Source: a virus
Reading direction: 5' to 3' (one strand)
DNA: 64,000 nucleotides
Virus record (IMG/VR): IMGVR_UViG_3300025138_000014
Span: 62,001 to 126,000 of that record
In this document: piece by piece, positions 1 through 64,000 of the stretch
Layout of the letters: each line of letters begins with the position of its first letter
How positions within the stretch are numbered: position 1 is the first letter of the stretch
Notes under the pieces: model-generated
The model's database searches: none
Told to the model about the DNA's origin: nothing
What the model saw: only the letters and a program-made list of their open reading frames with translations
Program-made: the position numbers and the translations under genes

Positions 1-781
1 TTCTATTACATTAGATTATGAGCAATATATTTTTCAGACTCACGAGCCAGAATGCGTTACTATAGAAAAAGATATTCTAAATCCTATTACAAACACACAC
101 CCTTGCTTATATCACGGAAACGGCGGACCAGAAGCAAAAGCTAAATTTGCCGAAATGTATAAAGCTATTACTACTCCGAATCGCTTCAAAGCAACAAAGA
201 GTTTAAAAAGTGAAACAAATAGTGGCGGTCCTATGTTTATTAAACACAGAGGAGCGATAGAAATAATTAGTGATGATATGATGATTATGGACTTTATGAA
301 TCAGTCTCAGTGTGAAAGAATGATAGAGATTGCAGATAAGAAAAATACTTGGGCACCAATGCCAGAAGATAAGTTTCCAGCATATGAAATTAGATTAACT
401 GAACTAGGTTTATGGGATGAAATTAGTAGGCATTGGCAAGAGCATGTATTTCCTATTGTAGAAAGATATTGGGCTCCCATGCAGATGTACGGAATGAGAG
501 ACGGTTTCGTAATGAGGTATTCAGCCGAAACTCAAAAGAGTTTATCAATGCACTGTGATGCATCTATGGTTACTGGTTCAGTTAAATTAAATGAAGAATA
601 TCAAGGAGCATCATTAAGATTTCCTAGACAAAGAGTGAATAACGATGATGTACCAGTTGGTAAAATGATTCTATTCCCTGGACAAGTTACCCACGGTCAT
701 GAATGTACCGAACTCACTTCTGGAGTGAAGTATAGCTTGACGATGTGGACTAGCAGGTATCCAGGTGATGTAAATGTATAA
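1..781 (+). CDS. C-terminal part of a glycosyltransferase / 2OG-Fe(II) oxygenase (PLOD-like), 5' end outside window
   Basis: The reading frame is open from the first bases, so the gene starts upstream. The first ~50 residues (ending with an H-P-C-L-Y-H-G-N-G-G pattern) resemble the end of the glycosyltransferase domain of procollagen-lysine dioxygenase-like phage proteins. The remainder is a 2-oxoglutarate/Fe(II) dioxygenase domain: the iron-binding H-x-D is the H-C-D near base 552, the distal His lies in T-H-G-H-E near base 695, and S-G-V-K-Y-S-L follows, with Lys where Arg usually binds 2-oxoglutarate. Such proteins are thought to hydroxylate and glycosylate protein side chains. The target is unknown. 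It precedes the neck genes, so a virion protein substrate is plausible (inference). Confidence 0.75.
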   Translation, partial: SITLDYEQYIFQTHEPECVTIEKDILNPITNTHPCLYHGNGGPEAKAKFAEMYKAITTPNRFKATKSLKSETNSGGPMFIKHRGAIEIISDDMMIMDFMNQSQCERMIEIADKKNTWAPMPEDKFPAYEIRLTELGLWDEISRHWQEHVFPIVERYWAPMQMYGMRDGFVMRYSAETQKSLSMHCDASMVTGSVKLNEEYQGASLRFPRQRVNNDDVPVGKMILFPGQVTHGHECTELTSGVKYSLTMWTSRYPGDVNV

Positions 782-784
782 ATA
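777..784 (+). promoter_or_regulatory. T4-type late promoter box before gp13
   Basis: An exact TATAAATA box overlaps the stop region of the oxygenase gene and lies 34 bases before gp13. It matches the T4 late promoter consensus read by the gp55 sigma factor, which is encoded in this window. It should drive gp13 to gp17. Confidence 0.7.
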
Positions 785-817
785 GAAGAAACAAAAACTT
801 TAGTTTAGGATTAAGCA

Positions 818-1570
818 ATGGCGATTAACTCAAAGCAAACTCTAATTGATTATTGTAAACGGCGTCTGGGTGATCCCGTAATTGAGATTAATGTTGATGA
901 AGATCAAGTAGATGATAGAATAGACGAAGCACTAGATTTATTTAAAGAGTTTCATTCCGATGGTGTTTTAAAAATGTATTTGAAACATCAAATTACAGCG
1001 GATGATGTCACGAATGGATATATTAGTGTTGCTTCTGACGTTGCTCATGTAACTAGAATGATGGCGGGTAGTTCAAGTAACTCTACAATGGGTGGAAGCT
1101 GGAGTGTTAAATATCAGCTAATGCTTAATGACGTTATGAACTATTCTACTTGGATGGCAGACCTTGCATACTATACTATGATTCAAACTAACCTAGCTAT
1201 GCTTGATATGCAACTTAATGGTTTACCGATTGTAAATTTCAGTCAACACGCAAATAAAGTTTATATTCACGGCGAGTTTGAAACTAAGTCCATTAAAGCG
1301 GGCGACTATGTAGTTTTTGAAATATATCAGGTTCTTGACCCAGATACACATACATCAATATATAATGATAAATTCATTAAGGCTATGTCTACAGCTCTTA
1401 TCAAACAGCAGTGGGGAACTAATCTTTCCAAGTTTGAGGGGATGCAACTTCCAGGTGGTGTTACGATGAATGGTGCAACTATTTACGAACAAGCTACAGC
1501 TGAAGTTGAAAAGCTGAAAGAAGATTTAAGAATGGAACACGAATTACCAGCAGACTTTTTTGTAGGATAA
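818..1570 (+). CDS. 13: gp13-like neck protein
   Basis: This 250-residue protein begins M-A-I-N-S-K-Q-T-L-I-D-Y-C-K-R-R-L-G, typical of the T4 gp13 family. gp13 and gp14 form the neck that seals the filled head and joins it to the tail. It is the first gene after a late promoter and is followed within 7 bases by gp14, the standard T4 order. T4 gp13 is somewhat longer. The assignment rests on remembered family sequence and on synteny. Confidence 0.9.
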   Translation: MAINSKQTLIDYCKRRLGDPVIEINVDEDQVDDRIDEALDLFKEFHSDGVLKMYLKHQITADDVTNGYISVASDVAHVTRMMAGSSSNSTMGGSWSVKYQLMLNDVMNYSTWMADLAYYTMIQTNLAMLDMQLNGLPIVNFSQHANKVYIHGEFETKSIKAGDYVVFEIYQVLDPDTHTSIYNDKFIKAMSTALIKQQWGTNLSKFEGMQLPGGVTMNGATIYEQATAEVEKLKEDLRMEHELPADFFVG

Positions 1571-1576
1571 TATTAA

Positions 1577-2503
1577 ATGGCACGTAACTTATATTTTTCG
1601 GCTGGACATAAACAAGAGCAAAATCTATATGAAGATTTAATCATTGAATCTTTAAAGATTTATGGTCAAGACCTATATTACTTGCCAAGAGATTTAGTGA
1701 AAATAGATGATGTATTCAGAGAGGATCCAGCATCTAAATTTAACTCATCTTATATGATGGAAATGTATGTTGATAATCAAGAAGGATATGACGGAGAAGG
1801 AGATTTATTCTCAAAGTTCGGAATAGAAATCAGAGATGCTATTAATATCACTTTATCACGTAAAAGATGGGAAAATGCAGTAAAGAGATATGATAATGAA
1901 ATAAAAGGCGCTAGACCATTTGAGGGTGATTTAATCTTTGTTCCATTTTCTAAAAAGATATTTCAGATTATGCACGTTGAACATGAGCAACCTTTTTATC
2001 AACTTGGTAATTTACCTATCTATAAACTACGTTGCGAAATGTTTGAATATTCTGATCAAGACTTTGATACAGGTCTTGACGTTATTCAAGATATTGAAAC
2101 ACAAAGATCATACACATTTAATCTTAAACTAGACAGCTCGGGTGGTGGTTGGAGTGTAGGTGAACAAGTAACACAAACCTTAGCAACTGGAGTTATTATG
2201 TCGGGGGAAGTTTCCGCTTATAACGATTCAGATAAAATTGTTAGTATTATCCATGCTGGCGCTAACGACGGTAAATATCACCAGTTTGTCACAGGGCTTA
2301 ATCTAATCGGAGGCACTGATCTAAGACCAGATCAGCCAGGCACTGATGTACGCAATACAATTAATGTTAATCAAGTAACTGAAAGCCATGGTGATTCTGA
2401 TATGAATACATCTGGTGTTTTTCAGAATACTATATTTAAAAATGAAACAACAGGGTTCCTAGACTTTTCGGAGTCTAATCCATTCGGCGAGGTTGATCAA
2501 TAA
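1577..2503 (+). CDS. 14: gp14-like neck protein
   Basis: This 308-residue protein starts M-A-R-N-L-Y-F-S-A-G-H, characteristic of marine gp14 proteins, and lies directly between gp13 and gp15. It is a head-closure/neck component. Its stop codon TAATG overlaps the start of gp15 by one base, implying translational coupling. No enzymatic motif is expected or seen. Confidence 0.9.
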   Translation: MARNLYFSAGHKQEQNLYEDLIIESLKIYGQDLYYLPRDLVKIDDVFREDPASKFNSSYMMEMYVDNQEGYDGEGDLFSKFGIEIRDAINITLSRKRWENAVKRYDNEIKGARPFEGDLIFVPFSKKIFQIMHVEHEQPFYQLGNLPIYKLRCEMFEYSDQDFDTGLDVIQDIETQRSYTFNLKLDSSGGGWSVGEQVTQTLATGVIMSGEVSAYNDSDKIVSIIHAGANDGKYHQFVTGLNLIGGTDLRPDQPGTDVRNTINVNQVTESHGDSDMNTSGVFQNTIFKNETTGFLDFSESNPFGEVDQ

Positions 2504-3285
2504 TGTTTGGAACTTATTTCTACCACCAAAAAATGAGAAAGTGTGTTTCAACATTCGGTTCTCTTTTTAACAATTTATATGTTATTCGTCAAGATGCTAG
2601 TGGACAAGTTATTAATACACAAAAAGTACCTCTTGCTTATGCTTCAAGAGAAAAGTTTTTGGAGAGGATTAGAACACATGCAAATTTAGATGATGAGAAT
2701 ATAGCAATTAAACTTCCACGTATGTCTTTTGAGATGACGTCAATTATGTATGACTCAACTAGACAACTTAATAAGATGCATAGACAATTAAAAACAGGTG
2801 ATGGTCCGACAAAACGTGGTAAAATAAACTCACCAGTTCCATATATTATGATGTTTACATTGAATATATACACCAATACACAAGATGATGCTTTACAGAT
2901 TGTAGAACAAATTGTACCATTTTTTAGTCCGCAATATACAGTTACCATGAAACCTTTTGCAGAATATAGTGATGTAAAGGAAGATATTCCTGTAACTCTT
3001 ATGGGAGTCAATTTTACAGACGATGTAGAAGGTTCTATGGAATCAAGAAGAACCATTATGTATACACTAGACTTTGAACTCAAGATGCAGTTTAACGGAC
3101 CGATAAGTACCGATAATAGTATTATTACAAAAACCATTACTGAATTTGAAATTGAGAAAATAGGAACAACTACATTTAGACAAATAATAACTCCAAATCC
3201 AGCTGCTATTCTATATGATTCAGATTATGGATTTGTACGAAATGATTATGACTTTACAGTAAAGATTACAGATGACATCAGTTAA
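2503..3285 (+). CDS. 15: gp15-like tail terminator / proximal sheath stabilizer
   Basis: This 260-residue protein has the gp15 family start (M-F-G-T-Y-F-Y-H-Q-K-M-R-K). gp15 caps the top of the tail tube and sheath and forms the joining surface for the head. It overlaps gp14 at its start and gp16 at its end (14 bases), consistent with one late operon. Confidence 0.9.
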   Translation: MFGTYFYHQKMRKCVSTFGSLFNNLYVIRQDASGQVINTQKVPLAYASREKFLERIRTHANLDDENIAIKLPRMSFEMTSIMYDSTRQLNKMHRQLKTGDGPTKRGKINSPVPYIMMFTLNIYTNTQDDALQIVEQIVPFFSPQYTVTMKPFAEYSDVKEDIPVTLMGVNFTDDVEGSMESRRTIMYTLDFELKMQFNGPISTDNSIITKTITEFEIEKIGTTTFRQIITPNPAAILYDSDYGFVRNDYDFTVKITDDIS

Positions 3286-3640
3286 TAAAAATATACAAAG
3301 CGATTATGATGAGTCCAAAGAAACTTATAAAGAGTTGATTGAAAAGGGACGAGACGGTATTGAGATGATGATGGAAGTTGCTCGGGAGTCAGAACACCCT
3401 AGAGCATTTGAAGTATTATCAGGCATGATAAAAAATGTTTCAGATGTTAATGATAGATTAATGGATCTGAATAAAAAGATGAAAGACATTACTGGAGAAG
3501 AAAAAGCCGCTCGGATTGAAACAACTAATAATAATGTTTTTATTGGTACATCTACCGATCTACAAAGATTGTTGAAAGATGTTAAAGATAAAGAAACCAT
3601 TGATATAACTCCAGAGGAAAATAATGGAAGCAGTAAATGA
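3272..3640 (+). CDS. 16: gp16-like terminase small subunit
   Basis: This 122-residue, highly helical and charged protein has the gp16 pattern (E-L-I-E-K-G-R-D-G-I-E then R-A-F-E-V-L-S-G-M-I-K). gp16 forms rings that regulate DNA recognition and stimulate the gp17 packaging ATPase. It lies in the canonical slot between gp15 and gp17 and overlaps both (17 bases into gp17). Length is slightly below T4 gp16 (164 residues). Confidence 0.9.
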   Translation: MTSVNKNIQSDYDESKETYKELIEKGRDGIEMMMEVARESEHPRAFEVLSGMIKNVSDVNDRLMDLNKKMKDITGEEKAARIETTNNNVFIGTSTDLQRLLKDVKDKETIDITPEENNGSSK

Positions 3641-5225
3641 TGGTTATCTAGGTAATAGCCAAGTAAAAAAAGATGGTGTAATTACTGATTGGACACCTGA
3701 CGCAATTATAGAATATAAAAAATGTATGGGAGATCCCATTTATTTTGCCAAGACTTATTGTAAAGTTATATCTCTTGATAAAGGTCTTGTTAATTTTGAT
3801 CTATATCCATATCAAGAAGATATGTTCAATCACTTCCATAATAACAGATTCTCAATAGTTCTTGCTTGTAGACAGTCTGGTAAATCTATCTCATCTGTTG
3901 CTTATTTACTTTGGTATGCTATATTTAATTCAGAAAAAGTTGTCGCTGTTTTAGCCAACAAAGGCGCTACTGCAAGAGAGATGTTAGCTAGGGTTACACT
4001 TATGCTAGAAAATCTACCTTACTTTCTGCAGCCTGGTACAAAAGTATTAAACAAAGGTTCAATCGAGTTTAGTAATAATTCAAAGATTGTTGCTTCGGCA
4101 ACTTCTGGTTCTTCTATTCGTGGTCTATCTATCTCATTATTGTTTTTGGATGAGTTTGCTTTTATTGAGAATGATGCCACTTTTTACACATCTACATATC
4201 CAGTTATTTCATCAGGTAAAGATACCAGAATTATTATAACATCTACAGCTAACGGTATCGGTAATGTCTTTGAGAAAATTTGGTCTGGTGCGGTTCAAGG
4301 TGTTAATGATTATAAACCCTACAGAGTAGATTGGTGGGACGTTCCTGGTCGAGATGATAAGTGGAAACAGGAGACTATTAACAACACGTCTCAACTTCAG
4401 TTTGATCAAGAGTTTGGAAATACATTCTTTGGTACCGGAGATACACTTATTAATGCTGAGACATTAATGAATTTAAGAGCAGCTGCACCAATACACGTAA
4501 TTGGCGATGTTAAAGTATATCACGATGTTAAACCAGGCCATGATTATGTCATGGTAGTTGATGTTGCGAAGGGAAGAGGCCAGGACTATTCTACGTTTAA
4601 CGTGATCGATATTACCACCAGGCCATTTAGGCAAGTGGCCGTTTATCGCAATAATCTTATCTCTCCAATCCTCTTCCCTGATATTATATATAAGTATGCA
4701 AATGTGTACAACGAAGCATATGTTATAGTTGAATCGAATGACCAAGGATCAGTTGTTTGTAATGGACTATATCACGAAATGGAATATGAAAACTTACACG
4801 TTGAGTCTGCTATTAAAGCAAATGCTCTTGGCGTTGAAATGTCCAGAAAGATAAAAAGGATTGGTTGTTCAGCATTTAAAGATGTTCTGGAAACAGGCAG
4901 ACTAGAGATTGTAGATGAGCAAACTATTTTGGAAATTTCTACATTTGAGGCTAGTGGTTCTTCATATTCAGCATCTAATGGTAACCATGACGACTTAGTT
5001 ATGAACTTTGTTTTATTTGGTCACTTTATCGGTTCAATGGTTTTCACCGATATGACTGATATTAATCTTAAAGATATGCTATTTAATCAACAAATGAAAG
5101 CCATATATGATGATATTTTACCATTAGGTATTATTGATAACGGTTTAGAACATGAAGTTGCAGCAATAGATCCGGGTAAGGGTAATTGGTCTATAGAAAA
5201 AGACTGGCGGAATGATGGGTTTTAA
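3624..5225 (+). CDS. 17: gp17-like terminase large subunit (packaging ATPase/nuclease)
   Basis: This 533-residue packaging motor protein has an N-terminal ATPase with the Walker A motif C-R-Q-S-G-K-S near residues 82-88 and Walker B L-L-F-L-D-E near 172-177. The C-terminal RNase H-fold nuclease begins with V-V-D-V-A-K-G-R-G-Q-D-Y, giving the first metal-binding Asp. It translocates DNA into the prohead and cuts the concatemer. A late promoter follows its stop codon. Confidence 0.95.
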   Translation: MEAVNDGYLGNSQVKKDGVITDWTPDAIIEYKKCMGDPIYFAKTYCKVISLDKGLVNFDLYPYQEDMFNHFHNNRFSIVLACRQSGKSISSVAYLLWYAIFNSEKVVAVLANKGATAREMLARVTLMLENLPYFLQPGTKVLNKGSIEFSNNSKIVASATSGSSIRGLSISLLFLDEFAFIENDATFYTSTYPVISSGKDTRIIITSTANGIGNVFEKIWSGAVQGVNDYKPYRVDWWDVPGRDDKWKQETINNTSQLQFDQEFGNTFFGTGDTLINAETLMNLRAAAPIHVIGDVKVYHDVKPGHDYVMVVDVAKGRGQDYSTFNVIDITTRPFRQVAVYRNNLISPILFPDIIYKYANVYNEAYVIVESNDQGSVVCNGLYHEMEYENLHVESAIKANALGVEMSRKIKRIGCSAFKDVLETGRLEIVDEQTILEISTFEASGSSYSASNGNHDDLVMNFVLFGHFIGSMVFTDMTDINLKDMLFNQQMKAIYDDILPLGIIDNGLEHEVAAIDPGKGNWSIEKDWRNDGF

Positions 5226-5230
5226 AATCT

Positions 5231-5238
5231 TATAAATA
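5231..5238 (+). promoter_or_regulatory. T4-type late promoter box before gp18
   Basis: An exact TATAAATA lies just after the gp17 stop codon and about 60 bases before gp18. It should drive the abundant sheath and tube proteins. Confidence 0.7.
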
Positions 5239-5296
5239 AAGATAATAATTGAAAATTCGTATTATGAATCCGCATATTAACTAAAGGAACACAAAT

Positions 5297-7021
5297 ATGG
5301 CTATTGGAACACCCTCCCAATCACCAGCTATTATCGTCAAAGAGATTGACTTATCGGGTGTAGTACCCAATGTTCAATCTACTACAGGCGCAATAGTTGG
5401 TAATTTCCGTTGGGGTCCTATCGGAGAAAGAGTTAGAATTGGTTCAGAAACCTCTCTTGCTGCTGCATTCGGTAACCCTGATTTAGACAACACAATCGAC
5501 TTTCACTCTGCCGCTTATTATCTAAGATATTCAAGCGACTTGTTTGTTACACGTGAAGCAACCACCGCTGCGATTAATGCGCACTCATCTTTTGCTACCG
5601 GAACAAACCCACTAATTAAAAACAGAGCTGACTTTGATGCCAAGATGGCATCTCTGGAATCAGACGGTCACACATTTATTGCTAAATGGGCCGGAACAGC
5701 AGGTAACGGACTTAGAGTTTCCGTATGCCCATCAGATACAACACAGTTTAACAGCTGGGCTTATAACTCATCTTTTGATAGAGCACCAGGTTCATCGGCC
5801 TTTGCAACAGATCGTGGCGCTTCGGACGACGAAGTACACATTGCAGTCATTGATGAAAATGCACAATTTGGTCCAAAAGATGCTGTTCTTGAAATATTCC
5901 CTCACGTATCTATTACAAAAGATGCAAAGAATGCAGATGGTTCATCTAACTTCCTCAGAGACGTTGTAAACAACGGATCTAACTATGTTTGGTGTGCAGG
6001 CTTTGATGCAGCTTATACTACAGCTGGAGCAAACACTACTACTGATTCTGGAGACGATTTCAGTCTAGCATCCCCTGCAGTTATAAACTATGACATGGTT
6101 ACAGGCGAAAACTCTGCTACCTTAACACCTAGTGAATATGCAACTGGATTTGATATTTACGAAGATGCAGATACAGTACAAGTTGACTTCTTAATTGCAC
6201 CTGGTATGAATGCTTCCGGTGATCAGGCTACAGTTACAAATGATCTAGTTGCGATTGCATCAGCACGTAAAGATTGTTTAGTTGTTTCTTCTCCTAACAG
6301 AGCAGCTGTTGTTGGAGTTAATAATCCAGCTACTATTACAAATAATGTAACAACTACTGCGAACACATTTACATTCAAGAACAACCTGGTAGTTGATAAT
6401 AACTATCTAAAAGTTTACGATAAGTATAATGATCAATATATTAAAATTGCTGCTTCATCATCCACTGCCGGTATTATGGCGGCTGCAGATGCTAATGCTG
6501 CTCCATGGGTTTCACCAGCTGGTGCAAGGCGTGGTAATTATTTGGGTATTACTTCAATTGAATATAGCCCAAACAAAACTCAGCGTGATACATTGTATAA
6601 AGCAGGCATAAACCCAATTTCAAATATCCCAGGTCAAGGTGTTTTACTCTTCGGAGATAAGACTCACGAATCAAGACCATCAGCTTTCGATAGGATTAAC
6701 GTCCGAAGACTGTTCTTTGTACTAGAAAGAGCAATTGCAGAAGCCGCTAAAAATGTTATGTTTGAGTTGAACGATGAGTTTACCAGAGCAGAATTTACTA
6801 ATATCGTCGAACCATTCCTAAGGGAAGTTAAGGGCCGACGTGGTATTACAGATTTCAGAGTTGTTTGTGACGAAACAAATAACACTGCTAATATCATCGA
6901 CACTAACCAATTTGTTGCGACAATCTTCATTAAGCCCGCACGTTCTATTAACTTTATCACATTGAACTTTGTGGCAGTTAGAAGTGGCGTTGAGTTTGAA
7001 GAAGTTGTTGGAACTGTATAA
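5297..7021 (+). CDS. 18: gp18-like tail sheath protein
   Basis: This 574-residue contractile sheath subunit starts with the sheath-family pattern (A-I-G-T-P-S-Q-S-P-A-I-I-V-K-E-I-D-L-S-G) and ends with the conserved C-terminal domain (F-L-R-E-V-K-G-R-R-G-I-T-D-F-R-V-V-C-D). Start ATG 5297 follows an AAAGGA ribosome-binding site. It is expressed from its own late promoter with gp19. Length is slightly below T4 gp18 (659 residues); the outer domain is the variable part in this family. Confidence 0.95.
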   Translation: MAIGTPSQSPAIIVKEIDLSGVVPNVQSTTGAIVGNFRWGPIGERVRIGSETSLAAAFGNPDLDNTIDFHSAAYYLRYSSDLFVTREATTAAINAHSSFATGTNPLIKNRADFDAKMASLESDGHTFIAKWAGTAGNGLRVSVCPSDTTQFNSWAYNSSFDRAPGSSAFATDRGASDDEVHIAVIDENAQFGPKDAVLEIFPHVSITKDAKNADGSSNFLRDVVNNGSNYVWCAGFDAAYTTAGANTTTDSGDDFSLASPAVINYDMVTGENSATLTPSEYATGFDIYEDADTVQVDFLIAPGMNASGDQATVTNDLVAIASARKDCLVVSSPNRAAVVGVNNPATITNNVTTTANTFTFKNNLVVDNNYLKVYDKYNDQYIKIAASSSTAGIMAAADANAAPWVSPAGARRGNYLGITSIEYSPNKTQRDTLYKAGINPISNIPGQGVLLFGDKTHESRPSAFDRINVRRLFFVLERAIAEAAKNVMFELNDEFTRAEFTNIVEPFLREVKGRRGITDFRVVCDETNNTANIIDTNQFVATIFIKPARSINFITLNFVAVRSGVEFEEVVGTV

Positions 7022-7042
7022 TAGCGCGGAAAGGGAAATAAA

Positions 7043-7570
7043 ATGGCTATTTTAGGCGTAGACGATTTCAAAGCCAAGCTAGCTGGCGGAGGCGCAAGAC
7101 CGAATCTTTTTAAAGTAACGGTCAACTTTCCAGCTTATGCAGGCGGAGATGTCGAGAACACATCTTTTATGTGTAAAGGAGCCCAGTTACCGGGCTCAAC
7201 GATTGCACCAATCGCGGTACCATTCCGCGGTCGGTTCTTAAATATTGCAGGTGATAGAACATTCGAACCATGGACTGTATCAATTATTAATGATACAGAT
7301 TTCAAAACTAGAGATGCTATGGAAAGATGGATGAACGGGATGAACGGACACAGTACAAATACTGGTCTAGTAAACCCCAGCGATTACCAAGCCGATATGA
7401 TTGTAGATCAATTGGATCGTGATGAGAGTGTTCTCAAGCGATATAACTTTAGAGGCGCTTTCCCTACGAATGTTGCTCCTATTGATCTTAACTATGAGAC
7501 TACAGGTGCTATTGAGGAATTCACTGTTGAATTCCAAATCCAGTACTGGGAATCAAATACCACTTCCTAA
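7043..7570 (+). CDS. 19: gp19-like tail tube protein
   Basis: This 175-residue tail-tube subunit has the expected pattern (R-P-N-L-F-K-V-T-V-N-F-P near residues 19-30; L-N-Y-E-T-T-G-A-I-E-E-F-T-V-E-F-Q near the C-terminus). Hexamers stack to form the inner tube through which DNA passes. It follows gp18 by 21 bases and probably shares the same transcript. Length is close to T4 gp19 (163 residues). Confidence 0.93.
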   Translation: MAILGVDDFKAKLAGGGARPNLFKVTVNFPAYAGGDVENTSFMCKGAQLPGSTIAPIAVPFRGRFLNIAGDRTFEPWTVSIINDTDFKTRDAMERWMNGMNGHSTNTGLVNPSDYQADMIVDQLDRDESVLKRYNFRGAFPTNVAPIDLNYETTGAIEEFTVEFQIQYWESNTTS

Positions 7571-7576
7571 AGTGAG

Positions 7577-7584
7577 TATAAATA
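7577..7584 (+). promoter_or_regulatory. T4-type late promoter box before gp20
   Basis: An exact TATAAATA sits 6 bases after the gp19 stop and about 50 bases before gp20. The expected transcription start is close to base 7590, at the left arm of a stem-loop. Confidence 0.7.
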
Positions 7585-7588
7585 AAAT

Positions 7589-7614
7589 GGTAGAGGGATT
7601 AATTTTCCTCTACC
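7589..7614 (+). other. 8-bp stem-loop at the 5' end of the gp20 late transcript
   Basis: GGTAGAGG (7589-7596) pairs perfectly with CCTCTACC (7607-7614) across a 10-base loop. There is no following T run, so it is not a classical terminator. It falls where the gp20 late mRNA should begin and could stabilise the transcript or modulate gp20 translation. Confidence 0.55.
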
Positions 7615-7630
7615 TAACTTTAAAATTTGG

Positions 7631-9199
7631 ATGTTTAAAATGGCAGAAGAAAAAGGCGTGAAACTATTTGGATTTGAAATCCGAAAAGCCAATAAAGAAA
7701 AAAAAGTAAAGCTCGACTCGATAGTTCCGCCCACAGATGATGATGGAGCGGGTTATGTAACTGCATCAGGTTCACACTTTGGTCAATATATAAACCTAGA
7801 CGGTGACAATGCTAAAGATAATGCTCAGCTAATTAGACAATATCGTGGTGTATCAATGCACCCTGAAGTAGATGCTGCAGTAGAAGATATTACAAATGAA
7901 GCAATTGTGACACAAGATGACCGTGCTTCATTAGAATTAAACTTAGATAATGTAGATGTTTCTGATAAAATTAAAAAGACTATGAACGATGAATTTAAAA
8001 ATATTCTTGGTATGCTTAGATTCAACGATAATGGCCATGATATATTTAGGCGTTGGTATGTTGACGGAAGAATTTTTCACCACTTGGTTGTAGATGAAAG
8101 TAATCCTAAGCTAGGTATCAGAGAGATTAGACACATTGATGCTGCTAAAATCAGAAAAGTAAAAGAGATTAAATCCAAAAAAGATGCAGACACTGGTACT
8201 ACAATTATTGAGAATGTAAAAGAACATTACATCTATCAAGAGAAACCTGGGTCTCACACAGGTGGTGTGAAGATGACCGAGGATTCCATCAGTTATGTAA
8301 CATCTGGTCTATTGGATGAAACACGTAAGAAAGTTGTTTCATATTTACATAAAGCATTAAAGCCGATTAACCAATTGCGAATGATGGAAGACTCATTAGT
8401 CATCTATAGACTTGCAAGGGCTCCAGAGCGTAGAATTTTTTATATTGATGTTGGTAACTTACCACGTGGTAAAGCCGAAGAATACATGAAAAACATTATG
8501 ACTAAGTATCGTAACAAATTAGTTTATGATGCATCTACTGGACAGCTTAAAGATGATCGTAAGCATATGTCGATGCTGGAAGATTTCTGGTTACCAAGAC
8601 GTGAAGGCGGTAGAGGAACAGAAATTTCTACTCTCCCTGGTGGTGAAAATCTTGGACAGATAGATGATATTGTTTACTTCCAGAAACGTCTATATAGGTC
8701 ATTAAATGTTCCTGTTCAAAGATTAGAGCAAGAACAACCAATGATGGGTATTGGTAGATCACAGGAAGTAAATAGAGACGAGTTAAAATTTCAGAAATTT
8801 ATTGACCGTTTACGGCGTAGATTTGCTCAGCTATTTTTAGAAGTTCTGAGAAAGCAGTTAATACTTAAAGGTATTATTACAGACGAAGATTGGAAAAGTT
8901 GGACGACAGATATTATTGTTGATTTCATCAGCGATAATAACTTTTCTGAATTAAGAGATGCTGAAATGTTGAGGGAAAGATTACAAACCCTTGATATGAC
9001 ACAGCAGTATATAGGCGAATTTTATTCTAAGGAATGGGTTTGGAAGCATGTTCTTAACTTAACAGATGAAGATATTAAGAATATGAAGAAAGAGATTGCT
9101 CAAGAAAGCGCCAATGGAGAAATTGATAATGAAGATGATGATAATGATAAACAACCGGTTGCTAAAAAACCAAAAGGAGTAAATGATGGAAATGAATAG
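7631..9199 (+). CDS. 20: gp20-like portal protein
   Basis: This 522-residue portal vertex subunit contains the conserved stretches A-L-K-P-I-N-Q-L-R-M-M-E-D-S-L-V-I-Y-R, F-Y-I-D-V-G-N-L-P-R and R-E-G-G-R-G-T-E-I-S-T-L-P-G-G. The dodecameric portal nucleates prohead assembly and is the DNA channel. Two in-frame starts are possible: ATG 7631 or ATG 7640 (M-A-E-E-K); neither has a strong ribosome-binding site. The acidic C-terminus overlaps the next gene by 17 bases. Confidence 0.95.
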   Translation: MFKMAEEKGVKLFGFEIRKANKEKKVKLDSIVPPTDDDGAGYVTASGSHFGQYINLDGDNAKDNAQLIRQYRGVSMHPEVDAAVEDITNEAIVTQDDRASLELNLDNVDVSDKIKKTMNDEFKNILGMLRFNDNGHDIFRRWYVDGRIFHHLVVDESNPKLGIREIRHIDAAKIRKVKEIKSKKDADTGTTIIENVKEHYIYQEKPGSHTGGVKMTEDSISYVTSGLLDETRKKVVSYLHKALKPINQLRMMEDSLVIYRLARAPERRIFYIDVGNLPRGKAEEYMKNIMTKYRNKLVYDASTGQLKDDRKHMSMLEDFWLPRREGGRGTEISTLPGGENLGQIDDIVYFQKRLYRSLNVPVQRLEQEQPMMGIGRSQEVNRDELKFQKFIDRLRRRFAQLFLEVLRKQLILKGIITDEDWKSWTTDIIVDFISDNNFSELRDAEMLRERLQTLDMTQQYIGEFYSKEWVWKHVLNLTDEDIKNMKKEIAQESANGEIDNEDDDNDKQPVAKKPKGVNDGNE

Positions 9200-9404
9200 A
9201 ACTATTGAAGACTTTATTAATGCCATTGGCCAAGATGACTATGCTAAAGCAGAACCTGTTTTTAATGATTTAATGTCAGGGAAGATTGAGACAGCTTTAG
9301 ATGCACAGAAAATTGACGTAGCAGACAAGATATATAATGGTGTTGAAGACGAAGAGCCAGAAGCCATTGAAGCTGAAGAAGCTGAAGATGAAGAAACCTC
9401 TTAA
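9183..9404 (+). CDS. 67: gp67-like prohead core protein
   Basis: This 73-residue protein consists of a short helical N-terminal half (I-E-D-F-I-N-A-I-G-Q-D-D-Y-A-K-A-E-P-V-F) and a strongly acidic tail. This is the architecture of T4 gp67 (PIP), a scaffold-core peptide precursor that gp21 degrades during head maturation. AAAGGAG precedes the paired ATGs at 9183/9186. Its place right after gp20 is the T4 order. Confidence 0.75.
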   Translation: MMEMNRTIEDFINAIGQDDYAKAEPVFNDLMSGKIETALDAQKIDVADKIYNGVEDEEPEAIEAEEAEDEETS

Positions 9405-9416
9405 AATATTAACACT

Positions 9417-9424
9417 TATAAATA
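9417..9424 (+). promoter_or_regulatory. T4-type late promoter box before the head-core/protease/capsid genes
   Basis: An exact TATAAATA lies between gp67 and the next small gene, about 22 bases before its ATG. It could supply extra late transcription of gp21, gp22 and gp23. Confidence 0.65.
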
Positions 9425-9446
9425 TATCTAAAGTCAAAGGATCAAC

Positions 9447-9671
9447 ATGAAAACTTTTAAACATATACGAGAAGCAAGAATATCTGGCATGCCGCCAGGT
9501 GATCACGTTTTCGATACAAAGGTTAAAGGTGTTGAGATAATGGTACACAAGGGTAATGATAAAAAGAATCCTTATATCACTTATGTCGATAAAGAAATGT
9601 TAGATAAATTTGCAGATTTAAAAAGTGCGAAGGCAGCTGGTTTAGAGTTTGTCAAGCAGTCGAAAGGATAA
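9447..9671 (+). CDS. Small prohead-core or internal head protein in the gp68 position
   Basis: This 74-residue basic protein sits where T4 has gp68, between gp67 and the gp21 protease. Its N-terminus, M-K-T-F-K-H-I-R-E-A, resembles the T4 internal-protein capsid-targeting peptide (M-K-T-Y-Q-E-F-I-A-E-A). I-R-E followed by Ala at residues 7-10 fits the gp21 cleavage rule (L or I, any residue, E). The same M-K-T-F-K...I-R-E start recurs at 48700. The remainder is not recognised. Confidence 0.7.
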   Translation: MKTFKHIREARISGMPPGDHVFDTKVKGVEIMVHKGNDKKNPYITYVDKEMLDKFADLKSAKAAGLEFVKQSKG

Positions 9672-9677
9672 TATACA

Positions 9678-10340
9678 ATGAAGTTTATGGTGGAATCAAT
9701 TGATAACGAACTAGAAGTTATCACTGAAGCTAAAGAGAATGGAGAAAAGTCCTATTCTATTAGCGGTATCTTCGCCATGGCCGAAGGTGTAAATAAGAAT
9801 AAGCGTTCATATCCGAAGCCTATTATGGAAAAGGCAGTTCAGAGATATGTAGACGAACAGATAAAAACCAAAAGAAGTGTTGGAGAGTTAAATCACCCTG
9901 CGGGGCCAACAGTTAATTTGGATAAAGTATCCCATCTAATTACCGAACTCAAATGGTCTGGTAATAATGTGATGGGTAAGGCACAAATATTGGATACTCC
10001 GATGGGTAAAATCGTAAAAGGTTTGCTTGACGGTGGTGTACAACTTGGAGTGTCAACTCGTGGTATGGGTAGCCTCGAGCAGAGAAACGGCGTAAGTTAT
10101 GTAAAAGATGACTTTCTTCTTAACACGGTTGATATCGTGCAAGATCCATCAGCACCAAATGCTTTTGTAAATGGAATTATGGAAGGTGTGGATTGGGTTT
10201 GGAATAACGGCGTTATCGAAGCAAGAGAAATTGAAAGAATGGAGACTGAAATAAAGAAGGCTCCGCGTGCTGACCTCTATGAGGCTCAAACACGTGAGTT
10301 TAAGAATTTCCTCTCGTTGCTCAAAAACAAGAAAATGTAA
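9678..10340 (+). CDS. 21: gp21-like prohead maturation protease
   Basis: This 220-residue serine protease is of the herpesvirus-assemblin-like fold. The likely catalytic His is in G-E-L-N-H-P-A-G-P near residue 75 and the Ser in G-V-S-T-R-G-M-G near residue 122. It cleaves scaffold, core and internal proteins and gp23 during head maturation, after Glu in a short consensus. The adjacent CTS-like gene and the gp22 and gp23 genes are its expected substrates. Confidence 0.93.
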   Translation: MKFMVESIDNELEVITEAKENGEKSYSISGIFAMAEGVNKNKRSYPKPIMEKAVQRYVDEQIKTKRSVGELNHPAGPTVNLDKVSHLITELKWSGNNVMGKAQILDTPMGKIVKGLLDGGVQLGVSTRGMGSLEQRNGVSYVKDDFLLNTVDIVQDPSAPNAFVNGIMEGVDWVWNNGVIEAREIERMETEIKKAPRADLYEAQTREFKNFLSLLKNKKM

Positions 10341-10350
10341 AGGAGTCACA

Positions 10351-11370
10351 ATGACTGACGAAAATCAGATCGCTGATACAGAACTCCATGACGAGGACGT
10401 TATGGAAGGTTCAGTAGATCCAAAAAATGCAGAACAAGCTTCGGTTGCTTCGGTGGATAAAGCCGCAGACGCAACTAAAAAAGCTACGCCTCCAAAGACT
10501 AAAGCAGCTATGATTAATGCTATGTACGGTAAATTGCACAGCATGAATAAAACTCAGTTGTCTGCCGCTTACAATGGTATGCATTCTGAAGATGTAGATG
10601 TTGATGAAGATATGGCAGAAATTGCAGAAGCACCTGAAGTAGATTATAACTACAACGGTGAATTGCAATCTGTTATGGAATCAGAAGCAACTCTATCAGA
10701 AGAGTTTAAAGAAAAAACTGCAGTAATCTTTGAAATGGCGCTAAAAAGCACACTTGCAGAGAAAATCACTTCACTGGAAGAAAATTATGCAACCGAACTA
10801 GCAGAAGAGATTGAACAACATCAATCTGCCATGGTAGAGAAAGTTGACGGCTACCTCAATTATGTCGTAGAAAATTGGATGGAAGAAAATAAAGTTGCCA
10901 TCCAGCAAGGACTACGCACAGAAATCGCAGAAGGTTTTATGGACAAACTTAAAGATGTATTCACAGAATCATACATCGCAGTTCCAGAAGGCAAAGTTGA
11001 TCTACTTGACGAACTCTCCGAGCAAGTCACAGACCTAGAAACAGCTTTGAATGAAAGAACAACTGAAGTCTTGCAAAGCCATGAGTTGCTAGAAAACTAT
11101 GCACGAAACGAAGTAATTCGTGAAGCATCAGTTGATCTAGTTGAAACCCAAGTTGAAAAACTGGCAGCTCTTGTAGAGAATATTGACTTTGATGATATCG
11201 AATCTTTCACCAAGAAAGTCGCTATTGTTAAGGAAACTCACTTCTCCCCAGAAGCAGTCGAATCACCAATTACTGAAGATGTAGATGTTGATCAGCCTGA
11301 AGAAATCGCAGAAAAAGTTAGCGATCAAATGGCCCAGTATCTTACAGCTATCAGAAGTCAAACAAAATAA
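10351..11370 (+). CDS. 22: gp22-like major prohead scaffold protein
   Basis: This 339-residue, very acidic, Glu-rich and helical protein lies between gp21 and gp23. It forms the assembly core on which the gp23 shell builds and is then proteolysed. The frame is open further upstream, but ATG 10351 is preferred because AAAGGAG precedes it directly and it follows the gp21 stop by 10 bases. The start M-T-D-E-N-Q-I-A-D fits an acidic scaffold. Confidence 0.9.
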   Translation: MTDENQIADTELHDEDVMEGSVDPKNAEQASVASVDKAADATKKATPPKTKAAMINAMYGKLHSMNKTQLSAAYNGMHSEDVDVDEDMAEIAEAPEVDYNYNGELQSVMESEATLSEEFKEKTAVIFEMALKSTLAEKITSLEENYATELAEEIEQHQSAMVEKVDGYLNYVVENWMEENKVAIQQGLRTEIAEGFMDKLKDVFTESYIAVPEGKVDLLDELSEQVTDLETALNERTTEVLQSHELLENYARNEVIREASVDLVETQVEKLAALVENIDFDDIESFTKKVAIVKETHFSPEAVESPITEDVDVDQPEEIAEKVSDQMAQYLTAIRSQTK

Positions 11371-11386
11371 AGAAGGATCCTATTAA

Positions 11387-12703
11387 ATGGAAATGCAATC
11401 TTACGATACACTCGTAGAAAAGTGGGCACCGGTTCTGAATGAAGAATCAGCCGGAAATATCGGTGACCGTCATAAAGTAGCTGTAACAGCTGCTCTCTTG
11501 GAGAATACTGAAAAAGCACTGCGCGAAGAGCGTTCTTTGACAGAAGCTGCTCCAACTAACTCTAACGCAGGCGTAAACAACTGGGATCCAATCTTGATCT
11601 CCCTAGTCCGTCGTGCAGCACCAAACTTGGTAGCATATGAACTAGCAGGCGTTCAGCCTATGTCTGGTCCAACTGGTCTTATCTTTGCGATGAAATCACG
11701 TTACACTAGCATGAGTGGAACAGAAGCATTGTTCAACGAAGCAGACACTAAGTTCTCTGGAACTCAGAACGATGCAGGAAACGGCGCAGCAGGTCCATCG
11801 GGCTTGAGTGTTACTAATGCTAACTCTGCTCACACAATCGACTCTGACCGTGCAGTAGACATCTTCGGTAATGCAATGGCTACCGACTCGGCAGAAGCAC
11901 TTGGATCATCTGGTTCAACTGACTTTGCAGAGATGGGTTTCAGCATTGAAAAGCAGACTGTTACTGCTAAGTCACGTGCTCTGAAAGCAGAATATTCGCT
12001 TGAACTCGCACAAGACTTGAAAGCAATCCACGGTTTGGATGCAGAAACAGAACTTGCGAATATCCTTTCAACTGAAATTCTTGCAGAGATTAACCGCGAA
12101 GTAATTCGTACAATTAACTCACAAGCTAAAACAGGTTGTTTACAAGCTAACGTAACTACTGATGGTATCTTCGATCTTTCAACAGACGCAGACGGCCGTT
12201 GGAGCGTAGAGAAATTCAAAGGTCTCGTTGTACAACTTGAGCGTGAAGCTAACGTAATTGCTAAAGAAACACGTCGCGGCAAAGGTAACATCATGGTATG
12301 TTCATCTGACGTTGCGTCTGCTCTTTCTGCAGCTTCTATGTTGGATTACTCTCCAAGCCTGAGCACAGGTCTGAACGTAGACGATACAGGCAACTTGTTT
12401 GCAGGTACTTTGAACGGTCGCATGAAAGTCTATATTGACCCATATGCAACTGTAGACTATGTAACAGTCGGCTACAAGGGTTCTAACCCATATGATGCTG
12501 GTGTGTTCTATTGCCCATACGTGCCGCTTACAATGATGCGTGCCGTAAGTGAAAATACTTTCCAGCCTAAGATTGGCTTTAAGACCCGTTACGGAATGGT
12601 AGCCAACCCATTCGTGCCAGGTGCTATCGCAGCTAACGGTCTTGGTACTGCTAAGTCTAACCAGTATTACAGAATCTTCCGTGTTGATAACATTCTCGAC
12701 TAA
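11387..12703 (+). CDS. 23: gp23-like major capsid protein
   Basis: This 438-residue major head protein contains the family segments W-D-P-I-L-I-S-L-V-R-R-A-A-P-N-L, G-V-Q-P-M-S-G-P-T-G-L-I-F and G-F-K-T-R-Y-G-M-V-A-N-P-F near the C-terminus. A gp21 cleavage site, S-L-T-E followed by A-A-P, falls at about residues 50-54, so mature protein would start at Ala54. AGAAGGA precedes the ATG. A strong terminator follows. No gp24 vertex paralogue lies next to it. Confidence 0.96.
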   Translation: MEMQSYDTLVEKWAPVLNEESAGNIGDRHKVAVTAALLENTEKALREERSLTEAAPTNSNAGVNNWDPILISLVRRAAPNLVAYELAGVQPMSGPTGLIFAMKSRYTSMSGTEALFNEADTKFSGTQNDAGNGAAGPSGLSVTNANSAHTIDSDRAVDIFGNAMATDSAEALGSSGSTDFAEMGFSIEKQTVTAKSRALKAEYSLELAQDLKAIHGLDAETELANILSTEILAEINREVIRTINSQAKTGCLQANVTTDGIFDLSTDADGRWSVEKFKGLVVQLEREANVIAKETRRGKGNIMVCSSDVASALSAASMLDYSPSLSTGLNVDDTGNLFAGTLNGRMKVYIDPYATVDYVTVGYKGSNPYDAGVFYCPYVPLTMMRAVSENTFQPKIGFKTRYGMVANPFVPGAIAANGLGTAKSNQYYRIFRVDNILD

Positions 12704-12729
12704 ACGGAAATAAACATAACTACTACCTT

Positions 12730-12757
12730 GGGGGGGCTTCGGCCCTCCCTTTTTTTT
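12730..12757 (+). terminator. Strong intrinsic terminator after gp23
   Basis: GGGGGGGC pairs with GCCCTCCC (one G-T pair) around a TTCG tetraloop (12738-12741), followed by eight Ts and a second T run. It closes the head-gene transcript. Confidence 0.93.
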
Positions 12758-12778
12758 GTCTTTTTTTTAAATTAGGGG

Positions 12779-12807
12779 TTTACATACTATATTGGATAAG
12801 TTATAAC
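12779..12807 (+). promoter_or_regulatory. Early sigma-70-like promoter
   Basis: TTTACA (12779-12784), a 17-base spacer and TATAAC (12802-12807) lie about 40 bases before the 60-residue ORF at 12848. GGGG precedes the -35, as at two other early promoters in this window. Confidence 0.75.
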
Positions 12808-12847
12808 TATCATATCAGAAACATAACTTAGATAAGGAAGAGTACAA

Positions 12848-13030
12848 ATGCAACAGTTATTTAATGTAGAAGTAGACGGCGTTGACCTTCAGGACTATCC
12901 GAAATTTTGTGATGCATATATTAGTTTTGCGGAAGACAACTGGGGAGTACCACTTACAGAACTAGAACTAGATGCTGTAAATGAAGACCCGCAGCTTGTC
13001 TGGGAATATGTGTTTGCAGATTTATATTAA
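12848..13030 (+). CDS. Small acidic protein of unknown function
   Basis: This 60-residue, strongly acidic protein (many D and E, three W/Y pairs near the C-terminus) lies between the gp23 terminator and a second early promoter, so it has its own early unit. AGATAAGGAAGAG precedes the ATG. It is not recognised. Small acidic early proteins of this kind often bind host enzymes (inference only). Confidence 0.7.
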   Translation: MQQLFNVEVDGVDLQDYPKFCDAYISFAEDNWGVPLTELELDAVNEDPQLVWEYVFADLY

Positions 13031-13058
13031 AAAAAATGGCTGTAAGCAATTTTAGTTG

Positions 13059-13087
13059 TTTACAGCCTAACAAAAGTCTGCTATAAC
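13059..13087 (+). promoter_or_regulatory. Early sigma-70-like promoter with a hairpin over the -35
   Basis: TTTACA (13059-13064), 17 bases and TATAAC (13082-13087) precede the gene at 13120. The -35 is the right arm of an inverted repeat: GGCTGTAA (13038-13045) pairs with TTACAGCC (13060-13067). In RNA this could also act as a weak terminator for the previous gene. Confidence 0.72.
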
Positions 13088-13119
13088 CATTATATCGAAA
13101 CCAAACTGGAGATAATATT

Positions 13120-13404
13120 ATGATTAATCACGTCACTCGCCACGAATACCAAGGACAAAATGCAGCTAATCTGATGGCTCTTGGATTTGATGAGACAGAT
13201 GAATTTGTAACATTTAAGCAGGCTATCAAGCTGCCAGGACTCAATGGTAAACTTCTAAAAGGTATCAAGTCTAAAGCAACTCTCGTGCGTTATAGCCGAG
13301 TTGAGAAAGTGCAAGACGAAACGGGGAAGCAAACTCCTAAGCCTATCTACTTTGCAGTGTTTCACATCCTCGATGTTCTAGCACGTCGGCCAAAAGAAAT
13401 ATAA
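13120..13404 (+). CDS. Small early protein of unknown function
   Basis: This 94-residue protein has a Lys/Gly-rich middle (L-P-G-L-N-G-K-L-L-K-G-I-K-S-K-A) and a hydrophobic C-terminal part (P-I-Y-F-A-V-F-H-I-L-D-V-L). It is transcribed from its own promoter, 33 bases upstream of the ATG. No family was recognised. The composition suggests a compact soluble basic protein. Confidence 0.75.
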   Translation: MINHVTRHEYQGQNAANLMALGFDETDEFVTFKQAIKLPGLNGKLLKGIKSKATLVRYSRVEKVQDETGKQTPKPIYFAVFHILDVLARRPKEI

Positions 13405-13423
13405 AAAAAGATTGCTGGAGGGG

Positions 13424-13452
13424 TTTACATCTCTTCCAGTATCTGTTATAAC
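13424..13452 (+). promoter_or_regulatory. Early sigma-70-like promoter
   Basis: TTTACA (13424-13429), 17 bases and TATAAC (13447-13452), preceded by GGGG. It drives the two small genes at 13486 and 13713. Confidence 0.75.
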
Positions 13453-13485
13453 TAATTAACAGAAGCAAACTAGAAAGTGAATACA

Positions 13486-13713
13486 ATGATTATAGTTCAA
13501 GATATCCAAGATGCAATGATGATGCAAAAGAAACTAGGAAGCATTATCCGCCGCTCAGTAAATAGCAATAAAACATTGAAAGATGTACAAGTTGAGTTAC
13601 TGATGCTTGTTGAAGACCTCGGTAAGAATATCGAACGGTTAGATGCAGAGATAGATAAAGAGATTGAAGCACAATGGACACTCATTGAAAAGCACAACAA
13701 AGTAGAAGCATAA
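13486..13713 (+). CDS. Small coiled-coil early protein
   Basis: This 75-residue protein is predicted to be almost entirely helical, with heptad-like Leu/Ile spacing (V-E-L-L-M-L-V-E-D-L-G-K-N-I-E-R-L-D-A-E-I). A GTG at 13477 is also in frame, but ATG 13486 is better spaced from AGAAAG. The stop overlaps the next ATG (TAATG). Function unknown. Confidence 0.65.
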   Translation: MIIVQDIQDAMMMQKKLGSIIRRSVNSNKTLKDVQVELLMLVEDLGKNIERLDAEIDKEIEAQWTLIEKHNKVEA

Positions 13714-13796
13714 TGAAAAACTGGCTCTTTGCAACACTAAGCACTACAATGTCTTTTATAGTTGTAGTTGCTTTAATAACATACTACATGAATTAA
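13713..13796 (+). CDS. 27-residue single-span membrane peptide
   Basis: The ORF starts inside the previous stop codon (TAATG). After a short K-N-W head it is one continuous hydrophobic segment (F-I-V-V-V-A-L-I-T-Y-Y near the end). A UUCG-loop terminator follows directly. The coupling and clear transmembrane composition support a real gene; function is unknown. Confidence 0.5.
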   Translation: MKNWLFATLSTTMSFIVVVALITYYMN

Positions 13797-13800
13797 TCTA

Positions 13801-13823
13801 AGGACTCTTCGGAGTCCTTTTTA
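13801..13823 (+). terminator. Intrinsic terminator with UUCG loop
   Basis: AGGACTC (13801-13807), TTCG and GAGTCCT (13812-13818) followed by a T run. It ends the early unit just before a late promoter. Confidence 0.92.
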
Positions 13824-13830
13824 TTTGCGT

Positions 13831-13838
13831 TATAAATA
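13831..13838 (+). promoter_or_regulatory. T4-type late promoter box
   Basis: An exact TATAAATA lies 8 bases after the terminator T run and about 25 bases before the structural gene at 13864. Confidence 0.72.
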
Positions 13839-13863
13839 CTTCTGTAATAAGGAAGTATGAATA

Positions 13864-14376
13864 ATGGCTGATCTAACAAAAAACATGAATTTCTTACAAC
13901 CCACTGGATTCAAGGTTGTAATTGATCGAAAAAATTACCCTAACTTAGAATACTTTGTACAGAGTACAAACCTTCCTGGCGTGTCTAGTCCAGCAGTTGA
14001 AATCGGTTACCCGAGAGCAAATATTCATATGACTGGTGGTCAATTAGATTATGATGAAATTACCATGGACATTATTTTAGATGAAAATATGGATGCATAT
14101 ACCGAAATGTATTCATGGATGGAAAGAAATGCTGAAACAAAGCAAACAACTTTAATATCTGATATTGGAAAATACAACACTCAAGCAGATGCTCCAACAA
14201 CATCAGATATAACACTTTTGGTTCTATCAAGTCATAATAATAAAACCAAAAAAATTACATATAGAGATTGTATTCCTGTGCAGCTTGGCGCAGTACAACT
14301 TATGTCTAATGTTGCCGATGTTCAGTATATTATATTGCCAGTAACATTCTCTTTTACTTACTTTGAAATTTTATAA
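13864..14376 (+). CDS. Tail-tube-fold structural protein (gp3/tail-completion position)
   Basis: This 170-residue protein has a tail-tube-like pattern: N-F-L-Q-P-T-G-F-K-V-V-I-D near the start, S-T-N-L-P-G-V-S around residues 34-41 and M-D-A-Y-T-E-M-Y-S-W-M near 78-88. It has its own late promoter and sits between gp23 and uvsY, where marine T4-like phages usually carry the gene annotated gp3 (tail completion). A paralogue of gp19 or gp54 fold is equally possible, so no symbol is given. Confidence 0.65.
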   Translation: MADLTKNMNFLQPTGFKVVIDRKNYPNLEYFVQSTNLPGVSSPAVEIGYPRANIHMTGGQLDYDEITMDIILDENMDAYTEMYSWMERNAETKQTTLISDIGKYNTQADAPTTSDITLLVLSSHNNKTKKITYRDCIPVQLGAVQLMSNVADVQYIILPVTFSFTYFEIL

Positions 14377-14392
14377 ATCATGAGGACTTTTT

Positions 14393-14836
14393 ATGACACT
14401 AGAACAGTTATTGGAAATGTGGAAAACTGACTCCGAGATTGATCGGTATAAGTTAGATGAAACTTCACTAAACACTCCCAAGTTACATTCTAAATATTTA
14501 GAAATTCTGAGTATCGCTAAACTTCAGAAGAAGAAAGCTGAGCACTCACAGAAAAAATTGCTAAAGAAAAAATGGCTTTACTATAACGGGAAGCTAACTA
14601 AAGATGATATAGAAGAATTGGGTTGGGAATATGATCCATTTCAAGGACTTAAAGTTCTAAAAGGTGAAATGGAATACTACTATAATTCAGATATAGATAT
14701 TCAGAAGTCAGAAGAAAAATGCGAGTATCATAAAGTTTTTGTTGAAACAGCAACTGAAATAGTAACAAATTTAAATTGGAGACACCAGACAGTTGGTAAT
14801 ATTATTAAATGGAGGCAGTTCGAAGCGGGCGGCTAA
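14393..14836 (+). CDS. uvsY: UvsY-like recombination mediator
   Basis: This 147-residue, Lys-rich helical protein matches T4 UvsY in length (137), in the middle region (K-K-K-W-L-Y-Y-N-G-K) and in the ending (W-R-Q-F-E-A-G-G, compared with R-A-F-E-A-G-K in T4). UvsY loads UvsX recombinase on single-stranded DNA coated by gp32. uvsW follows at once, as in T4. Confidence 0.88.
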   Translation: MTLEQLLEMWKTDSEIDRYKLDETSLNTPKLHSKYLEILSIAKLQKKKAEHSQKKLLKKKWLYYNGKLTKDDIEELGWEYDPFQGLKVLKGEMEYYYNSDIDIQKSEEKCEYHKVFVETATEIVTNLNWRHQTVGNIIKWRQFEAGG

Positions 14837-14841
14837 ACCAA

Positions 14842-16353
14842 GTGGATAAAATTGTAATACAAAAACGTAATCAGTCAGTAATGAATGTTATATCAGATTA
14901 TGGAGTTATGAATGAGTTATCCGATCATTTCTCATTTTTCGTGCCAGGTTATAAATTCATGCCAGCTTTCCGAAATAAAGTTTGGGATGGTAAGATTAGA
15001 TTGTTTAATGCTCAGTCAGGCGAGTTGCCTGTAGGGCTATACCCATACGTTCAAGAGTTTGCTAAGCCTCGGGGCTATCATGTTGAAGTTGAGCATGATG
15101 CTATGTATGGTCGACCAGATTCAACCAATGATGTAGATCCTAAAGAATTGAATGCATTCATTGAGTCACTTAATCTCAGATCAAGAGGGACTAGAATTGG
15201 ACCAAGAGATTATCAGGTTGAAGCAATCGCAGAGGGCATTCACAGAAAAAGAGCAATTCTATTAAGCCCGACTGGTTCTGGTAAATCACTTATCATCTAT
15301 GTACTTCTCAGATGGTTGCTAGAAAAGACAAATAAAAAATTATTAATTATTGTACCAACTACAAGTTTGGTTCAGCAGATGTATACAGATTTTGAAGATT
15401 ACTCAAGCGCTGACGAAGACTGGTTTGTAGAAGATGAGTGCCACAGGATTTACTCTGGTAGACCTAAAAAGATGGATGAGCGGGTAGTTATCTCAACTTG
15501 GCAATCTGTCTATAAGTTACCAGGGGTTTGGTTTGAACAATTCTGTGGTGTATTTGGTGACGAGTGCCATGGATTTAAATCTAAGTCACTTACATCAATT
15601 ATGAATAAATCTAGGGAAGCTGAATATAGATTTGGTACGACTGGTACATTAGACGGGACTCAAACTCATAAGCTAGTATTAGAAGGTCACTTTGGTAAAA
15701 TTTATAATGTAACAACTACTCGGAAACTCCAAGACAAAGGAACACTAGCAGCACTCGATATTAAAATTCTTTTGCTAAAATATCCAGAAGAAATTTGTCG
15801 TGCTTTAAAGGGAGCAGAATATCAAGCTGAGATTGATTTCATTGTAAAGAATGAAGCACGAAACAAACTCATTACTAATTTAACAGTTGACCAAGATGGT
15901 AACACATTGGTGCTATATCAATTTGTAGAAAAGCACGGCAAACCACTCTATGATATGATCAAAGCAAAAGCGCACGAGAAAAGAAAAGTGTTCTTTGTAT
16001 CTGGTTCAGTAGAAGCATCAGATAGGGAGCAAATCAGAAAGATTGTAGAGAAACAAAAAAATGCTATTATCGTTGCCAGCCTAGGTACATTTTCTACTGG
16101 TATAAATATAAGAAATCTACACAATATAGTTTTTGCTTCCCCATCTAAATCTCAAATAAAAATACTTCAGTCAATAGGTAGAGGTTTAAGAAAGTCAGAC
16201 AATGATGTAACGACTAAACTATTTGATGTGGCAGACGATCTACATTGGAAAAGCAAGAAGAATTATACGCTAGTACATTCCGCCGAACGAATTAAGATAT
16301 ATGCTAAAGAAAACTTTAAATATAAAATTTATGAGATAGAGTTAAAAATATGA
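14842..16353 (+). CDS. uvsW: UvsW-like DNA/RNA helicase
   Basis: This superfamily 2 helicase of about 503 residues unwinds branched DNA and R-loops and helps switch replication from origins to recombination. It has an N-terminal substrate-binding domain (V-P-G-Y-K-F-M-P-A-F-R-N-K-V-W-D-G-K-I-R), Walker A S-P-T-G-S-G-K-S, a D-E-C-H box in F-G-D-E-C-H-G-F and motif VI Q-S-I-G-R-G-L-R. GTG 14842 gives a start that fits the family; ATG 14809 is in frame but would overlap uvsY by 28 bases. A second D-E-C-H (V-E-D-E-C-H-R-I) lies upstream of motif II. Confidence 0.93.
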   Translation: MDKIVIQKRNQSVMNVISDYGVMNELSDHFSFFVPGYKFMPAFRNKVWDGKIRLFNAQSGELPVGLYPYVQEFAKPRGYHVEVEHDAMYGRPDSTNDVDPKELNAFIESLNLRSRGTRIGPRDYQVEAIAEGIHRKRAILLSPTGSGKSLIIYVLLRWLLEKTNKKLLIIVPTTSLVQQMYTDFEDYSSADEDWFVEDECHRIYSGRPKKMDERVVISTWQSVYKLPGVWFEQFCGVFGDECHGFKSKSLTSIMNKSREAEYRFGTTGTLDGTQTHKLVLEGHFGKIYNVTTTRKLQDKGTLAALDIKILLLKYPEEICRALKGAEYQAEIDFIVKNEARNKLITNLTVDQDGNTLVLYQFVEKHGKPLYDMIKAKAHEKRKVFFVSGSVEASDREQIRKIVEKQKNAIIVASLGTFSTGINIRNLHNIVFASPSKSQIKILQSIGRGLRKSDNDVTTKLFDVADDLHWKSKKNYTLVHSAERIKIYAKENFKYKIYEIELKI

Positions 16354-16733
16354 GTGAAATTAAACAGTTTAGATTAACAGACGGATCCGAGATCATATGC
16401 GAAGTTCTCGAATGGAATGATGACGCCACTGACCAAATAGTAATTAGAAATGCTTTAGAGATTATTTGGATGCAAAGAGGAGATAACAGGATGTGTACTT
16501 ATCGTCCATGGTTATTTCAACAGATTAGAGAAAATAGCATTTCTTGTATTACCTCTGGTCACATTATGGCCGAGAGTACACCAACAGATGAAGCTGTAGA
16601 TCAGTGGAAAGAAACCATTGACTACTTTCAAGAAAAGCCAGAGGATGAATCTACAAGTAGTTTAATGGATTCCGATACAATACCAGATGAAAACAATCTA
16701 ATATATTTGAAGCCTAAACCGGGGATTCACTGA
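16350..16733 (+). CDS. Sm-like-fold candidate protein of unknown function
   Basis: This 127-residue protein overlaps uvsW by 4 bases (ATGA). Its first ~70 residues (Q-F-R-L-T-D-G-S-E-I-I-C-E-V-L-E-W, later I-V-I-R-N-A-L-E-I-I) have the strand pattern of Sm/Hfq-like small barrels. The C-terminal third is acidic and probably disordered. Similar proteins occur in marine T4-like phages beside uvsW; function is not known to me. Confidence 0.7.
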   Translation: MSEIKQFRLTDGSEIICEVLEWNDDATDQIVIRNALEIIWMQRGDNRMCTYRPWLFQQIRENSISCITSGHIMAESTPTDEAVDQWKETIDYFQEKPEDESTSSLMDSDTIPDENNLIYLKPKPGIH

Positions 16734-16773
16734 TTTGGACATACTATCTCTCCATCCCCAAAATGCTTAATTT

Positions 16774-16802
16774 ATTATACTAACATTTCTCTGTCCTGTA
16801 AA
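16774..16802 (-). promoter_or_regulatory. Minus-strand sigma-70-like promoter in the uvsW-gp55 gap
   Basis: On the minus strand, TTTACA (complement of 16797-16802), a 17-base spacer and TATAAT (complement of 16774-16779) are both intact. The expected transcript starts near 16767 and runs left, antisense to the gene ending at 16733. No substantial minus-strand ORF follows, so an antisense or regulatory RNA is the likeliest product. Confidence 0.5.
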
Positions 16803-16835
16803 CACCTAATATCGCCAAAACAGAAAATAATTTAC

Positions 16836-16864
16836 TTTACTTTCCCAGCCAAATGATTTATAAT
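16836..16864 (+). promoter_or_regulatory. Early sigma-70-like promoter for gp55
   Basis: TTTACT (16836-16841), 17 bases and TATAAT (16859-16864) lie about 21 bases before the gp55 ATG. It diverges from the minus-strand promoter 34 bases away. Confidence 0.7.
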
Positions 16865-16884
16865 TAACCAATAAGGAGTGAATA

Positions 16885-17478
16885 ATGGCTAAAACTAAAA
16901 AGCGTAGTATTCACTATGTAAACAACAAAGACTTCTCATATGCTGTAGTTGACTATTGTACAGAACTAAAACAAGCAAAAGAAAATGAGTCTGCACTACC
17001 CATTGTTCCAGATTACATAGCTGAATGTTTCTTAAAAATTTCTGAAGGTCTTTCTCATAAGTCCAATTTTATCAGATACACATATCGTGAAGAAATGGTT
17101 ATGGATGCAGTTGAAAACTGTCTCAAAGCCATTGAGAATTATAATATCGAAGCTGCTACACGTACGGGTAAACCAAATGCTTTTGCATACTTTACTCAAA
17201 TTAGTTGGTATGCATTCCTCAGGAGAATTGCTAAAGAAAAACGGCAACAAGAAATTAAATTTAAATATATGGTTTCCTCTGGTATTGATGCTTTCTTGGA
17301 TACAAAAAATGGAGATGTTATATCAAATAGTGTCGCAACAAACTTTATTGATGGTCTTAAAGACAGAATTGAAAAGATTAAAGAAAAAGATGTTGTTGTA
17401 AAAGAACTTGTAAAAGCAGAGAAAAAGAAAAGAAGAACCAAGTCAGCAGACTCGGATTTGACAGATTTTATAAAATGA
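16885..17478 (+). CDS. 55: gp55-like late sigma factor
   Basis: This 197-residue sigma factor directs host RNA polymerase to TATAAATA late promoters, with gp33 and the gp45 clamp as partners. The region-2-like core is clear (E-E-M-V-M-D-A-V-E-N-C-L-K-A-I-E-N-Y, then A-F-A-Y-F-T-Q-I-S-W-Y-A-F-L-R-R-I). The C-terminus is Lys/Arg-rich. It has its own early promoter and an AAGGAG ribosome-binding site. Nine intergenic TATAAATA boxes in the window are its likely targets. Confidence 0.93.
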   Translation: MAKTKKRSIHYVNNKDFSYAVVDYCTELKQAKENESALPIVPDYIAECFLKISEGLSHKSNFIRYTYREEMVMDAVENCLKAIENYNIEAATRTGKPNAFAYFTQISWYAFLRRIAKEKRQQEIKFKYMVSSGIDAFLDTKNGDVISNSVATNFIDGLKDRIEKIKEKDVVVKELVKAEKKKRRTKSADSDLTDFIK

Positions 17479-17487
17479 GAAATATAT

Positions 17488-18549
17488 ATGAAAATAGCTA
17501 TATTAAATGATACGCATGCAGGTATAAGAAATGCGAGTGAAATATTTTTAAACAATGCAGACAAATTCTACTCTGAACTATTCTTTCCATATTTATTAAA
17601 AAATGATATCAAACATATTGTCCATCTAGGAGATATATTTGATCAGAGAAAATTTGTTAACTTTAAAGTGATTAATAAATTCCGTAAATGCTTTCTCAGT
17701 AAGTTAAGAGAATACAAAATCACTATGGATGTTATCCCTGGTAATCACGATGTGTTTTTTAAGAACACAAATGATCTAAACAGCTTGAAAGAGTTACTAG
17801 GTCATTACATGAATGAAGTCAACATTGTTATGGAGCCTAAAGTATTAGAATATGGCTCATTAAAAATGGGCTTAATTCCGTGGATGAATCAAGAGAATAC
17901 TGATACAACTATGGAGTTTATCAGGACTTGTAAAGCAGATATTCTGGGCGGCCATTTTGAGTTTAATGGCTTTGATATGATGCGAGGGATTAAAAATAAT
18001 CACGGAATGGATCATAAACTCTTCAAGAGATTTGAAGCAGTTTATTCTGGACACTTCCATACAAAATCACAAATAGATAATGTAATGTATCTTGGTACTC
18101 AGATGGAATTTTTCTGGTCTGATGCTCATGATAGAAAACACTTTCATGTTCTTGATTCTGAGAGCAGAGAACTAACAGCTATTGAAAACCCGCATACTTT
18201 ATATGAAAAAATTATTTATGATGACAAAGATAGGTCTTACTCTGATTATCCAGTAGATCATTTAGATGAAAAGTTTGTAAAAATAGTTGTAATTAATAAG
18301 CAAGACCTCTTTACATTTGATCGTTTTGTTGATAGAATACAGAATAGGAATATACATGAACTAAAGATTGCAGAAAACTTTGAAGAGTTTGTTGGTAATA
18401 AAGTTGAAGATTCATCAATCTCGGTCGAAGATACTAGTGAATTATTAGATAGTTATATTGAAAGTGTAGATACCACATTGGATAAAGAATTATTGAAAGG
18501 TGAAATGAGAGCACTTCTTACTGAAGCGCAGTCTCTTGAAATTGCATGA
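17488..18549 (+). CDS. 47: gp47-like recombination nuclease (Mre11 family)
   Basis: This 353-residue calcineurin-like phosphoesterase has all the metal-binding motifs: N-D-T-H-A-G at residue 7, G-D-I-F-D-Q-R, G-N-H-D, G-G-H-F-E and S-G-H-F-H-T. With gp46 it forms the Mre11-Rad50-type complex that resects DNA ends for recombination-dependent replication. Its stop overlaps the gp46 ATG by 4 bases. Confidence 0.95.
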   Translation: MKIAILNDTHAGIRNASEIFLNNADKFYSELFFPYLLKNDIKHIVHLGDIFDQRKFVNFKVINKFRKCFLSKLREYKITMDVIPGNHDVFFKNTNDLNSLKELLGHYMNEVNIVMEPKVLEYGSLKMGLIPWMNQENTDTTMEFIRTCKADILGGHFEFNGFDMMRGIKNNHGMDHKLFKRFEAVYSGHFHTKSQIDNVMYLGTQMEFFWSDAHDRKHFHVLDSESRELTAIENPHTLYEKIIYDDKDRSYSDYPVDHLDEKFVKIVVINKQDLFTFDRFVDRIQNRNIHELKIAENFEEFVGNKVEDSSISVEDTSELLDSYIESVDTTLDKELLKGEMRALLTEAQSLEIA

Positions 18550-20258
18550 TTGTATTTAAATTATTACGATATAAAAACTTTCTCTCGACGGGTAACAGTT
18601 GGACGGAAGTTGATCTGAACCAGCATAGAACCACCTTAGTTATTGGTGATAATGGTTCTGGTAAATCAACTATGTTAGATGCTTTATCATTTACATTGTT
18701 TGGAAAACCACATAGAAATATTAACAAACATCAACTGGTCAATTCTATTAACAATAAAGATTGTGAAGTGGAAGTTACGTTTTCTGTTGGAATGAATGAG
18801 TTTAAAGTTTCTCGTGGAATTAAACCTGCCAAGTTTGAGATATTGAAAAACGGTGTTCTGATTAATCAAAACTCCCATGCTAAAGAGTACCAGAAAATTC
18901 TTGAGCAGAATATAATCAAATTAAATCATAAATCATTCCACCAGATTGTGGTACTTGGTTCATCTTCCTTTATTCCTTTCATGCAACTACCTGGCGGTCA
19001 CAGACGTGATGTGATTGAAGACCTATTAGACATTAACGTGTTCTCCAAGATGAATCATTTACTCAAAGAGAAAACAGCTATTGTAAAAAATAAACTACAA
19101 GACATTAAATACAATATTGAAATCTTGGATAACAAGATTAAAACTCAATCTAAATATATTAAAGATGTTAAAATATTAACGGAGTCAAACGTTGCCTCAA
19201 AACAATCGACGATTACGACCAATCAATCTGAGATCATTGCCTTACAGGAAGTCAACACATCCCTATCGGGCGAGGTTGATGGTAAAAATGATGAGGTGCA
19301 AAAAAGTCTTAAAAAGTACCACGACAAAAAACAAGCGCTCTTACAATACGGTGGGCAGTTCAAAACTCAAACCAACCAAATTACAAAAGAGGCTAAATTT
19401 TACGAAAACAATGAAGATTGCCCAACGTGTTCCCAAAATATTAGTTCAGAACTTAGAGAAACAAAGTTGGCAGCCTCTCGGTCTAAAGCCAAAGAATTGC
19501 AAACTGCAATGGGTAAGCTCGCTATCCAGCAAGCTGATATTGAAAAGAATATCGAACATGCAGGGATTGCACTTGAGGAACTTAGAGAAAAACAATCAAC
19601 TCTACATAGTAACAATACAGAAATTGATAGGCTACAAAAGCAGATACGAAGTATTGAAAAAGAGTTATCATCAACTGTTGTAGCAGATCTTGATGAAGCA
19701 AGACTTGAACTAGATGCTATGGAGGCAGATAAAAATACTTATCGTGAGGAAAGATTAAAGCAAAATGAGAAGTATAGCATCAATTCAGCAATGTCTGAAA
19801 TGCTTAAAGATACTGGTATTAAAACAAAAATTATTAAAGAGTATCTGCCAGTAATTAATAATCTGGTCAATCAATACTTACAAGTGCTTGACTTCTTTGT
19901 TCACTTTAATCTTGATGAAAGTTTCCAAGAAACTATTAGATCAAGACATAGAGATGCTTTCTCATATGATTCTTTCTCAGAAGGCGAGAAGCAAAGAATT
20001 GATCTATCCTTATTGTTTACCTGGAGAATGATTGCAAAGATGAAAAACTCAGTAGCAACTAATCTGCTACTATTAGATGAAACCTTTGACTCATCATTGG
20101 ATCACGAAGGTGTAGAAAATTTAATGAAAATTCTAAATACACTTGAAGAGGATACTAATGTGTTTGTTATCTCGCATAAAGGAGAGATACTAGACGGCAA
20201 GTTTGAGAACAAGATTGAATTTGTCAAAGAAAAGAATTTTAGCAAACTTGCTAAATAA
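18546..20258 (+). CDS. 46: gp46-like recombination ATPase (Rad50 family)
   Basis: This 570-residue SMC-like ATPase has Walker A I-G-D-N-G-S-G-K-S near residue 36, long central coiled coils split by a zinc hook C-P-T-C near residue 294, a signature F-S-E-G-E-K-Q-R and Walker B L-L-L-L-D-E-T. It is the partner of gp47. All family elements are intact. Confidence 0.95.
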   Translation: MIVFKLLRYKNFLSTGNSWTEVDLNQHRTTLVIGDNGSGKSTMLDALSFTLFGKPHRNINKHQLVNSINNKDCEVEVTFSVGMNEFKVSRGIKPAKFEILKNGVLINQNSHAKEYQKILEQNIIKLNHKSFHQIVVLGSSSFIPFMQLPGGHRRDVIEDLLDINVFSKMNHLLKEKTAIVKNKLQDIKYNIEILDNKIKTQSKYIKDVKILTESNVASKQSTITTNQSEIIALQEVNTSLSGEVDGKNDEVQKSLKKYHDKKQALLQYGGQFKTQTNQITKEAKFYENNEDCPTCSQNISSELRETKLAASRSKAKELQTAMGKLAIQQADIEKNIEHAGIALEELREKQSTLHSNNTEIDRLQKQIRSIEKELSSTVVADLDEARLELDAMEADKNTYREERLKQNEKYSINSAMSEMLKDTGIKTKIIKEYLPVINNLVNQYLQVLDFFVHFNLDESFQETIRSRHRDAFSYDSFSEGEKQRIDLSLLFTWRMIAKMKNSVATNLLLLDETFDSSLDHEGVENLMKILNTLEEDTNVFVISHKGEILDGKFENKIEFVKEKNFSKLAK

Positions 20259-20261
20259 TGG

Positions 20262-20290
20262 TTTACAATCTCTTCGGATTGTACTATAAT
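20262..20290 (+). promoter_or_regulatory. Early sigma-70-like promoter for gp45, with an inverted repeat in the spacer
   Basis: TTTACA (20262-20267), 17 bases and TATAAT (20285-20290). The spacer holds a perfect inverted repeat, TACAATC-TCTTCG-GATTGTA (20264-20283), which could be an operator or a hairpin in read-through mRNA. Confidence 0.78.
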
Positions 20291-20319
20291 TATTATATTA
20301 TCAAAAATTGGAGTATATT

Positions 20320-20994
20320 ATGCAACTAACAGAAACCACTTTATCTGTTCTAAAAAATTATGCCACAATCAATTCAAATATTGTTATTGATCAAGGCTCT
20401 AAACTTAATACAATCTCAGAAGCTAAAAATGTTATGGCTTCTGTTAATGTCAAAGAAGAATTTCCTAAGAAATTCGGTATCTATGATCTAAATGAATTTC
20501 TCGGTGTTCTTGGCTTGGTAGATGAACCAAACCTAGATTTTACTGATGAATATGTAACAGTCAGCGACTCATCTGGTAGATCAAAAGTTAAGTATTTTTT
20601 CTCAAGTCCTGAAATCTTAACTCAACCTACAAAGACTGTTACTATGCCAGCAGCTGATGTTACCTTTGATCTGGACACAGATACTTTAATGCGTGTTAAA
20701 CGTGCTGCTACAGCACTCGGACATAATGAAGTATCTATTTCTGGAAAAGAAGGTGTAATCACTATTAATGTTGTAGATAATAAAAACTCAACATCAAATG
20801 TTTATTCCATTGATATTGCCGGTGAGTTTGAAATGGAAGAATTTAAGTTTGTCCTTAACATTTCTAATCTAAAAATTATGCCTGGAGACTATGAAGTCAA
20901 GATTTCATCCAAGCTGATTTCAGAATTTACAAATAAAGAAACAGATGCGCAATACTGGATTGCTCTCGAAAAGACATCATCAACAGGAGTATAA
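20320..20994 (+). CDS. 45: gp45-like sliding clamp
   Basis: This 224-residue clamp is nearly the same length as T4 gp45 (228). It forms a trimeric ring that tethers gp43 polymerase and co-activates late transcription with gp55. The start M-Q-L-T-E-T-T-L-S-V-L-K-N-Y-A-T-I-N and the middle V-S-D-S-S-G-R-S-K-V-K-Y are family-typical. ATG 20320 follows TTGGAG; the upstream TTG in frame is not needed. Confidence 0.92.
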   Translation: MQLTETTLSVLKNYATINSNIVIDQGSKLNTISEAKNVMASVNVKEEFPKKFGIYDLNEFLGVLGLVDEPNLDFTDEYVTVSDSSGRSKVKYFFSSPEILTQPTKTVTMPAADVTFDLDTDTLMRVKRAATALGHNEVSISGKEGVITINVVDNKNSTSNVYSIDIAGEFEMEEFKFVLNISNLKIMPGDYEVKISSKLISEFTNKETDAQYWIALEKTSSTGV

Positions 20995-21246
20995 ATGATG
21001 AATAAGAAGAATACAAATACACCACCTATGAGTCAGCCACAACTAAATGAAATGGCTCAAGCTAACAGTGATATGGATGCAGCTTATGCTTTGATGGCTC
21101 AGATGGGCCGAAGCACAATTGCAGTCATTGATGCTATTGTACAACGAGGTGGTTTCAGAGGAGAAGAACTTTCAACAATCGGAGGGCTACGTGATCAATG
21201 TATTCAGGCTATTTCAATGTCTGAAGCATACGAACAAAAAGACTAA
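20995..21246 (+). CDS. Small protein of unknown function between clamp and clamp loader
   Basis: This 83-residue protein begins immediately after the gp45 stop (double ATG at 20995/20998). A polar N-terminus (N-K-K-N-T-N-T-P-P-M-S-Q-P) is followed by helices (A-A-Y-A-L-M-A-Q-M-G-R-S-T-I-A-V-I-D-A-I). It is not recognised. Its place in the replication operon suggests a clamp- or replisome-associated accessory role (inference). Confidence 0.7.
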   Translation: MMNKKNTNTPPMSQPQLNEMAQANSDMDAAYALMAQMGRSTIAVIDAIVQRGGFRGEELSTIGGLRDQCIQAISMSEAYEQKD

Positions 21247-21270
21247 ACTGAAACTAAGGAATATTATATA

Positions 21271-22224
21271 ATGGATTTGAGTACACGTGAGAATGAATTC
21301 CTATGGTGTGAAAAGTATCGGCCCCAAAAGGTATCAGATTGTATCTTGCCTGAGGGGCTGAAAAATACCTTTGAAACACTTGTTAAAAAAGGTGAAATTC
21401 CAAACATGCTATTCACCGGCACAGCAGGTCTTGGTAAAACTACAGTAGCAAAAGCTATTTGTAATGAACTGGACCTAGACTATATACTGATTAACGGATC
21501 CGAAGAGGGTAACATTGATACGCTCCGTGGAAAGATTAAGCAGTTTGCATCTTCAATCAGCCTTCAAGGTGGTTATAAAGTTGTTATCCTAGATGAAGCG
21601 GACTATCTAAATCCGCAGAGTACACAACCAGCACTACGTGGTTTCATTGAAGAATTTTCTAATAATTGTAGATTTATTTTAACCTGCAATTTTAAAAATC
21701 GTATTATTGAACCTTTACATTCCAGATGTGGTGTGTATGAGTTTAATACTACCAAGAAAGAAATGGCCAAGTTATGCGAGAATTTCTTTTTCCGTTTCCG
21801 GCAGATATTGGAAAACGAGTATGTCGGATTTGAACAAAAAGATGCCGCCGATCTTATTGTCAAATATGCACCGGATTGGCGACGGGTACTTAACGAAGCC
21901 CAGCGTTCTGGAGTTAATGGCCAATTGGTCCTTAGCAGTCGGGTGGTGGGCAATAGTGATCAGTATAATCTTCTGTTTCAATTGTTAAAAGCAAAAGATT
22001 TTAAAAAGATGCGCACATGGGTAGTTAATAATATGGATGTAGATGCAGCCGCTATCTTCCGTGGTATATATGATAATATGCAGACAAGTGTTTCACAGGG
22101 TTCTATACCTCAGCTTGTTCTTATTCTAGCAGACTACCAATATAAGAATGCCTTTGTAGCAGATCACGAATTAAATATTGTGGCATGTTGTACAGAAATC
22201 ATGGCTAACGTGGAGTTCACATGA
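21271..22224 (+). CDS. 44: gp44-like clamp-loader large subunit
   Basis: This 317-residue AAA+ ATPase matches T4 gp44 (319). It has W-C-E-K-Y-R-P near residue 12, Walker A G-T-A-G-L-G-K-T-T near 50, Walker B V-I-L-D-E-A-D and the S-R-C sensor/arginine-finger motif. With gp62 it loads gp45 on primer ends. The stop overlaps the ATG of the GMP reductase gene. Confidence 0.95.
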   Translation: MDLSTRENEFLWCEKYRPQKVSDCILPEGLKNTFETLVKKGEIPNMLFTGTAGLGKTTVAKAICNELDLDYILINGSEEGNIDTLRGKIKQFASSISLQGGYKVVILDEADYLNPQSTQPALRGFIEEFSNNCRFILTCNFKNRIIEPLHSRCGVYEFNTTKKEMAKLCENFFFRFRQILENEYVGFEQKDAADLIVKYAPDWRRVLNEAQRSGVNGQLVLSSRVVGNSDQYNLLFQLLKAKDFKKMRTWVVNNMDVDAAAIFRGIYDNMQTSVSQGSIPQLVLILADYQYKNAFVADHELNIVACCTEIMANVEFT

Positions 22225-23324
22225 GAATTGATCCAGATACAAAACTAGACTATAAAGATGTGTTATTAAGTCCTAAGAGGTCTACACTAACAAGTCGCAA
22301 TGAAGTAGACCTACGGCGTGAATTTTCATTTAGGTCAACTTCAGCCCAATATTTTGGCGTACCAATTATAGCAGCTAATATGGACGGCGTTGGTACTTTT
22401 GAAATGTCTGATAAACTTGGATCAAGAGGTTTATTCACTTGTCTTAATAAAAATTATAATGTAATGGAATACGTTGCTTATTTTGATGATCCAGATATGC
22501 CATTAGATCGTAAAGAATTTTCAGCATATACAATGGGTATTAGCGATAAAGATATGGCTGACTTCCTTAGTGTATATGAAATGTGCGATGGCAATATTAA
22601 ATATGTTTGCGTGGATGTAGCTAACGGCTACACACAAAGATTTATTACATTTGTTAAAGAATTAAAGAGATATTTTCCAACCCTAATTATTATTGCTGGT
22701 AATGTTGTTACAGCAAATCAAACAGAGGAGTTAATTTTAAATGGAGCCGATATCGTTAAAATTGGGATTGGTCCTGGTTCTGTTTGTACTACTCGCTTAC
22801 AGACTGGCGTTGGTTACCCTCAGCTTTCTGCAGTTATCGAGTGCGCTGATGCTGCTCATGGTTTGGGTGGGCATATCATTGCTGATGGTGGTTGCAACAC
22901 TCCAGCTGATGTAGTAAAAGCATTTGCAGGTGGAGCTGATTTTGTTATGCTTGGAGGTATGCTATCTGGTCACGATGAAGGCGGCGGAGAAGTTATTACC
23001 AAAGTCTATGAAACAAATGAAGTTACTCTCATGGCTGACGGTTTTTATGATTCAGTATATGAAGAAAAGAACTTTGTAAAATTTTATGGAATGAGTTCAG
23101 ATACTGCTAATGTTAAACACAACGGTGGGCTTAAAGATTATCGTAGTTCAGAAGGCCGTGAAGTTTTAGTTCCTTATCGAGGTCTTGTAGATGATACACT
23201 TCAAGATATTCTTGGTGGACTTAGAAGTGCGTGTACTTATGTTGGAGCAGAACAAATAAAAAATCTAAGTAAATGTACTACATTTATTCGTTGTAATGAT
23301 ACTCATAATAGGGTTTACGAATGA
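22221..23324 (+). CDS. guaC: GMP reductase (GuaC-like)
   Basis: This 367-residue TIM-barrel enzyme would reduce GMP to IMP with NADPH and release ammonia, linking guanine to adenine pools. The active-site loop G-I-G-P-G-S-V-C-T-T-R has the catalytic Cys near residue 189. T-G-V-G-Y-P-Q-L-S-A-V and M-L-G-G-M-L-S-G-H follow. From memory the sequence tracks E. coli GuaC closely along its whole length, with an extra ~20 residues around 260-285, and it lacks the CBS domains of most IMP dehydrogenases. It overlaps gp44 by 4 bases and is followed by glutaredoxin and gp62, so it is embedded in the clamp-loader operon. Confidence 0.92.
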   Translation: MRIDPDTKLDYKDVLLSPKRSTLTSRNEVDLRREFSFRSTSAQYFGVPIIAANMDGVGTFEMSDKLGSRGLFTCLNKNYNVMEYVAYFDDPDMPLDRKEFSAYTMGISDKDMADFLSVYEMCDGNIKYVCVDVANGYTQRFITFVKELKRYFPTLIIIAGNVVTANQTEELILNGADIVKIGIGPGSVCTTRLQTGVGYPQLSAVIECADAAHGLGGHIIADGGCNTPADVVKAFAGGADFVMLGGMLSGHDEGGGEVITKVYETNEVTLMADGFYDSVYEEKNFVKFYGMSSDTANVKHNGGLKDYRSSEGREVLVPYRGLVDDTLQDILGGLRSACTYVGAEQIKNLSKCTTFIRCNDTHNRVYE

Positions 23325-23587
23325 TAAAAAATCTGTTATTATATACAAAAGACAACTGCATCTATTGCCACTTTCTAAAAGAAAAGTTAGATGACTGGGA
23401 ATTTAAATATGATGTAGTACATAATGTTGGCTTACCTGCCGATCATAAAACTTATCCACAATTGTATTATGAAGGTATAGATGTTCAAAGAGGTTCTTCT
23501 ACTGATCTAACAAGAGATGATCTAATGAATAGAATTGAAAGAATAGAATGGCCAAATATGGATAGCGGAGTAGAAGGTAAATTATGA
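23321..23587 (+). CDS. Glutaredoxin-like protein
   Basis: This 88-residue thioredoxin-fold protein has the redox motif C-I-Y-C near residues 14-17 and a conserved T-Y-P-Q-L-Y cis-proline turn. T4 NrdC is analogous and donates electrons to ribonucleotide reductase, which is encoded at 53.6-56.2 kb. It overlaps both neighbours by 4 bases, so it is co-translated with guaC and gp62. Confidence 0.85.
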   Translation: MIKNLLLYTKDNCIYCHFLKEKLDDWEFKYDVVHNVGLPADHKTYPQLYYEGIDVQRGSSTDLTRDDLMNRIERIEWPNMDSGVEGKL

Positions 23588-23973
23588 GTATAAGTCCTTT
23601 TGATTTTTTAAATACAATCAATTCTAGTAAAAAAGATATTATGGTAGATGACTTAGCAGAAAAAGCATATGCTCCTTTTGTTATCAATCGCACTCTATCA
23701 TACTTTCCAGATACTGTTGGAATTGCAAATGAGATGAACCGATATCATCATATAGATAAAAAGCTACAATATCACTTTCTTATAAATATAGTTAGAAAAA
23801 GAAAGCGTTTTTCTAAATGGGCCAAGGCTCAAAAAGATAGTGATATTGATGCAGTTAAGACATATTATGGGTATAGTAATGAAAAAGCCCGTCAAGCCTT
23901 AACTCTATTATCACCTGAACAAATACAGATAATAATAGAGAAGGTGAGTAAAGGTGGAAAAAGAAGAAAATAA
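23584..23973 (+). CDS. 62: gp62-like clamp-loader small subunit
   Basis: This 129-residue protein is shorter than T4 gp62 (187) but has the marine family pattern (I-S-P-F-D-F-L-N-T-I-N, then A-Y-A-P-F-V-I-N-R-T-L-S-Y). It is the non-ATPase partner of gp44. Its position before regA is canonical. Confidence 0.88.
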   Translation: MSISPFDFLNTINSSKKDIMVDDLAEKAYAPFVINRTLSYFPDTVGIANEMNRYHHIDKKLQYHFLINIVRKRKRFSKWAKAQKDSDIDAVKTYYGYSNEKARQALTLLSPEQIQIIIEKVSKGGKRRK

Positions 23974-24370
23974 AATTATACAGTGGTCTCCGCAAACTAT
24001 GCTTGAGATTACATTAAATGAACCCGATGACTTTCTCAAAGTAAGAGAAACTTTAACACGTATCGGTGTTGCATCCCGAAAAGATAATAAATTATACCAA
24101 TCGTGCCATATCTTGCATAAACAAGGAAGATATTTTATAGTGCACTTTAAAGAATTGTTCCTTTTAGATGGAAAGAAGTCCAACCTAGATGAGAATGATA
24201 TATCAAGACGAAACACAATTGCAACTCTTATGTCTGATTGGGGTTTGGTTACAATGGAAACTAGAGGACAAACTCTCAGTTTAGCACCATTGAGACAAAT
24301 TAAAATTATACCATTTAAAGAGAAATCAAATTGGCAACTGTGTCCAAAATATAATATAGGAAATAAATAA
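23954..24370 (+). CDS. regA: RegA-like translational repressor
   Basis: The core matches T4 RegA closely (F-L-K-V-R-E-T-L-T-R-I-G; L-Y-Q-S-C-H-I-L-H-K-Q-G-R-Y-F-I-V-H-F-K-E-L). RegA binds ribosome-binding sites of early mRNAs and represses them. GTG 23954 has a strong upstream AAGGTGAG and gives 138 residues. ATG 23999 (M-L-E-I-T-L) gives the start that aligns with T4 RegA, so the first 15 residues may not be translated. The gene overlaps gp62 by 20 bases. Confidence 0.93.
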   Translation: MEKEENKIIQWSPQTMLEITLNEPDDFLKVRETLTRIGVASRKDNKLYQSCHILHKQGRYFIVHFKELFLLDGKKSNLDENDISRRNTIATLMSDWGLVTMETRGQTLSLAPLRQIKIIPFKEKSNWQLCPKYNIGNK

Positions 24371-24410
24371 CAGCTATTCCATAACCGACTAGCTAAAAAT
24401 TAATAACTTG

Positions 24411-24418
24411 TATAAATA
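24411..24418 (+). promoter_or_regulatory. T4-type late promoter box for the hsp20-atpE cassette
   Basis: An exact TATAAATA lies in the 108-base gap after regA and 60 bases before hsp20. It places five small host-like genes, up to the terminator at 25796, under late control. Confidence 0.72.
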
Positions 24419-24478
24419 GACTTGTAGAGCGGATAATCCGGCTACAATTTAATCTTGCTTGCTCAAAAGGAGATAACA

Positions 24479-24937
24479 ATGACAGGCTTACACACACTCT
24501 TCCCTCGCTCATCTTTTGTAGGATTTGATCATCTATTCAACGAACTAGAATGGACGGCAAAACATGCTCAGGATCATTACCCACCCCACAATATTATTAA
24601 GACAGATGAATCAGAATATTTGATTGAACTTGCTATTGCTGGGTTTTCCAAAGATGAAATTAACGTTGAAGTTAAAGATAGAACTTTGACTGTTAAAGGG
24701 GAACATATTTCTAAAGGTCGTGACTTTATTCATCGTGGTATTTCTACGAAGAAATTTAAGCGCACTTTTCGGCTGTCTGAACATGTAAATGTAAACGGAG
24801 CAGATATTCAAGACGGTATTCTGGCAATTCAGTTGCAGTATATTATCCCAGAAGAAATGCGTCCTCGTAAAATCAATATTGGTCAAACGAGGAATTCAAA
24901 TGACACAGACAAAGAACTACTTAACGAAGGCCGTTAA
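24479..24937 (+). CDS. Small heat-shock protein (Hsp20/IbpA type)
   Basis: This 152-residue chaperone has an alpha-crystallin domain spanning about residues 35-130 (Y-L-I-E-L-A-I-A-G-F-S-K-D-E-I-N-V-E-V; L-T-V-K-G-E-H). It lacks the usual A-x-x-x-N-G-V-L form but has I-Q-D-G-I-L-A-I-Q-L. ATG 24479 follows AAAAGGAG. Hsp20 genes are common in marine T4-like phages and are thought to protect or assist virion proteins. The tail overlaps the next gene by 38 bases. Confidence 0.9.
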   Translation: MTGLHTLFPRSSFVGFDHLFNELEWTAKHAQDHYPPHNIIKTDESEYLIELAIAGFSKDEINVEVKDRTLTVKGEHISKGRDFIHRGISTKKFKRTFRLSEHVNVNGADIQDGILAIQLQYIIPEEMRPRKINIGQTRNSNDTDKELLNEGR

Positions 24938-25184
24938 GTTACCACTCAACATACTAAAATCAATTTGGAACGGCATTAAATTAAGTGCTGATATCCGTCA
25001 AACACGAGGTGAACTTTCAAAACTAAATGATGCTGAGTTAAGAGACATCGGTATAACTAGAGGTGATATTGAAGCGATAGCAAGAGGCGATGCTGATTTA
25101 CTACGTTCCGCAGTAAGGAATAAATTTTATTTACCAGATGGTCCTATAAGTTATGTTAATCCTAATTTAAAAGGATGGAGCTAA
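24900..25184 (+). CDS. DUF1127-type small protein 1
   Basis: This 94-residue basic protein contains L-N-D-A-E-L-R-D-I-G-I-T-R-G-D-I-E near residues 42-58, the hallmark of DUF1127 (YjiS-like) proteins, which are abundant in alphaproteobacteria. Members such as Rhodobacter CcaF1 bind RNA and influence its turnover. ATG 24900 follows GAGGAA; the in-frame start at 24879 is less likely. The gene sits between hsp20 and a second DUF1127-type gene. Confidence 0.85.
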   Translation: MTQTKNYLTKAVKLPLNILKSIWNGIKLSADIRQTRGELSKLNDAELRDIGITRGDIEAIARGDADLLRSAVRNKFYLPDGPISYVNPNLKGWS

Positions 25185-25366
25185 TGACAGCTATCAATAC
25201 AAACATATCTTTCTCTTCGCCATTATCGGACTTGTGGTTAGCATTCGAACGTTGGTTCCAGATAGTGGGATACAGCCGAGCGGCAGCGGAGTTGGCAAGA
25301 CATGGTCAATTAGAAGCAGCCAAAATGTGCATGATGGAAGTGAAAAGAGTACGTAATGGAAGGTGA
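25184..25366 (+). CDS. DUF1127-type small protein 2
   Basis: This 60-residue protein starts inside the previous stop codon (TAATG). The C-terminal half [16 protein letters not shown] is typical of short DUF1127-related proteins of Rhodobacterales. Its end overlaps the ATP synthase c gene by 11 bases, so the two are translationally linked. RNA binding is possible by family analogy. Confidence 0.75.
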
Positions 25367-25577
25367 TATCGCAACAATGGGCGCTCTAATTGGCGCTGGA
25401 CTAGCAACGTTCGGAATGGGTGGCGCCGCCATCGCAGTAGGAATGATTGTTGGTAGTGTACTTAAAGTTATGCCCAAGAAGCCTGACTCTGGTACTATGT
25501 TTGTTGGTATTGCTTTTGCAGAAGCATTAGGCATCTTTGCCTTTCTAACAGCATTGTTACTTATGTTCGCAGTCTAA
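25356..25577 (+). CDS. atpE: Phage-encoded F0F1 ATP synthase subunit c (variant)
   Basis: This 73-residue two-helix membrane protein is clearly a c subunit. It starts [10 protein letters not shown] as in rhodobacteral AtpE and ends [20 protein letters not shown], with the proton-binding Glu at residue 56. Helix 1 keeps G13, G15, G20, G22 and G29 of the packing motif, but residue 27 is Ala instead of the usual Gly. The polar loop reads K-K-P (41-43) where bacterial subunits have R-N-P or R-Q-P. Only 13 residues separate that Pro from the Glu, against 18 in E. coli and rhodobacteral subunits, so about five residues of helix 2 are missing. It lies in a late cassette. It could join the host c ring and change or block ATP synthase (inference). 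Confidence 0.93.
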
Positions 25578-25789
25578 TGGCTGAGAATCATTTTAGTGCA
25601 GAAGTGGTACAACGCATAGGCTTTTACTCTTTTGCAACAATGTCTTCATTAATAGTAATATGTATTGCCTTTGGGTTTTATGCAGTATTACAAAAATTTA
25701 ATGAACCAAGTTGGAAAGAGGCATGTATTACCAATGGCGGAGTTCCCGTCCAGATTGCAAAGTCAACATTCGACTGTAAAGTCATATAA
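25577..25789 (+). CDS. Small single-span membrane protein next to atpE
   Basis: This 70-residue protein starts at the stop codon of atpE (TAATGG). It has one transmembrane segment at about residues 17-38 (S-F-A-T-M-S-S-L-I-V-I-C-I-A-F-G-F-Y) and a short C-terminal domain with two Cys (K-E-A-C-I-T-N-G-G, F-D-C-K-V-I) that could form a disulfide outside the inner membrane. Not recognised. Tight coupling suggests it works with the c subunit or at the same membrane. Confidence 0.75.
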   Translation: MAENHFSAEVVQRIGFYSFATMSSLIVICIAFGFYAVLQKFNEPSWKEACITNGGVPVQIAKSTFDCKVI

Positions 25790-25795
25790 AATAAA

Positions 25796-25816
25796 AAGAG
25801 GGCTTCGGCCCTCTTT
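25796..25816 (+). terminator. Intrinsic terminator with UUCG loop after the atpE cassette
   Basis: AAGAGGGC (25796-25803), TTCG and GCCCTCTT (25808-25815) followed by Ts. It separates the late cassette from the polymerase promoter. Confidence 0.92.
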
Positions 25817-25821
25817 TGCTA

Positions 25822-25850
25822 TTTACAACACCGTCATAATAGTTTATAAT
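25822..25850 (+). promoter_or_regulatory. Early sigma-70-like promoter for DNA polymerase
   Basis: TTTACA (25822-25827), 17 bases and TATAAT (25845-25850), 27 bases before the polymerase start codon. Confidence 0.82.
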
Positions 25851-25876
25851 GATTATATCATAACGGAGTAATAATA

Positions 25877-28372
25877 TTGTCTTTTTACACATCAGTTAAT
25901 CGTTACGGCAACTCTATCTTATATCGTGGATATAATGACTCTGGAGTTGCTACAGAAACAAAATATAAATTTACCCCTAAACTTTATATTCGATCTCAAG
26001 ATACAAATACAGAATACAAAGCCCTAGATGGTACACCTGTAAAAGAAGTCAACTTTCCTAAAATGGCAGAAGCAAAAGAGTTTTGTGAACAGTACAAAGA
26101 TATTAAAGATTTCAGCGTGTATGGTCAGACCAATTATATTCAACAGTTTATTACAGATAAGTTTCCCGGCAATATTATATTTAATCCTAAACAAGTTAAT
26201 GTTGTAAACTTTGACATAGAAGTCGCTTCCGATGAGGGTTTTCCTAGACCAGAAGAAGCATTGTTTCCAGTTATATCTATTGCTCTCAAGTCTAGCAAAT
26301 CTTCCATATATGAAGTGTGGGGCCTTGGTGATTACGATCACGAGAAAACAGAATTGAATATGAATGGCGATCTTATTCGTTATAGAAAGTTTGATAGTGA
26401 GCAAGCACTTCTTGCCAGCTTCCATAAATATTGGTGTGAGAATAGACCAGATATTGTAACTGGCTGGAACTGTAGATTTTTTGATATACCATATATTATT
26501 AATAGATTGTATCGTATTGGTTCTCCAGAAGCAGTCAAAAGATTGTCTCCCTGGAACTTAGTAAATGAACGCAATACCAAAATCATGGGTAAAGAACAGC
26601 AAGGATATGAAATTGTTGGTATTCAACAAGCAGACTATCTTGAGCTGTTTAAAAAGTTTGGTTACTCTTATGGAACCCAAGAGTCATATGCATTAAATCA
26701 TGTTGCATTTACTGTTCTTGGCGAGAAGAAATTATCATATGAAGAACATGGTAGTTTGCATACACTCTATGAAAAAGATCACCAAAAGTTTATTGATTAT
26801 AACATTAAAGATGTTCAACTTGTTCAACGCATTGACGATAAGATGGGTCTTATTGAACTGGTACAAACTATGGCTTATCGTGCTGGTGTTAATATATCAG
26901 ATACATTTGGTACTACGGCGATATGGGATTCAATCATATATCGTTCACTAAATAGTCAAAAGATTGTTATCATGCCTATCACAGAAAAACAGAAACTACC
27001 TTACCCTGGTGGTTATGTAAAAGATCCAAAAGTTGGCATGCACGAGTGGGTTGTATCCTTTGACCTTAACTCACTATATCCAAATCTTATTGTACAATAT
27101 AATATGTCTCCAGAAACAATCGTTGGTGGTTATCCCCTTGAGAATGGCGTAGAACATTATATGAACTGTGACAAAGTTGTTAGCGAATATGCTGTAGCAG
27201 CTAACGGTTCTCAATATAGAAAAGATAAGCAAGGCATTATCCCTAAAATTATTATTCAGTATTATTCAGAACGTAAAGAAGTCAAGAAGCGCATGTTAAA
27301 AGCGCAGAGTGATTATGAGAAGAATAAAACCACAGAACTTGAAAGAGAAATCAATACACTTCATAACCAACAGATGGCTATTAAGATTTTGTTAAACAGT
27401 CTTTATGGCGCACTCGGTAATCGGTTCTTTAGATATTTTGATATGAGAATGGCCGAAGGTATTACTCTATCTGGTCAACTTTCTATCCTGTGGGCTGAAC
27501 GTGCTATCAATGCAGAAATGAATAAAATTCTAAATACAACGGAGAAAGATTATGTTATTGCTATTGACACTGACTCAGTCTATATTAATTTTGGTCCTCT
27601 TATTGCTAAACTGGCGCCAGCGGACCCTGTTAAAGCACTGGACAAAATATGTAAGGAGCACTTCACTAAAATACTAGCTGACTCTTATGCTAAACTGTTT
27701 GATAATATGAATGGTTATGATAATAGAATGGTTATGGAGCGTGAAGCAATTGCTGATAAAGCTATCTGGACTGCAAAGAAAAGATATATTTTAAACGTGC
27801 ATAATAACGAAGGAGTCCAGTACAAAGAACCTAAACTCAAGATCATGGGTATTGAAGCTGTTAAATCTTCGACACCTCAGGTTGTTAGAGACAAGTTCAA
27901 AGAAATTTTTGATGTTCTAATTAACGGTACTGAAGTTACCACTCAGAAATACATAGCAGACTTCAGACGTGAATTCAATTCTCTACCTCCCGAAGCCGTA
28001 TCATTTCCAAGAGGTGTGACTAATGTTACAGATTGGATAGATAGAAAGACCATTTTCAAGAAAGGCTGTCCAATTCATGTTCGTGGTTCTATTCTATACA
28101 ATAATACGGTCAAAAGTAAAGCAGTGGACAAAAGATATGGTTTAATTCAGAATGGTGAGAAGATTAAGTTTGTTTATCTCAAGATGCCAAATCCAATAAA
28201 GCAAAATGTTATAGCATTTCCGCAATATCTGCCTACTGAATTAGCCCTGCATAAATACATTGACTACGATAAAATGTTTGAGAAAACTTTTATTGAACCT
28301 ATTAAACCTATTCTGGACGCAATCGGATGGACTGTTGAAGATCAGATGACGCTGGAAGACTTTTTTGGATAA
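25877..28372 (+). CDS. 43: gp43-like DNA polymerase (family B)
   Basis: This 831-residue replicative polymerase has the exonuclease motifs F-D-I-E (Exo I), G-W-N-C-R-F-F-D-I-P (Exo II) and Y-N-I-K-D (Exo III). The polymerase motifs are D-L-N-S-L-Y-P (A), K-I-L-L-N-S-L-Y-G-A-L-G (B) and D-T-D-S-V-Y (C). The start appears to be TTG 25877, preceded by CGGAGT; no ATG precedes conserved sequence. A weak start codon may limit expression. Slightly shorter than T4 gp43 (898). Confidence 0.96.
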   Translation: MSFYTSVNRYGNSILYRGYNDSGVATETKYKFTPKLYIRSQDTNTEYKALDGTPVKEVNFPKMAEAKEFCEQYKDIKDFSVYGQTNYIQQFITDKFPGNIIFNPKQVNVVNFDIEVASDEGFPRPEEALFPVISIALKSSKSSIYEVWGLGDYDHEKTELNMNGDLIRYRKFDSEQALLASFHKYWCENRPDIVTGWNCRFFDIPYIINRLYRIGSPEAVKRLSPWNLVNERNTKIMGKEQQGYEIVGIQQADYLELFKKFGYSYGTQESYALNHVAFTVLGEKKLSYEEHGSLHTLYEKDHQKFIDYNIKDVQLVQRIDDKMGLIELVQTMAYRAGVNISDTFGTTAIWDSIIYRSLNSQKIVIMPITEKQKLPYPGGYVKDPKVGMHEWVVSFDLNSLYPNLIVQYNMSPETIVGGYPLENGVEHYMNCDKVVSEYAVAANGSQYRKDKQGIIPKIIIQYYSERKEVKKRMLKAQSDYEKNKTTELEREINTLHNQQMAIKILLNSLYGALGNRFFRYFDMRMAEGITLSGQLSILWAERAINAEMNKILNTTEKDYVIAIDTDSVYINFGPLIAKLAPADPVKALDKICKEHFTKILADSYAKLFDNMNGYDNRMVMEREAIADKAIWTAKKRYILNVHNNEGVQYKEPKLKIMGIEAVKSSTPQVVRDKFKEIFDVLINGTEVTTQKYIADFRREFNSLPPEAVSFPRGVTNVTDWIDRKTIFKKGCPIHVRGSILYNNTVKSKAVDKRYGLIQNGEKIKFVYLKMPNPIKQNVIAFPQYLPTELALHKYIDYDKMFEKTFIEPIKPILDAIGWTVEDQMTLEDFFG

Positions 28373-28380
28373 GGAAATAA

Positions 28381-29088
28381 ATGAAACATTATATTTTTGA
28401 TATTGACGGAACTTTAACTCCAAGCCGTGGCAGAATTGATCCAGAGTTTGAAACATTTTTTAAAAGTTTTATCAATAAGAATAAAGTGTCTTTAGTTACT
28501 GGGTCAGATAGACCAAAAACTTTAGAACAAATTGGTATTGAAATCTCTGATAGTGTTGATACAATGTATCAATGCTCTGGTAATCACATTTGGAAAAAAG
28601 GTAAAGAGGTATCAAGAATAGATTGGCGCTTACCACATAAAGTGGTTCAATGGCTTTTAATAACTCTTGAGAATAGCAGCTATTCAAAAAGAACCGGTGA
28701 TCATCTTGAAGAAAGAGTTGGTCTTGCCAATTTCTCCATAGTGGGAAGAAAAGCAGATGCACGTCAAAGAAAAGCATATGTAAAATATGATACTAACGTG
28801 GGGGAACGTAAGCTAATTGCTTACAGATTTAATGAAAAATTTGGTAAAAAACTTAAAGCACAGGTTGCTGGAGAAACTGGTATAGATATTATCCCACTTG
28901 GTTGTGATAAGTCTCAAATATTAAAACAGATACCACTTGATGATACAATAATCTTTTTTGGGGATAAGACTGAACTAGGTGGCAATGACTATGAAATTGC
29001 ACAAGCTGTGGATAAAAGATTAAACGGACACTTCCATACAGTCACTGAATGGAAACATACATATAGTATATTGAAAGAGGAAATATAA
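28381..29088 (+). CDS. Phosphomannomutase-like HAD enzyme (eukaryotic PMM type)
   Basis: This 235-residue HAD-superfamily protein has D-I-D-G-T-L-T at residue 7, a cap region with E-R-V-G-L-A-N-F-S-I-V-G-R, I-D-I-I-P-L-G-C-D-K-S and F-F-G-D-K-T-E-L-G-G-N-D-Y-E-I. These are the diagnostic segments of eukaryotic-type phosphomannomutase, which interconverts mannose-6-P and mannose-1-P. It would supply GDP-mannose or related sugars. It follows gp43 by 8 bases and overlaps mazG by one base. Confidence 0.8.
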   Translation: MKHYIFDIDGTLTPSRGRIDPEFETFFKSFINKNKVSLVTGSDRPKTLEQIGIEISDSVDTMYQCSGNHIWKKGKEVSRIDWRLPHKVVQWLLITLENSSYSKRTGDHLEERVGLANFSIVGRKADARQRKAYVKYDTNVGERKLIAYRFNEKFGKKLKAQVAGETGIDIIPLGCDKSQILKQIPLDDTIIFFGDKTELGGNDYEIAQAVDKRLNGHFHTVTEWKHTYSILKEEI

Positions 29089-29396
29089 TGAACGAAGTAG
29101 CACATTACGAAGAACTTATTGCACAGTGGCACCATGACCGCAATCTAATTAACGGAAGTACCGATAAAGATCAATATATGAAGTTGATTCAAGAAGCAGG
29201 TGAGTTGTCTGATAACATCTGCAAGGGCAGAGATATTCGTGACGACATTGGTGATATGATGGTAGTATTAATTAATATTGCAGAGCGTAATAAATTAACT
29301 CTTGCAGAATGTCTTAAAGTAGCATATGATGATATTAAAGACCGAAAGGGTAAAATGATTGACGGAGTATTTGTCAAAGAAAGTGATTTACAATAG
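29088..29396 (+). CDS. mazG: MazG-like NTP pyrophosphohydrolase
   Basis: This 102-residue protein has the all-alpha MazG fold motifs: L-I-Q-E-A-G-E-L followed by D-D-I-G-D-M-M-V, the metal-binding acidic pairs. Short MazG proteins are common in marine myophages and hydrolyse (d)NTPs; a role in lowering ppGpp has been proposed and disputed. The next early promoter overlaps its end. Confidence 0.85.
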   Translation: MNEVAHYEELIAQWHHDRNLINGSTDKDQYMKLIQEAGELSDNICKGRDIRDDIGDMMVVLINIAERNKLTLAECLKVAYDDIKDRKGKMIDGVFVKESDLQ

Positions 29397-29415
29397 TGTT
29401 GGATTATGTTATAAT
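29387..29415 (+). promoter_or_regulatory. Early sigma-70-like promoter
   Basis: TTTACA (29387-29392, inside the end of mazG), 17 bases and TATAAT (29410-29415), 20 bases before the glycosyltransferase ATG. Confidence 0.78.
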
Positions 29416-29434
29416 AAGACAATAAGGAGAATAC

Positions 29435-30376
29435 ATGACTGATTACACTCAACCAAAATATCCAATTTATATTATTTCTAAAGGACGTGCAGACTCTAGG
29501 TTCACATCTAAAACTTTAGATGAACTTAATGTACCATATCGTATTGTTATTGAGCAATCTGAATACAAAGATTATAATAAGAATATTCCAGCAGAGAAAA
29601 TTTTGGTATTACCTGAAGGGTTTCGTGAAAATCCAAATTATGCTTTTCCAGATGCAGCTGGTCGGATGGGTGGTTCTATTCCAGCCAGAAACTTTGTATG
29701 GGAACACTCCATATCTGAAGGTCACAAGCGGCATTGGATTATGGATGATAACATTAGGCACTTTTATAGAGTGCATCAAAATCTAAAAACAATTGTTACA
29801 TCTGGTAATACTATTAGAGCATGTGAAGATTTCACAGATCGTTTTAAAGATGTAGCAATGTCTGGTATGAACTATCAGTATTTTGTTCCAGCTTCCCAAG
29901 CTAAAAAAGCATACACATTAAACACTAGAGTGTATTCTTGTATTCTACTCCGCAATGATATTAAACATCGTTGGCGTGGTAGATATAATGAAGATACTGA
30001 TTTGAGCATAAATATTTTAAAAGACAATCATAATACAATTTTATTTAATGCATTTGTTTGTGGAAAAATGACTACTCTTACAATGGGTGGCGGTAATACC
30101 GATAATGTTTATATTGATCAAGACAATAGACGGACCTTTGCTGAAGCACTAAAAGAACAGCATCCCGATATTGTAGAAATAGTTTATAGGTACCGACGTT
30201 GGCACCATCACGTTGATTACTCTGGTTTTAAAAAGAATAAACTTGAGTTACGTGATGACTATGTTAAGAAAACTGGTATAAATGAATATGGAATGAAGAT
30301 GGTTAAATTAACCGAAGCACAGCACGAGTTGCATAAAGCGACCTTCGGCAATACGGAGAATAGATATTATGACTAA
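29435..30376 (+). CDS. TET-associated (TAGT-like) glycosyltransferase
   Basis: This 313-residue GT-A-fold protein starts P-I-Y-I-I-S-K-G-R-A-D-S-R-F-T and has W-I-M-D-D-N at residues 101-106 as the metal-binding acidic motif. Both patterns match the TET-associated glycosyltransferase (TAGT) family, which in phages attaches sugars to 5-hydroxymethyl-pyrimidines in DNA. No TET/JBP enzyme is in the window. A glycosyltransferase acting on another substrate cannot be excluded. Confidence 0.75.
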   Translation: MTDYTQPKYPIYIISKGRADSRFTSKTLDELNVPYRIVIEQSEYKDYNKNIPAEKILVLPEGFRENPNYAFPDAAGRMGGSIPARNFVWEHSISEGHKRHWIMDDNIRHFYRVHQNLKTIVTSGNTIRACEDFTDRFKDVAMSGMNYQYFVPASQAKKAYTLNTRVYSCILLRNDIKHRWRGRYNEDTDLSINILKDNHNTILFNAFVCGKMTTLTMGGGNTDNVYIDQDNRRTFAEALKEQHPDIVEIVYRYRRWHHHVDYSGFKKNKLELRDDYVKKTGINEYGMKMVKLTEAQHELHKATFGNTENRYYD

Positions 30377-30644
30377 AAAGAGTAAAGCATCAAGCTTGTT
30401 TGTACTTGATGGAACCGAGGAAGATTACGCACAAAACTACTGGGAAGATATGCCAGAGTTTGAGCAGAATGATTTAGATATTTATGGATCAATGAATATT
30501 GCTTTTCGTACAGAAGAGGACTTCAGAGCATTTGTTCAACTTATTGAACAGCCGAGTGTATCTATTAAATCACGTGGAGTTTACTACCCAGTTAGAGCAA
30601 AGAGTGAGAACACATTGCTCCGTTGGATGCCTGATGAAGAATAA
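30369..30644 (+). CDS. Conserved phage protein of unknown function
   Basis: This 91-residue protein overlaps the glycosyltransferase gene by 8 bases. The pattern E-E-D-Y-A-Q-N-Y-W-E-D-M-P-E-F, then A-F-R-T-E-E-D-F-R-A-F and a final W-P/Y-P-like strand (G-V-Y-Y-P-V-R-A) recurs in many phages, often near DNA-modification genes. It has no recognised catalytic motif. Confidence 0.75.
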   Translation: MTKKSKASSLFVLDGTEEDYAQNYWEDMPEFEQNDLDIYGSMNIAFRTEEDFRAFVQLIEQPSVSIKSRGVYYPVRAKSENTLLRWMPDEE

Positions 30645-30646
30645 AC

Positions 30647-30675
30647 TTTACAGAAACCTTTAAATGTGATATAAT
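30647..30675 (+). promoter_or_regulatory. Early sigma-70-like promoter, possibly giving a leaderless mRNA
   Basis: TTTACA (30647-30652), 17 bases and TATAAT (30670-30675). The next gene's ATG (30682) lies only 7 bases after the -10, where transcription should start, and there is no ribosome-binding site between. Confidence 0.78.
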
Positions 30676-30681
30676 TATATT

Positions 30682-31602
30682 ATGATAGACATTACAATAT
30701 TTAAAAATCAATTCGACAATAAGACTCATCGTAAGATGAGCTTTGCCGATAAAGATCAGTTTCTTGGATTTCTATCACAGTTATCAAAGAAACCCTTGGA
30801 GGGTAAAAGAAATGCGCAACTTATTAGTCCGGCTGTATATGTCGATGGTTCTACTAGAGCCAACAAAAATGTTTCTCATTGGGCAGGTTGGTGTGCTGTT
30901 GATGTTGACGATTATGTCTTTGAAGGAAAACTGAAGGAAGTTTTAGATGAAAAACTCTCATGGGGGTATATTTGCTACAGTACTGCTAGCAGCACGATTG
31001 AACAACCAAAATTTAGATTGGTTTTCCAAATCAAAGGAAACGTCCCCGCTGAAAGAATTAGACACTTCTGGTTTGCGCTCAACCAAGAACTTGAAGGAAT
31101 GGGAGATAAACAGACTAAGGATCTCAGCCGAATGTACTTCATACCGGCCGAGTACAAAGATGCGAATAATTTCTTTTTCAGTAATCCTGGCGTGTCTATT
31201 GATCCCTATGAGTTAATGTCTCGGCATGAGTATAATGAAAAGAAAAACTCAAATAACTTTTTGGATAGACTACCAGAAAGTTTACAAGAACAAGTAATTG
31301 CTTATAGACAAACTCAATTAACTAATACCGATATCACTTGGACTTCTTATCTTGATTGCCCATTCTGGCCAAAACACTTAGCAACAGAATATATGATGAT
31401 TGCTGGAGAAGGTTGGTATCGTAAGATGTATGCAATTATGGTTAGAGTAGCAGCTACTGCTATCTATAGAGAGTATCCAATTACTGCTGATGAAATTGCT
31501 ACACTATGTAAACAATTTGATATGGCTAACGGTAACTGGTATGAAAACCGACCAATGAGAACTGAAGCAGATCGTGCTTTAGAATATGTACACAGAAATT
31601 AA
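30682..31602 (+). CDS. AEP/PrimPol-like primase domain protein
   Basis: This 306-residue protein has an acidic pair W-C-A-V-D-V-D-D-Y (about residues 71-79) followed by Y-S-T-A-S-S-T-I-E-Q-P-K-F-R-L-V-F and K-D-L-S-R-M-Y-F-I-P-A. This resembles the archaeo-eukaryotic primase pattern in phage/plasmid primases (D-x-D, S-x-H, basic R-x-R/R-Y-P). The usual His of the second motif is Ser or Thr here, so polymerase activity is uncertain. The C-terminal helical part may be a primase accessory domain. Possibly leaderless. Confidence 0.55.
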   Translation: MIDITIFKNQFDNKTHRKMSFADKDQFLGFLSQLSKKPLEGKRNAQLISPAVYVDGSTRANKNVSHWAGWCAVDVDDYVFEGKLKEVLDEKLSWGYICYSTASSTIEQPKFRLVFQIKGNVPAERIRHFWFALNQELEGMGDKQTKDLSRMYFIPAEYKDANNFFFSNPGVSIDPYELMSRHEYNEKKNSNNFLDRLPESLQEQVIAYRQTQLTNTDITWTSYLDCPFWPKHLATEYMMIAGEGWYRKMYAIMVRVAATAIYREYPITADEIATLCKQFDMANGNWYENRPMRTEADRALEYVHRN

Positions 31603-31605
31603 TGA

Positions 31606-31634
31606 TTTACAATAACCGAAAAATGTGATATACT
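31606..31634 (+). promoter_or_regulatory. Early sigma-70-like promoter
   Basis: TTTACA (31606-31611), 17 bases and TATACT (31629-31634), about 45 bases before the ATG at 31680. Confidence 0.7.
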
Positions 31635-31679
31635 TACAGAATATTATTCACTAAATTTATATTATGGAGATTACAGAAT

Positions 31680-32186
31680 ATGGAGACTATTGCTCAACGT
31701 ATGCGCAAAGTTGGTACTTACCTCGGATACTTTGATATCCAACCCTATGAGAATGTGAATGAAGATAGTCCTAATTTTGGTGTATCTTACGACAGACTTA
31801 TTTTCCACGCAGTACTTAAACGGCGAGAGTTTATCGCCTTTGGTGATCTAGTGTATTTTATGTACATTAACAATGATCTAGTCAAAGTCGGTAAAGCCGA
31901 AGGTGCTATTGGCTGGGCTGGTAGAATGAACACTTACAGAAAAGATCCTGCTGACGATGCTACCAATAAAAAAATTATGGATATTATGAAAGAGGACTAT
32001 AGTGTTGTAGAACCCATTTATGTGTATGCTATTTCAGTTCCAAGAGTTTCTTCAGATTACTATTGCAACTTAACAGATTCTGCAGTATGTGTATCAATAC
32101 CACGTGCAGGTAAAGTTGAGACATATCTCACTGAATGTGTAGAGGCTCAAGGTGAACAATTAATCTTTTGCAATCAAAAAACCTAA
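31680..32186 (+). CDS. Protein with a GIY-YIG/T5orf172-like segment
   Basis: This 168-residue protein contains L-V-Y-F-M-Y-I-N-N-D-L-V-K-V-G-K-A (about residues 57-73), followed by R-M-N-T-Y, which resembles the strand-turn pattern of GIY-YIG and T5orf172 DNA-binding domains. The second motif is V-K-V-G-K, and catalytic Arg/Glu are not certain. It could be a DNA-binding protein or an inactive nuclease. Confidence 0.6.
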   Translation: METIAQRMRKVGTYLGYFDIQPYENVNEDSPNFGVSYDRLIFHAVLKRREFIAFGDLVYFMYINNDLVKVGKAEGAIGWAGRMNTYRKDPADDATNKKIMDIMKEDYSVVEPIYVYAISVPRVSSDYYCNLTDSAVCVSIPRAGKVETYLTECVEAQGEQLIFCNQKT

Positions 32187-32226
32187 TCATATATATAATG
32201 TATAAACAAAATTTGAAGGATATAAC

Positions 32227-33063
32227 ATGAAGAACAAAGTTGCCATTCTCGGTCACGGGTATGTAGGTAAAGCAGTAGAGTACGGCTTTTCAAATAAAAA
32301 GAATAAAATCCAATTAATTGATCCACATCTTTATGATAACTGTGTTGAAGATATTGAAGATCCAACTGTATCATTTGTATGTGTACCTACACCGATGAGT
32401 AGTGATGGCAATATTGATTCTAGTATCGTCGAAGAAGTAACCGAACAATTGATGATTCGTACTTCTGGTTTAATTGTTATCAAGTCTACAGTAATACCAT
32501 CAGTAGTGAAAAGATTAAGCGATAAAAATCATAGAGTAATTTATAACCCAGAATTTTTAACTGAAAGAAATGCTCTTATTGATTTTGTTAATCCTCCAAT
32601 GCACGTATTTGGCGGACACGAAAATGAGACAGAGCAGCTACATAAATTCTATACAACTAATAGCCGTTGTAAACCTGCTCCAATTTTTAAGATGAGTGCT
32701 GCAGAAGCAGCTTTTGTAAAATACGGAATTAATAGTTTCCTTGCAACAAAGGTACTATGGTTCAATCAATATAAGGATATGATAGATGACTTTGGAGCTG
32801 ATTTTGATAACATTTCTAGCGCTATCGGTTCTGATCCCAGAATTGGCCAATCTCACACTCAAGTTCCTGGCCCTGACGGTCGTGCTGGGTTTGGCGGCGC
32901 TTGTTTCCCCAAGGATACATCAGCTCTTATCGGATTTGATCACGGTAATATCCTCAGCGTTCTAAAATTAGTCGTGCAGGAAAACAGTGTTTATCGTAAC
33001 CAGTATGAGTTAGATAGCCGAGAAAAAGAACAGAATGTTGTTTACATTGAGTCAAATGTATAG
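32227..33063 (+). CDS. Short UDP-glucose/GDP-mannose dehydrogenase-like protein
   Basis: This 278-residue protein has a Rossmann start (V-A-I-L-G-H-G-Y-V-G), V-C-V-P-T-P, N-P-E-F-L-T-E and the active-site G-G-A-C-F-P-K-D-T with the catalytic Cys near residue 238. The usual enzymes are about 390-450 residues; the C-terminal sugar-nucleotide-binding domain is missing here, while the dimer helix and catalytic Cys are present. It would oxidise UDP-glucose to UDP-glucuronate if active. The adjacent epimerase gene supports a nucleotide-sugar role. Confidence 0.82.
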   Translation: MKNKVAILGHGYVGKAVEYGFSNKKNKIQLIDPHLYDNCVEDIEDPTVSFVCVPTPMSSDGNIDSSIVEEVTEQLMIRTSGLIVIKSTVIPSVVKRLSDKNHRVIYNPEFLTERNALIDFVNPPMHVFGGHENETEQLHKFYTTNSRCKPAPIFKMSAAEAAFVKYGINSFLATKVLWFNQYKDMIDDFGADFDNISSAIGSDPRIGQSHTQVPGPDGRAGFGGACFPKDTSALIGFDHGNILSVLKLVVQENSVYRNQYELDSREKEQNVVYIESNV

Positions 33064-33069
33064 TATAAT
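33041..33069 (+). promoter_or_regulatory. Early sigma-70-like promoter inside the end of the dehydrogenase gene
   Basis: TTTACA (33041-33046), 17 bases and TATAAT (33064-33069), 24 bases before the epimerase ATG. Confidence 0.75.
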
Positions 33070-33092
33070 AGACAGATTATAAGGAAGTTAAA

Positions 33093-34061
33093 ATGAAAAA
33101 ACATATAATGGTAACAGGTGGTGCAGGCTTTATTGCTTACCATCTAATACAAAAACTTATTAAAGATGGCTATGAAGTATCTGCATTCGACAACTACAAT
33201 GATTATTATGATCCAAAGTTGAAACATAAACGTGCAGAGGAATTAATGTCTCTTGTTAATGTAGATGTACTTAATTGTGATCTAAAACAAGAAGAGGATC
33301 TGACTGATCTAGTTAGTGCTTACAAACCAGATGCTATTATCCATTTAGCTGCTTATGCTGGCGTAAGACATTCTTTGAGTGAACCACAAACATACATTGA
33401 TAATAATATTACTGGAACACAAAATCTTATTAATGCTTGTGAAAAAGCAGATGTTCAGCATGTAGTGTATGCTTCAACTTCTTGTACTATGGCGGGTAAT
33501 GAATTACCGTGGAATGAAGATGAGAAAACTGGTTATCAATTGAACCCATATGGCTATTCTAAATCAGCTAATGAAAACCAGATGATGTCCAGTAAAATTA
33601 AATTTACAACTGGTCTTCGGTTCTTTACTGTTTACGGACCATGGGGTCGCCCAGATATGGCTCTATTTGACTTTACTAAAGATATTATTGCAGGTACACC
33701 AATCAAGCTATTTAACTATGGCGACATGGTTCGTGATTTTACTTATGTAGATGATATTGTACAAGGCGTTGGCTTAGTTCTAAAAGATAGTTTTGATCGT
33801 GATAGTGAAGATACATTCGGCGAGATATATAATATTGGTTACGGAGACCAAGTTAAGTTATTTGATTTTGTAACTGAGATTGAAGCTAATCTTGGTCGTG
33901 TAGCACAACGCGAGTTAGTTAAAATGCATCCAGCCGATACACGTGAAACTTGGTCCGATACAACTAAAATTCGGAAGCTAGGTTACAATCCTACTACATC
34001 TATTGAAGATGGAGTGGCTAATTTTATAACATGGTATAAAGGATATTATAATGTCAACTGA
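33093..34061 (+). CDS. NAD-dependent sugar epimerase (UDP-glucuronate 4-epimerase type)
   Basis: This 322-residue short-chain dehydrogenase/reductase has G-G-A-G-F-I-A near residue 8, D-N-Y-N-D-Y-Y-D-P (typical of glucuronate epimerases), the catalytic Y-G-Y-S-K and R-F-F-T-V-Y-G-P-W-G-R-P-D-M-A. It would convert UDP-glucuronate to UDP-galacturonate, the step after the preceding dehydrogenase. Confidence 0.88.
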   Translation: MKKHIMVTGGAGFIAYHLIQKLIKDGYEVSAFDNYNDYYDPKLKHKRAEELMSLVNVDVLNCDLKQEEDLTDLVSAYKPDAIIHLAAYAGVRHSLSEPQTYIDNNITGTQNLINACEKADVQHVVYASTSCTMAGNELPWNEDEKTGYQLNPYGYSKSANENQMMSSKIKFTTGLRFFTVYGPWGRPDMALFDFTKDIIAGTPIKLFNYGDMVRDFTYVDDIVQGVGLVLKDSFDRDSEDTFGEIYNIGYGDQVKLFDFVTEIEANLGRVAQRELVKMHPADTRETWSDTTKIRKLGYNPTTSIEDGVANFITWYKGYYNVN

Positions 34062-34221
34062 TGCAGCAACACAACTTATGACTGAAGCCGCTAAATTTCA
34101 TGGAATTACATATGCACAACTTCGGCATAGAATTACATCTGGTGGCGAAAGCCTTATGCAACCATATTATGAAAGCAAAAGCTGGAAAGATTTATATAAA
34201 GTAGCAGAACAATGCGAGTAG
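34051..34221 (+). CDS. Small protein of unknown function
   Basis: This 56-residue ORF starts 11 bases before the epimerase stop and ends 10 bases into the next gene, with GGATATTATA before the ATG. It has a helix-turn-helix-like look (A-A-K-F-H-G-I-T-Y-A-Q-L-R-H-R-I) and ends with aromatic W/Y residues. Overlaps on both sides suggest a genuine translated gene. Function unknown. Confidence 0.55.
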   Translation: MSTDAATQLMTEAAKFHGITYAQLRHRITSGGESLMQPYYESKSWKDLYKVAEQCE

Positions 34222-34634
34222 GTATTACAGCCTCAACCTTTGATTTGCTTCATGCTGGTCACGTTGCTATGCTTCGAGAAGCTAAAGAGCAATGTGATCA
34301 CCTAATCTGTGCACTACAGATTGATCCTACAATTGATAGAATAGAAAAGAACAAACCTATTCAAACTGTAGTTGAAAGATATACTCAGCTGGCAGCAGTA
34401 AGATATGTAGATGAAGTTATTGTATATTCTACAGAACAAGACTTACTAGATATTTTACAAATGTATCCAATTAATGTACGGATCTTAGGAGACGAATACA
34501 AGCTAAAAGAATTTACAGGAAAAAATGAATGCCGTAAACTCGGCATTGAATTACATTTTAATAGCAGAAATCACAGGTTCTCAACATCAGATTTAAGAGA
34601 ACGTGTCTGCAATGAGAGGAAAAAAACCAAATGA
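34212..34634 (+). CDS. Cytidylyltransferase-like protein
   Basis: This 140-residue protein has the nucleotidyltransferase signature T-F-D-L-L-H-A-G-H (H-x-G-H type) near residues 8-16 and the ending S-T-S-D-L-R. These match glycerol-3-phosphate/sugar-phosphate cytidylyltransferases (TagD/HldE type). It would activate a phosphorylated polyol or sugar with CTP. It lies with the other nucleotide-sugar genes and overlaps uvsX by 4 bases. Confidence 0.85.
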   Translation: MRVGITASTFDLLHAGHVAMLREAKEQCDHLICALQIDPTIDRIEKNKPIQTVVERYTQLAAVRYVDEVIVYSTEQDLLDILQMYPINVRILGDEYKLKEFTGKNECRKLGIELHFNSRNHRFSTSDLRERVCNERKKTK

Positions 34635-35671
34635 GTTCCATTATGGATAAACTCCAGAAGAATACTAAGTTGAAAAATACTGAAATTTTATCTGAGTCAA
34701 AATTTTTTAATGAAAAAGATATGACTACAACTTCTGTTCCGATGGTCAATGTGGCACTATCAGGATCAATGGACGGTGGATTATCCCCAGGACTAACAGT
34801 ACTTGCTGGTCCATCTAAACACTTTAAAACTTCCTTTGCTTTACTTATGGCAGGTGCTTATCTGGATAAACATCCGAATGCAGTAATGTTGTTTTACGAC
34901 TCAGAGTTTGGTTCACCACAATCTTACTTTAAACAATTTGGTATTGATACAAAACGGGTACTTCATACACCAATTACTAATGTAGAAGAACTAAAATTTG
35001 ACGTAGTAAATCAACTTGAAGGTCTTGACCGAAAAGATGAAGTAATTATTGTTATTGACTCAATCGGTAATCTTGCTTCAAAGAAAGAACTTGAAGATGC
35101 TCAGAATGAAAAGTCTGTAGCAGATATGTCTCGTGCTAAACAGCTGAAGTCTTTGTTTAGAATGTGTACTCCATATCTTGCTATGAAAAATATTTCTATG
35201 CTAGCAGTCAATCACACTTATCAAGAAATCGGTTTATTCCCTAAAGCAATTGTTTCTGGTGGAACTGGTATATATTATTCAGCTGATAATATTTGGATTA
35301 TCGGTCGCCGCCAGAATAAAAAGGGTATGGAAGTTACTGGTTATGATTTTGTTATTAATGTTGAGAAGTCTCGGTTTGTTAAAGAGAAATCAAAGATTCC
35401 GATTACAGTATCATGGGAAGGCGGAGTACAAACTTATTCAGGTTTGTTAGAAGTTGCAATGCAAGGTGAGTATGTAAGGAAACCAGCAAACGGTTGGTAT
35501 GAACCAATTAACCCAGAAACAGGTGAAGTGTTGGCTGGCAAGGCTCGTGAAGCACAGACCCTAGAAAAAGAGTTTTGGGATCCAGTATTTGAGCAAACCA
35601 ACTTTAAAGAATTTATCAAAAAACAGTTTACAATTGGCCATAAAGCTGATATAGTATTAGAGGTAGAATAA
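34631..35671 (+). CDS. uvsX: UvsX-like RecA-family recombinase
   Basis: This 346-residue strand-exchange protein has the divergent UvsX Walker A (A-G-P-S-K-H-F-K-T-S) near residue 57, Walker B I-I-V-I-D-S-I-G-N-L and S-G-G-T-G-I-Y-Y-S. It works with UvsY and gp32 in recombination-dependent replication. Length is close to T4 UvsX (391). ATGA overlap upstream; the next ATG overlaps its stop. Confidence 0.95.
   Translation: MSSIMDKLQKNTKLKNTEILSESKFFNEKDMTTTSVPMVNVALSGSMDGGLSPGLTVLAGPSKHFKTSFALLMAGAYLDKHPNAVMLFYDSEFGSPQSYFKQFGIDTKRVLHTPITNVEELKFDVVNQLEGLDRKDEVIIVIDSIGNLASKKELEDAQNEKSVADMSRAKQLKSLFRMCTPYLAMKNISMLAVNHTYQEIGLFPKAIVSGGTGIYYSADNIWIIGRRQNKKGMEVTGYDFVINVEKSRFVKEKSKIPITVSWEGGVQTYSGLLEVAMQGEYVRKPANGWYEPINPETGEVLAGKAREAQTLEKEFWDPVFEQTNFKEFIKKQFTIGHKADIVLEVE
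35627..35655 (+). promoter_or_regulatory. Possible early promoter inside the uvsX end
   Basis: TTTACA (35627-35632), 17 bases and TATAGT (35650-35655), 16 bases before the ATG at 35671. It matches the other early promoters, but lies in coding DNA. Confidence 0.5.
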
Positions 35672-36024
35672 TGACAGTAGAACATATATTTTATACGGAA
35701 GGAGAGGACTATGAATTAGTCCCTCCCGCCGATCTCAAAGATGATGAAGCGGGTTGGCACCTAAGAATTTTAACGGGAGAATATGTAGAAACAGTATTAA
35801 CTTTTGGAAATGTATCACTAGATGGTACAGATCCAGATGAAGATGATCCAAAAATGTCTTTTAACTTTGAAATTGTTACAACACCAGATCCCGACCTAAG
35901 TACCGAAGATGAAGATTTTCAACACTATGCAGGTGATCTGCTGTTGTCTCTTATAGAACGATCAATAAAAGAGCAAACTATGCAAGTTGAAGAGAAAGCA
36001 AAACCAGTCTCAAGGCGCTCATGA
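35671..36024 (+). CDS. Conserved acidic protein between uvsX and gp41
   Basis: This 117-residue acidic protein (many D/E; G-E-Y-V-E-T-V-L-T-F-G-N-V near residue 36) occupies the place between uvsX and the gp41 helicase in marine T4-like phages. The strand-rich first two thirds precede a C-terminal helix (L-L-L-S-L-I-E-R-S-I-K-E-Q). Function unknown; a replisome-assembly role is suggested only by position. Confidence 0.75.
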   Translation: MTVEHIFYTEGEDYELVPPADLKDDEAGWHLRILTGEYVETVLTFGNVSLDGTDPDEDDPKMSFNFEIVTTPDPDLSTEDEDFQHYAGDLLLSLIERSIKEQTMQVEEKAKPVSRRS

Positions 36025-37388
36025 ATATAGAACAAGTAATTTTAAGAAACATCTTGGTAAATGAACCTTTCATGCGTAAGGTCTTACCATTTATTAAATC
36101 TGAATATTTTGAAGGAGTTTATAATGGCTTATTTAAACAAGTTGTAAATTATGTAAATACATATAATAGATTACCTAGCCTTGAATCGTTTAAAGTAGAA
36201 ATTGATGATGGTAAGTTTTCTGATGAACAATACAGACACGCAGTAGAAATTCTACCAGAAATTTTCAAAGATGATAAGATTGATTATGAATGGTTAGTTG
36301 ATAAGACCGAAAAGTGGTGTCAAGATCGTGCTGTGTATAATGCTATTATGGAAAGTATATCCATAATTGATGGCAAGCATAAAGAATTGACAAAGCAGGC
36401 ATTACCAGAATTGCTTAGTGAAGCCTTATCAGTTACATTTGATGCAAATATCGGTCACGATTACTTTGATGATATGGTTAATCGTTACGAATCATATCAT
36501 ACCACTGAGTCACGTATGCCGTTTGACCTAGAGATGTTTAATAAGATTACCGATGGTGGTTTACCAAACAAGACTTTAAATATCTGTCTTGCTGGTACTG
36601 GAGTTGGTAAATCTTTGTTTATGTGTCACATGGGTGCGGCTGCTCTAACTCAAGGTAAAAATGTTCTTTATATTACTATGGAGATGTCCGAGGAGAAAAT
36701 CTCGGAAAGAATAGATGCCAACTTGCTAAATATCCCTATAGATCAACTTGATACATTAAGTAAAGATCAGTTTACAGAAAGGGTTAGAAAAGTACAAACA
36801 TCTACAAATGGTAATCTTATTGTTAAAGAGTATCCAACAGGACAAGCCCATTCTTCACACTTCCGTGGCCTTTTAAATGAATTAAAACTAAAAAAGAAAT
36901 TTAAACCAGATATCATTTTCATTGATTATCTAAATATCTGTGCTTCATCAAGAATGAAAGGCATGGGAGGATCAATTAATTCGTACACATACATTAAAGC
37001 AATTGCTGAAGAATTACGTGGACTTGCAGTCGAGTTCAACGTACCGATCATCTCTGCAACGCAAACGACTCGTACTGGTTTTGGTAACTCGGATGTTGGG
37101 CTTGAAGATACGGCCGAGTCTTTTGGACTACCCGCTACGGCAGATTTAATGTTTGCTTTAATTTCAACAGAAGAATTGGAAGCAGCAGGCCAGTTAATGG
37201 TTAAACAATTAAAGAATAGATATAATGATCCTACTCAGAATAAAAGATTTATCATTGGAGTTGATAGATCAAAGATGAGATTGATGGATATAGATAATCC
37301 AACCGAGGGCGTTATGAATGATACGCCAGCATTTGATAATAGTAAACAGGGTCAGGATCAGAAGAAGTTTAAAGATTTTAAATTTTAG
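36021..37388 (+). CDS. 41: gp41-like replicative DNA helicase (DnaB family)
   Basis: This 455-residue helicase has Walker A C-L-A-G-T-G-V-G-K-S near residue 190, T-M-E-M-S-E (H1a), Walker B D-I-I-F-I-D-Y-L-N-I and S-A-T-Q-T-T-R (H3). The hexamer unwinds the fork 5' to 3' and activates the primase. Length matches T4 gp41 (475). Confidence 0.95.
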   Translation: MNIEQVILRNILVNEPFMRKVLPFIKSEYFEGVYNGLFKQVVNYVNTYNRLPSLESFKVEIDDGKFSDEQYRHAVEILPEIFKDDKIDYEWLVDKTEKWCQDRAVYNAIMESISIIDGKHKELTKQALPELLSEALSVTFDANIGHDYFDDMVNRYESYHTTESRMPFDLEMFNKITDGGLPNKTLNICLAGTGVGKSLFMCHMGAAALTQGKNVLYITMEMSEEKISERIDANLLNIPIDQLDTLSKDQFTERVRKVQTSTNGNLIVKEYPTGQAHSSHFRGLLNELKLKKKFKPDIIFIDYLNICASSRMKGMGGSINSYTYIKAIAEELRGLAVEFNVPIISATQTTRTGFGNSDVGLEDTAESFGLPATADLMFALISTEELEAAGQLMVKQLKNRYNDPTQNKRFIIGVDRSKMRLMDIDNPTEGVMNDTPAFDNSKQGQDQKKFKDFKF

Positions 37389-37396
37389 GAGATTAA

Positions 37397-37579
37397 ATGT
37401 TACCTGATGAAATGGAAGCAGAAAAAAATAGAAAGATTATATTAGCTCAAGCACAACGAATAGAGATACTAGAAAAAAATGTAGCTGATTTGCAACAACA
37501 ACTATATGAAGAATATATCCATAATATAAAAAGGTATAAAAGGGTGAAAGATTATGAGAGCAGGGAAGGTCTGGGGTAG
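37397..37579 (+). CDS. Small coiled-coil protein
   Basis: This 60-residue protein is one predicted coiled coil (A-Q-R-I-E-I-L-E-K-N-V-A-D-L-Q-Q-Q-L-Y). It starts 8 bases after gp41 behind TAGGAGA and overlaps the cupin gene by 26 bases. Function unknown. Confidence 0.65.
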   Translation: MLPDEMEAEKNRKIILAQAQRIEILEKNVADLQQQLYEEYIHNIKRYKRVKDYESREGLG

Positions 37580-37892
37580 TACAGAACTTATAGAAGCAAA
37601 TAATGCTTTGGAGTTTCATAGAATTGAATTTGAAACTGGTACGTGTTCTAAACATAAACACGAATTTAAATGGAATGGCTTTTATGTTGAATCTGGTATT
37701 ATGATGATCAGAGTTTGGCAGAATGATTATGATTTAGTTGATGAAACTGTTTTACAAGCAGGGGAATATACTAAAGTCAAACCAGGTGTTTATCACCAAT
37801 TTGTAGGAATTGAGCCAGGTGTAGCCTTTGAGTTATATTGGGCAGAATTTAACCATAACGATATTATTAGAGAGACAGTAGGTCACGAATGA
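37554..37892 (+). CDS. Cupin-domain protein
   Basis: This 112-residue single-domain cupin has candidate metal ligands in C-S-K-H-K-H-E-F-K-W-N-G-F-Y (two His and a Glu) and P-G-V-Y-H-Q-F near residue 80. Small phage cupins are often sugar-nucleotide isomerases/epimerases or binding proteins; the nearby nucleotide-sugar genes favour this. Specific activity is unknown. Confidence 0.8.
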   Translation: MRAGKVWGSTELIEANNALEFHRIEFETGTCSKHKHEFKWNGFYVESGIMMIRVWQNDYDLVDETVLQAGEYTKVKPGVYHQFVGIEPGVAFELYWAEFNHNDIIRETVGHE

Positions 37893-38557
37893 TTAAAGCA
37901 AAGCTAATGGGTTACACTCAAGTACATGAGTCACCCGCATTAGGTAATATTCAAGAACTTGTAGCATTTTGTGCAAGAGTATCTAATCCCTCAAATCAAA
38001 TTAATAGTGAGACAAGTGAAAAACTCATTAAGTATTTGATAAAACATAAACATTGGTCTCCACTTGAAATGGTTTCGGCAACCATGGAAGTTAAGTGTAC
38101 ACGAGATATTGCACGACAGCTTTTACGGCATCGGTCATTCTCTTTTCAGGAATTCAGTCAACGCTATGCTGATCCAGCAGATCAAGAGTCGCTATATGTA
38201 TTGTCAGAAGCTAGGCTTCAAGATACAAAAAATAGACAAAACAGCATTGATTCAGATGATGAAGACTTGCAAGCCGCATGGAATTTACAACAACAAAATG
38301 TAATTGATCAAGCTAAAAAAGCATATGACTTTGCAATCTTTAATGGAATTGCCAAGGAGCAAGCACGTAAAGTGTTACCCGAAGGACTTACTATGTCTAC
38401 ATTATATGTAAACGGAACACTTCGTTCTTGGATACACTATATAGAACTAAGGAGTGCAAACGGTACTCAGAAAGAACATATGGAATTAGCTAGGGCTTGC
38501 GGAGAAGCAATAGCAATTATATTTCCACTAGCAAAAAATTTAACATCAGGAGACTAA
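37889..38557 (+). CDS. thyX: Flavin-dependent thymidylate synthase ThyX
   Basis: This 222-residue enzyme has the ThyX signature R-H-R-S-F-S-F-Q-E-F-S-Q-R-Y (R-H-R-x7-S) near residues 72-85 and the substrate-binding ending L-R-S-W-I-H-Y-I-E-L-R. It methylates dUMP to dTMP using flavin and folate. With ribonucleotide reductase and glutaredoxin it supplies DNA precursors. Overlaps the cupin by 4 bases. Confidence 0.95.
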   Translation: MIKAKLMGYTQVHESPALGNIQELVAFCARVSNPSNQINSETSEKLIKYLIKHKHWSPLEMVSATMEVKCTRDIARQLLRHRSFSFQEFSQRYADPADQESLYVLSEARLQDTKNRQNSIDSDDEDLQAAWNLQQQNVIDQAKKAYDFAIFNGIAKEQARKVLPEGLTMSTLYVNGTLRSWIHYIELRSANGTQKEHMELARACGEAIAIIFPLAKNLTSGD

Positions 38558-38559
38558 AA

Positions 38560-38808
38560 ATGGGAAAAAAACTCTCAACTTATTATTCAGATTCCAGTGA
38601 AGATTATTGTGAAGTACATTTTAATTATAAAGAAGAATTTGCTTATATAAAATATTTCACGGCTGACGGTACAAGATATTTTGAAGAGTTTTTTCCTAAT
38701 AAGGCTTTGTGTTATGTTGAAGATGCTGCAGAGAACTGGGCTTTAGGCTATAAAGATTTATCACCTGAGCATCATACACAATATACATTAAAGTTTCCAA
38801 ATATGTAA
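38560..38808 (+). CDS. Conserved small protein of unknown function
   Basis: ATG 38560 follows CAGGAGA directly after thyX and gives 82 residues; the longer in-frame start inside thyX is unlikely. The protein is rich in aromatic and acidic residues (A-Y-I-K-Y-F; R-Y-F-E-E-F-F-P-N-K) and has the composition of a compact strand-rich domain. Not recognised. Confidence 0.7.
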   Translation: MGKKLSTYYSDSSEDYCEVHFNYKEEFAYIKYFTADGTRYFEEFFPNKALCYVEDAAENWALGYKDLSPEHHTQYTLKFPNM

Positions 38809-38816
38809 AATAATGC

Positions 38817-38845
38817 TTTACATATCTTTCCTAATGTTTTATAAT
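38817..38845 (+). promoter_or_regulatory. Early sigma-70-like promoter
   Basis: TTTACA (38817-38822), 17 bases and TATAAT (38840-38845), about 40 bases before the hydrolase ATG. Confidence 0.78.
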
Positions 38846-38885
38846 GAGTATACAACAGCAAAAAAGAAAAGATAGAGGCACTATT

Positions 38886-39485
38886 ATGAAACTGAAGTAT
38901 GTAGCAATAGTATTTACAAACATATGCGTAGCATCAGGTTTTGGTTACGTTGCGTATGAAGTACATAAGAGAATGAATATTGAAGCAGTTATGGCTACAG
39001 AAGCCGTACAAATGAGGGCAGAAGAAATAGCTGCAGAGATACAATTTGAGCAAGAGCAATTAGCTGATAAAGCAATCCAACTAGAGTGTCTTGCTACAAA
39101 TATATATTATGAAACAATGGCCAAATCATTAGCAGGTGCTATGGCTGTTACAGACGTTGTATTAAATAGAGTAGAACACGAAAAATATCCAAGTACACCT
39201 TGCGATGTTGTTCACCAATCATATCTAAATGATAAAGGAGAACCTCTATTAAATAAGTGCCAATTCAGTTGGTACTGTGATGGAAAAGCTGATGAACCAC
39301 AGAATGCAGATTCTTGGTTACTATCTCAAAACTATGCAAAAATTATAATGGATGGTAAGTGGAGAGGAATTACAGAAGGCGCAACTCACTACCACGCACC
39401 TTACGTTAGTCCAAAGTGGGCCAAGTCCTTTACTGCAATCGGACATATTGGCGAACACTTATTTTTTAGAATGGAAAGTAAATAA
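38886..39485 (+). CDS. SleB-like cell-wall hydrolase with N-terminal membrane anchor
   Basis: This 199-residue protein has a signal-anchor at residues 4-25 (Y-V-A-I-V-F-T-N-I-C-V-A-S-G-F-G-Y-V-A-Y), a linker helix, then a Hydrolase_2/SleB domain (C-L-A-T-N-I-Y-Y-E-T-M-A-K-S, with the catalytic Glu; V-L-N-R-V; C-Q-F-S-W-Y-C-D-G; T-H-Y-H-A). Such domains cleave peptidoglycan. It is a candidate endolysin exported by a signal-anchor, though it has an early promoter, so a role in entry or superinfection is also open. ATG 38886 is preferred over 38844, which overlaps the -10. Confidence 0.88.
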   Translation: MKLKYVAIVFTNICVASGFGYVAYEVHKRMNIEAVMATEAVQMRAEEIAAEIQFEQEQLADKAIQLECLATNIYYETMAKSLAGAMAVTDVVLNRVEHEKYPSTPCDVVHQSYLNDKGEPLLNKCQFSWYCDGKADEPQNADSWLLSQNYAKIIMDGKWRGITEGATHYHAPYVSPKWAKSFTAIGHIGEHLFFRMESK

Positions 39486-39928
39486 TGGCAAACTTAAACA
39501 ACAATCGCAGCATGAATAAACAATACTGGGATCCTCAAACTCCACCAACTGAGCGTCTTATTACGCAAGAAGAGATTGATAATAATCTCGGAAGTTTGTT
39601 TAATGAACTACATGCAGCAGTGATGCCCAACAGCGGTCTCACCGATGCAGGTGATGAAATAGAATATAAATTCAATGAAAGAAATTATATTGATGAATTC
39701 CAGCAGTATATAGATAAGACATATGAAGGACATTACTCTACAAATAAATTTCAGTCTACTGAAGTCATTATTGACCGAGGTAACGGTACTGGGTTTTGTA
39801 TGGGTAATGTAGATAAGTATTCTAATCGCTATGGAAACAAAGGTACTCGTGAAGATGCACGCAAAGACCTGATGAAAATACTACACTATGCATTAATTCA
39901 GTTGCACGTTCATGATAATGATCTGTAA
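39485..39928 (+). CDS. DUF3310-like protein
   Basis: This 147-residue protein has a C-terminal half G-F-C-M-G-N-V-D-K-Y-S-N-R-Y-G-N-K-G-T-R-E-D-A and D-L-M-K-I-L-H-Y-A, the DUF3310 pattern found in many phages (sometimes called nucleotide-kinase-like). The N-terminal ~70 residues are polar and variable. Its stop overlaps nothing; a late promoter follows within 4 bases. Confidence 0.75.
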   Translation: MANLNNNRSMNKQYWDPQTPPTERLITQEEIDNNLGSLFNELHAAVMPNSGLTDAGDEIEYKFNERNYIDEFQQYIDKTYEGHYSTNKFQSTEVIIDRGNGTGFCMGNVDKYSNRYGNKGTREDARKDLMKILHYALIQLHVHDNDL

Positions 39929-39931
39929 CTA

Positions 39932-39939
39932 TATAAATA
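39932..39939 (+). promoter_or_regulatory. T4-type late promoter box before the outer-membrane-like protein
   Basis: An exact TATAAATA 31 bases before the ATG at 39970. It gives a single-gene late unit, as a terminator closes it at 40336. Confidence 0.72.
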
Positions 39940-39969
39940 TTAAGTTATAACCAAACAAAGGAAAAACAA

Positions 39970-40317
39970 ATGAAAACTCTTACTCTCGCCACCGTTGCCA
40001 TGCTATCGGCAACATCACTTTCAGCAGCCGATCTTGGAGGTGGATTTAGTTTAGGCGGAGAATTGGACGTCAATGCAAATTTGACAGATAATGTTGAGTC
40101 ATATACACTAAAGCCAATTGCTGGATATACAATCGGCGGTATTAATTTTGAAGCCAACACTATTGTTAATCTTGACAAAATTAGTGACTATAAAATCAAC
40201 CTTGCATATGAAGCTACATATGACGTACATTCTTCTTTAGAACTTTATGGCAGGATGAAAACAAATGATAGTTGGAATACAGATGATGTTACTTTCGGGG
40301 CTACATTCTCTTTCTAA
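39970..40317 (+). CDS. Secreted outer-membrane beta-barrel-like protein
   Basis: This 115-residue protein has a clear signal peptide (M-K-T-L-T-L-A-T-V-A-M-L-S-A-T-S-L-S-A then A-D) and about six to eight alternating amphipathic strands. It ends in T-F-G-A-T-F-S-F, where a terminal Phe is the classic outer-membrane assembly signal. It is expressed alone, late, between a TATAAATA box and a terminator. It could modify the host surface at the end of infection, for example to block adsorption to debris or superinfection (inference). Confidence 0.78.
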   Translation: MKTLTLATVAMLSATSLSAADLGGGFSLGGELDVNANLTDNVESYTLKPIAGYTIGGINFEANTIVNLDKISDYKINLAYEATYDVHSSLELYGRMKTNDSWNTDDVTFGATFSF

Positions 40318-40335
40318 TAACAAAAATAATTACAG

Positions 40336-40360
40336 AAAAGGCACTTTATGTGCCTTTTTT
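40336..40360 (+). terminator. Intrinsic terminator
   Basis: AAAAGGCAC (40336-40344), TTTAT loop and GTGCCTTTT (40350-40358) ending in a T run. It precedes an early promoter by 3 bases. Confidence 0.9.
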
Positions 40361-40362
40361 AC

Positions 40363-40391
40363 TTTACATATACCAGTGTTTGTACTATAAT
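40363..40391 (+). promoter_or_regulatory. Early sigma-70-like promoter
   Basis: TTTACA (40363-40368), 17 bases and TATAAT (40386-40391), 45 bases before the DUF932 gene. Confidence 0.82.
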
Positions 40392-40435
40392 TATTATACA
40401 AGCTAAAATAGAGAAATCAAACTGGAGAGTATATA

Positions 40436-41410
40436 ATGGCACATCAAGTTGAAATGATTAATGGCGTAGCTCAAATGGCCTACGCAGGTGCACTTCCATG
40501 GCACGGTCTTGGAGAAGCAGTTAGCAATGATTTAACTCCTCATCAAATGATGGAAAAAGCAGGATTGAATTGGGAAGTAAATAAAATCCCAATGAACTTT
40601 ACCAACTCAGGTGGTAAACTCCAAACGATCCCAGAAAAAGCAGCACTGGTTCGTTCTAGTGACTCAAAAGTCCTAGACATTGTAGGAGAAGGCTGGAACC
40701 CTATTCAAAACACTACGGCGTTTAACTTCTTTTATGAGTATGTACTAGCTGGCGATATGGAAATGCATACCGCAGGTAGTCTTAAAGGCGGTAAGCACAT
40801 CTGGGCTTTAGCTAAAGTTAAAGAAAGTTTTGATGTATTCGGTGAAGATACAATTGAATCTTTTGTACTTTTCTCAAATCCTCACCAATACGGTAAATCA
40901 GCAGACGTTAGGTTTACACCAATCCGAGTTGTTTGCAATAACACTCTAAGCATGAGCCTTGGACAATCGGCTGATAGATCAGTACGGATCGGTCATGCAA
41001 CACCGTTTAATCCAGATAGTGTAAAAGAGACACTAGGTATTGCTTCTGAGAAATTTGCTAAGTACAAAGAAATGGCTGAATTTCTCGGTTCTAAAAGAGT
41101 ATCAGCTGAGTCACTTCTCAACTTTTACAATACTGTGTATCCACATAGTGCTAAGCCAGTTGTTAATCCAACTGAAGAAAAGCAGCTATCTCGTCCAGCA
41201 AAACTTTGCTATGATGCTCTTAATACACAACCAGGTGCACACTTTGCCGAAGGTTCATGGTGGCAGGCTTTTAACTCTGTAACATATGTTACAGATCACG
41301 TTCAAGGTAATAGTGCAGAGAATAGATTACATTCTCAGTGGTTTGGTGGAAATCAAGCACGTAAATTAAAAGCTGCAGAGGTTGCTGTAAAGATGGCAAC
41401 TGCCGCTTAA
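40436..41410 (+). CDS. DUF932 family protein
   Basis: This 324-residue protein matches the phage/plasmid DUF932 family: P-W-H-G-L-G near residue 21, V-G-E-G-W-N-P-I-Q-N near 75, R-V-V-C-N-N-T-L near 162 and a C-terminal S-W-W-Q-A-F-N-S-V-T-Y-V-T-D-H. Function is unknown; members are abundant in phages and plasmids and usually expressed early, as here. Confidence 0.88.
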   Translation: MAHQVEMINGVAQMAYAGALPWHGLGEAVSNDLTPHQMMEKAGLNWEVNKIPMNFTNSGGKLQTIPEKAALVRSSDSKVLDIVGEGWNPIQNTTAFNFFYEYVLAGDMEMHTAGSLKGGKHIWALAKVKESFDVFGEDTIESFVLFSNPHQYGKSADVRFTPIRVVCNNTLSMSLGQSADRSVRIGHATPFNPDSVKETLGIASEKFAKYKEMAEFLGSKRVSAESLLNFYNTVYPHSAKPVVNPTEEKQLSRPAKLCYDALNTQPGAHFAEGSWWQAFNSVTYVTDHVQGNSAENRLHSQWFGGNQARKLKAAEVAVKMATAA

Positions 41411-41417
41411 TAAAACA

Positions 41418-41435
41418 GGGGAGCCTCGGCTCCCC
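41418..41435 (+). other. Stem-loop after the DUF932 gene
   Basis: GGGGAGC (41418-41424) pairs with GCTCCCC (41429-41435) around CTCG. No T run follows, so it is better read as an mRNA 3'-end stabiliser or attenuator than as a full terminator. Confidence 0.6.
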
Positions 41436-41456
41436 CATCCTTAAAGGGAATATGTA

Positions 41457-41783
41457 ATGAGTGATTATAACTGTGACAACTGGGTCATTATCAAGATGAA
41501 AGGTGATGACCCACATTACCGACTTCTTGTCGGAACCTCAGGGGGTTACTTAGATGGCGACAGTTGGCGTATGAACAGTGGCATTACAAAGGTAGAAGAG
41601 GACGAAGCATTCTACTACTTTTATGGGTCTAGTGGGTCTCGATATCGTAGTTGTAAAGAGTCGTACACGCTGAGGATGAATAATGCTCATATCTGGGATC
41701 AGCTTCAGAAACTTCATGGCGACAAAGTTGAGATGATGCCAGAAGATACAGACTGGATAAATATGGATTGGATTATCAAATGA
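41457..41783 (+). CDS. Small protein of unknown function upstream of aldolase
   Basis: This 108-residue protein has many Tyr, Trp and Asp (R-L-L-V-G-T-S-G-G-Y-L-D-G-D-S-W-R, then F-Y-Y-F-Y-G-S-S-G-S-R-Y). It looks like a compact strand-rich domain. It starts 21 bases after a stem-loop and overlaps the aldolase gene by 4 bases (ATGA), so the two are coupled. Not recognised. Confidence 0.7.
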   Translation: MSDYNCDNWVIIKMKGDDPHYRLLVGTSGGYLDGDSWRMNSGITKVEEDEAFYYFYGSSGSRYRSCKESYTLRMNNAHIWDQLQKLHGDKVEMMPEDTDWINMDWIIK

Positions 41784-42574
41784 AATTTATTGCTGCAATG
41801 GACCATAGTGGTGGATCAACAGGCGGAGTACTTGATCGGTATGAACAAACATATACCGAAGAAACTAAAATGGATTTGATCCATGATATGCGAACACGAA
41901 TGATTAATGCTCCAAGTTTTAACGGAGATAATATTTGGGGAACAATTCTTTATAAAGACACAGTCCTACGTGGAGTGTCTGCTACTCTTTTGGAAAAAGA
42001 GATTGTATCATTCCTAAAAGTTGATAGTGGAGTTATCTTTAGTGGTATGCTCAAACCATTTAATCTTGGCGAAATGATTAATATTGCAAAAGAACATCGT
42101 TGTGTCGGTACAAAGATGCGAAGCATTGTTTATTCCAAAGACGTACTAGAACCAATTGTAAAAGAACAATTTGAACTAGGTCAACAGATTTTTGAAAACG
42201 GACTTATTCCTATTATTGAACCAGAAGTTCCTATAGATCATATGAATAAATCAGAACTTGAGACCATGCTAGACGCTTCATTGAAAGCACATCTTGCTAG
42301 ATTTAAAGGTCAATGTATTCTAAAATTAACTTTACCTGAAATCAATGGTCTTTATAGTGATTACTCTAATCACCCTAAAGTTGTAAAAGTTGTTGCACTT
42401 AGCGGTGGTTATAGTACAGAAGTTGCTTGTAAAAGACTATCAGAACAAAGTGCTATGGGAGCAAGTTTTAGTCGAGCACTTTCCGAAAATCTATATGCTA
42501 GTCAACGTGATGTAGATTTTAATTCATCTCTTGCTTGGAATATTAAAAGAATCAGTGAGGCTTGTTCAGTTTAA
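41780..42574 (+). CDS. Class I fructose-bisphosphate aldolase
   Basis: This 264-residue protein matches bacterial class I aldolases of the short (Staphylococcus FdaB-like) type along its length: F-I-A-A-M-D-H-S-G-G-S-T, H-D-M-R-T-R near 35, G-T-K-M-R-S near 110, I-I-E-P-E-V near 145, the Schiff-base Lys in C-I-L-K-L-T near 182, A-L-S-G-G-Y-S near 206 and G-A-S-F-S-R-A-L near 227. It cleaves fructose-1,6-bisphosphate without metal. It is ~30 residues shorter than typical enzymes. ATG 41780 aligns with the family start. Confidence 0.92.
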   Translation: MKFIAAMDHSGGSTGGVLDRYEQTYTEETKMDLIHDMRTRMINAPSFNGDNIWGTILYKDTVLRGVSATLLEKEIVSFLKVDSGVIFSGMLKPFNLGEMINIAKEHRCVGTKMRSIVYSKDVLEPIVKEQFELGQQIFENGLIPIIEPEVPIDHMNKSELETMLDASLKAHLARFKGQCILKLTLPEINGLYSDYSNHPKVVKVVALSGGYSTEVACKRLSEQSAMGASFSRALSENLYASQRDVDFNSSLAWNIKRISEACSV

Positions 42575-42906
42575 TGAAATATGTAATTGATATTGACGGT
42601 ACTATTTGTAATGAAGTATTTAATAATAACGGCACAAAGAATTATGCTCTACATGAGCCTGCAATGGATCGCATTGCAAAGGTAAACAAACTATATGATG
42701 CAGGGCATACTATTAAATATATGACAGCCCGAGGCGCAGTTAGTAAAGTTGATTATTATGATCTAACCAAGAAACAACTGGATAGTTGGGGTGCTAAATA
42801 CCATGAGTTGAGTGTCGGAGAAAAAGAACATTACGATGTTTGGATTGATGACAAAGCATATTGGAGTGAAAACTTTTTTAGAAAATCTGGAGAAAGCTAT
42901 GAGTAA
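42574..42906 (+). CDS. HAD-superfamily phosphatase
   Basis: This 110-residue HAD protein starts in the aldolase stop codon (TAATG). Motifs are D-I-D-G-T-I-C at residue 5, M-T-A-R-G near 46 and W-I-D-D-K near 87. The lack of a cap domain resembles phosphatases of capsule or lipopolysaccharide sugar pathways and phage polynucleotide 3'-phosphatase domains. Substrate unknown. Confidence 0.82.
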   Translation: MKYVIDIDGTICNEVFNNNGTKNYALHEPAMDRIAKVNKLYDAGHTIKYMTARGAVSKVDYYDLTKKQLDSWGAKYHELSVGEKEHYDVWIDDKAYWSENFFRKSGESYE

Positions 42907-43213
42907 ATGGATATATGAATGTTGGAATGCAGTAATGGATTATGAAAAGAATCCCTTGAGTAATATTCCAGATGTTCAGACACGACATATGATTATGCAA
43001 GTTTTAGCTTGGATGTGGTGCATTGCATTTGGATTTATTGTAAGTAATCTATGGGCTGGTGTAATTAGTATGATGGCTCACATTGTATTAATAGGAGCAA
43101 TAGCAATTACTGTAGCAACATTTGAAACAGCAAAATCTAATCCACAATTATTTACAAGAAGAAAACGTGTAGATGGTTATAACGGTAGACAAAATAACGG
43201 AGAGCACAACTAG
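42899..43213 (+). CDS. Two-span membrane protein
   Basis: ATG 42899 follows GGAGAAAG and overlaps the HAD gene by 8 bases. The 104-residue product has two transmembrane segments (about residues 34-53 and 58-78) and a basic C-terminus (T-R-R-K-R). Not recognised. Coupling to the aldolase/HAD genes and to the Na/Pi gene suggests one functional cassette. Confidence 0.7.
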   Translation: MSKWIYECWNAVMDYEKNPLSNIPDVQTRHMIMQVLAWMWCIAFGFIVSNLWAGVISMMAHIVLIGAIAITVATFETAKSNPQLFTRRKRVDGYNGRQNNGEHN

Positions 43214-43447
43214 ATGGATAGAGTACGGGTTAATTCTAATACTCAGGCATCAAGTTTAATAGAGCCAAAAAGAACTATGGTTGACCCGCCTAACGGATGG
43301 AGATACGGGTTCCCTAAAATGCTTCCTCTAATTCCAAAAGAAGGTAAAGATTTTAAGTTAACAAGGTGGTTAGTATCAGAAGGATATCCACAACATGAGA
43401 TAACAGACTTAGGTGCTGCATTTCATGTAAGGGTATGGGAAGTATAA
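43214..43447 (+). CDS. Conserved small phage protein of unknown function
   Basis: This 77-residue protein starts at the base after the previous stop. The pattern P-P-N-G-W-R-Y-G-F-P-K and W-L-V-S-E-G-Y-P occurs in small proteins of many phages. No motif of known function is present. Confidence 0.7.
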   Translation: MDRVRVNSNTQASSLIEPKRTMVDPPNGWRYGFPKMLPLIPKEGKDFKLTRWLVSEGYPQHEITDLGAAFHVRVWEV

Positions 43448-43449
43448 GG

Positions 43450-43926
43450 ATGAATAGAGAAAAGCAATTATGGAAAAAGGTAAAGAAAATGGATCTAGGA
43501 AACCCGATAATCACGACACTAGTTGGACTGGTTATTTTTTATATTGGACTTAAAACATTCTCGGGTGGTATGAAGTCCATGGGTAATATGGAACATCTAA
43601 ATTGGTTCTTAGGTAGTCCAATATATATGTTCTTCGGTGGTATTATTATGACTTTGTTATGGCAATCCTCTTCTTTGTCTACAACGGCTATTATTGCTTT
43701 AGTTGCTTCAGGAGCACTCCCGCTTCCAGCTGCAATTGCATGTGTGCTAGGTGCAAATCTCGGAACTACTGGAACCATATGGTTAGCTGGTTTCTTTGTA
43801 TCTGATGGAATGCCAAAGGGAGATACATTAAGAATTGCTATGGCTCATACTGGAATGAACTTACTTATGGCTCTTGCTTTACTACCATTTGTTGGAAGAA
43901 TAGGTCAATTTTTAATGAAGTTTTAG
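43450..43926 (+). CDS. Half-length Na/phosphate cotransporter (NptA/PF02690-like)
   Basis: This 158-residue membrane protein has about four hydrophobic segments and the Na/Pi-cotransporter signature W-Q-S-S-S-L-S-T-T-A (71-80), followed by G-A-L-P-L-P-A-A-I-A-C-V-L-G-A-N-L-G-T-T (88-107). Full NptA/SLC34 proteins contain two inverted copies of this unit; only one is here, so a homodimer would be needed for transport. ATG 43489 (M-D-L-G-N-P) is an alternative start. A role in phosphate uptake is plausible in phosphate-poor sea water. Confidence 0.85.
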   Translation: MNREKQLWKKVKKMDLGNPIITTLVGLVIFYIGLKTFSGGMKSMGNMEHLNWFLGSPIYMFFGGIIMTLLWQSSSLSTTAIIALVASGALPLPAAIACVLGANLGTTGTIWLAGFFVSDGMPKGDTLRIAMAHTGMNLLMALALLPFVGRIGQFLMKF

Positions 43927-43948
43927 CAATAATAATTCATTTTAGGGG

Positions 43949-43977
43949 TTTACAAGCTTTGAGGGTTGAGTTATAAA
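43949..43977 (+). promoter_or_regulatory. Early sigma-70-like promoter
   Basis: TTTACA (43949-43954), 17 bases and TATAAA (43972-43977), preceded by GGGG; 35 bases before the ATG at 44013. Confidence 0.75.
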
Positions 43978-44012
43978 AGTATAACGAAACAAACTAGAAA
44001 GAGAGCCTCCAA

Positions 44013-44384
44013 ATGACTAAGTTTAACAAATCAGATTTTGAATATTACGGTGGATACTTACATTACACAGGCACTTATGATAATGCAGAAGTTTGGCCTG
44101 CAATCACTAAAGGCGGTACCAAAGTTCACCCATCAAGAGTCGGTAAGCAGAAGCCACTTTTCATTGCTCGGTTTAAGCACAGCGGACCATTTACTAAAGC
44201 CAAGTTCCTTGCACAGCTTATCAAAAACTTCACAGTTGAAGAGTATGTAGAAGCAAGAAACCAAGATGGACTAGATAGTTCTCCACTTCAAATTCTTCGG
44301 AATAAAAATGAAGATTGGTACTACAAAGTATTGTTTGCCTGGAAGAAGAAAACTGCACCAGGAAGATACTTGCATCTGGACTAA
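44013..44384 (+). CDS. Early protein of unknown function
   Basis: This 123-residue basic protein is a single-gene early unit between a promoter and a UUCG-loop terminator. It is rich in Lys and aromatics (F-I-A-R-F-K-H-S-G-P-F-T-K-A-K-F-L-A; W-Y-Y-K-V-L-F-A-W-K-K-K). The composition suggests nucleic-acid binding. Not recognised. Confidence 0.75.
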   Translation: MTKFNKSDFEYYGGYLHYTGTYDNAEVWPAITKGGTKVHPSRVGKQKPLFIARFKHSGPFTKAKFLAQLIKNFTVEEYVEARNQDGLDSSPLQILRNKNEDWYYKVLFAWKKKTAPGRYLHLD

Positions 44385-44399
44385 ATAAATCCTCCCTAT

Positions 44400-44427
44400 A
44401 AAGGAGTCCTTCGGGGCTCCTTTTTTT
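44400..44427 (+). terminator. Intrinsic terminator with UUCG loop
   Basis: AAAGGAGTCC, TTCG (44410-44413) and GGGCTCCTTT with one T-G pair, followed by seven Ts. A late promoter starts two bases after it. Confidence 0.92.
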
Positions 44428-44428
44428 G

Positions 44429-44436
44429 TATAAATA
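44429..44436 (+). promoter_or_regulatory. T4-type late promoter box
   Basis: An exact TATAAATA immediately after a terminator and 21 bases before the ATG at 44457. It likely starts a late virion-gene transcript. Confidence 0.74.
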
Positions 44437-44456
44437 TTATAGATAGGGAGAATTAA

Positions 44457-45338
44457 ATGGCCGAACTAACAGAGACCCAAGAAGGTACACGACAAGCACA
44501 AAAAGGTTTTATCTATGAAAGAAATGTCTTTGATGCTTTGAAGAAACCAGTCTTTAATATTATCCCTGATGGGTTTAGTCCAGCTGGTGCATCATCTAAT
44601 CAACCAGACTTGAAAATACAAAAGATGATGAAAACTAACCCACCAAGAGTAGCAAAAAGTGGAGTTGAATTAAAGATTTCTGCTGCGGCTGCTGGGTCTC
44701 TTAAAATAGAATATAATCCAGATGCAAGACAGGGTAGCAGATGGGCTGTAGGTAAAGAAGGTGAATTGAGTAAAGAAAAGAAATTCATTCAATCAGTGGC
44801 TGCAAGAGAGAAAATTGCACAAAAATTAAATGCAAAACCAGAGGACGGCGGTTGGAGAACCAATAAGACACCATTTGCTTATATGGCACGTAAGGACAAA
44901 AGATCCGTTCCTCCGATGGAAAGATACGAGCAAGATATGAAAATGTATAAAAGCATTACAGGTTCTATGGATGCACGATACATTGAAAGATATTACAATT
45001 TAAAAGACACTTACTATATAAATATTGGTACAAGGGGTTTCTATTTACTTGGAACAAAAAACCCTCTAAACATAAATCGAGCAAGGAGCGCCAAAGGATC
45101 TTATGAACCTATTATACCATTTTCTAGTGTTGCTCAAACATCTTGGAGGGCAAGAGTACAGAAGAAAACAGAGGCAGGTGGATATCAGTTCACGTTAGAA
45201 TTTGTGTTTACTATACCTGCATATAATCGGTCTCCTTTAAATATCGGACCGATTAGATCAGATGGCAAGACAGTTGATATTTACAACATAAGGGCGCAAG
45301 CGGATAATCTACAGAGTATATTCGGAATGGGTCGTTAG
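44457..45338 (+). CDS. Late protein with a PD-(D/E)XK-nuclease-like segment
   Basis: This 293-residue protein follows a late promoter. Residues ~48-80 read N-Q-P-D-L-K-I-Q-K...S-G-V-E-L-K-I-S, which fits the P-D...E-x-K core of restriction-endonuclease-like folds, with Glu13-21 of G-F-I-Y-E-R-N as a possible helix-1 acid. The rest is basic and strand-rich. It could be a virion-associated or maturation nuclease. Not otherwise recognised. Confidence 0.6.
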   Translation: MAELTETQEGTRQAQKGFIYERNVFDALKKPVFNIIPDGFSPAGASSNQPDLKIQKMMKTNPPRVAKSGVELKISAAAAGSLKIEYNPDARQGSRWAVGKEGELSKEKKFIQSVAAREKIAQKLNAKPEDGGWRTNKTPFAYMARKDKRSVPPMERYEQDMKMYKSITGSMDARYIERYYNLKDTYYINIGTRGFYLLGTKNPLNINRARSAKGSYEPIIPFSSVAQTSWRARVQKKTEAGGYQFTLEFVFTIPAYNRSPLNIGPIRSDGKTVDIYNIRAQADNLQSIFGMGR

Positions 45339-45376
45339 CGATATTTGTTATTAATGTAAAATAATGGAGAATAACA

Positions 45377-45865
45377 ATGATCGACCCACTCACAGCAATA
45401 GCTGCTGCATCGGCCGCATATAAAGGACTTACTAAAATAGTCCAAGCAGGGCAAGAACTTGAAAATTGTACAGACCAATTAGGAAAATGGTTTGGTGCAC
45501 TTAATGATATTAATAGAGCAGAAGAACAAAGAAAAAGACCACCATTACACGCTAAGTTAATGGGTTCTGGTTCCATTGAGGAAGAAGCCTTTGCTATAAT
45601 ATCACATAAGAAAAAGATGAAAGAACAAGAAAAAGAAATTATGTTTATGTTGAATATGAGATTTGGTCCTAATACATGGGACGAAATGATGGAGTTAAGA
45701 CGAGCAATTAAGAAAGAACGTGAAGATACCATATACGCCGCCGAAGAGTTTAAGCATGCAGTTTTAAATGGTGCAATTATGCTTGCATTATCATTTGGTA
45801 TAATATTTGCGGTATTTGGTGGAGTTTATTTAATCGGAACGGTACAAAACCCACCTTGGTGGTAA
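45377..45865 (+). CDS. Virion-type protein with one C-terminal transmembrane helix
   Basis: This 162-residue protein starts with a small-residue-rich helix (L-T-A-I-A-A-A-S-A-A-Y-K-G-L), continues with charged helices and ends with a hydrophobic segment at about residues 130-155 (A-I-M-L-A-L-S-F-G-I-I-F-A-V-F-G-G-V-Y-L). Proteins of this layout occur in marine T4-like phages next to head-associated genes. Function unknown. Confidence 0.7.
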   Translation: MIDPLTAIAAASAAYKGLTKIVQAGQELENCTDQLGKWFGALNDINRAEEQRKRPPLHAKLMGSGSIEEEAFAIISHKKKMKEQEKEIMFMLNMRFGPNTWDEMMELRRAIKKEREDTIYAAEEFKHAVLNGAIMLALSFGIIFAVFGGVYLIGTVQNPPWW

Positions 45866-45873
45866 ATTAACTG

Positions 45874-45902
45874 TTTACAAGCTATTCATTATATGATATT
45901 AT
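45874..45902 (+). promoter_or_regulatory. Early sigma-70-like promoter before the CTS-type gene cluster
   Basis: TTTACA (45874-45879), 17 bases and TATTAT (45897-45902), 31 bases before the ATG at 45934. The -10 is weaker than in the other early promoters. Confidence 0.6.
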
Positions 45903-45933
45903 AAAGTTATATGATAAATAGGAGAAATAATTA

Positions 45934-47157
45934 ATGTTAACCTTTAGTCAACTCAAAGAACAAAAAAACATGCACATGACTCATATAGAGGATAAAGTCC
46001 TTTATGGTGGTGTGAAAGGAACAAGACAGGCTATACTTGCACTTCGAGAGTTGCGAGATATGCTAAAAGGAGAACATGATGGAACAGTTAGTGTTAAATG
46101 GGATGGTGCTCCTGCTATTTTTGCTGGCATTGATCCGTCTGACGGTAAGTTTTTTGTTGCTAAAAAATCAATATTCAATAAAAATCCTAAAGTCTACAAG
46201 TCGGCATCTGATGTCAATTCTGATACTACAGGTGATCTTGCTCAAAAGCTGGTGCTTGCTCTAAAGTATCTACCAGAGTTAGGTATCACAGGTGTTATTC
46301 AAGGCGACTATTTATTTGAACAATCAGACTTAAAGAAAGAAAAAATCAAAGGAGATGACTATGTCACTTTCCACCCTAATACAATTCTATACGCAATCCC
46401 AGCCAACTCTCAAGAAGCAAAAGAAGTACAATCTGCTAAACTGGGTATTGTCTGGCATACAACATATAATGGCGCAAGTTTTCAAGAGATGAGAGCATCG
46501 TACGGCGTGAATGTATCTAAATTTAAAAAGTCCAAAAACGTGTGGTCACAAGATGCTATGTTAACTGATATGACCAACTATACTATGTCAAAATCAGAAA
46601 CGGAGACTGTAAATGATCATCTACAAAAAGCTGGTAAACTTTTTAACCAGATTAATTCAACTACCCTTAAAACTCTTGAAGCTAATCAAGAGTTGGCTAA
46701 ACTCATTGAAATGTTCAATAATACTTATGTTCGGAAGGGTGAAATCGTTAGTAGTCCGGCTGCTCATGCTACCAAGCTTGTTACTTGGATATCTGAAAGG
46801 TATGCTAAGGAAATAACTAAGTTAAAGACCGAGAAGGGAAAAGCAGGTAAACAAGCCAAACTAGATAGTATTCTGAGTTTCTTTTCTGGGTCTAATAAAG
46901 TATCATTAATTAAGATGTTTGAATTACAGCAAACCATTGTTTTGGCTAAACTAAACCTTATAAATATACTTAATAAGCTATCAAAGACAAAAACTTTTGT
47001 TAAGACCAAAAACGGATATAAGACGACTGGTCCAGAAGGTTACGTTGCTATAGATAGACTTGGTGGTGGTGCTGTTAAAATAGTTGATAGGATGGAATTT
47101 TCCTACAATAACTTCTCAGCTGATATATTAAAGGGATGGGATAAACCAGGAAGGTAA
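45934..47157 (+). CDS. Ligase-fold (KxDG) protein with capsid-targeting-like N-terminus (DUF6267-like)
   Basis: This 407-residue protein starts M-L-T-F-S-Q-L-K-E-Q, where L-K-E at 7-9 fits a gp21 cleavage site. It then has V-S-V-K-W-D-G-A-P-A-I-F near residues 50-61, matching motif I (K-x-D-G) of the DNA/RNA ligase and capping-enzyme nucleotidyltransferases. V-I-Q-G-D-Y-L-F-E near 124 may be motif III and K-I-V-D-R near the end is basic. Homologues in marine T4-like phages carry a DUF label. It may be a polynucleotide ligase delivered in the head, or an inactive relative. Confidence 0.75.
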   Translation: MLTFSQLKEQKNMHMTHIEDKVLYGGVKGTRQAILALRELRDMLKGEHDGTVSVKWDGAPAIFAGIDPSDGKFFVAKKSIFNKNPKVYKSASDVNSDTTGDLAQKLVLALKYLPELGITGVIQGDYLFEQSDLKKEKIKGDDYVTFHPNTILYAIPANSQEAKEVQSAKLGIVWHTTYNGASFQEMRASYGVNVSKFKKSKNVWSQDAMLTDMTNYTMSKSETETVNDHLQKAGKLFNQINSTTLKTLEANQELAKLIEMFNNTYVRKGEIVSSPAAHATKLVTWISERYAKEITKLKTEKGKAGKQAKLDSILSFFSGSNKVSLIKMFELQQTIVLAKLNLINILNKLSKTKTFVKTKNGYKTTGPEGYVAIDRLGGGAVKIVDRMEFSYNNFSADILKGWDKPGR

Positions 47158-47160
47158 AAG

Positions 47161-47598
47161 ATGACTAAGTCATTAGAAGAAATACGTGAGAACCGTATTG
47201 TAGAAGAAAAGTGTGAAGATTGCGGTTGCGACATGGACAATCCAAAAGACGATTGTGATTGTAGTAACCATACGAATGTGGATGAAGCACTAACTATTTC
47301 ACAGCGCCGTAATAAGTCAATCAGCATGAAAAGAAATAAAGCAAAAGTTGCTATTGGTAGAAAACGTGCCGCGAAAAAGATGGCTAGTAGTGCAGTTATT
47401 GGCAAGCGTGCTCAAAGACAAGCACGTAATCAGATGGCTAAAAAGTTCACTAAAGATGTACCAAAAAGTGATTTAAGTCCAGCGAGAAAAGCTGCAATTG
47501 AGAAACGCTTAGATAAGATGAAAGGGCGTATTAATAGAATAGCCAAGAAATTGGTTAAAGACGTCCGTAGAAAAGAAATTGAAAGAAAGCGCGGCTAG
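47161..47598 (+). CDS. Very basic internal-head-type protein with a Cys cluster
   Basis: This 145-residue protein is extremely Lys/Arg-rich from residue 45 on (R-R-N-K-S-I-S-M-K-R-N-K-A-K), as expected for a DNA-condensing internal head protein. The N-terminus M-T-K-S-L-E-E-I-R-E-N contains I-R-E at 8-10, and N-V-D-E-A-L near 40 is a second possible cleavage point. Between them lies C-E-D-C-G-C with D-C-D-C, a probable metal site that would be removed by the second cleavage. Function is inferred from composition and context. Confidence 0.72.
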   Translation: MTKSLEEIRENRIVEEKCEDCGCDMDNPKDDCDCSNHTNVDEALTISQRRNKSISMKRNKAKVAIGRKRAAKKMASSAVIGKRAQRQARNQMAKKFTKDVPKSDLSPARKAAIEKRLDKMKGRINRIAKKLVKDVRRKEIERKRG

Positions 47599-47601
47599 AT
47601 T

Positions 47602-48546
47602 ATGAAGTATAGTTTTTCCGACTATTTAATTGAAGCGGAAGGTGCGGTATATTTTACTTTTGGTAGAATGAACCCACCAACCGAAGGTCATGGTAAGTTA
47701 CTTGATAAATTATCAAGTTCTGCCAGAAATGCTCCTTATATGGTATTCCTATCTCAAACAAATGATAAGAATAAAAACCCACTACAGTATAAAGATAAAA
47801 TAAAATTTGTTAGAAAAATGTTTCCAAAACATGCACGACAAATTATACTTGATACCAAAATTAAAACTCCAATGCATGCCTTAGACCACTTATATAACAA
47901 AGGTTATAAAAAAGTTGTTATGATTGCAGGTAGTGATAGAGTAGTAGAATGGGATCTTCGACTTAATAAATACAACGGAAAAAAGAGACACGAAGGTTTC
48001 TATAATTTTGAAGGTGGTATTAAAGTTGTATCAGCTGGAATTAGAGACCCAGACTCAAAAGATGTAGAAGGTTATTCTGGTACTAAGCAAAGAGAATCAG
48101 CTAAGGCCAATGACTTTCAAACATTCTCACTAGCACTTCCAAGAACAATGTCTGATAAAGATGCTAAAACTCTTTTCAATACTGTTCGGACTGGCATGGG
48201 TCTCAAAGAAGAAAAAGCATTTAAAAACCACGTTGAATTTAACCCTGTTTCAGAAACTCGTGAGGCATATGTCTCTGGAGATTATCTGAAAGAAGGCGAT
48301 AAAGTGATCGTTAAAGATAGTGAAGAAATTTGCAAAGTTACTATGTTAGGTGCAAATTATGTTATAGTAGAATCCAGTTCAGGTAAAAGATCACGTAAGT
48401 GGCTTGATGCAGTTGAATTGTTAAAAGAAAAGAAAAAAGATCAACCTGAAGAAGGAACACCTGCAGCTACAGAAAAAATGAAAAAAGCTGTAGCTGGTCA
48501 GAAATCGTTTAAAGCATATATCGGAGCAACAAATGAAAAAGTTTAA
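47602..48546 (+). CDS. Nucleotidyltransferase (HxGH-type) with capsid-targeting-like N-terminus
   Basis: This 314-residue protein begins M-K-Y-S-F-S-D-Y-L-I-E-A-E-G; cleavage after L-I-E (9-11) would free A-E-G-A-V-Y-F. The catalytic domain follows at once: F-G-R-M-N-P-P-T-E-G-H (about 20-30, T-x-G-H motif) as in NMN/nicotinate- and cytidylyl-transferases, and later V-E-G-Y-S-G-T-K-Q-R-E-S, the I-S-S-T-x-x-R equivalent. The C-terminal ~100 residues form a small strand domain plus a Lys-rich tail. Substrate is unknown (NAD or CDP chemistry are both possible). Confidence 0.82.
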   Translation: MKYSFSDYLIEAEGAVYFTFGRMNPPTEGHGKLLDKLSSSARNAPYMVFLSQTNDKNKNPLQYKDKIKFVRKMFPKHARQIILDTKIKTPMHALDHLYNKGYKKVVMIAGSDRVVEWDLRLNKYNGKKRHEGFYNFEGGIKVVSAGIRDPDSKDVEGYSGTKQRESAKANDFQTFSLALPRTMSDKDAKTLFNTVRTGMGLKEEKAFKNHVEFNPVSETREAYVSGDYLKEGDKVIVKDSEEICKVTMLGANYVIVESSSGKRSRKWLDAVELLKEKKKDQPEEGTPAATEKMKKAVAGQKSFKAYIGATNEKV

Positions 48547-48697
48547 AAAATTTATGGATGAGGGTGAAAAAGGTGGACTATGGGATAACATTCATAAGAA
48601 ACGTGCACGTATTAAAAAAGGTTCAGGCGAAAAGATGCGTAAACCTGGATCAAAAGGCGCCCCAACTAATGCAGATTTAAAAGCTGCACAGAACTAG
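48533..48697 (+). CDS. Small basic conserved phage protein
   Basis: This 54-residue protein overlaps the previous gene by 14 bases. It begins M-K-K-F-K-K-F-M-D-E-G, a CTS-like start, and continues G-L-W-D-N-I-H-K-K-R-A-R-I-K and S-G-E-K-M-R-K-P-G-S-K-G-A-P-T, a motif common to small basic proteins of many phages. Probably DNA-binding and virion-associated (inference). Confidence 0.7.
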   Translation: MKKFKKFMDEGEKGGLWDNIHKKRARIKKGSGEKMRKPGSKGAPTNADLKAAQN

Positions 48698-48699
48698 AT

Positions 48700-48972
48700 A
48701 TGAAAACCTTTAAATCTATTAGAGAAAAAGATAAGCATTATCGTTCCACTAAGTCTGGAGCAGGTATGACACAAAAAGGTGTTGATGCTGTAAATAGAAA
48801 GACTGGTGGAAACTTACAAACTGCAGTTACTGGTAATCCTAAACCAGGATCTAAAGATGCGGGTAGAAGAAAATCATTCTGTGCTAGAATGGGTGGAATG
48901 AAAGGTCCTATGAAGGATGATAAAGGCCGCCCTACAAGAAAAGCTATGTCACTAAAAAGATGGAAATGTTAA
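48700..48972 (+). CDS. Small basic protein, DUF6321-like, with CTS-like N-terminus
   Basis: This 90-residue protein starts M-K-T-F-K-S-I-R-E, identical at eight of nine positions to the start of the gp68-position gene at 9447. The body R-K-S-F-C-A-R-M-G-G-M-K-G-P and R-P-T-R-K-A-M-S-L-K-R-W-K-C is a pattern widely shared by marine phages and carries a DUF label. The two Cys may bind metal. Packaged with the genome is the simplest reading (inference). Confidence 0.75.
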   Translation: MKTFKSIREKDKHYRSTKSGAGMTQKGVDAVNRKTGGNLQTAVTGNPKPGSKDAGRRKSFCARMGGMKGPMKDDKGRPTRKAMSLKRWKC

Positions 48973-48976
48973 GACA

Positions 48977-49519
48977 ATGATGAAATTCCAAACATTTAAC
49001 GAGTCGGCCCTGTCCGCGCTTAGAACAGCCACTAAAGCACATGCAGGACAAACTAGAAAAAGCGGCGGTGCGTATATTAACCACCCTAAAGAAGTTGCCC
49101 GCTTTGTAAAACAATTTAAAAAGTCGAATAACTTATCAGCTATGATTCAAGCTGCTTATCTTCACGACACTCTTGAAGATACTGATACGACATATCAAGA
49201 CTTAGTTAAACAGTTCGGCGCTCTTGTAGCTGATATGGTCCAAGAATTAACTACCGATAAAGCAGCATCTGATGCAATTGGTAAAGGTGAATACATTGCA
49301 AATAAAATGGCTAAAATGTCCAGTTGGGCACTAGTTGTTAAGTTAGCAGACAGACTTGCCAATGTGCAAGATATAGATACGAGACCAGCAGACTTTCAAA
49401 AGAAGTATGCAGCTCAAACTACATTAGCAATTAAAAAATTAAGAAGTGATCGGTACTTGAGTAAAACTCATAACAAGATTATAACTGCAATTGAGAAGAA
49501 AATTAAAGAATATGTGTAA
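48977..49519 (+). CDS. SpoT/Mesh1-type HD hydrolase, probable (p)ppGpp hydrolase, with CTS-like N-terminus
   Basis: This 180-residue protein starts M-M-K-F-Q-T-F-N-E-S-A; F-N-E then Ser is a possible gp21 site. The HD domain is of SpoT/Mesh1 type: A-H-A-G-Q-T-R near 21, Y-I-N-H-P near 33, Y-L-H-D-T-L-E-D near 61-68 (HD at 63-64, E-D at 67-68) and K-L-A-D-R-L-A-N-V near 122-130. The E-D pair is the hydrolase catalytic signature. No synthetase domain follows, so net activity would be alarmone breakdown. If packaged, it could lower ppGpp at the onset of infection (inference). Confidence 0.85.
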   Translation: MMKFQTFNESALSALRTATKAHAGQTRKSGGAYINHPKEVARFVKQFKKSNNLSAMIQAAYLHDTLEDTDTTYQDLVKQFGALVADMVQELTTDKAASDAIGKGEYIANKMAKMSSWALVVKLADRLANVQDIDTRPADFQKKYAAQTTLAIKKLRSDRYLSKTHNKIITAIEKKIKEYV

Positions 49520-49520
49520 G

Positions 49521-49528
49521 TATAAATA
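49521..49528 (+). promoter_or_regulatory. T4-type late promoter box
   Basis: An exact TATAAATA immediately after the HD gene and 19 bases before the next ATG. It should drive genes from 49548 to the spanins. Confidence 0.72.
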
Positions 49529-49547
49529 AATTTAATGGGGCACCACT

Positions 49548-49829
49548 ATGGCTGAGGAAAATGACCAGGTTAGATTAGACCGAATAGAACAGAAGTTGGA
49601 TAAGTTGGCTGAAGCACTAATCACAATTGCACGTTTTGAAGAAAAAATGGATGCTTATAATGAGTATCGTCTAAACTCGTGGGAACGAATGAATAAGTTT
49701 TCAGAAAAATTAGATAACATAGAGAAAAAAGTTGACGAAAATGCTCACACAGTTACTGTTATTAACAAACTGTTTTGGGTTGCAATAGTTGCGGCGTCTG
49801 GCGCCATAGCAGCACAAGTATGGATGTAA
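49548..49829 (+). CDS. Coiled-coil protein with C-terminal membrane anchor
   Basis: This 93-residue protein is a long amphipathic helix (L-D-R-I-E-Q-K-L-D-K-L-A-E-A-L) followed by a second coil and one C-terminal transmembrane segment (L-F-W-V-A-I-V-A-A-S-G-A-I-A-A-Q-V). The layout recalls XhlA-like holin-associated proteins. Spanins lie 3 kb downstream in the same late unit, so a lysis role is plausible but unproved. Confidence 0.7.
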   Translation: MAEENDQVRLDRIEQKLDKLAEALITIARFEEKMDAYNEYRLNSWERMNKFSEKLDNIEKKVDENAHTVTVINKLFWVAIVAASGAIAAQVWM

Positions 49830-49841
49830 AAGGAAAAAACC

Positions 49842-51254
49842 ATGAAACATAATAACAGTCTGAGTGCCATACTATTGTCACTCAAAGAGAAAAAACTTCA
49901 CCCTAACCAAAAAGAGTTAGACAAAGATGGTGATGGTGATATCGACCCTAAAGATTTTGCTATGCTTAGAAAGCAAGCAGGCAAGATCAATAAGAAAAAA
50001 GATAAAGAAGAAGTTGAAGAAGCGCAGATGGATAAAATGAAAAAGGTTAGCAAAGGGTTTGATGATCGCCGCAGCGCCACGCTCCATAATGATCACCTAG
50101 TGGGAAGTAAAAAGGCTTCAGGCAAAAGCTATGTTGACAAACACTCAGATGGAAAATTTTACGTTGTTGATGTGAAAGAAGAATCAGTCAATGAATTGAG
50201 CAAGAAAACTCTTGGTAGTTATGCCAAGAAAGCTATGACTGATAAAGATACACAAAGTCGCTTTGCCACCGAATATGAAAAGCGTGGAATGGCAGCTAAA
50301 AGCACTGCAGTGCAGCACAAGAATTTCAAAAAAGCAAACCGTGCAGATGATAAGTTTCGTAATCGTACAACTGGTATCAACAAAGCTATTGATAAACTGA
50401 CTAAAGAAAGCAGCCTAGACGAAATCAGCAAAACAAAGATGGGTCAATATATCAATCGCGCTCATTCTGATAAAGACACTCAGACTAAACGTGCAGGTAT
50501 GTTTGATAAAAAAGGCATGGATGCTGATAAAGACAAAGATATGTACAAGCAATTTGATAACGCTGATAAGGCTCGTAAGAAAGCTGCAAACAGAACGGCT
50601 GGTATTGGTAAAGCGGTTAATAAACTGACTAAAGAATCCAATATCTCAAATAAGTCGGCTGATAAAAAACCAGAAGAATATACTGATGAAAAAGGTATGA
50701 AGCGGACTAGAATGGTTCCTGTAGACAGACAAGTTTTAAAAGATGCAATGCCTTCACAAGCTGATGCAATTAAAGCGTTGAATAAAAAGACTGCTGCTCA
50801 GAAAGCTAAAAATACAGATAAACTTAAAGCTGCGGGTAAGATGATGCCTACTAAGGAATCAATAGGTAAAACAGCTGGAGATAGTAGTTATCATAATCTG
50901 CAAAAAGCAAAAAGAATGGCTTCTAAAGATGGCCACGACTATGATAAGTTACCAGCATATGACCGTACACATGATAAACACAGAGAGTATTACGATAACA
51001 AAGCTAAAACAACAAAAGAATCAACTGACTGGCCTATCTATAGAAGAATTATGGAAAAAGCTAATCATACATCTGATTCAAAAACATCCGAGCCAATGGA
51101 TAGTAAACTACAACCATTTGAGAAAAAAATGGTAGATGCTCATAAAGTTACTCCTCCAAATGAACTTGTAGATGTAAATAAAGCAATTGAAAAAAATCTA
51201 AAGACTTTGTCAACAGCACCTATTAAACAAGCTGCTAAACCAAACGGTCAATAA
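49842..51254 (+). CDS. Large repetitive Lys/Asp-rich late protein with EF-hand and duplicated domain
   Basis: This 470-residue protein is very charged and low in aromatics. An N-terminal segment contains L-L-S-L-K-E-K (possible gp21 site at 14-16). D-K-D-G-D-G-D-I-D-P-K-D at 27-38 is a canonical EF-hand loop. Two 75-residue repeats follow (residues 116-190 and 192-266), each starting with a possible cleavage site (V-N-E-L-S-K-K; L-D-E-I-S-K-T) and ending K-L-T-K-E-S. The pattern suggests a polyprotein cut by gp21 into internal peptides. Function is inferred. Confidence 0.75.
   Translation: MKHNNSLSAILLSLKEKKLHPNQKELDKDGDGDIDPKDFAMLRKQAGKINKKKDKEEVEEAQMDKMKKVSKGFDDRRSATLHNDHLVGSKKASGKSYVDKHSDGKFYVVDVKEESVNELSKKTLGSYAKKAMTDKDTQSRFATEYEKRGMAAKSTAVQHKNFKKANRADDKFRNRTTGINKAIDKLTKESSLDEISKTKMGQYINRAHSDKDTQTKRAGMFDKKGMDADKDKDMYKQFDNADKARKKAANRTAGIGKAVNKLTKESNISNKSADKKPEEYTDEKGMKRTRMVPVDRQVLKDAMPSQADAIKALNKKTAAQKAKNTDKLKAAGKMMPTKESIGKTAGDSSYHNLQKAKRMASKDGHDYDKLPAYDRTHDKHREYYDNKAKTTKESTDWPIYRRIMEKANHTSDSKTSEPMDSKLQPFEKKMVDAHKVTPPNELVDVNKAIEKNLKTLSTAPIKQAAKPNGQ
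50187..50639 (+). repeat. Tandem duplicated 75-codon domain within the gene at 49842
   Basis: Codons 116-190 and 192-266 encode similar domains: L-S-K-K-T-L-G-S-Y matches I-S-K-T-K-M-G-Q-Y, and N-R-T-T-G-I-N-K-A-I-D-K-L-T-K-E-S matches N-R-T-A-G-I-G-K-A-V-N-K-L-T-K-E-S. DNA identity is only partial, so the duplication is not recent. Confidence 0.8.
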
Positions 51255-51264
51255 AGGATGGAAA

Positions 51265-51378
51265 ATGATTAACGACACTAGTACTGCTAAAATAGCAGAA
51301 GCGTATAGAAAGATGGTAGCAGATCAAAACAAGCCTGCTCCAGAGCCAACGCCTGCTCCAATTACAGAGGAAAAATAA
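51265..51378 (+). CDS. 37-residue Pro/Ala-rich peptide
   Basis: A short ORF behind AAAGGATGG, with its stop overlapping the next ATG (TAATG). The helical N-terminal half precedes a P-A-P-E-P-T-P-A-P tail, and the next gene has a similar A-P-A-P-A-P-E-P stretch. Probably a genuine small virion-region gene; function unknown. Confidence 0.5.
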   Translation: MINDTSTAKIAEAYRKMVADQNKPAPEPTPAPITEEK

Positions 51379-51683
51379 TGTTAAAAGCCCCACCATGGTG
51401 TGAAAATGCCATTCCAACTCCAGAAGGGTGGACTGATCCAGATACGGGTGAAGTTTATGTTTCTACAAATTTTACTGCTGAACAAATGAACACATGGGGT
51501 AAATCTGCTCCTGCTCCTGCTCCAGAACCTGTAGTTGAAATGTTAACTGAAGCACCTGCTTCTCAGAGCCTTTCTTCTATGAGTAAACTTGAACTTGAAG
51601 CACTGGGACGTCAGCATGGTATTGAATTGGATCGGAGAAGTTCCAAGCCAGCACTTATAAGTAGATTAAATGAGGTAATTTAA
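51378..51683 (+). CDS. Small protein with C-terminal SAP/HeH-like domain
   Basis: This 101-residue protein has an aromatic-rich start (P-P-W-C-E-N-A-I-P-T-P-E-G-W), a linker A-P-A-P-A-P-E-P and a possible gp21 site M-L-T-E-A-P at about 53-58. The C-terminal M-S-K-L-E-L-E-A-L-G-R-Q-H-G-I-E-L-D is the helix-extended-helix pattern of SAP and Rho-N-like nucleic-acid-binding domains. Possibly a DNA-associated head protein. Confidence 0.68.
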   Translation: MLKAPPWCENAIPTPEGWTDPDTGEVYVSTNFTAEQMNTWGKSAPAPAPEPVVEMLTEAPASQSLSSMSKLELEALGRQHGIELDRRSSKPALISRLNEVI

Positions 51684-51705
51684 ACTTATAAGTGAAGTAG
51701 ACATA

Positions 51706-52062
51706 ATGGAATTAAATCAAAGTAATTTTTATCTGTATGCAGCTAAAAACTATTATAACCCTTTAGGCGTTGATCATGATGAATTTAGTGAAGACTTGAA
51801 AAGATTTAAATATGTGAAGCGATTAGTTAACAGATATCTGGAAACAGGTGAGTTATCTGATCGCCTCATTTTAAATCATTTAATTGTTATTCATAATGTA
51901 TTTGGTATAGAAGCCTCAGTTGAAATGATGGCATTAAAGTTACAAGGGGATCAATGGCCAGTAATTAAGCCTTTTTTGATTTTTCTTAGGTATATCACCA
52001 ATGAAGAATTAACAGGTATTGATTTGGATAAAAAAGTTGTAGAAAGATTAAGGAAAATTTAG
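51706..52062 (+). CDS. Conserved phage protein of unknown function (DUF7207-like)
   Basis: This 118-residue helical protein (N-F-Y-L-Y-A-A-K-N-Y-Y-N-P near residue 7; D-L-K-R-F-K-Y-V-K-R-L-V-N-R-Y-L; L-I-L-N-H-L-I-V-I-H-N-V-F-G) belongs to a family I have seen across marine T4-like phages next to the gene that follows here. No function is known to me. Confidence 0.75.
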   Translation: MELNQSNFYLYAAKNYYNPLGVDHDEFSEDLKRFKYVKRLVNRYLETGELSDRLILNHLIVIHNVFGIEASVEMMALKLQGDQWPVIKPFLIFLRYITNEELTGIDLDKKVVERLRKI

Positions 52063-52623
52063 ATGGGAATATTAACAAGAGCAGCAGACATTACATATAC
52101 GCTAAGGTTTTTGCGTCTGTTGACAACACCATTTGATAAGACTACAGCATTTGAGTTAGGTATCATTGACGAGAAGGGCAAAAAGATCCGTAAGCCAAAA
52201 ACAATAGCTGATCTTGCTGCCTATAATGCATTTCATAGACTTGTATTTAATATCAAAAAGTTAATTCCTGGTAAGAGATTGGGAAGCTATGTAGCTGCAC
52301 TCTTTTTACTTAAAGAGAAATATGGTGTTACAATTAATAAAAAAATATTAGCTGCATCTGGAATAGATCCACTTGATCTACTATCAGAACAGACAGAATG
52401 GTTTTTATTAGAGAATAAGCAACTATCGCCTGGTGTGTATAGAATACATAATGAAAAAGTTTTAAATAATGATTGCGAAGATTTGGTAATGATGAGGGAT
52501 AAAGTTAGGATTCCAGAAGATTGTTTTCCAGTTGGAGATATTTACGGTCTTGATGTATATGAAGCAATTCACTTTAGAAGCAATAAAAAAATATTCATTA
52601 CAGCTGGAGAATTATTAAGATGA
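52063..52623 (+). CDS. Conserved phage protein of unknown function
   Basis: This 186-residue protein starts at the base after the previous stop. The N-terminal part (T-R-A-A-D-I-T-Y-T-L-R-F-L-R-L-L-T-T-P-F and A-Y-N-A-F-H-R-L-V-F-N-I-K-K-L) is conserved in marine T4-like phages. The C-terminal half is strand-rich and acidic. Adjacent late virion genes suggest a structural role; this is inference. Confidence 0.72.
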   Translation: MGILTRAADITYTLRFLRLLTTPFDKTTAFELGIIDEKGKKIRKPKTIADLAAYNAFHRLVFNIKKLIPGKRLGSYVAALFLLKEKYGVTINKKILAASGIDPLDLLSEQTEWFLLENKQLSPGVYRIHNEKVLNNDCEDLVMMRDKVRIPEDCFPVGDIYGLDVYEAIHFRSNKKIFITAGELLR

Positions 52624-52793
52624 AGAAAAAGAAAGTTGAAGAAGATGCCCCAACTAATGCAGTTGCTCATGGCAAGGTTCCTATGGGTCCGTTTGGTAAG
52701 AGACCTGACGTTGTCGACGTCACAGACAAAAGAAGAAAAAAAGATAAACCGCCAGTAGTCCTAAAACGGTTCAGAGCATATATTAATACATGA
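52620..52793 (+). CDS. Small basic protein before the spanins
   Basis: This 57-residue protein overlaps both neighbours by 4 bases. It is Lys/Arg- and Pro-rich (M-K-K-K-K-V-E-E-D-A-P-T-N-A; D-K-R-R-K-K-D-K-P-P-V-V-L-K-R-F). It shares A-P-T-N-A with the small basic gene at 48533. Function unknown. Confidence 0.65.
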   Translation: MKKKKVEEDAPTNAVAHGKVPMGPFGKRPDVVDVTDKRRKKDKPPVVLKRFRAYINT

Positions 52794-53167
52794 TTAGAAT
52801 TTATATAGCCATAGCAATATTTACTCTTGTTGGAGGCGCCTCTTATGGTGCTTATGTAACATGGAATAAAATGCAAGCTAAAATAGAATACCAAGCAGAA
52901 ATGATAGCAACACAAAAAGTTGCTCTTGCTTCATCAGCAAAAACTATTACTGATCTAAAAAATAACGCACAAGAACAAGAACAAGCAAATCGTGACTTAG
53001 CTATTAATTTACAAAAAGCTGAAGCAAGCACTGATGATTTAAGACAGAAATTGTCTGATCATGATTTGACTAGATTAACATTAAAGAAACCGGGTTTAAT
53101 TGAAAGGCGAGTCAATGGTGCTACGCAATCTGTGTTTAGCGAGCTTGAGTCTATTACTGCTAAGTAA
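52790..53167 (+). CDS. Inner-membrane spanin (Rz-like)
   Basis: This 125-residue protein has an N-terminal signal-anchor (residues 3-22, I-Y-I-A-I-A-I-F-T-L-V-G-G-A-S-Y) followed by a long periplasmic coiled coil (A-E-M-I-A-T-Q-K-V-A-L to L-S-D-H). That is the architecture of an i-spanin, which joins with an outer-membrane lipoprotein to fuse the membranes at lysis. The partner gene begins within its last 53 bases. Confidence 0.8.
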   Translation: MIRIYIAIAIFTLVGGASYGAYVTWNKMQAKIEYQAEMIATQKVALASSAKTITDLKNNAQEQEQANRDLAINLQKAEASTDDLRQKLSDHDLTRLTLKKPGLIERRVNGATQSVFSELESITAK

Positions 53168-53489
53168 TTGTACGGTCCCTGAGCCTGAAATAATAACGAA
53201 TATAGAATACATTGAAAAGAGTATTCCCATTCAAGCTAGGCCAAAAGCTGTTAACATGGCTGGAGTTGAATGGTATGTTATTACTGCAGACAACTTAGAT
53301 GAAGTTATTGAGAAAATTGAATCTGATAACGGCCAACTTGCTGTAATGGCTACCTCTGTTAGAGGTTATGAAAATCTTGCCCTTAATGTATCGGAACTCA
53401 AAAGATATATACTCCAACAACAGGAGATTATAGTATATTACGAAAAACAGGCTGCGTCAAAAGATACCGAAGAAAAACTTTTAAAATAG
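53115..53489 (+). CDS. Outer-membrane spanin lipoprotein (Rz1-like)
   Basis: This 124-residue protein has a signal peptide ending in a lipobox, L-L-L-S-N-C, with the lipid-modified Cys at residue 19, directly followed by T-V-P-E-P-E. It starts inside the i-spanin gene in another frame, the usual overlapping Rz/Rz1 layout. ATG 53115 follows AAAGGCGAG; the upstream TTG is not needed. It is longer than lambda Rz1 and has a C-terminal helix that could contact the i-spanin. Confidence 0.8.
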   Translation: MVLRNLCLASLSLLLLSNCTVPEPEIITNIEYIEKSIPIQARPKAVNMAGVEWYVITADNLDEVIEKIESDNGQLAVMATSVRGYENLALNVSELKRYILQQQEIIVYYEKQAASKDTEEKLLK

Positions 53490-53501
53490 CGTTTTAAGCT
53501 A

Positions 53502-53530
53502 TTTACAAGATCACTGTTTTAATATATAAT
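53502..53530 (+). promoter_or_regulatory. Early sigma-70-like promoter for ribonucleotide reductase
   Basis: TTTACA (53502-53507), 17 bases and TATAAT (53525-53530). It drives nrdB and nrdA. Confidence 0.8.
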
Positions 53531-53596
53531 ACTACCAATCAAGATAATTTAAATACAAATTGCAAAGTCCGTTTGCGATATAAGGATGTTTTACAT

Positions 53597-54568
53597 ATGC
53601 TATTCGAAGAACAAATTTCAAGAAAACCAGATTTATACCCATGGACTAAACAGTTCATTGAAGCTATATGGAAAGGGTTTTGGACACCAGAAGAATTTAA
53701 TTTCCGTTCGGACTATTCCCAATTTAAAACAGATTTAAGTTCAGAAGAACGAGAGATTGTAGTTAAGACAATGTCTGCTATCGGACAAATAGAAATTGCT
53801 GTTAAATCTTTTTGGGCCGATGTCGGTAATCATTTACCTCATCCATCTATTAAAGATTTAGGGTATGCTATGGCCAACTCAGAAGTTATCCATAATATGG
53901 CATATGAGAAAATTCTCGACGTGTTGCATTTGACTCACGTCTTTGAAGAAAACTTAAATGTTGATGTGATTAAAGGACGTGTAGATTATCTGCGCAAGTA
54001 TAACAAGAAAGTGTATGCTGACGACAAGAAGCAATACATCTATTCTATTATGTTGTTTACTTTGTTTGTAGAAAATGTTAGTCTGTTTTCACAGTTCTAT
54101 ATTATTATGCATATGAATAGAAATAAGGCAGTGATGAAAGATTGTGCTCAGCAAGTACAATATACACGTAATGAAGAAATGCTACACGCTCAAGTCGGCA
54201 TTAAGTTAATTAATACTTTACGTGAAGAATATCCAGATTTATTCGATGATGAGTTAGAAGCACGTGTACGTGAAGAATGCATTGATGCTCTTAAAGCAGA
54301 GAGTAAAGTGATTGATTGGATTATGAGTGGATACCAAACAGACGGTCTATCTGCTCCTATTCTTAAATCATTCATTGCAAAAAGAATGGCAGAATCTTTA
54401 GATCAGATTGGATTTGATAGTAGTGAAATTAAGTATGACCCAGATCTGTTACATGAGACACTCTGGTTTGATGAAGAATTGCTAGGCGCTAATATGACCG
54501 ACTTCTTTCAAAAGCGCCCGGTAGAATATGCTAAAGGTAAAGGCATTAGCGCTGATGATTTATTTTAA
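53597..54568 (+). CDS. nrdB: Ribonucleotide reductase class I small subunit
   Basis: This ~323-residue R2 subunit houses the metal cofactor and radical. Metal-ligand motifs are N-S-E-V-I-H-N-M-A-Y (Glu, His and the radical Tyr), L-F-V-E-N-V-S and R-N-E-E-M-L-H. The first ligand appears to be Glu in G-Q-I-E-I-A rather than the Asp of E. coli NrdB. ATG 53597 follows AAGGATG; TTG 53573 is in frame upstream. nrdB precedes nrdA here. Confidence 0.94.
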   Translation: MLFEEQISRKPDLYPWTKQFIEAIWKGFWTPEEFNFRSDYSQFKTDLSSEEREIVVKTMSAIGQIEIAVKSFWADVGNHLPHPSIKDLGYAMANSEVIHNMAYEKILDVLHLTHVFEENLNVDVIKGRVDYLRKYNKKVYADDKKQYIYSIMLFTLFVENVSLFSQFYIIMHMNRNKAVMKDCAQQVQYTRNEEMLHAQVGIKLINTLREEYPDLFDDELEARVREECIDALKAESKVIDWIMSGYQTDGLSAPILKSFIAKRMAESLDQIGFDSSEIKYDPDLLHETLWFDEELLGANMTDFFQKRPVEYAKGKGISADDLF

Positions 54569-54579
54569 AGGATTATATA

Positions 54580-56220
54580 ATGACATTTAAATGGGCTAAC
54601 GATGACTCAAGAACATTTCTGAGTAGAGGTTATATTGATGGAAATATGACCGTTGAGGAGAGGGTAAGAACAATTGCCCAAACCGCTGAATCAATCCTTG
54701 AAATAGAAGGCTTTGGTGACAAATTCTATGACTATATGAGCAAAGGTTATTATTCTCTTTCCTCTCCAGTATGGTCAAACTTCGGTACAAAGAAGGGTTT
54801 ACCTATCTCTTGTAACGGAGTCAAGATTGAAGATAATATGGAATCAATTCTGCTTAAAGTAGCAGAAGTTGGAATGCAAACTAAAATGGGTGCTGGAACA
54901 TCTGGTTACTTTGGTGCTTTGCGTTCCCGTGGAGAAGCTATTAAATCGGGTGGCACAGCGGATGGACCAGTTCACTTTATGAACTTAACTGAAACTACAG
55001 TAGATGTAGTTGCTCAGGGTAATGTACGAAGAGGTTCCTTTGCTGGTTATCTTGATATTGAATCTCCCGACATTTATGAGTTTCTTGACTGTCGTGAAGA
55101 AGGTTCTTCTATTATCAATATGAGTTTAGGTGTTTGTATCGGCGATGATTGGATGAACTCCATGATACACGGCGATCAAGAAAAGAGAACACTATGGGCA
55201 AGAGTATTGCGCAAGAGACGTGAGAGTGGTTACCCATATCTATTCTTTAAAGATACTGTAAACAATAATAAACCACAAGTCCTTAAAGATCAAGAGATTC
55301 CTATTTGGGCATCTAATCTATGTTCTGAGATTTGTTTACCGTCAAGTCAAGAATGGTCTTTTGTTTGTAATCTGGCATCTATGAATTGTGCTACATTTGA
55401 TGAATGGTCTGAAACTGATGCAGTGGAAGTAATGACTTACTTCCTTGATGCCGTAATGGAAGAGTATATCGAAAAGACAGCCAATATTCCGTTTATGAAA
55501 TCAGCTCACGACTTTGCTGAAAATTGGCGTGCACTTGGTCTAGGACAACTCGGATGGCATTCTTATCTACAAGCAAATAACATTGCATTTGAATCATTTG
55601 ATGCTCATATGAAAGCTGTTGAGATTAGTAGATTTATTGATGAAAGATCACTTATTGCTTCTCAAGAACTAGCTATTGAATATGGTGAGCCAGCTGGTAT
55701 GTTAGGATATGGAGAACGTAATTTAACAAGAACAGCTGTTGCTCCAACTACAAGTTCATCATTTATTCTTGGACAAGTTTCTCCATCCATTGAACCACTA
55801 GCATCTAATTACTTTACAAAAGATTTGGCTAAAGGAAAGTTTACTTATCGTAACCCATATTTGGCCAAAGTATTCGAGAAATATGGTAAGGGAGAAGAAA
55901 CTTGGATGGACGTGTTAAAGCACGGCGGATCAGTACAACACTTAGACTTCTTGAGTGATCACGAAAGGAATATGTTTAAAACTTTCTCAGAAATATCACC
56001 GTTAATTATTGTACAACAAGCTGCTGCAAGACAGAAATATATTGATCAAGCACAATCTCTTAATATTATGATTGGACCAGATGTACCAGCTAAAGATGTT
56101 AATGCTCTATTAATAGAAGGTTGGAAACTAGGAGTCAAGACATTCTATTATCAACGCAGTTCTAATCCTGCTCAAGAATTAGTTAGGGATATTATGAACT
56201 GTGCGAGTTGTGAAGCATAA
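54580..56220 (+). CDS. nrdA: Ribonucleotide reductase class I large subunit lacking the ATP cone
   Basis: This 546-residue R1 subunit has the redox Cys pair C78 (I-S-C-N-G) and C263 (F-V-C-N-L), the active-site N-L-C-S-E (246-250) and the C-terminal shuttle C-A-S-C. E. coli NrdA has about 760 residues; the missing part is the N-terminal ~150 residues with the ATP cone that lets dATP switch the enzyme off. The phage enzyme should therefore keep working at high dATP. It is 11 bases after nrdB. Confidence 0.95.
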   Translation: MTFKWANDDSRTFLSRGYIDGNMTVEERVRTIAQTAESILEIEGFGDKFYDYMSKGYYSLSSPVWSNFGTKKGLPISCNGVKIEDNMESILLKVAEVGMQTKMGAGTSGYFGALRSRGEAIKSGGTADGPVHFMNLTETTVDVVAQGNVRRGSFAGYLDIESPDIYEFLDCREEGSSIINMSLGVCIGDDWMNSMIHGDQEKRTLWARVLRKRRESGYPYLFFKDTVNNNKPQVLKDQEIPIWASNLCSEICLPSSQEWSFVCNLASMNCATFDEWSETDAVEVMTYFLDAVMEEYIEKTANIPFMKSAHDFAENWRALGLGQLGWHSYLQANNIAFESFDAHMKAVEISRFIDERSLIASQELAIEYGEPAGMLGYGERNLTRTAVAPTTSSSFILGQVSPSIEPLASNYFTKDLAKGKFTYRNPYLAKVFEKYGKGEETWMDVLKHGGSVQHLDFLSDHERNMFKTFSEISPLIIVQQAAARQKYIDQAQSLNIMIGPDVPAKDVNALLIEGWKLGVKTFYYQRSSNPAQELVRDIMNCASCEA

Positions 56221-56429
56221 TGGCTCGGCATAGTCAAGCGTATGTCCGTGAGAAAATGGCAGAACTCATGAAACCCATTGATCGTCAGATTATGATGACT
56301 GATGATCAAGAAGAAATACTTATGTTTGCTTGCACTATGTTACAACGTGTGAGAACGATACTAGATAGTCAGATAGGACCAACTGGTAGAAAACAAATCT
56401 TTCAAGATGCTATCGACCGTGATGATTAA
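56220..56429 (+). CDS. Small protein of unknown function after nrdA
   Basis: This 69-residue protein starts in the nrdA stop codon (TAATGG). It is helical and acidic toward the end (D-R-Q-I-M-M-T-D-D-Q-E-E-I-L-M-F-A-C-T-M-L-Q-R-V). Not recognised; coupling suggests a role with ribonucleotide reductase or only operon convenience. Confidence 0.68.
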   Translation: MARHSQAYVREKMAELMKPIDRQIMMTDDQEEILMFACTMLQRVRTILDSQIGPTGRKQIFQDAIDRDD

Positions 56430-56709
56430 TACACACGGTTTTGAAGTAGTATGTGACGAAACAAACAATACACCAGCAAGTATTGATGCTAATGAATTTT
56501 ATATTGATGTTGTGGACAAGGTTTATTTAGATATTAAGCCTCGTCCACAGCAATCTGAGGTTGTTAGGTCACTCAAAAATCAAGCGGGTGAAGAATGGAA
56601 GTCCAGATGCACTGAGCATTATGCTTGGAAAGCTGCCGAATATATTGAATTTCTTGAAAGTACAATAAGAAAGTATCAGATCAGTAATGACCCGTTTACA
56701 AAACTTTAA
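56422..56709 (+). CDS. Small protein of unknown function
   Basis: About 95 residues from ATG 56422, which overlaps the previous stop; ATG 56407 is in frame upstream and cannot be excluded. The first half is strand-like and polar (G-F-E-V-V-C-D-E-T-N-N-T-P) and the second half helical (W-K-S-R-C-T-E-H-Y-A-W-K-A-A-E-Y-I-E-F). Not recognised. Confidence 0.65.
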   Translation: MINTHGFEVVCDETNNTPASIDANEFYIDVVDKVYLDIKPRPQQSEVVRSLKNQAGEEWKSRCTEHYAWKAAEYIEFLESTIRKYQISNDPFTKL

Positions 56710-56890
56710 GGCTTGGTTCAAACATTTAAAACAAGAAGGTATCAAAATGTACGGTGAAGATCAAAGCGATCTTGGTTGGTATGGAAAATATAACAATATG
56801 AATTGTTGTATATGGGCTTTCCATAATTCTGGCACTCACTTTACTAACGGTACATATTTTAAAAAAGGAAAAAGAATTGAGCAAAAATAA
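56687..56890 (+). CDS. Small protein of unknown function
   Basis: This 67-residue protein overlaps the previous gene by 23 bases. A basic helix (F-K-A-W-F-K-H-L-K-Q-E-G-I-K) is followed by an aromatic, Asn/Gly-rich part with a C-C pair (N-N-M-N-C-C-I-W-A-F-H-N). Not recognised. Confidence 0.6.
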   Translation: MTRLQNFKAWFKHLKQEGIKMYGEDQSDLGWYGKYNNMNCCIWAFHNSGTHFTNGTYFKKGKRIEQK

Positions 56891-57029
56891 AATACATCAC
56901 TTGGTCTGTCCGGTATGTGAATATGAATGTTATATAGAACCTATTAATGATAAAGATCCGCCTGAACATTGTCCTATGTGTTCTGCTGTAGTTTCAATGG
57001 AATCAGATGACGAAGATGATTGGGAATAA
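56877..57029 (+). CDS. 50-residue zinc-ribbon protein
   Basis: TTG 56877, behind AAAAAAGGAA, opens a 50-residue frame with C-P-V-C and C-P-M-C separated by about 21 residues, the knuckles of a rubredoxin/zinc-ribbon fold, and an acidic tail (D-D-E-D-D-W-E). It overlaps its neighbour. Possible roles are RNA-polymerase or nucleic-acid binding; nothing more specific can be said. Confidence 0.65.
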   Translation: MSKNKIHHLVCPVCEYECYIEPINDKDPPEHCPMCSAVVSMESDDEDDWE

Positions 57030-57046
57030 CCAATATAGATAATTAC

Positions 57047-57475
57047 ATGTGGATTTATAATGAAAAAGAATTTAAGCCTACACAAGACGATTTACAGTCT
57101 TGGGTAGGTTTTGTGTATCTGATTACTGATACCGCTAACAGTAAAAAGTATATTGGTAAAAAACTATTTTGGTCTACAAGGAGACTAAAACCATTAAAGG
57201 GAAAGACACGAAAACGGGTTCAAGTTAAAGAATCAGATTGGACGACATATCATGGCTCAAGCGAAGAAGTGAAAGCATTAGTTGAAAACTCTGATCCTTC
57301 AAGATGGAAACGTGAAATAATTAGACTTTGTAAAGCAAAAGGGGAGATGAGTTACTATGAAACAAAAGAACAATTTGATAGACACGTGCTATTTTCTGAT
57401 GAATATTACAATGAATTTATCGGTTGTAAAATTCACTCGCGCCATGTAAAGGGTAAGTGTGATGATCCAATATGA
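57047..57475 (+). CDS. GIY-YIG-like putative endonuclease
   Basis: This ~142-residue protein has G-F-V-Y-L-I-T-D and K-K-Y-I-G-K-K-L-F (G-F-V-Y in place of G-I-Y and Y-I-G), then R-K-R-V-Q-V-K-E-S-D-W and K-R-E-I-I-R-L-C-K. The layout matches a conserved T4-type phage protein with a GIY-YIG-like core. ATG 57047 (M-W-I-Y) fits homologues; TTG 57020 is in frame. It may act in DNA processing or packaging; it lacks obvious homing-nuclease DNA-binding repeats. Confidence 0.72.
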   Translation: MWIYNEKEFKPTQDDLQSWVGFVYLITDTANSKKYIGKKLFWSTRRLKPLKGKTRKRVQVKESDWTTYHGSSEEVKALVENSDPSRWKREIIRLCKAKGEMSYYETKEQFDRHVLFSDEYYNEFIGCKIHSRHVKGKCDDPI

Positions 57476-57743
57476 CTGTGAAATACAAGATATGGGCCCA
57501 GAAGAAATAAAAGAAGCCAATCGTTTAATGTGGCTTGTCAAAGGACAACTTTGTCCGATAGAGTACAGTAAAAAAGATATTCACGGTGTATTTCGAGGGT
57601 ATTTTAAAAGGCTTTGGTGTAACAATGAAAGAAGTGAATATGCCGAAGATGGATTTGAAGAGGCTTGGAACCAAAGGCAATGGTACCTGGCAGAAAAAGA
57701 ACAAGAAGAAATAGATACAATATGTATTAGATCAATGGATTAA
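57462..57743 (+). CDS. Small acidic protein of unknown function
   Basis: ATG 57462 follows AAAGGGTAAG and overlaps the previous gene by 14 bases. The 93-residue product is rich in Glu and Trp (F-K-R-L-W-C-N-N-E-R; A-W-N-Q-R-Q-W-Y-L-A-E-K-E-Q-E). Not recognised. Confidence 0.65.
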   Translation: MIQYDCEIQDMGPEEIKEANRLMWLVKGQLCPIEYSKKDIHGVFRGYFKRLWCNNERSEYAEDGFEEAWNQRQWYLAEKEQEEIDTICIRSMD

Positions 57744-57766
57744 ATAAAAAAAAGCGATATTAGGTG

Positions 57767-57795
57767 TTTACATATACTTTTTTATGTAGTATAAA
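57767..57795 (+). promoter_or_regulatory. Early sigma-70-like promoter
   Basis: TTTACA (57767-57772), 17 bases and TATAAA (57790-57795), 35 bases before the ATG at 57831. Confidence 0.75.
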
Positions 57796-57830
57796 AGTTA
57801 TAGCAAAACAACTTAAAGAGAGACAAGAAA

Positions 57831-58262
57831 ATGTTTGACCTAATCTCAGATCTCCACAAAGAAGTTTACGGATTCCGCCCTACTCAAGATTGGTGGGTGG
57901 ATTGGAATAACTCTTCAGATTCCCAGAAAGAAAAAATCTGGGATGAGTATAATCGTGTTAATGAGTTACAGATAGTAGAAGCGACTCAACGTGAAGAAAA
58001 AAACTTGCAAGATTTTAAATCTAATATTGCAAAGATGATGTTTGATCATAACTTGACTAAATTAGATGCCGTCCGCTGGTGGATTGAAGCCGAAGGTTTA
58101 AATGAGACTGATCTTATGTATGGATCAAGCTACATTAACTACAGCCACAATCTGCCATATCAGAATGATATGAATGAGATTATAGACGAAGCTTGTTCAG
58201 ATCGAGTGCGTGAAATTTATGCCGCTGAAGAAGCAGAATATTCAGCTTTACAATACTCTTAA
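57831..58262 (+). CDS. Early protein of unknown function
   Basis: This 143-residue acidic protein has an aromatic N-terminal region (Y-G-F-R-P-T-Q-D-W-W-V-D-W) and several helices (L-T-K-L-D-A-V-R-W-W-I-E-A-E-G). Similar proteins occur in cyanophages and other marine phages without known function. The promoter of the next gene lies inside its 3' end. Confidence 0.72.
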   Translation: MFDLISDLHKEVYGFRPTQDWWVDWNNSSDSQKEKIWDEYNRVNELQIVEATQREEKNLQDFKSNIAKMMFDHNLTKLDAVRWWIEAEGLNETDLMYGSSYINYSHNLPYQNDMNEIIDEACSDRVREIYAAEEAEYSALQYS

Positions 58263-58275
58263 ATTGTGTTATAAT
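58247..58275 (+). promoter_or_regulatory. Early sigma-70-like promoter
   Basis: TTTACA (58247-58252), 17 bases and TATAAT (58270-58275), 21 bases before the ATG at 58296. Confidence 0.78.
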
Positions 58276-58295
58276 AAGATTATAGGAGATACACA

Positions 58296-58451
58296 ATGGA
58301 ATGGACTATAAAAGCATACCACTGGAAAGATGGATCCAATCACATGGTTCAGTGGGCTAGTGGATTAAGTCACTCTCATGCAGCAAAGATGTTTAAACAA
58401 CTGCATGATCGGAAAGAATTTGCAATGATAACTATGAAAGAAAATAAATGA
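58296..58451 (+). CDS. 51-residue early protein of unknown function
   Basis: A short ORF behind ATAGGAGAT, just after an early promoter, with its stop overlapping the RNase H start. It is His- and Trp-rich (A-Y-H-W-K-D-G-S-N-H; H-S-H-A-A-K-M-F). Signals at both ends support translation. Not recognised. Confidence 0.6.
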   Translation: MEWTIKAYHWKDGSNHMVQWASGLSHSHAAKMFKQLHDRKEFAMITMKENK

Positions 58452-59299
58452 TTTTACTTGATTTTTCAGGCGTGTCTATTGCGCCTATTGCTATGGGAGC
58501 TGCTCAGGTTGACGAGCATCTAATTCGTCATATGGTTCTAAATAGTATTCGTATGTATAAGCAAAAGTTTAAAGAATACGGAGATATGGTTATTGTATGC
58601 GATGCTGGTGGTAACTGGCGCAAAGATGAATACCCAGAATATAAAGGCAATCGTAAAAACTCCAGACAGGAGTCAAATATTGACTGGGATGAGGCTTTCC
58701 GTATTCTTAATATGGTAAGAGATGAGATTACCGAGAACCTTCCATATAAAGTAATCCATCAATGGGGCTGTGAAGCAGATGACTCAATTGCCGAGATTGT
58801 TAAATGGACTCAAGAGTTTGGTAACTATGAAGAAGTTATGATTGTATCAGCTGACCGTGACTTTAAACAGTTACAGAAGTTTGATAATGTGAAGCAGTAT
58901 TCTAATATTACTAAAAAGTTTGTTAAAGAACCAAATCCACGTCTGTTCTTACAAGAACATATCTTGACTGGCTGCAGTGGTGATGGTGTACCAAATGTTT
59001 TATCTGATGATGATACACTAATTAATCCAGATAAGCGTCAACCACCATTAACTAAAAAGAAGAAAGAAGCATTACTTGAAGATCCTCGGGCTCTTGGCGA
59101 TACTGTATATAGAAATTGGTGCCGAAACAAGAAGATGATTGACTTGACAGAAGAGTCACAGTGCCCAGAAGTAGTAAAAACAGAAATTATAAATACTTTT
59201 GAATCACAAGACAACATGTCTAAAAAGAGTAAGGTTTTACCATACTTGATTCAAAAAAGATGTAGATTATTAATTGAATGTGTAGAGGAATTTTTTTAA
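58448..59299 (+). CDS. rnh: RNase H / 5'-3' exonuclease (T4 Rnh, FEN-1 family)
   Basis: This 283-residue nuclease removes RNA primers and 5' flaps on the lagging strand. Metal-binding acids are visible in L-L-D-F-S-G, V-C-D-A-G-G-N-W-R, G-C-E-A-D-D-S and S-A-D-R-D-F-K-Q-L; the helix-hairpin region includes G-C-S-G-D-G-V-P-N-V. Length is close to T4 Rnh (305). It overlaps the next gene at TAATG. Confidence 0.93.
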   Translation: MILLDFSGVSIAPIAMGAAQVDEHLIRHMVLNSIRMYKQKFKEYGDMVIVCDAGGNWRKDEYPEYKGNRKNSRQESNIDWDEAFRILNMVRDEITENLPYKVIHQWGCEADDSIAEIVKWTQEFGNYEEVMIVSADRDFKQLQKFDNVKQYSNITKKFVKEPNPRLFLQEHILTGCSGDGVPNVLSDDDTLINPDKRQPPLTKKKKEALLEDPRALGDTVYRNWCRNKKMIDLTEESQCPEVVKTEIINTFESQDNMSKKSKVLPYLIQKRCRLLIECVEEFF

Positions 59300-59751
59300 T
59301 GAAATTGGTTCATGAAGTGTTAGAGCTGTTACAAAAACAGCAAACAAAAGTAGAAAAAGTTAATGTGCTAAAGTCCAATGAGACTTGGGCACTAAAAGAT
59401 ATATTAAGAGGATCTATTGACAGTACAGTAGAGTGGGCGTTGCCAGCAGGCTCTCCACCCTATGTCGCAAATAGACCAGAGTCCACCCCATCAAACTTAC
59501 TCAAGCAGAATGTAAAATTTAAATATTTTGTAAAGGGTGGACAATACGTGAATATGAAACAGGTAAAGCGTGAGAAACTCTTTATTGAAGTGCTTGAGTC
59601 AATTCACCCTAAAGATGCAGAATTAGTTGTAAACATGGTTTCTAAGCCTGAAGCTAAAGGCGGATGGTATGATCTAGGTTCATGCAAGATTACAAGACCT
59701 ATGATTAATGAAGCCTTTCCTGACTTGCTGCAAGATAATAATAAGGAATGA
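59299..59751 (+). CDS. Conserved marine T4-like protein of unknown function (DUF6433-like)
   Basis: ATG 59299 overlaps the rnh stop (TAATG) and gives 150 residues. The start (L-V-H-E-V-L-E-L-L-Q-K-Q-Q-T-K-V-E-K-V) and N-E-T-W-A-L-K-D-I-L-R are conserved in cyanophages next to replication genes. Function unknown; coupling to rnh hints at lagging-strand processing. Confidence 0.78.
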   Translation: MKLVHEVLELLQKQQTKVEKVNVLKSNETWALKDILRGSIDSTVEWALPAGSPPYVANRPESTPSNLLKQNVKFKYFVKGGQYVNMKQVKREKLFIEVLESIHPKDAELVVNMVSKPEAKGGWYDLGSCKITRPMINEAFPDLLQDNNKE

Positions 59752-59758
59752 CAAATAC

Positions 59759-59932
59759 ATGGTATCAGCTCAAATTGAACGATTGAAAAAAGATTCAAGG
59801 GAACTAAGTCAGTATTCAAGAAAATTAGAAAAAAAAGGAAGACATGATTTGAAACACAAAATAGACGTTAAACAAGACTACCTAGATCAAGTCATTGCTG
59901 ATATCGAGGAACAAAAAAATACTTTTAATTAG
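59759..59932 (+). CDS. Small basic coiled-coil protein
   Basis: ATG 59759 follows AAGGAATG; the longer in-frame start at 59708 overlaps the previous gene and is unlikely. The 57-residue product is one charged helix (L-K-K-D-S-R-E-L-S-Q-Y-S-R-K-L). Not recognised. Confidence 0.62.
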   Translation: MVSAQIERLKKDSRELSQYSRKLEKKGRHDLKHKIDVKQDYLDQVIADIEEQKNTFN

Positions 59933-59935
59933 GGG

Positions 59936-59964
59936 TTTACAATTAACATTATAGCTGATATAGT
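59936..59964 (+). promoter_or_regulatory. Early sigma-70-like promoter
   Basis: TTTACA (59936-59941), preceded by GGGG, 17 bases and TATAGT (59959-59964); 31 bases before the ATG at 59995. Confidence 0.72.
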
Positions 59965-59994
59965 TAGTATAACAAAACAGCAACAGGTGAAAAC

Positions 59995-60558
59995 ATGAAT
60001 ATATTTGTATTAGATAATAACCCTATAAAAGCAGCACAACTGCAGTGCGATAAGCACGTAGTAAAAATGATCGTGGAGAGTGCACAGATGCTCTCCACGG
60101 CTCATCGTATGCTAGATGGTATAGAAACCAAAAAGCTGTCTAAATCAGGCAAACGTATGGTAAAATATTGGACTATGGAAGACGAGCTGAAAGAAAATAC
60201 TTTGTATAAAGCAGTTCACTTTGCTCATCCTTGTACTGTATGGTCTATGGAATCAGTCCAAAATTATATCTGGCACTACGATCACTTCGATGCTCTTTGT
60301 ATCGAGTACACATATCGCTACAGAAAAGTTCACGCAACTCAAACCAAGCTTGCAGATATGTTATCTATTCCCCCACGTAATTTGCCATCGGTAGGTCTTA
60401 CTCCATTCCGTTTAGCTATGCAACACCAACCACAGTGTATCAACGAGGCTGATCCAGTACAGTCTTACAAAGATTATTATCAGACTAAGCAAGAGAATTT
60501 CAAAATGGCTTGGACTGGTCGTAATATCCCGGAGTGGTTTAATGTGGCTGCAGCCTAA
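59995..60558 (+). CDS. Conserved phage protein of unknown function
   Basis: This 187-residue protein has a conserved start I-F-V-L-D-N-N-P-I-K-A-A-Q and C-D-K-H-V-V-K-M-I-V-E-S-A-Q-M-L-S-T-A-H, repeated in many phages. H-P-C-T-V-W and several other His (H-Y-D-H-F) could bind metal. Function unknown. Confidence 0.78.
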   Translation: MNIFVLDNNPIKAAQLQCDKHVVKMIVESAQMLSTAHRMLDGIETKKLSKSGKRMVKYWTMEDELKENTLYKAVHFAHPCTVWSMESVQNYIWHYDHFDALCIEYTYRYRKVHATQTKLADMLSIPPRNLPSVGLTPFRLAMQHQPQCINEADPVQSYKDYYQTKQENFKMAWTGRNIPEWFNVAAA

Positions 60559-60784
60559 TTATACAACTATAGATGAAATCAAAATCGGTAAGATAGTGGG
60601 TACAAATGGTCCACTGCCTTATCCAAAGAAACTTGGTACTCATTTAAGGCTCGTGGAAACGGAGACAGGGATGAGATATATACAACTATATTCAACCCTT
60701 TCAAAGCAGTGGAATATAATGTACAGATATGAAATAGAAGCATCTTGGAAACAATGGAAAAAACATGCCAACATACACGATTAG
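60542..60784 (+). CDS. Small protein of unknown function
   Basis: This 80-residue basic protein overlaps both neighbours (17 and 20 bases). It has strand-turn-strand character (I-G-K-I-V-G-T-N-G-P-L-P-Y-P-K-K, then R-L-V-E-T-E-T-G-M-R-Y-I-Q). Not recognised. Confidence 0.65.
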   Translation: MWLQPNYTTIDEIKIGKIVGTNGPLPYPKKLGTHLRLVETETGMRYIQLYSTLSKQWNIMYRYEIEASWKQWKKHANIHD

Positions 60785-60995
60785 AAATGAGAAAACAGGT
60801 ATTGAAGAAACAGTAATTTGTTCTTGGAAAGATTTACAAGCAATAACTAATTCAGAACATATAACTCATGTCTTGAAACCACTACAAATAATTTCTAGCA
60901 CAGGAAGCCTTGGATCAAAACGACCTGATGGATTTACTGATGTTCTTAAAGAAATGAAGAAAAAAGCCGGCCGGGGAAACACTATAAAGATTTGA
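60765..60995 (+). CDS. Small conserved T4-like protein of unknown function
   Basis: This 76-residue protein starts M-P-T-Y-T-I-R-N-E-K-T-G and ends K-K-A-G-R-G-N-T-I-K, a conserved pair of ends in marine T4-like phages. It resembles FmdB-type small regulators at its N-terminus but has no zinc-binding Cys pairs. It directly precedes phoH. Confidence 0.72.
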   Translation: MPTYTIRNEKTGIEETVICSWKDLQAITNSEHITHVLKPLQIISSTGSLGSKRPDGFTDVLKEMKKKAGRGNTIKI

Positions 60996-61003
60996 GAAGT
61001 ATT

Positions 61004-61696
61004 ATGAGCAGAAAAACTACTAAGTCAATGACTATTCGTCTTGATGATCTACCTTCTTTCGAACCAAAAACAGAGAATCAAAGCATTGCATGTGATTCTT
61101 GGGATGAAAATGATAATCTAATACTAGCTGGATCAGCTGGTACTGGTAAAACATATCTCGCTATGTCTTTAGGACTTGAAGAGGTATTAGATAAAGAAAC
61201 TCCATATAAAAATTTAACAATCGTGAGATCAATTGTTCCGACACGAGACATTGGTTTTTTACCTGGTAACGAAGAAGAAAAGAAAGATGCTTACACAGCA
61301 CCATATCGTGGAATCCTAACAGAAATTTTAGGTGATAAGGACGCTTGGAGTAAACTTAATCAAACTGGTTCTATATCATTTGAATCAACATCGTTTATTC
61401 GTGGTATTACATTTACCGACTCAATTATCATTGTAGATGAAATGCAGAATTTAACATTTCATGAACTTGACTCAGTGATAACACGTCTAGGTGATAATTG
61501 CAGAATTATTTTCTGCGGTGATTATCAGCAATCAGATTTTCGCTTTAAAGACGAGAAGGAGGGTTTAGTACCGTTTATAAACATTTTAGAGCAACTGAAA
61601 CACTTCACACTAATTAGTTTTGGTTGGGAAGATATTGTGCGGTCGGGAATCGTGCGAGATTATATCATGACAAAGGAGATGATGGGAATAGTCTGA
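61004..61696 (+). CDS. phoH: PhoH-like ATPase
   Basis: This 230-residue P-loop ATPase has Walker A A-G-S-A-G-T-G-K-T near residues 42-50, V-R-S-I-V-P-T-R, G-F-L-P-G, Walker B I-I-V-D-E-M-Q-N and F-C-G-D-Y-Q-Q. PhoH genes are widespread in marine phages; an RNA-helicase/phosphate-starvation role is presumed. ATG 61004 follows GAGAAG. Its stop overlaps the next ATG (TGATG). Confidence 0.92.
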   Translation: MSRKTTKSMTIRLDDLPSFEPKTENQSIACDSWDENDNLILAGSAGTGKTYLAMSLGLEEVLDKETPYKNLTIVRSIVPTRDIGFLPGNEEEKKDAYTAPYRGILTEILGDKDAWSKLNQTGSISFESTSFIRGITFTDSIIIVDEMQNLTFHELDSVITRLGDNCRIIFCGDYQQSDFRFKDEKEGLVPFINILEQLKHFTLISFGWEDIVRSGIVRDYIMTKEMMGIV

Positions 61697-61887
61697 TGTC
61701 CAAATTTACTAGATTCGATCCAAGAAACAAAAAGAAAAACAGAAACAAGTACAATTCAATAGAAAAACATTTTCCTAAAATAAAAGACAAACAAGTTGTA
61801 CTTAGAAAGTTAAATTATGAAATTCTTACACCAGAAAATACCGTTGGGGTATCTGGACCTGACGGCGGAGACCCTTCCAAAGGGTAG
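61696..61887 (+). CDS. Small basic protein overlapping the RecB-like nuclease
   Basis: This 63-residue protein starts in the phoH stop codon. It is very Lys/Arg/Asn-rich at first (R-F-D-P-R-N-K-K-K-N-R-N-K-Y) and its last 70 bases overlap the next gene in another frame. The start coupling supports expression; the long overlap is unusual. Function unknown. Confidence 0.58.
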   Translation: MSKFTRFDPRNKKKNRNKYNSIEKHFPKIKDKQVVLRKLNYEILTPENTVGVSGPDGGDPSKG

Positions 61888-62488
61888 AACATATACCGAT
61901 CCAGATGGTAACAAATATCCGAGTATTACTACAGTCCTTGGTATTCTTTCACGTGACTCCATCGCAGCATGGAAAAAACGTGTTGGAGAAGAGGAAGCAA
62001 ATAAGATTTCTTATAAAGCATCTAGTCGTGGTACCGCTGTTCACGACATTGTAGAGAAATATTTGAACAACGAGGATACAGGTAAAACCATGCCGCATAT
62101 CCAAGCCAGCTTATCTAATTTAAAACCCATTTTAAATAGAATTGATGTTATATATGGTCAAGAAGTACCGCTATATTCTAAGCATCTTGGAGTTGCTGGT
62201 AGAGTTGACTGTGTCGGTAAATTTGATGGTGTTCCATCCATAATTGATTTTAAAACATCCAAAAGAGTAAAGAAGCGAGAATGGTGTAAAGGTTACTTTA
62301 TGCAAGAAGCAGCTTATGCTATCATGTGGGAAGAAAGAACTGGAATGCCTATTCCAAATCTGGTTACCATAATGGATGTAGATAATGAGGATCCATTAGT
62401 CTTTATAGAGCATAGAGATCAGTGGGTACCAAAGTTATTTGAAACAATTGAATTATATCGTGAAGATATGAGAAAAAGACCACTTTAG
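61817..62488 (+). CDS. PD-(D/E)XK exonuclease (RecB/Cas4-like)
   Basis: This 223-residue nuclease has R-G-T-A-V-H-D (about 71-77, catalytic His), G-R-V-D-C-V (Asp near 125), I-I-D-F-K-T-S-K (Asp-x-Lys near 137-139) and a Q-E-A-A-Y motif near 154. These are the RecB-family exonuclease motifs. It is a common T4-like gene near phoH and probably processes DNA ends or degrades host DNA. ATG 61817 gives a family-like N-terminus. Confidence 0.85.
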   Translation: MKFLHQKIPLGYLDLTAETLPKGRTYTDPDGNKYPSITTVLGILSRDSIAAWKKRVGEEEANKISYKASSRGTAVHDIVEKYLNNEDTGKTMPHIQASLSNLKPILNRIDVIYGQEVPLYSKHLGVAGRVDCVGKFDGVPSIIDFKTSKRVKKREWCKGYFMQEAAYAIMWEERTGMPIPNLVTIMDVDNEDPLVFIEHRDQWVPKLFETIELYREDMRKRPL

Positions 62489-62491
62489 TTG

Positions 62492-62520
62492 TTTACAAGC
62501 CTTTCATAGTATAGTATAGT
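62492..62520 (+). promoter_or_regulatory. Early sigma-70-like promoter
   Basis: TTTACA (62492-62497), 17 bases and TATAGT (62515-62520); 24 bases before the ATG at 62545. Confidence 0.74.
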
Positions 62521-62544
62521 TAATTATCAACAGAGAGAGAAAGT

Positions 62545-62730
62545 ATGACTATGAATGAAATACAAGATGAAGTCAACCGTATCTATGCTTTACCTACGCC
62601 CGGTTCACTGCAAGGTATTATTGAGAAAGAGTTTTATGACTGGGCTGTAGATGCAGGTGTGTGGGTTCCAAGCGGACCATCACATAATGAAATTATGAAA
62701 CAATTTGTACAACATAAAGGATGGAACTAA
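62545..62730 (+). CDS. Small early protein of unknown function
   Basis: This 61-residue acidic protein follows GAGAGAGAAAG at a good distance and its stop overlaps the next ATG (TAATG). A helix at the start (N-E-I-Q-D-E-V-N-R-I-Y) and aromatic middle (F-Y-D-W-A-V-D-A-G-V-W-V) are seen. Not recognised. Confidence 0.66.
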   Translation: MTMNEIQDEVNRIYALPTPGSLQGIIEKEFYDWAVDAGVWVPSGPSHNEIMKQFVQHKGWN

Positions 62731-62918
62731 TGACACCTAAAATTAACCCATTATGGATTGTGTTCACAGTATTTTTTGGTGGACTTGGTATTTGGCTTAT
62801 TGCGCTAGACTCGCTCGCAGGTTACTTAATGTGCTTTGGTGTATTAGGTTGGTTGTTCATAGCAAATAATACAGATCAATTGTTTATTGAAGACGATGAT
62901 GAAGAGGAAGATTATTAA
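62730..62918 (+). CDS. Small two-span membrane protein
   Basis: ATG 62730 (after AAAGGATGGA, overlapping the previous stop) gives 62 residues: two adjacent hydrophobic segments (L-W-I-V-F-T-V-F-F-G-G-L-G-I-W-L-I-A and Y-L-M-C-F-G-V-L-G-W-L-F-I) and an acidic cytoplasmic-type tail (E-D-D-D-E-E-E-D-Y). Not recognised. Confidence 0.68.
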   Translation: MTPKINPLWIVFTVFFGGLGIWLIALDSLAGYLMCFGVLGWLFIANNTDQLFIEDDDEEEDY

Positions 62919-62920
62919 TT

Positions 62921-63517
62921 ATGTATGACTTGGAAAAAGTAATCTTAACAGATTGCGATGGCGTATTCCTTAATTGGGAGTACGCTTTTATCACCTGGAT
63001 GAATCAACACGGTTATGAGGAAGTTCAAACTATTGGTACAGCACAATATGATGTATCAAAGAGGTTCGGTATATCTCGTGAAAAAGGTAAAGAGTTGGTA
63101 AAATTCTTTAATGAATCGGCTGCAATTGGTTTTCTCCCTCCGTTACGTGATGCAATGTATTATGTAGATTTGCTTCATAGAAAGCATGGCTACCAATTTC
63201 ATATGATCACATCACTGTCTCTTGATAAGAATGCGCACCAACTCCGTATAAATAACATTAAGAAGTTATTTGGAGAAACTGCATTTTCTGAATATATCTT
63301 CTTGGATACAGGCGAAGATAAGGATCGTATTCTAAGTCAGTATGAAGGCACTAATTATCTTTGGATTGAAGATAAGGTTGAGAATGCAGTCTGTGGTGCA
63401 AAGTTCGGACTTGAGTCAGTCCTTATGGAACACGGACACAATATGAACAATACCGAATTCCCATTAATGGTTAACTGGAAAGAATTATATGAATATATCA
63501 CTGGCATCTCTGCTTAA
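62921..63517 (+). CDS. HAD-like hydrolase (5'-nucleotidase-like)
   Basis: This 198-residue HAD protein has T-D-C-D-G-V-F-L-N-W near residue 10, M-I-T-S near 93 and W-I-E-D-K-V-E-N-A near 145. The small helical cap and size resemble deoxyribonucleotidase-type HAD proteins common in phages. It might salvage or degrade nucleotides, but the substrate is not defined by sequence. Confidence 0.8.
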   Translation: MYDLEKVILTDCDGVFLNWEYAFITWMNQHGYEEVQTIGTAQYDVSKRFGISREKGKELVKFFNESAAIGFLPPLRDAMYYVDLLHRKHGYQFHMITSLSLDKNAHQLRINNIKKLFGETAFSEYIFLDTGEDKDRILSQYEGTNYLWIEDKVENAVCGAKFGLESVLMEHGHNMNNTEFPLMVNWKELYEYITGISA

Positions 63518-63743
63518 TCTACGAACTCAATGGGAGCATGAAGTAGAAAATTTTAAATTTCCCGATGAAGAAAATTATAATGGTACTCTAAATAATTTGG
63601 CTTGGTTTCTAAAATATGGATATAAATCTAATAGTTTAAGACCCGGCTTTGATAATGCGATATACTTATCGGAACAAATCATAAAGGAGTGCCGACATGG
63701 CAACAAAAAGCCTAGAAAAAGGGTCACAGTGGGAACATCTTGA
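63489..63743 (+). CDS. Small protein of unknown function
   Basis: This 84-residue protein overlaps the HAD gene by 29 bases and the following gene by 47 bases. It is polar and aromatic (L-R-T-Q-W-E-H-E-V-E-N-F; A-W-F-L-K-Y-G-Y-K) with a basic tail. Not recognised. Confidence 0.6.
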   Translation: MNISLASLLNLRTQWEHEVENFKFPDEENYNGTLNNLAWFLKYGYKSNSLRPGFDNAIYLSEQIIKECRHGNKKPRKRVTVGTS

Positions 63744-64000
63744 CGTAGATGGTGACGGAATAGTTAGTGATGAGGAGATAGCAATGGAACGACAGATGAT
63801 CGAACTAGCTGATCTAAAGTCAGACATGGAGAATGAAGATAAGAAACAAGACGCACAACGGAATATGGCATGGTTTGCTTTATTCGGTATGCTATTATAT
63901 CCATTCTCAGTTGTCTTGGCAGTACTGTTAAATCTAACACAAGCAGCAGAAATTCTTGGAGATATGGCTGCAGTTTACTTTGTATCAGTGGCTGCTATTG
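63697..64000 (+). CDS. EF-hand membrane protein, 3' end outside window
   Basis: ATG 63697 follows AAAGGAG and is open to the window end (about 101 codons). An EF-hand loop D-V-D-G-D-G-I-V-S-D-E-E at about residues 16-27 is followed by a charged helix and two hydrophobic segments (about 59-78 and 85 onward). Similar proteins occur in marine T4-like phages; a calcium-sensing membrane or virion role is possible. Function unknown. Confidence 0.75.
   Translation, partial: MATKSLEKGSQWEHLDVDGDGIVSDEEIAMERQMIELADLKSDMENEDKKQDAQRNMAWFALFGMLLYPFSVVLAVLLNLTQAAEILGDMAAVYFVSVAAI

Follow-up and report, generated by a model that had tools for sequence, protein, structure and literature searches.

According to the annotation of the phage T4 record, the replication origin oriF lies at 115321 with the remark "(-) strand direction; primer RNA is same as transcript for gene uvsY", that is to say, it is located downstream of uvsW and its primer RNA heads back toward uvsW. 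In the part of the source available (PMC3016281), the oriF RNA is described as forming R-loops that are thought to prime leading-strand synthesis, an A+T-rich unwinding element is placed downstream, UvsW is stated to be made late and to unwind the origin R-loops, and a shift in nucleotide skew is reported at oriE, oriF, and oriG and not at oriA or oriC. Direct repeats of 12 nt are given as a feature of oriE in the partial account used here. In a T4-like cyanophage, S-PM2, a minus-strand RNA of approximately 225 nt, CfrI, has been detected at psbA (PMC2984593, available in part). The accessible portions of the literature searched hold no mapped replication origin for the marine T4-like phages; for Syn9, a single theta origin is predicted, its place not being given in the portion available (PMC2984593).

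The stretch of DNA analysed here (the window, 64,000 nt) comprises positions 62001–126000 of the 151,329-bp record of a T4-like marine phage, the best named match of which by DNA is the Kyanoviridae phage C48C1. A gap of 151 bp separates the gene of a 127-aa protein (residing at 16350–16733, plus strand) from the gene of the late sigma factor gp55 (16885–17478, plus strand; phrog_234, 9.7e-51). Within this gap the initial annotation had placed a minus-strand promoter as good as any plus-strand promoter in the region, and TTTACA-N17-TATAAT was indeed present at 16802–16774, with a −35 element at 16797–16802 and a −10 element at 16774–16779 (both minus strand; motif scan and conservation). It has 11 of 12 consensus bases and a spacer of 17 nt and ties with two plus-strand sites as the best of 64 promoter-like sites in the 8–27 kb interval of the window. 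From the usual promoter spacing, transcription would be expected to start near 16767 on the minus strand. A scan of the whole record for exact TTKACA-N16–18-TATAAT revealed 14 forward occurrences and 1 reverse occurrence, the latter being the antisense promoter. Sites scoring at least 9/12 were not enriched in the 8–27 kb interval (64 vs. 69.9 in shuffles), and thus the window alone could not settle whether the promoter is real; its conservation does (described below). A second promoter, TTTACT-N17-TATAAT (16836–16864, plus strand; motif scan), precedes gp55 and faces the opposite way; therefore, the two promoters are divergent. This second promoter and the two start-region features described below, a dyad and a purine stretch, had gone unmentioned in the initial annotation. 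On the minus strand just before gp55 (16857–16866), the sequence TTATAAATC resembles the T4 late promoter box (TATAAATA). At the gathering threshold, Rfam gave 0 matches in the 64-kb window.

Conservation was assessed with five gp55 searches of IMG/VR, each contributing the best 80 of a larger number of matches; together with the window and named phages, these gave 413 loci. Removal of 9 loci with no upstream ORF, 55 with a gap outside 70–420 bp, and near-duplicates left 240 nonredundant gaps from named Kyanoviridae, Sinorhizobium phage phiM19, and IMG/VR contigs. Among the matches listed, and with the search extended to the nearest ORF, the minus promoter scored at least 10/12 in 223 of the 240 gaps and at least 11/12 in 69.6%; the gp55 plus promoter reached these scores in 89.2% (214/240) and 67.1%, respectively, again among the matches listed. 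Dinucleotide shuffles of the 240 gaps reached them in 5.3% and 0.5%. With the search extended back to the Sm-like gene (described below), the minus promoter scored at least 10/12 in 225 of 237 loci among the matches listed, and the other 12 scored 9 (11 loci) or 8 (1 locus). The named carriers at 10–12/12 are Syn9, P-SSM2, S-SKS1, S-RIM44, ACG-2014b, P-RSM3, ACG-2014f, HTVC008M, Mosig, C48C1, and phiM19; Melnitz-2 scores just 8/12. Of the 503 gaps between plus-strand genes of 13 genomes, 34 have a minus promoter that scores 10/12 or better. The 11/12 level is reached in 14 of the gaps, and 11 of these are the gp55-gap site, which falls below 11/12 in Melnitz-2 and P-RSM3.

Of the 64 loci set aside by the first two filters, 3 were too short for a scan of the 200 nt before gp55, and 32 of the remaining 61 scored at least 10/12 there. 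Searched back to the Sm-like stop codon, 47 of 51 loci (not de-duplicated) reached this score; the 4 that fell short have a called gp55 start 14–49 nt from that stop, too close to hold the unit. The 13 set-aside loci with no Sm-like gene in view scored at least 10 in 9 cases and 7–9 in 4. The −35 and −10 hexamers at a spacing of 16–18 nt, conserved in this way, are those of a sigma-70-type promoter. The conservation in relatives, which the initial annotation had proposed to check, strongly supports a real minus-strand promoter that most likely yields a non-coding RNA, and by its distribution the antisense feature is far older than one genome. We designate the promoter together with its start region the antisense unit. 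Two further promoters were observed outside the gp55 gap: P-SSM2 has a second strong minus promoter (TTGAGA-17-TATAAT) in a gap between plus-strand genes at 143942–144116 of its record, and a near-identical TTGACAGGTTTGAAAAAC promoter, like the antisense one of phiM19, recurs at 158984 of the phiM19 genome.

The gene at 16350–16733 encodes an Sm-like (LSm/Hfq-fold) protein of the phrog_527/471 family, as identified by profile searches. Of 240 loci among the matches listed, 237 have such a gene upstream of gp55 (it was not found there in the other 3), and in 220 it stands directly before the gap. Searched singly, the window protein matched neither PF16243 nor DUF6561, whereas single-sequence searches of 32 members matched PF16243 in 16 and DUF6561 in 10. 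Syn9 gp143 matches PF16243 at 9.9e-43, comparison of the window-group and cyanophage-group profiles gave 95.5%, and the profile built from all 32 members, the window protein among them, hits PDB 3by7 at 1.2e-15. By profile, the gene thus belongs to the Sm-like family PF16243. It lies between uvsW (helicase; 14809–16353, plus strand) and gp55; PHROGs and several GenBank records give it the label "methylamine utilization". In 12 loci among the matches listed, an insert of approximately 650 nt parts the Sm-like gene from the unit, which stays beside gp55 and scores 9–12. In loci L243, L310, and L312 the arrangement is reversed: the unit keeps its distance of 42 nt from the Sm-like stop codon and is separated from gp55 by other genes. 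Set-aside loci with 359–1230 nt between the Sm-like gene and gp55 also hold the unit. Judged from these arrangements, the antisense unit depends on neither neighbour, because it is kept despite inserts on either side. As seen in loci L009, L025, L058, and L006, two differing genes seem to have entered the space between the unit and the Sm-like gene in different lineages.

The start region of the unit has two features. One is a short inverted repeat with its centre at the expected +1 (16761–16773, minus strand), which in the window reads AAAT-TAAGC-ATTT and is weak, with four A/T pairs, and the arms of which covary across relatives. In CATAGA-TGCT-TCTATG, AAGGC-ATCA-GCCTT, GGACTA-TG-TAGTCC, and CGACTA-TG-TAGTCG, for example, the sequences differ and the arms match. 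Of 223 loci among the matches listed, 58 have a perfect stem of at least 5 pairs after the minus −10 box; a swap null, in which the second half of the dyad was exchanged between loci with the column make-up kept, gave a mean of 8.2 and a maximum of 16 in 300 trials. The plus promoters, which served as a control, had no excess (6/214 vs. 7.5 expected, among the matches listed). The dyad centre lies mostly 6–7.5 nt past the −10 box, where transcription should start. The pairing excess is small at centres 5.5–8, being greatest at 6 (0.36 vs. 0.28) and 7 (0.42 vs. 0.34), and at other centres up to 29.5 pairing is within 0.045 of the null. The commonest loops are GTA, TGT, TG, and GTC. The dyad is not universal: among the matches listed, 69 of 236 loci (about 30%) have at most 3 of 5 pairs. 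Exceptions to pairing were T.G (42 vs. 16 in the null), A.G (41 vs. 16), and A.C (3 vs. 4). Wobble pairs were considered as a pointer to the folding strand and rejected; T.G and A.G are enriched alike, and thus the exceptions do not show which strand folds. The dyad could instead be the site of a dimeric protein, although the variety of arms and loops (25 different perfect 5-bp arms, with a loop search range of 2–5 nt, among the matches listed) speaks against a single operator.

The other feature is a purine-rich, G-rich first transcribed stretch, GGGGATGGAGAGA (16747–16759, minus strand). At offsets 17–23 past the minus −10 box, 77–92% of bases are purines (223 loci among the matches listed), and base preferences fade beyond about +25 of the minus RNA. 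The first 25 nt of this RNA are G-rich with a mean GC content of 43% (223 loci among the matches listed), compared with 29–35% in later bins. The energy of the RNA–DNA hybrid relative to the duplex DNA was −0.10 per step in +1 to +25 and +0.09 to +0.11 thereafter; the corresponding values were −0.05 in the first 25 nt of the plus gp55 transcripts and −0.08 for the shuffled 25 nt. The favourable hybrid at the start therefore reflects base composition only, the shuffled stretch being nearly equal and the plus transcripts mildly favourable as well; this control slightly lowers our confidence in the origin reading set out below. A folded RNA start had been proposed from a GGGGAT/ATCCCC pair. The pair is present (16721–16726 and 16754–16759), whereas a comparable G-rich 6-nt stem occurs in just 6 of 236 relatives among the matches listed (0 in shuffles) and the RNA-fold z of +1 to +60 has a mean of −0.54 (120 loci sampled); thus, the hairpin is not conserved, and we rejected it as a conserved RNA element.

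A plus-strand copy of the promoter and start region was found in the same record outside the window, at record positions 147137–147460 (L451:7137–7460). The copied start region reads AAAC-TAAG-GTTT followed by GGAGGGGAGAG and stands in front of an 88-aa ORF, which had no PHROG or Pfam match and, among the matches listed, has one close relative in IMG/VR, also with the start region. When contigs were scanned with the pattern of this copied region, 8 matched. Seven of them carry it as the antisense unit, 6 beside gp55 on the opposite strand and 1 cut where gp55 would lie; in the eighth, the pattern precedes the 88-aa ORF. Apparently, the unit can undergo duplication and serve as the leader of a gene.

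Comparison of the antisense unit with T4 oriF revealed the geometry of a T4-type R-loop origin, an opposite-strand promoter downstream of uvsW aimed back at it, here with the Sm-like gene in between. The unit lies on the same side of uvsW as oriF, points in the same direction, and shares the neighbourhood of recombination genes. The two differ in that (i) the marine phages have uvsY on the opposite side of uvsW; (ii) the T4 promoter is a MotA middle promoter and its RNA is the uvsY transcript, whereas the unit has a plain sigma-70-type promoter and no shared gene; (iii) the unit is G-rich in its first 25 nt where T4 has the A+T-rich unwinding element downstream; and (iv) the T4 oriF start region, inspected by eye, has no such dyad or purine stretch, whereas the unit, a putative origin, has both. 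Behind the mitochondrial light-strand promoter (LSP) lies CSBII, a G-rich primer region. The order of promoter and G-rich transcribed stretch is the same in the unit, and R-loop priming from the LSP has been described (PMC6317783, available in part); the G-rich stretch of the unit is short, however, and falls within +25.

In the best-supported single reading, the antisense unit would correspond in position to T4 oriF (ori uvsY) and would act as a replication origin primed by transcription through an R-loop; we hold this reading at somewhat less than even confidence. More tentatively still, the unit may act as the main origin in phiM19 and in the marine T4-like phages (Kyanoviridae), with a new R-loop design in which a +1 dyad and a purine-rich first 20 nt take the place of T4's A+T-rich unwinding element, at the oriF position though uvsY is on the other side of uvsW. 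The observed elements are the sigma-70-type promoter opposite to the uvsW/gp55 strand, the dyad at +1, the purine-rich first approximately 20 nt, the lack of a shared gene behind the promoter, and the near-universal presence in the relatives sampled. In the mechanism that we propose, host RNA polymerase would start the minus-strand RNA early in infection, the G-rich 5′ part of which would stay hybridised to the pyrimidine-rich template, and the displaced strand would fold at the dyad, so resisting closure of the R-loop. The 3′ end of the RNA would prime leading-strand synthesis leftward, and the opened region would admit the replisome. Later, UvsW, encoded next door, would unwind the R-loop as in T4, and replication would pass to the recombination mode.

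Nucleotide skew was compared around the unit. Raw binned GC skew at 4-fold sites had a clear switch in Melnitz-2 and no clear switch in the other 6 of 7 genomes, and left/right permutation per genome, run on 7 genomes, gave p < 0.05 for two of them at 30 kb (C48C1 and Melnitz-2) and for one at 50 kb (Melnitz-2). We then removed the mean for each gene orientation from the 4-fold GC skew of 13 genomes and located the cumulative minimum, which is the usual mark of an origin. The detrended minimum has a mean scaled distance of 0.19 from the unit (KS p 0.0006); it lies at most 12 kb away in 8 of the 13 genomes and farther off in the window's own genome (+25 kb), HTVC008M (−25), S-RIM44 (+20), P-SSM2 (+55), and phiM19 (−51), the last having a skew maximum near the unit. 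In 10 of 13 genomes, skew to the right of the unit exceeds that to the left (Wilcoxon p 0.007), with the reverse in the window's own genome, HTVC008M, and phiM19; AT skew had no pattern around the unit in the 13 genomes. The skew step could reflect the border between late/structural and replication genes at the same place. Because this gene border coincides with the unit and the 13 phages are related, the skew supports the origin reading without proving it.

An antisense or small RNA acting on the gene at 16350 or on uvsW had been suggested in the initial annotation. The conserved promoter, with its probable non-coding product, supports that suggestion in part; control of these genes by pairing is not favoured. 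In its fuller form, an early transcript would repress the Sm-like/uvsW operon until late, by pairing or by collision of RNA polymerases, with the Sm-like protein possibly as RNA partner. We consider this unlikely, though its geometry is suitable: the predicted RNA would enter the Sm-like gene at its 3′ end and head for that of uvsW, and the neighbour directly before the gap in those 220 of 240 loci, among the matches listed, is an Sm-like protein. CfrI is a precedent for it (PMC2984593, in the part available). Kyanoviridae are also stated to show antisense transcription (PMC10976474, available in part, citing Stazic 2016). CfrI, however, is a detected RNA at psbA, whereas the unit lies at gp55, is conserved across the relatives sampled, and has a predicted RNA. 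Also in favour, T4 UvsW is produced late and removes origin R-loops (PMC3016281, in part). On the other hand, the unit is kept in the 12 loci, among the matches listed, where the approximately 650-nt insert replaces the adjoining target, terminator-like sites behind the minus promoter are few (18/223 vs. 11 in shuffles, among the matches listed, with none standing out), base preferences fade near +25, and pairing would need no dyad at +1. Antisense control may operate but explains less than the origin reading does.

The covarying dyad, with T.G and A.G exceptions equally enriched, also fits a dimer-binding site, and the back-to-back promoters might tune the gp55 promoter through supercoiling or polymerase competition, the dyad being the operator of a regulator with drifting specificity. 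In keeping with such control of gp55 timing, start-to-start distances cluster at 60–64 bp (52/201) and 105–109 bp (27/201) among the matches listed, and the two −35 boxes form a palindrome in Syn9, ACG-2014b, and P-RSM3. It is nevertheless improbable in our judgement, more so than antisense control: L243, L310, and L312 keep the unit beside the Sm-like gene with other genes before gp55, and 25 perfect 5-bp arms with varying loops are unlike one operator. The least probable reading, to which we give very little credence, is that the unit is the leader of a minus-strand gene, either lost or tiny. Behind the promoter, phiM19 has a minus-strand ORF of approximately 50 aa (phrog_28687; L088:1110–1262), the window reads GGAGAG-N5-ATG and 14 codons, and the start-region copy leads the 88-aa plus-strand ORF elsewhere in the same genome. 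In agreement with the initial annotation, no sizeable minus-strand ORF follows the promoter directly in the window, where this 14-codon frame stands after the SD-like GGAGAG. Across relatives, an ATG with an SD-like site at most 70 nt from the start was found in 8 of 223 loci among the matches listed (9–52 codons), with no ORF standing out, and a decayed leader would not be so widely conserved.

The literature searched, of which PMC5931967, PMC5082946, PMC2993671, and PMC2518516 formed part and most subscription papers did not, holds no description of the antisense unit in its accessible portions. Sigma-70 promoters have been predicted over whole cyanophage genomes, and the supplement of that study may list the antisense promoter (PMC3037559). 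If the unit is not an origin, it would still be an antisense promoter shared across the group, with a start region whose covariation is unusual, and undescribed in the literature searched. The named carriers infect Prochlorococcus, Synechococcus, SAR11, and methylotrophs, and such T4-like phages are very common in the ocean. The conserved unit, of about 60–100 bp, makes the origin question directly testable in cultured phages. If the origin reading is true, very abundant ocean viruses may begin the copying of their DNA at this antisense unit.
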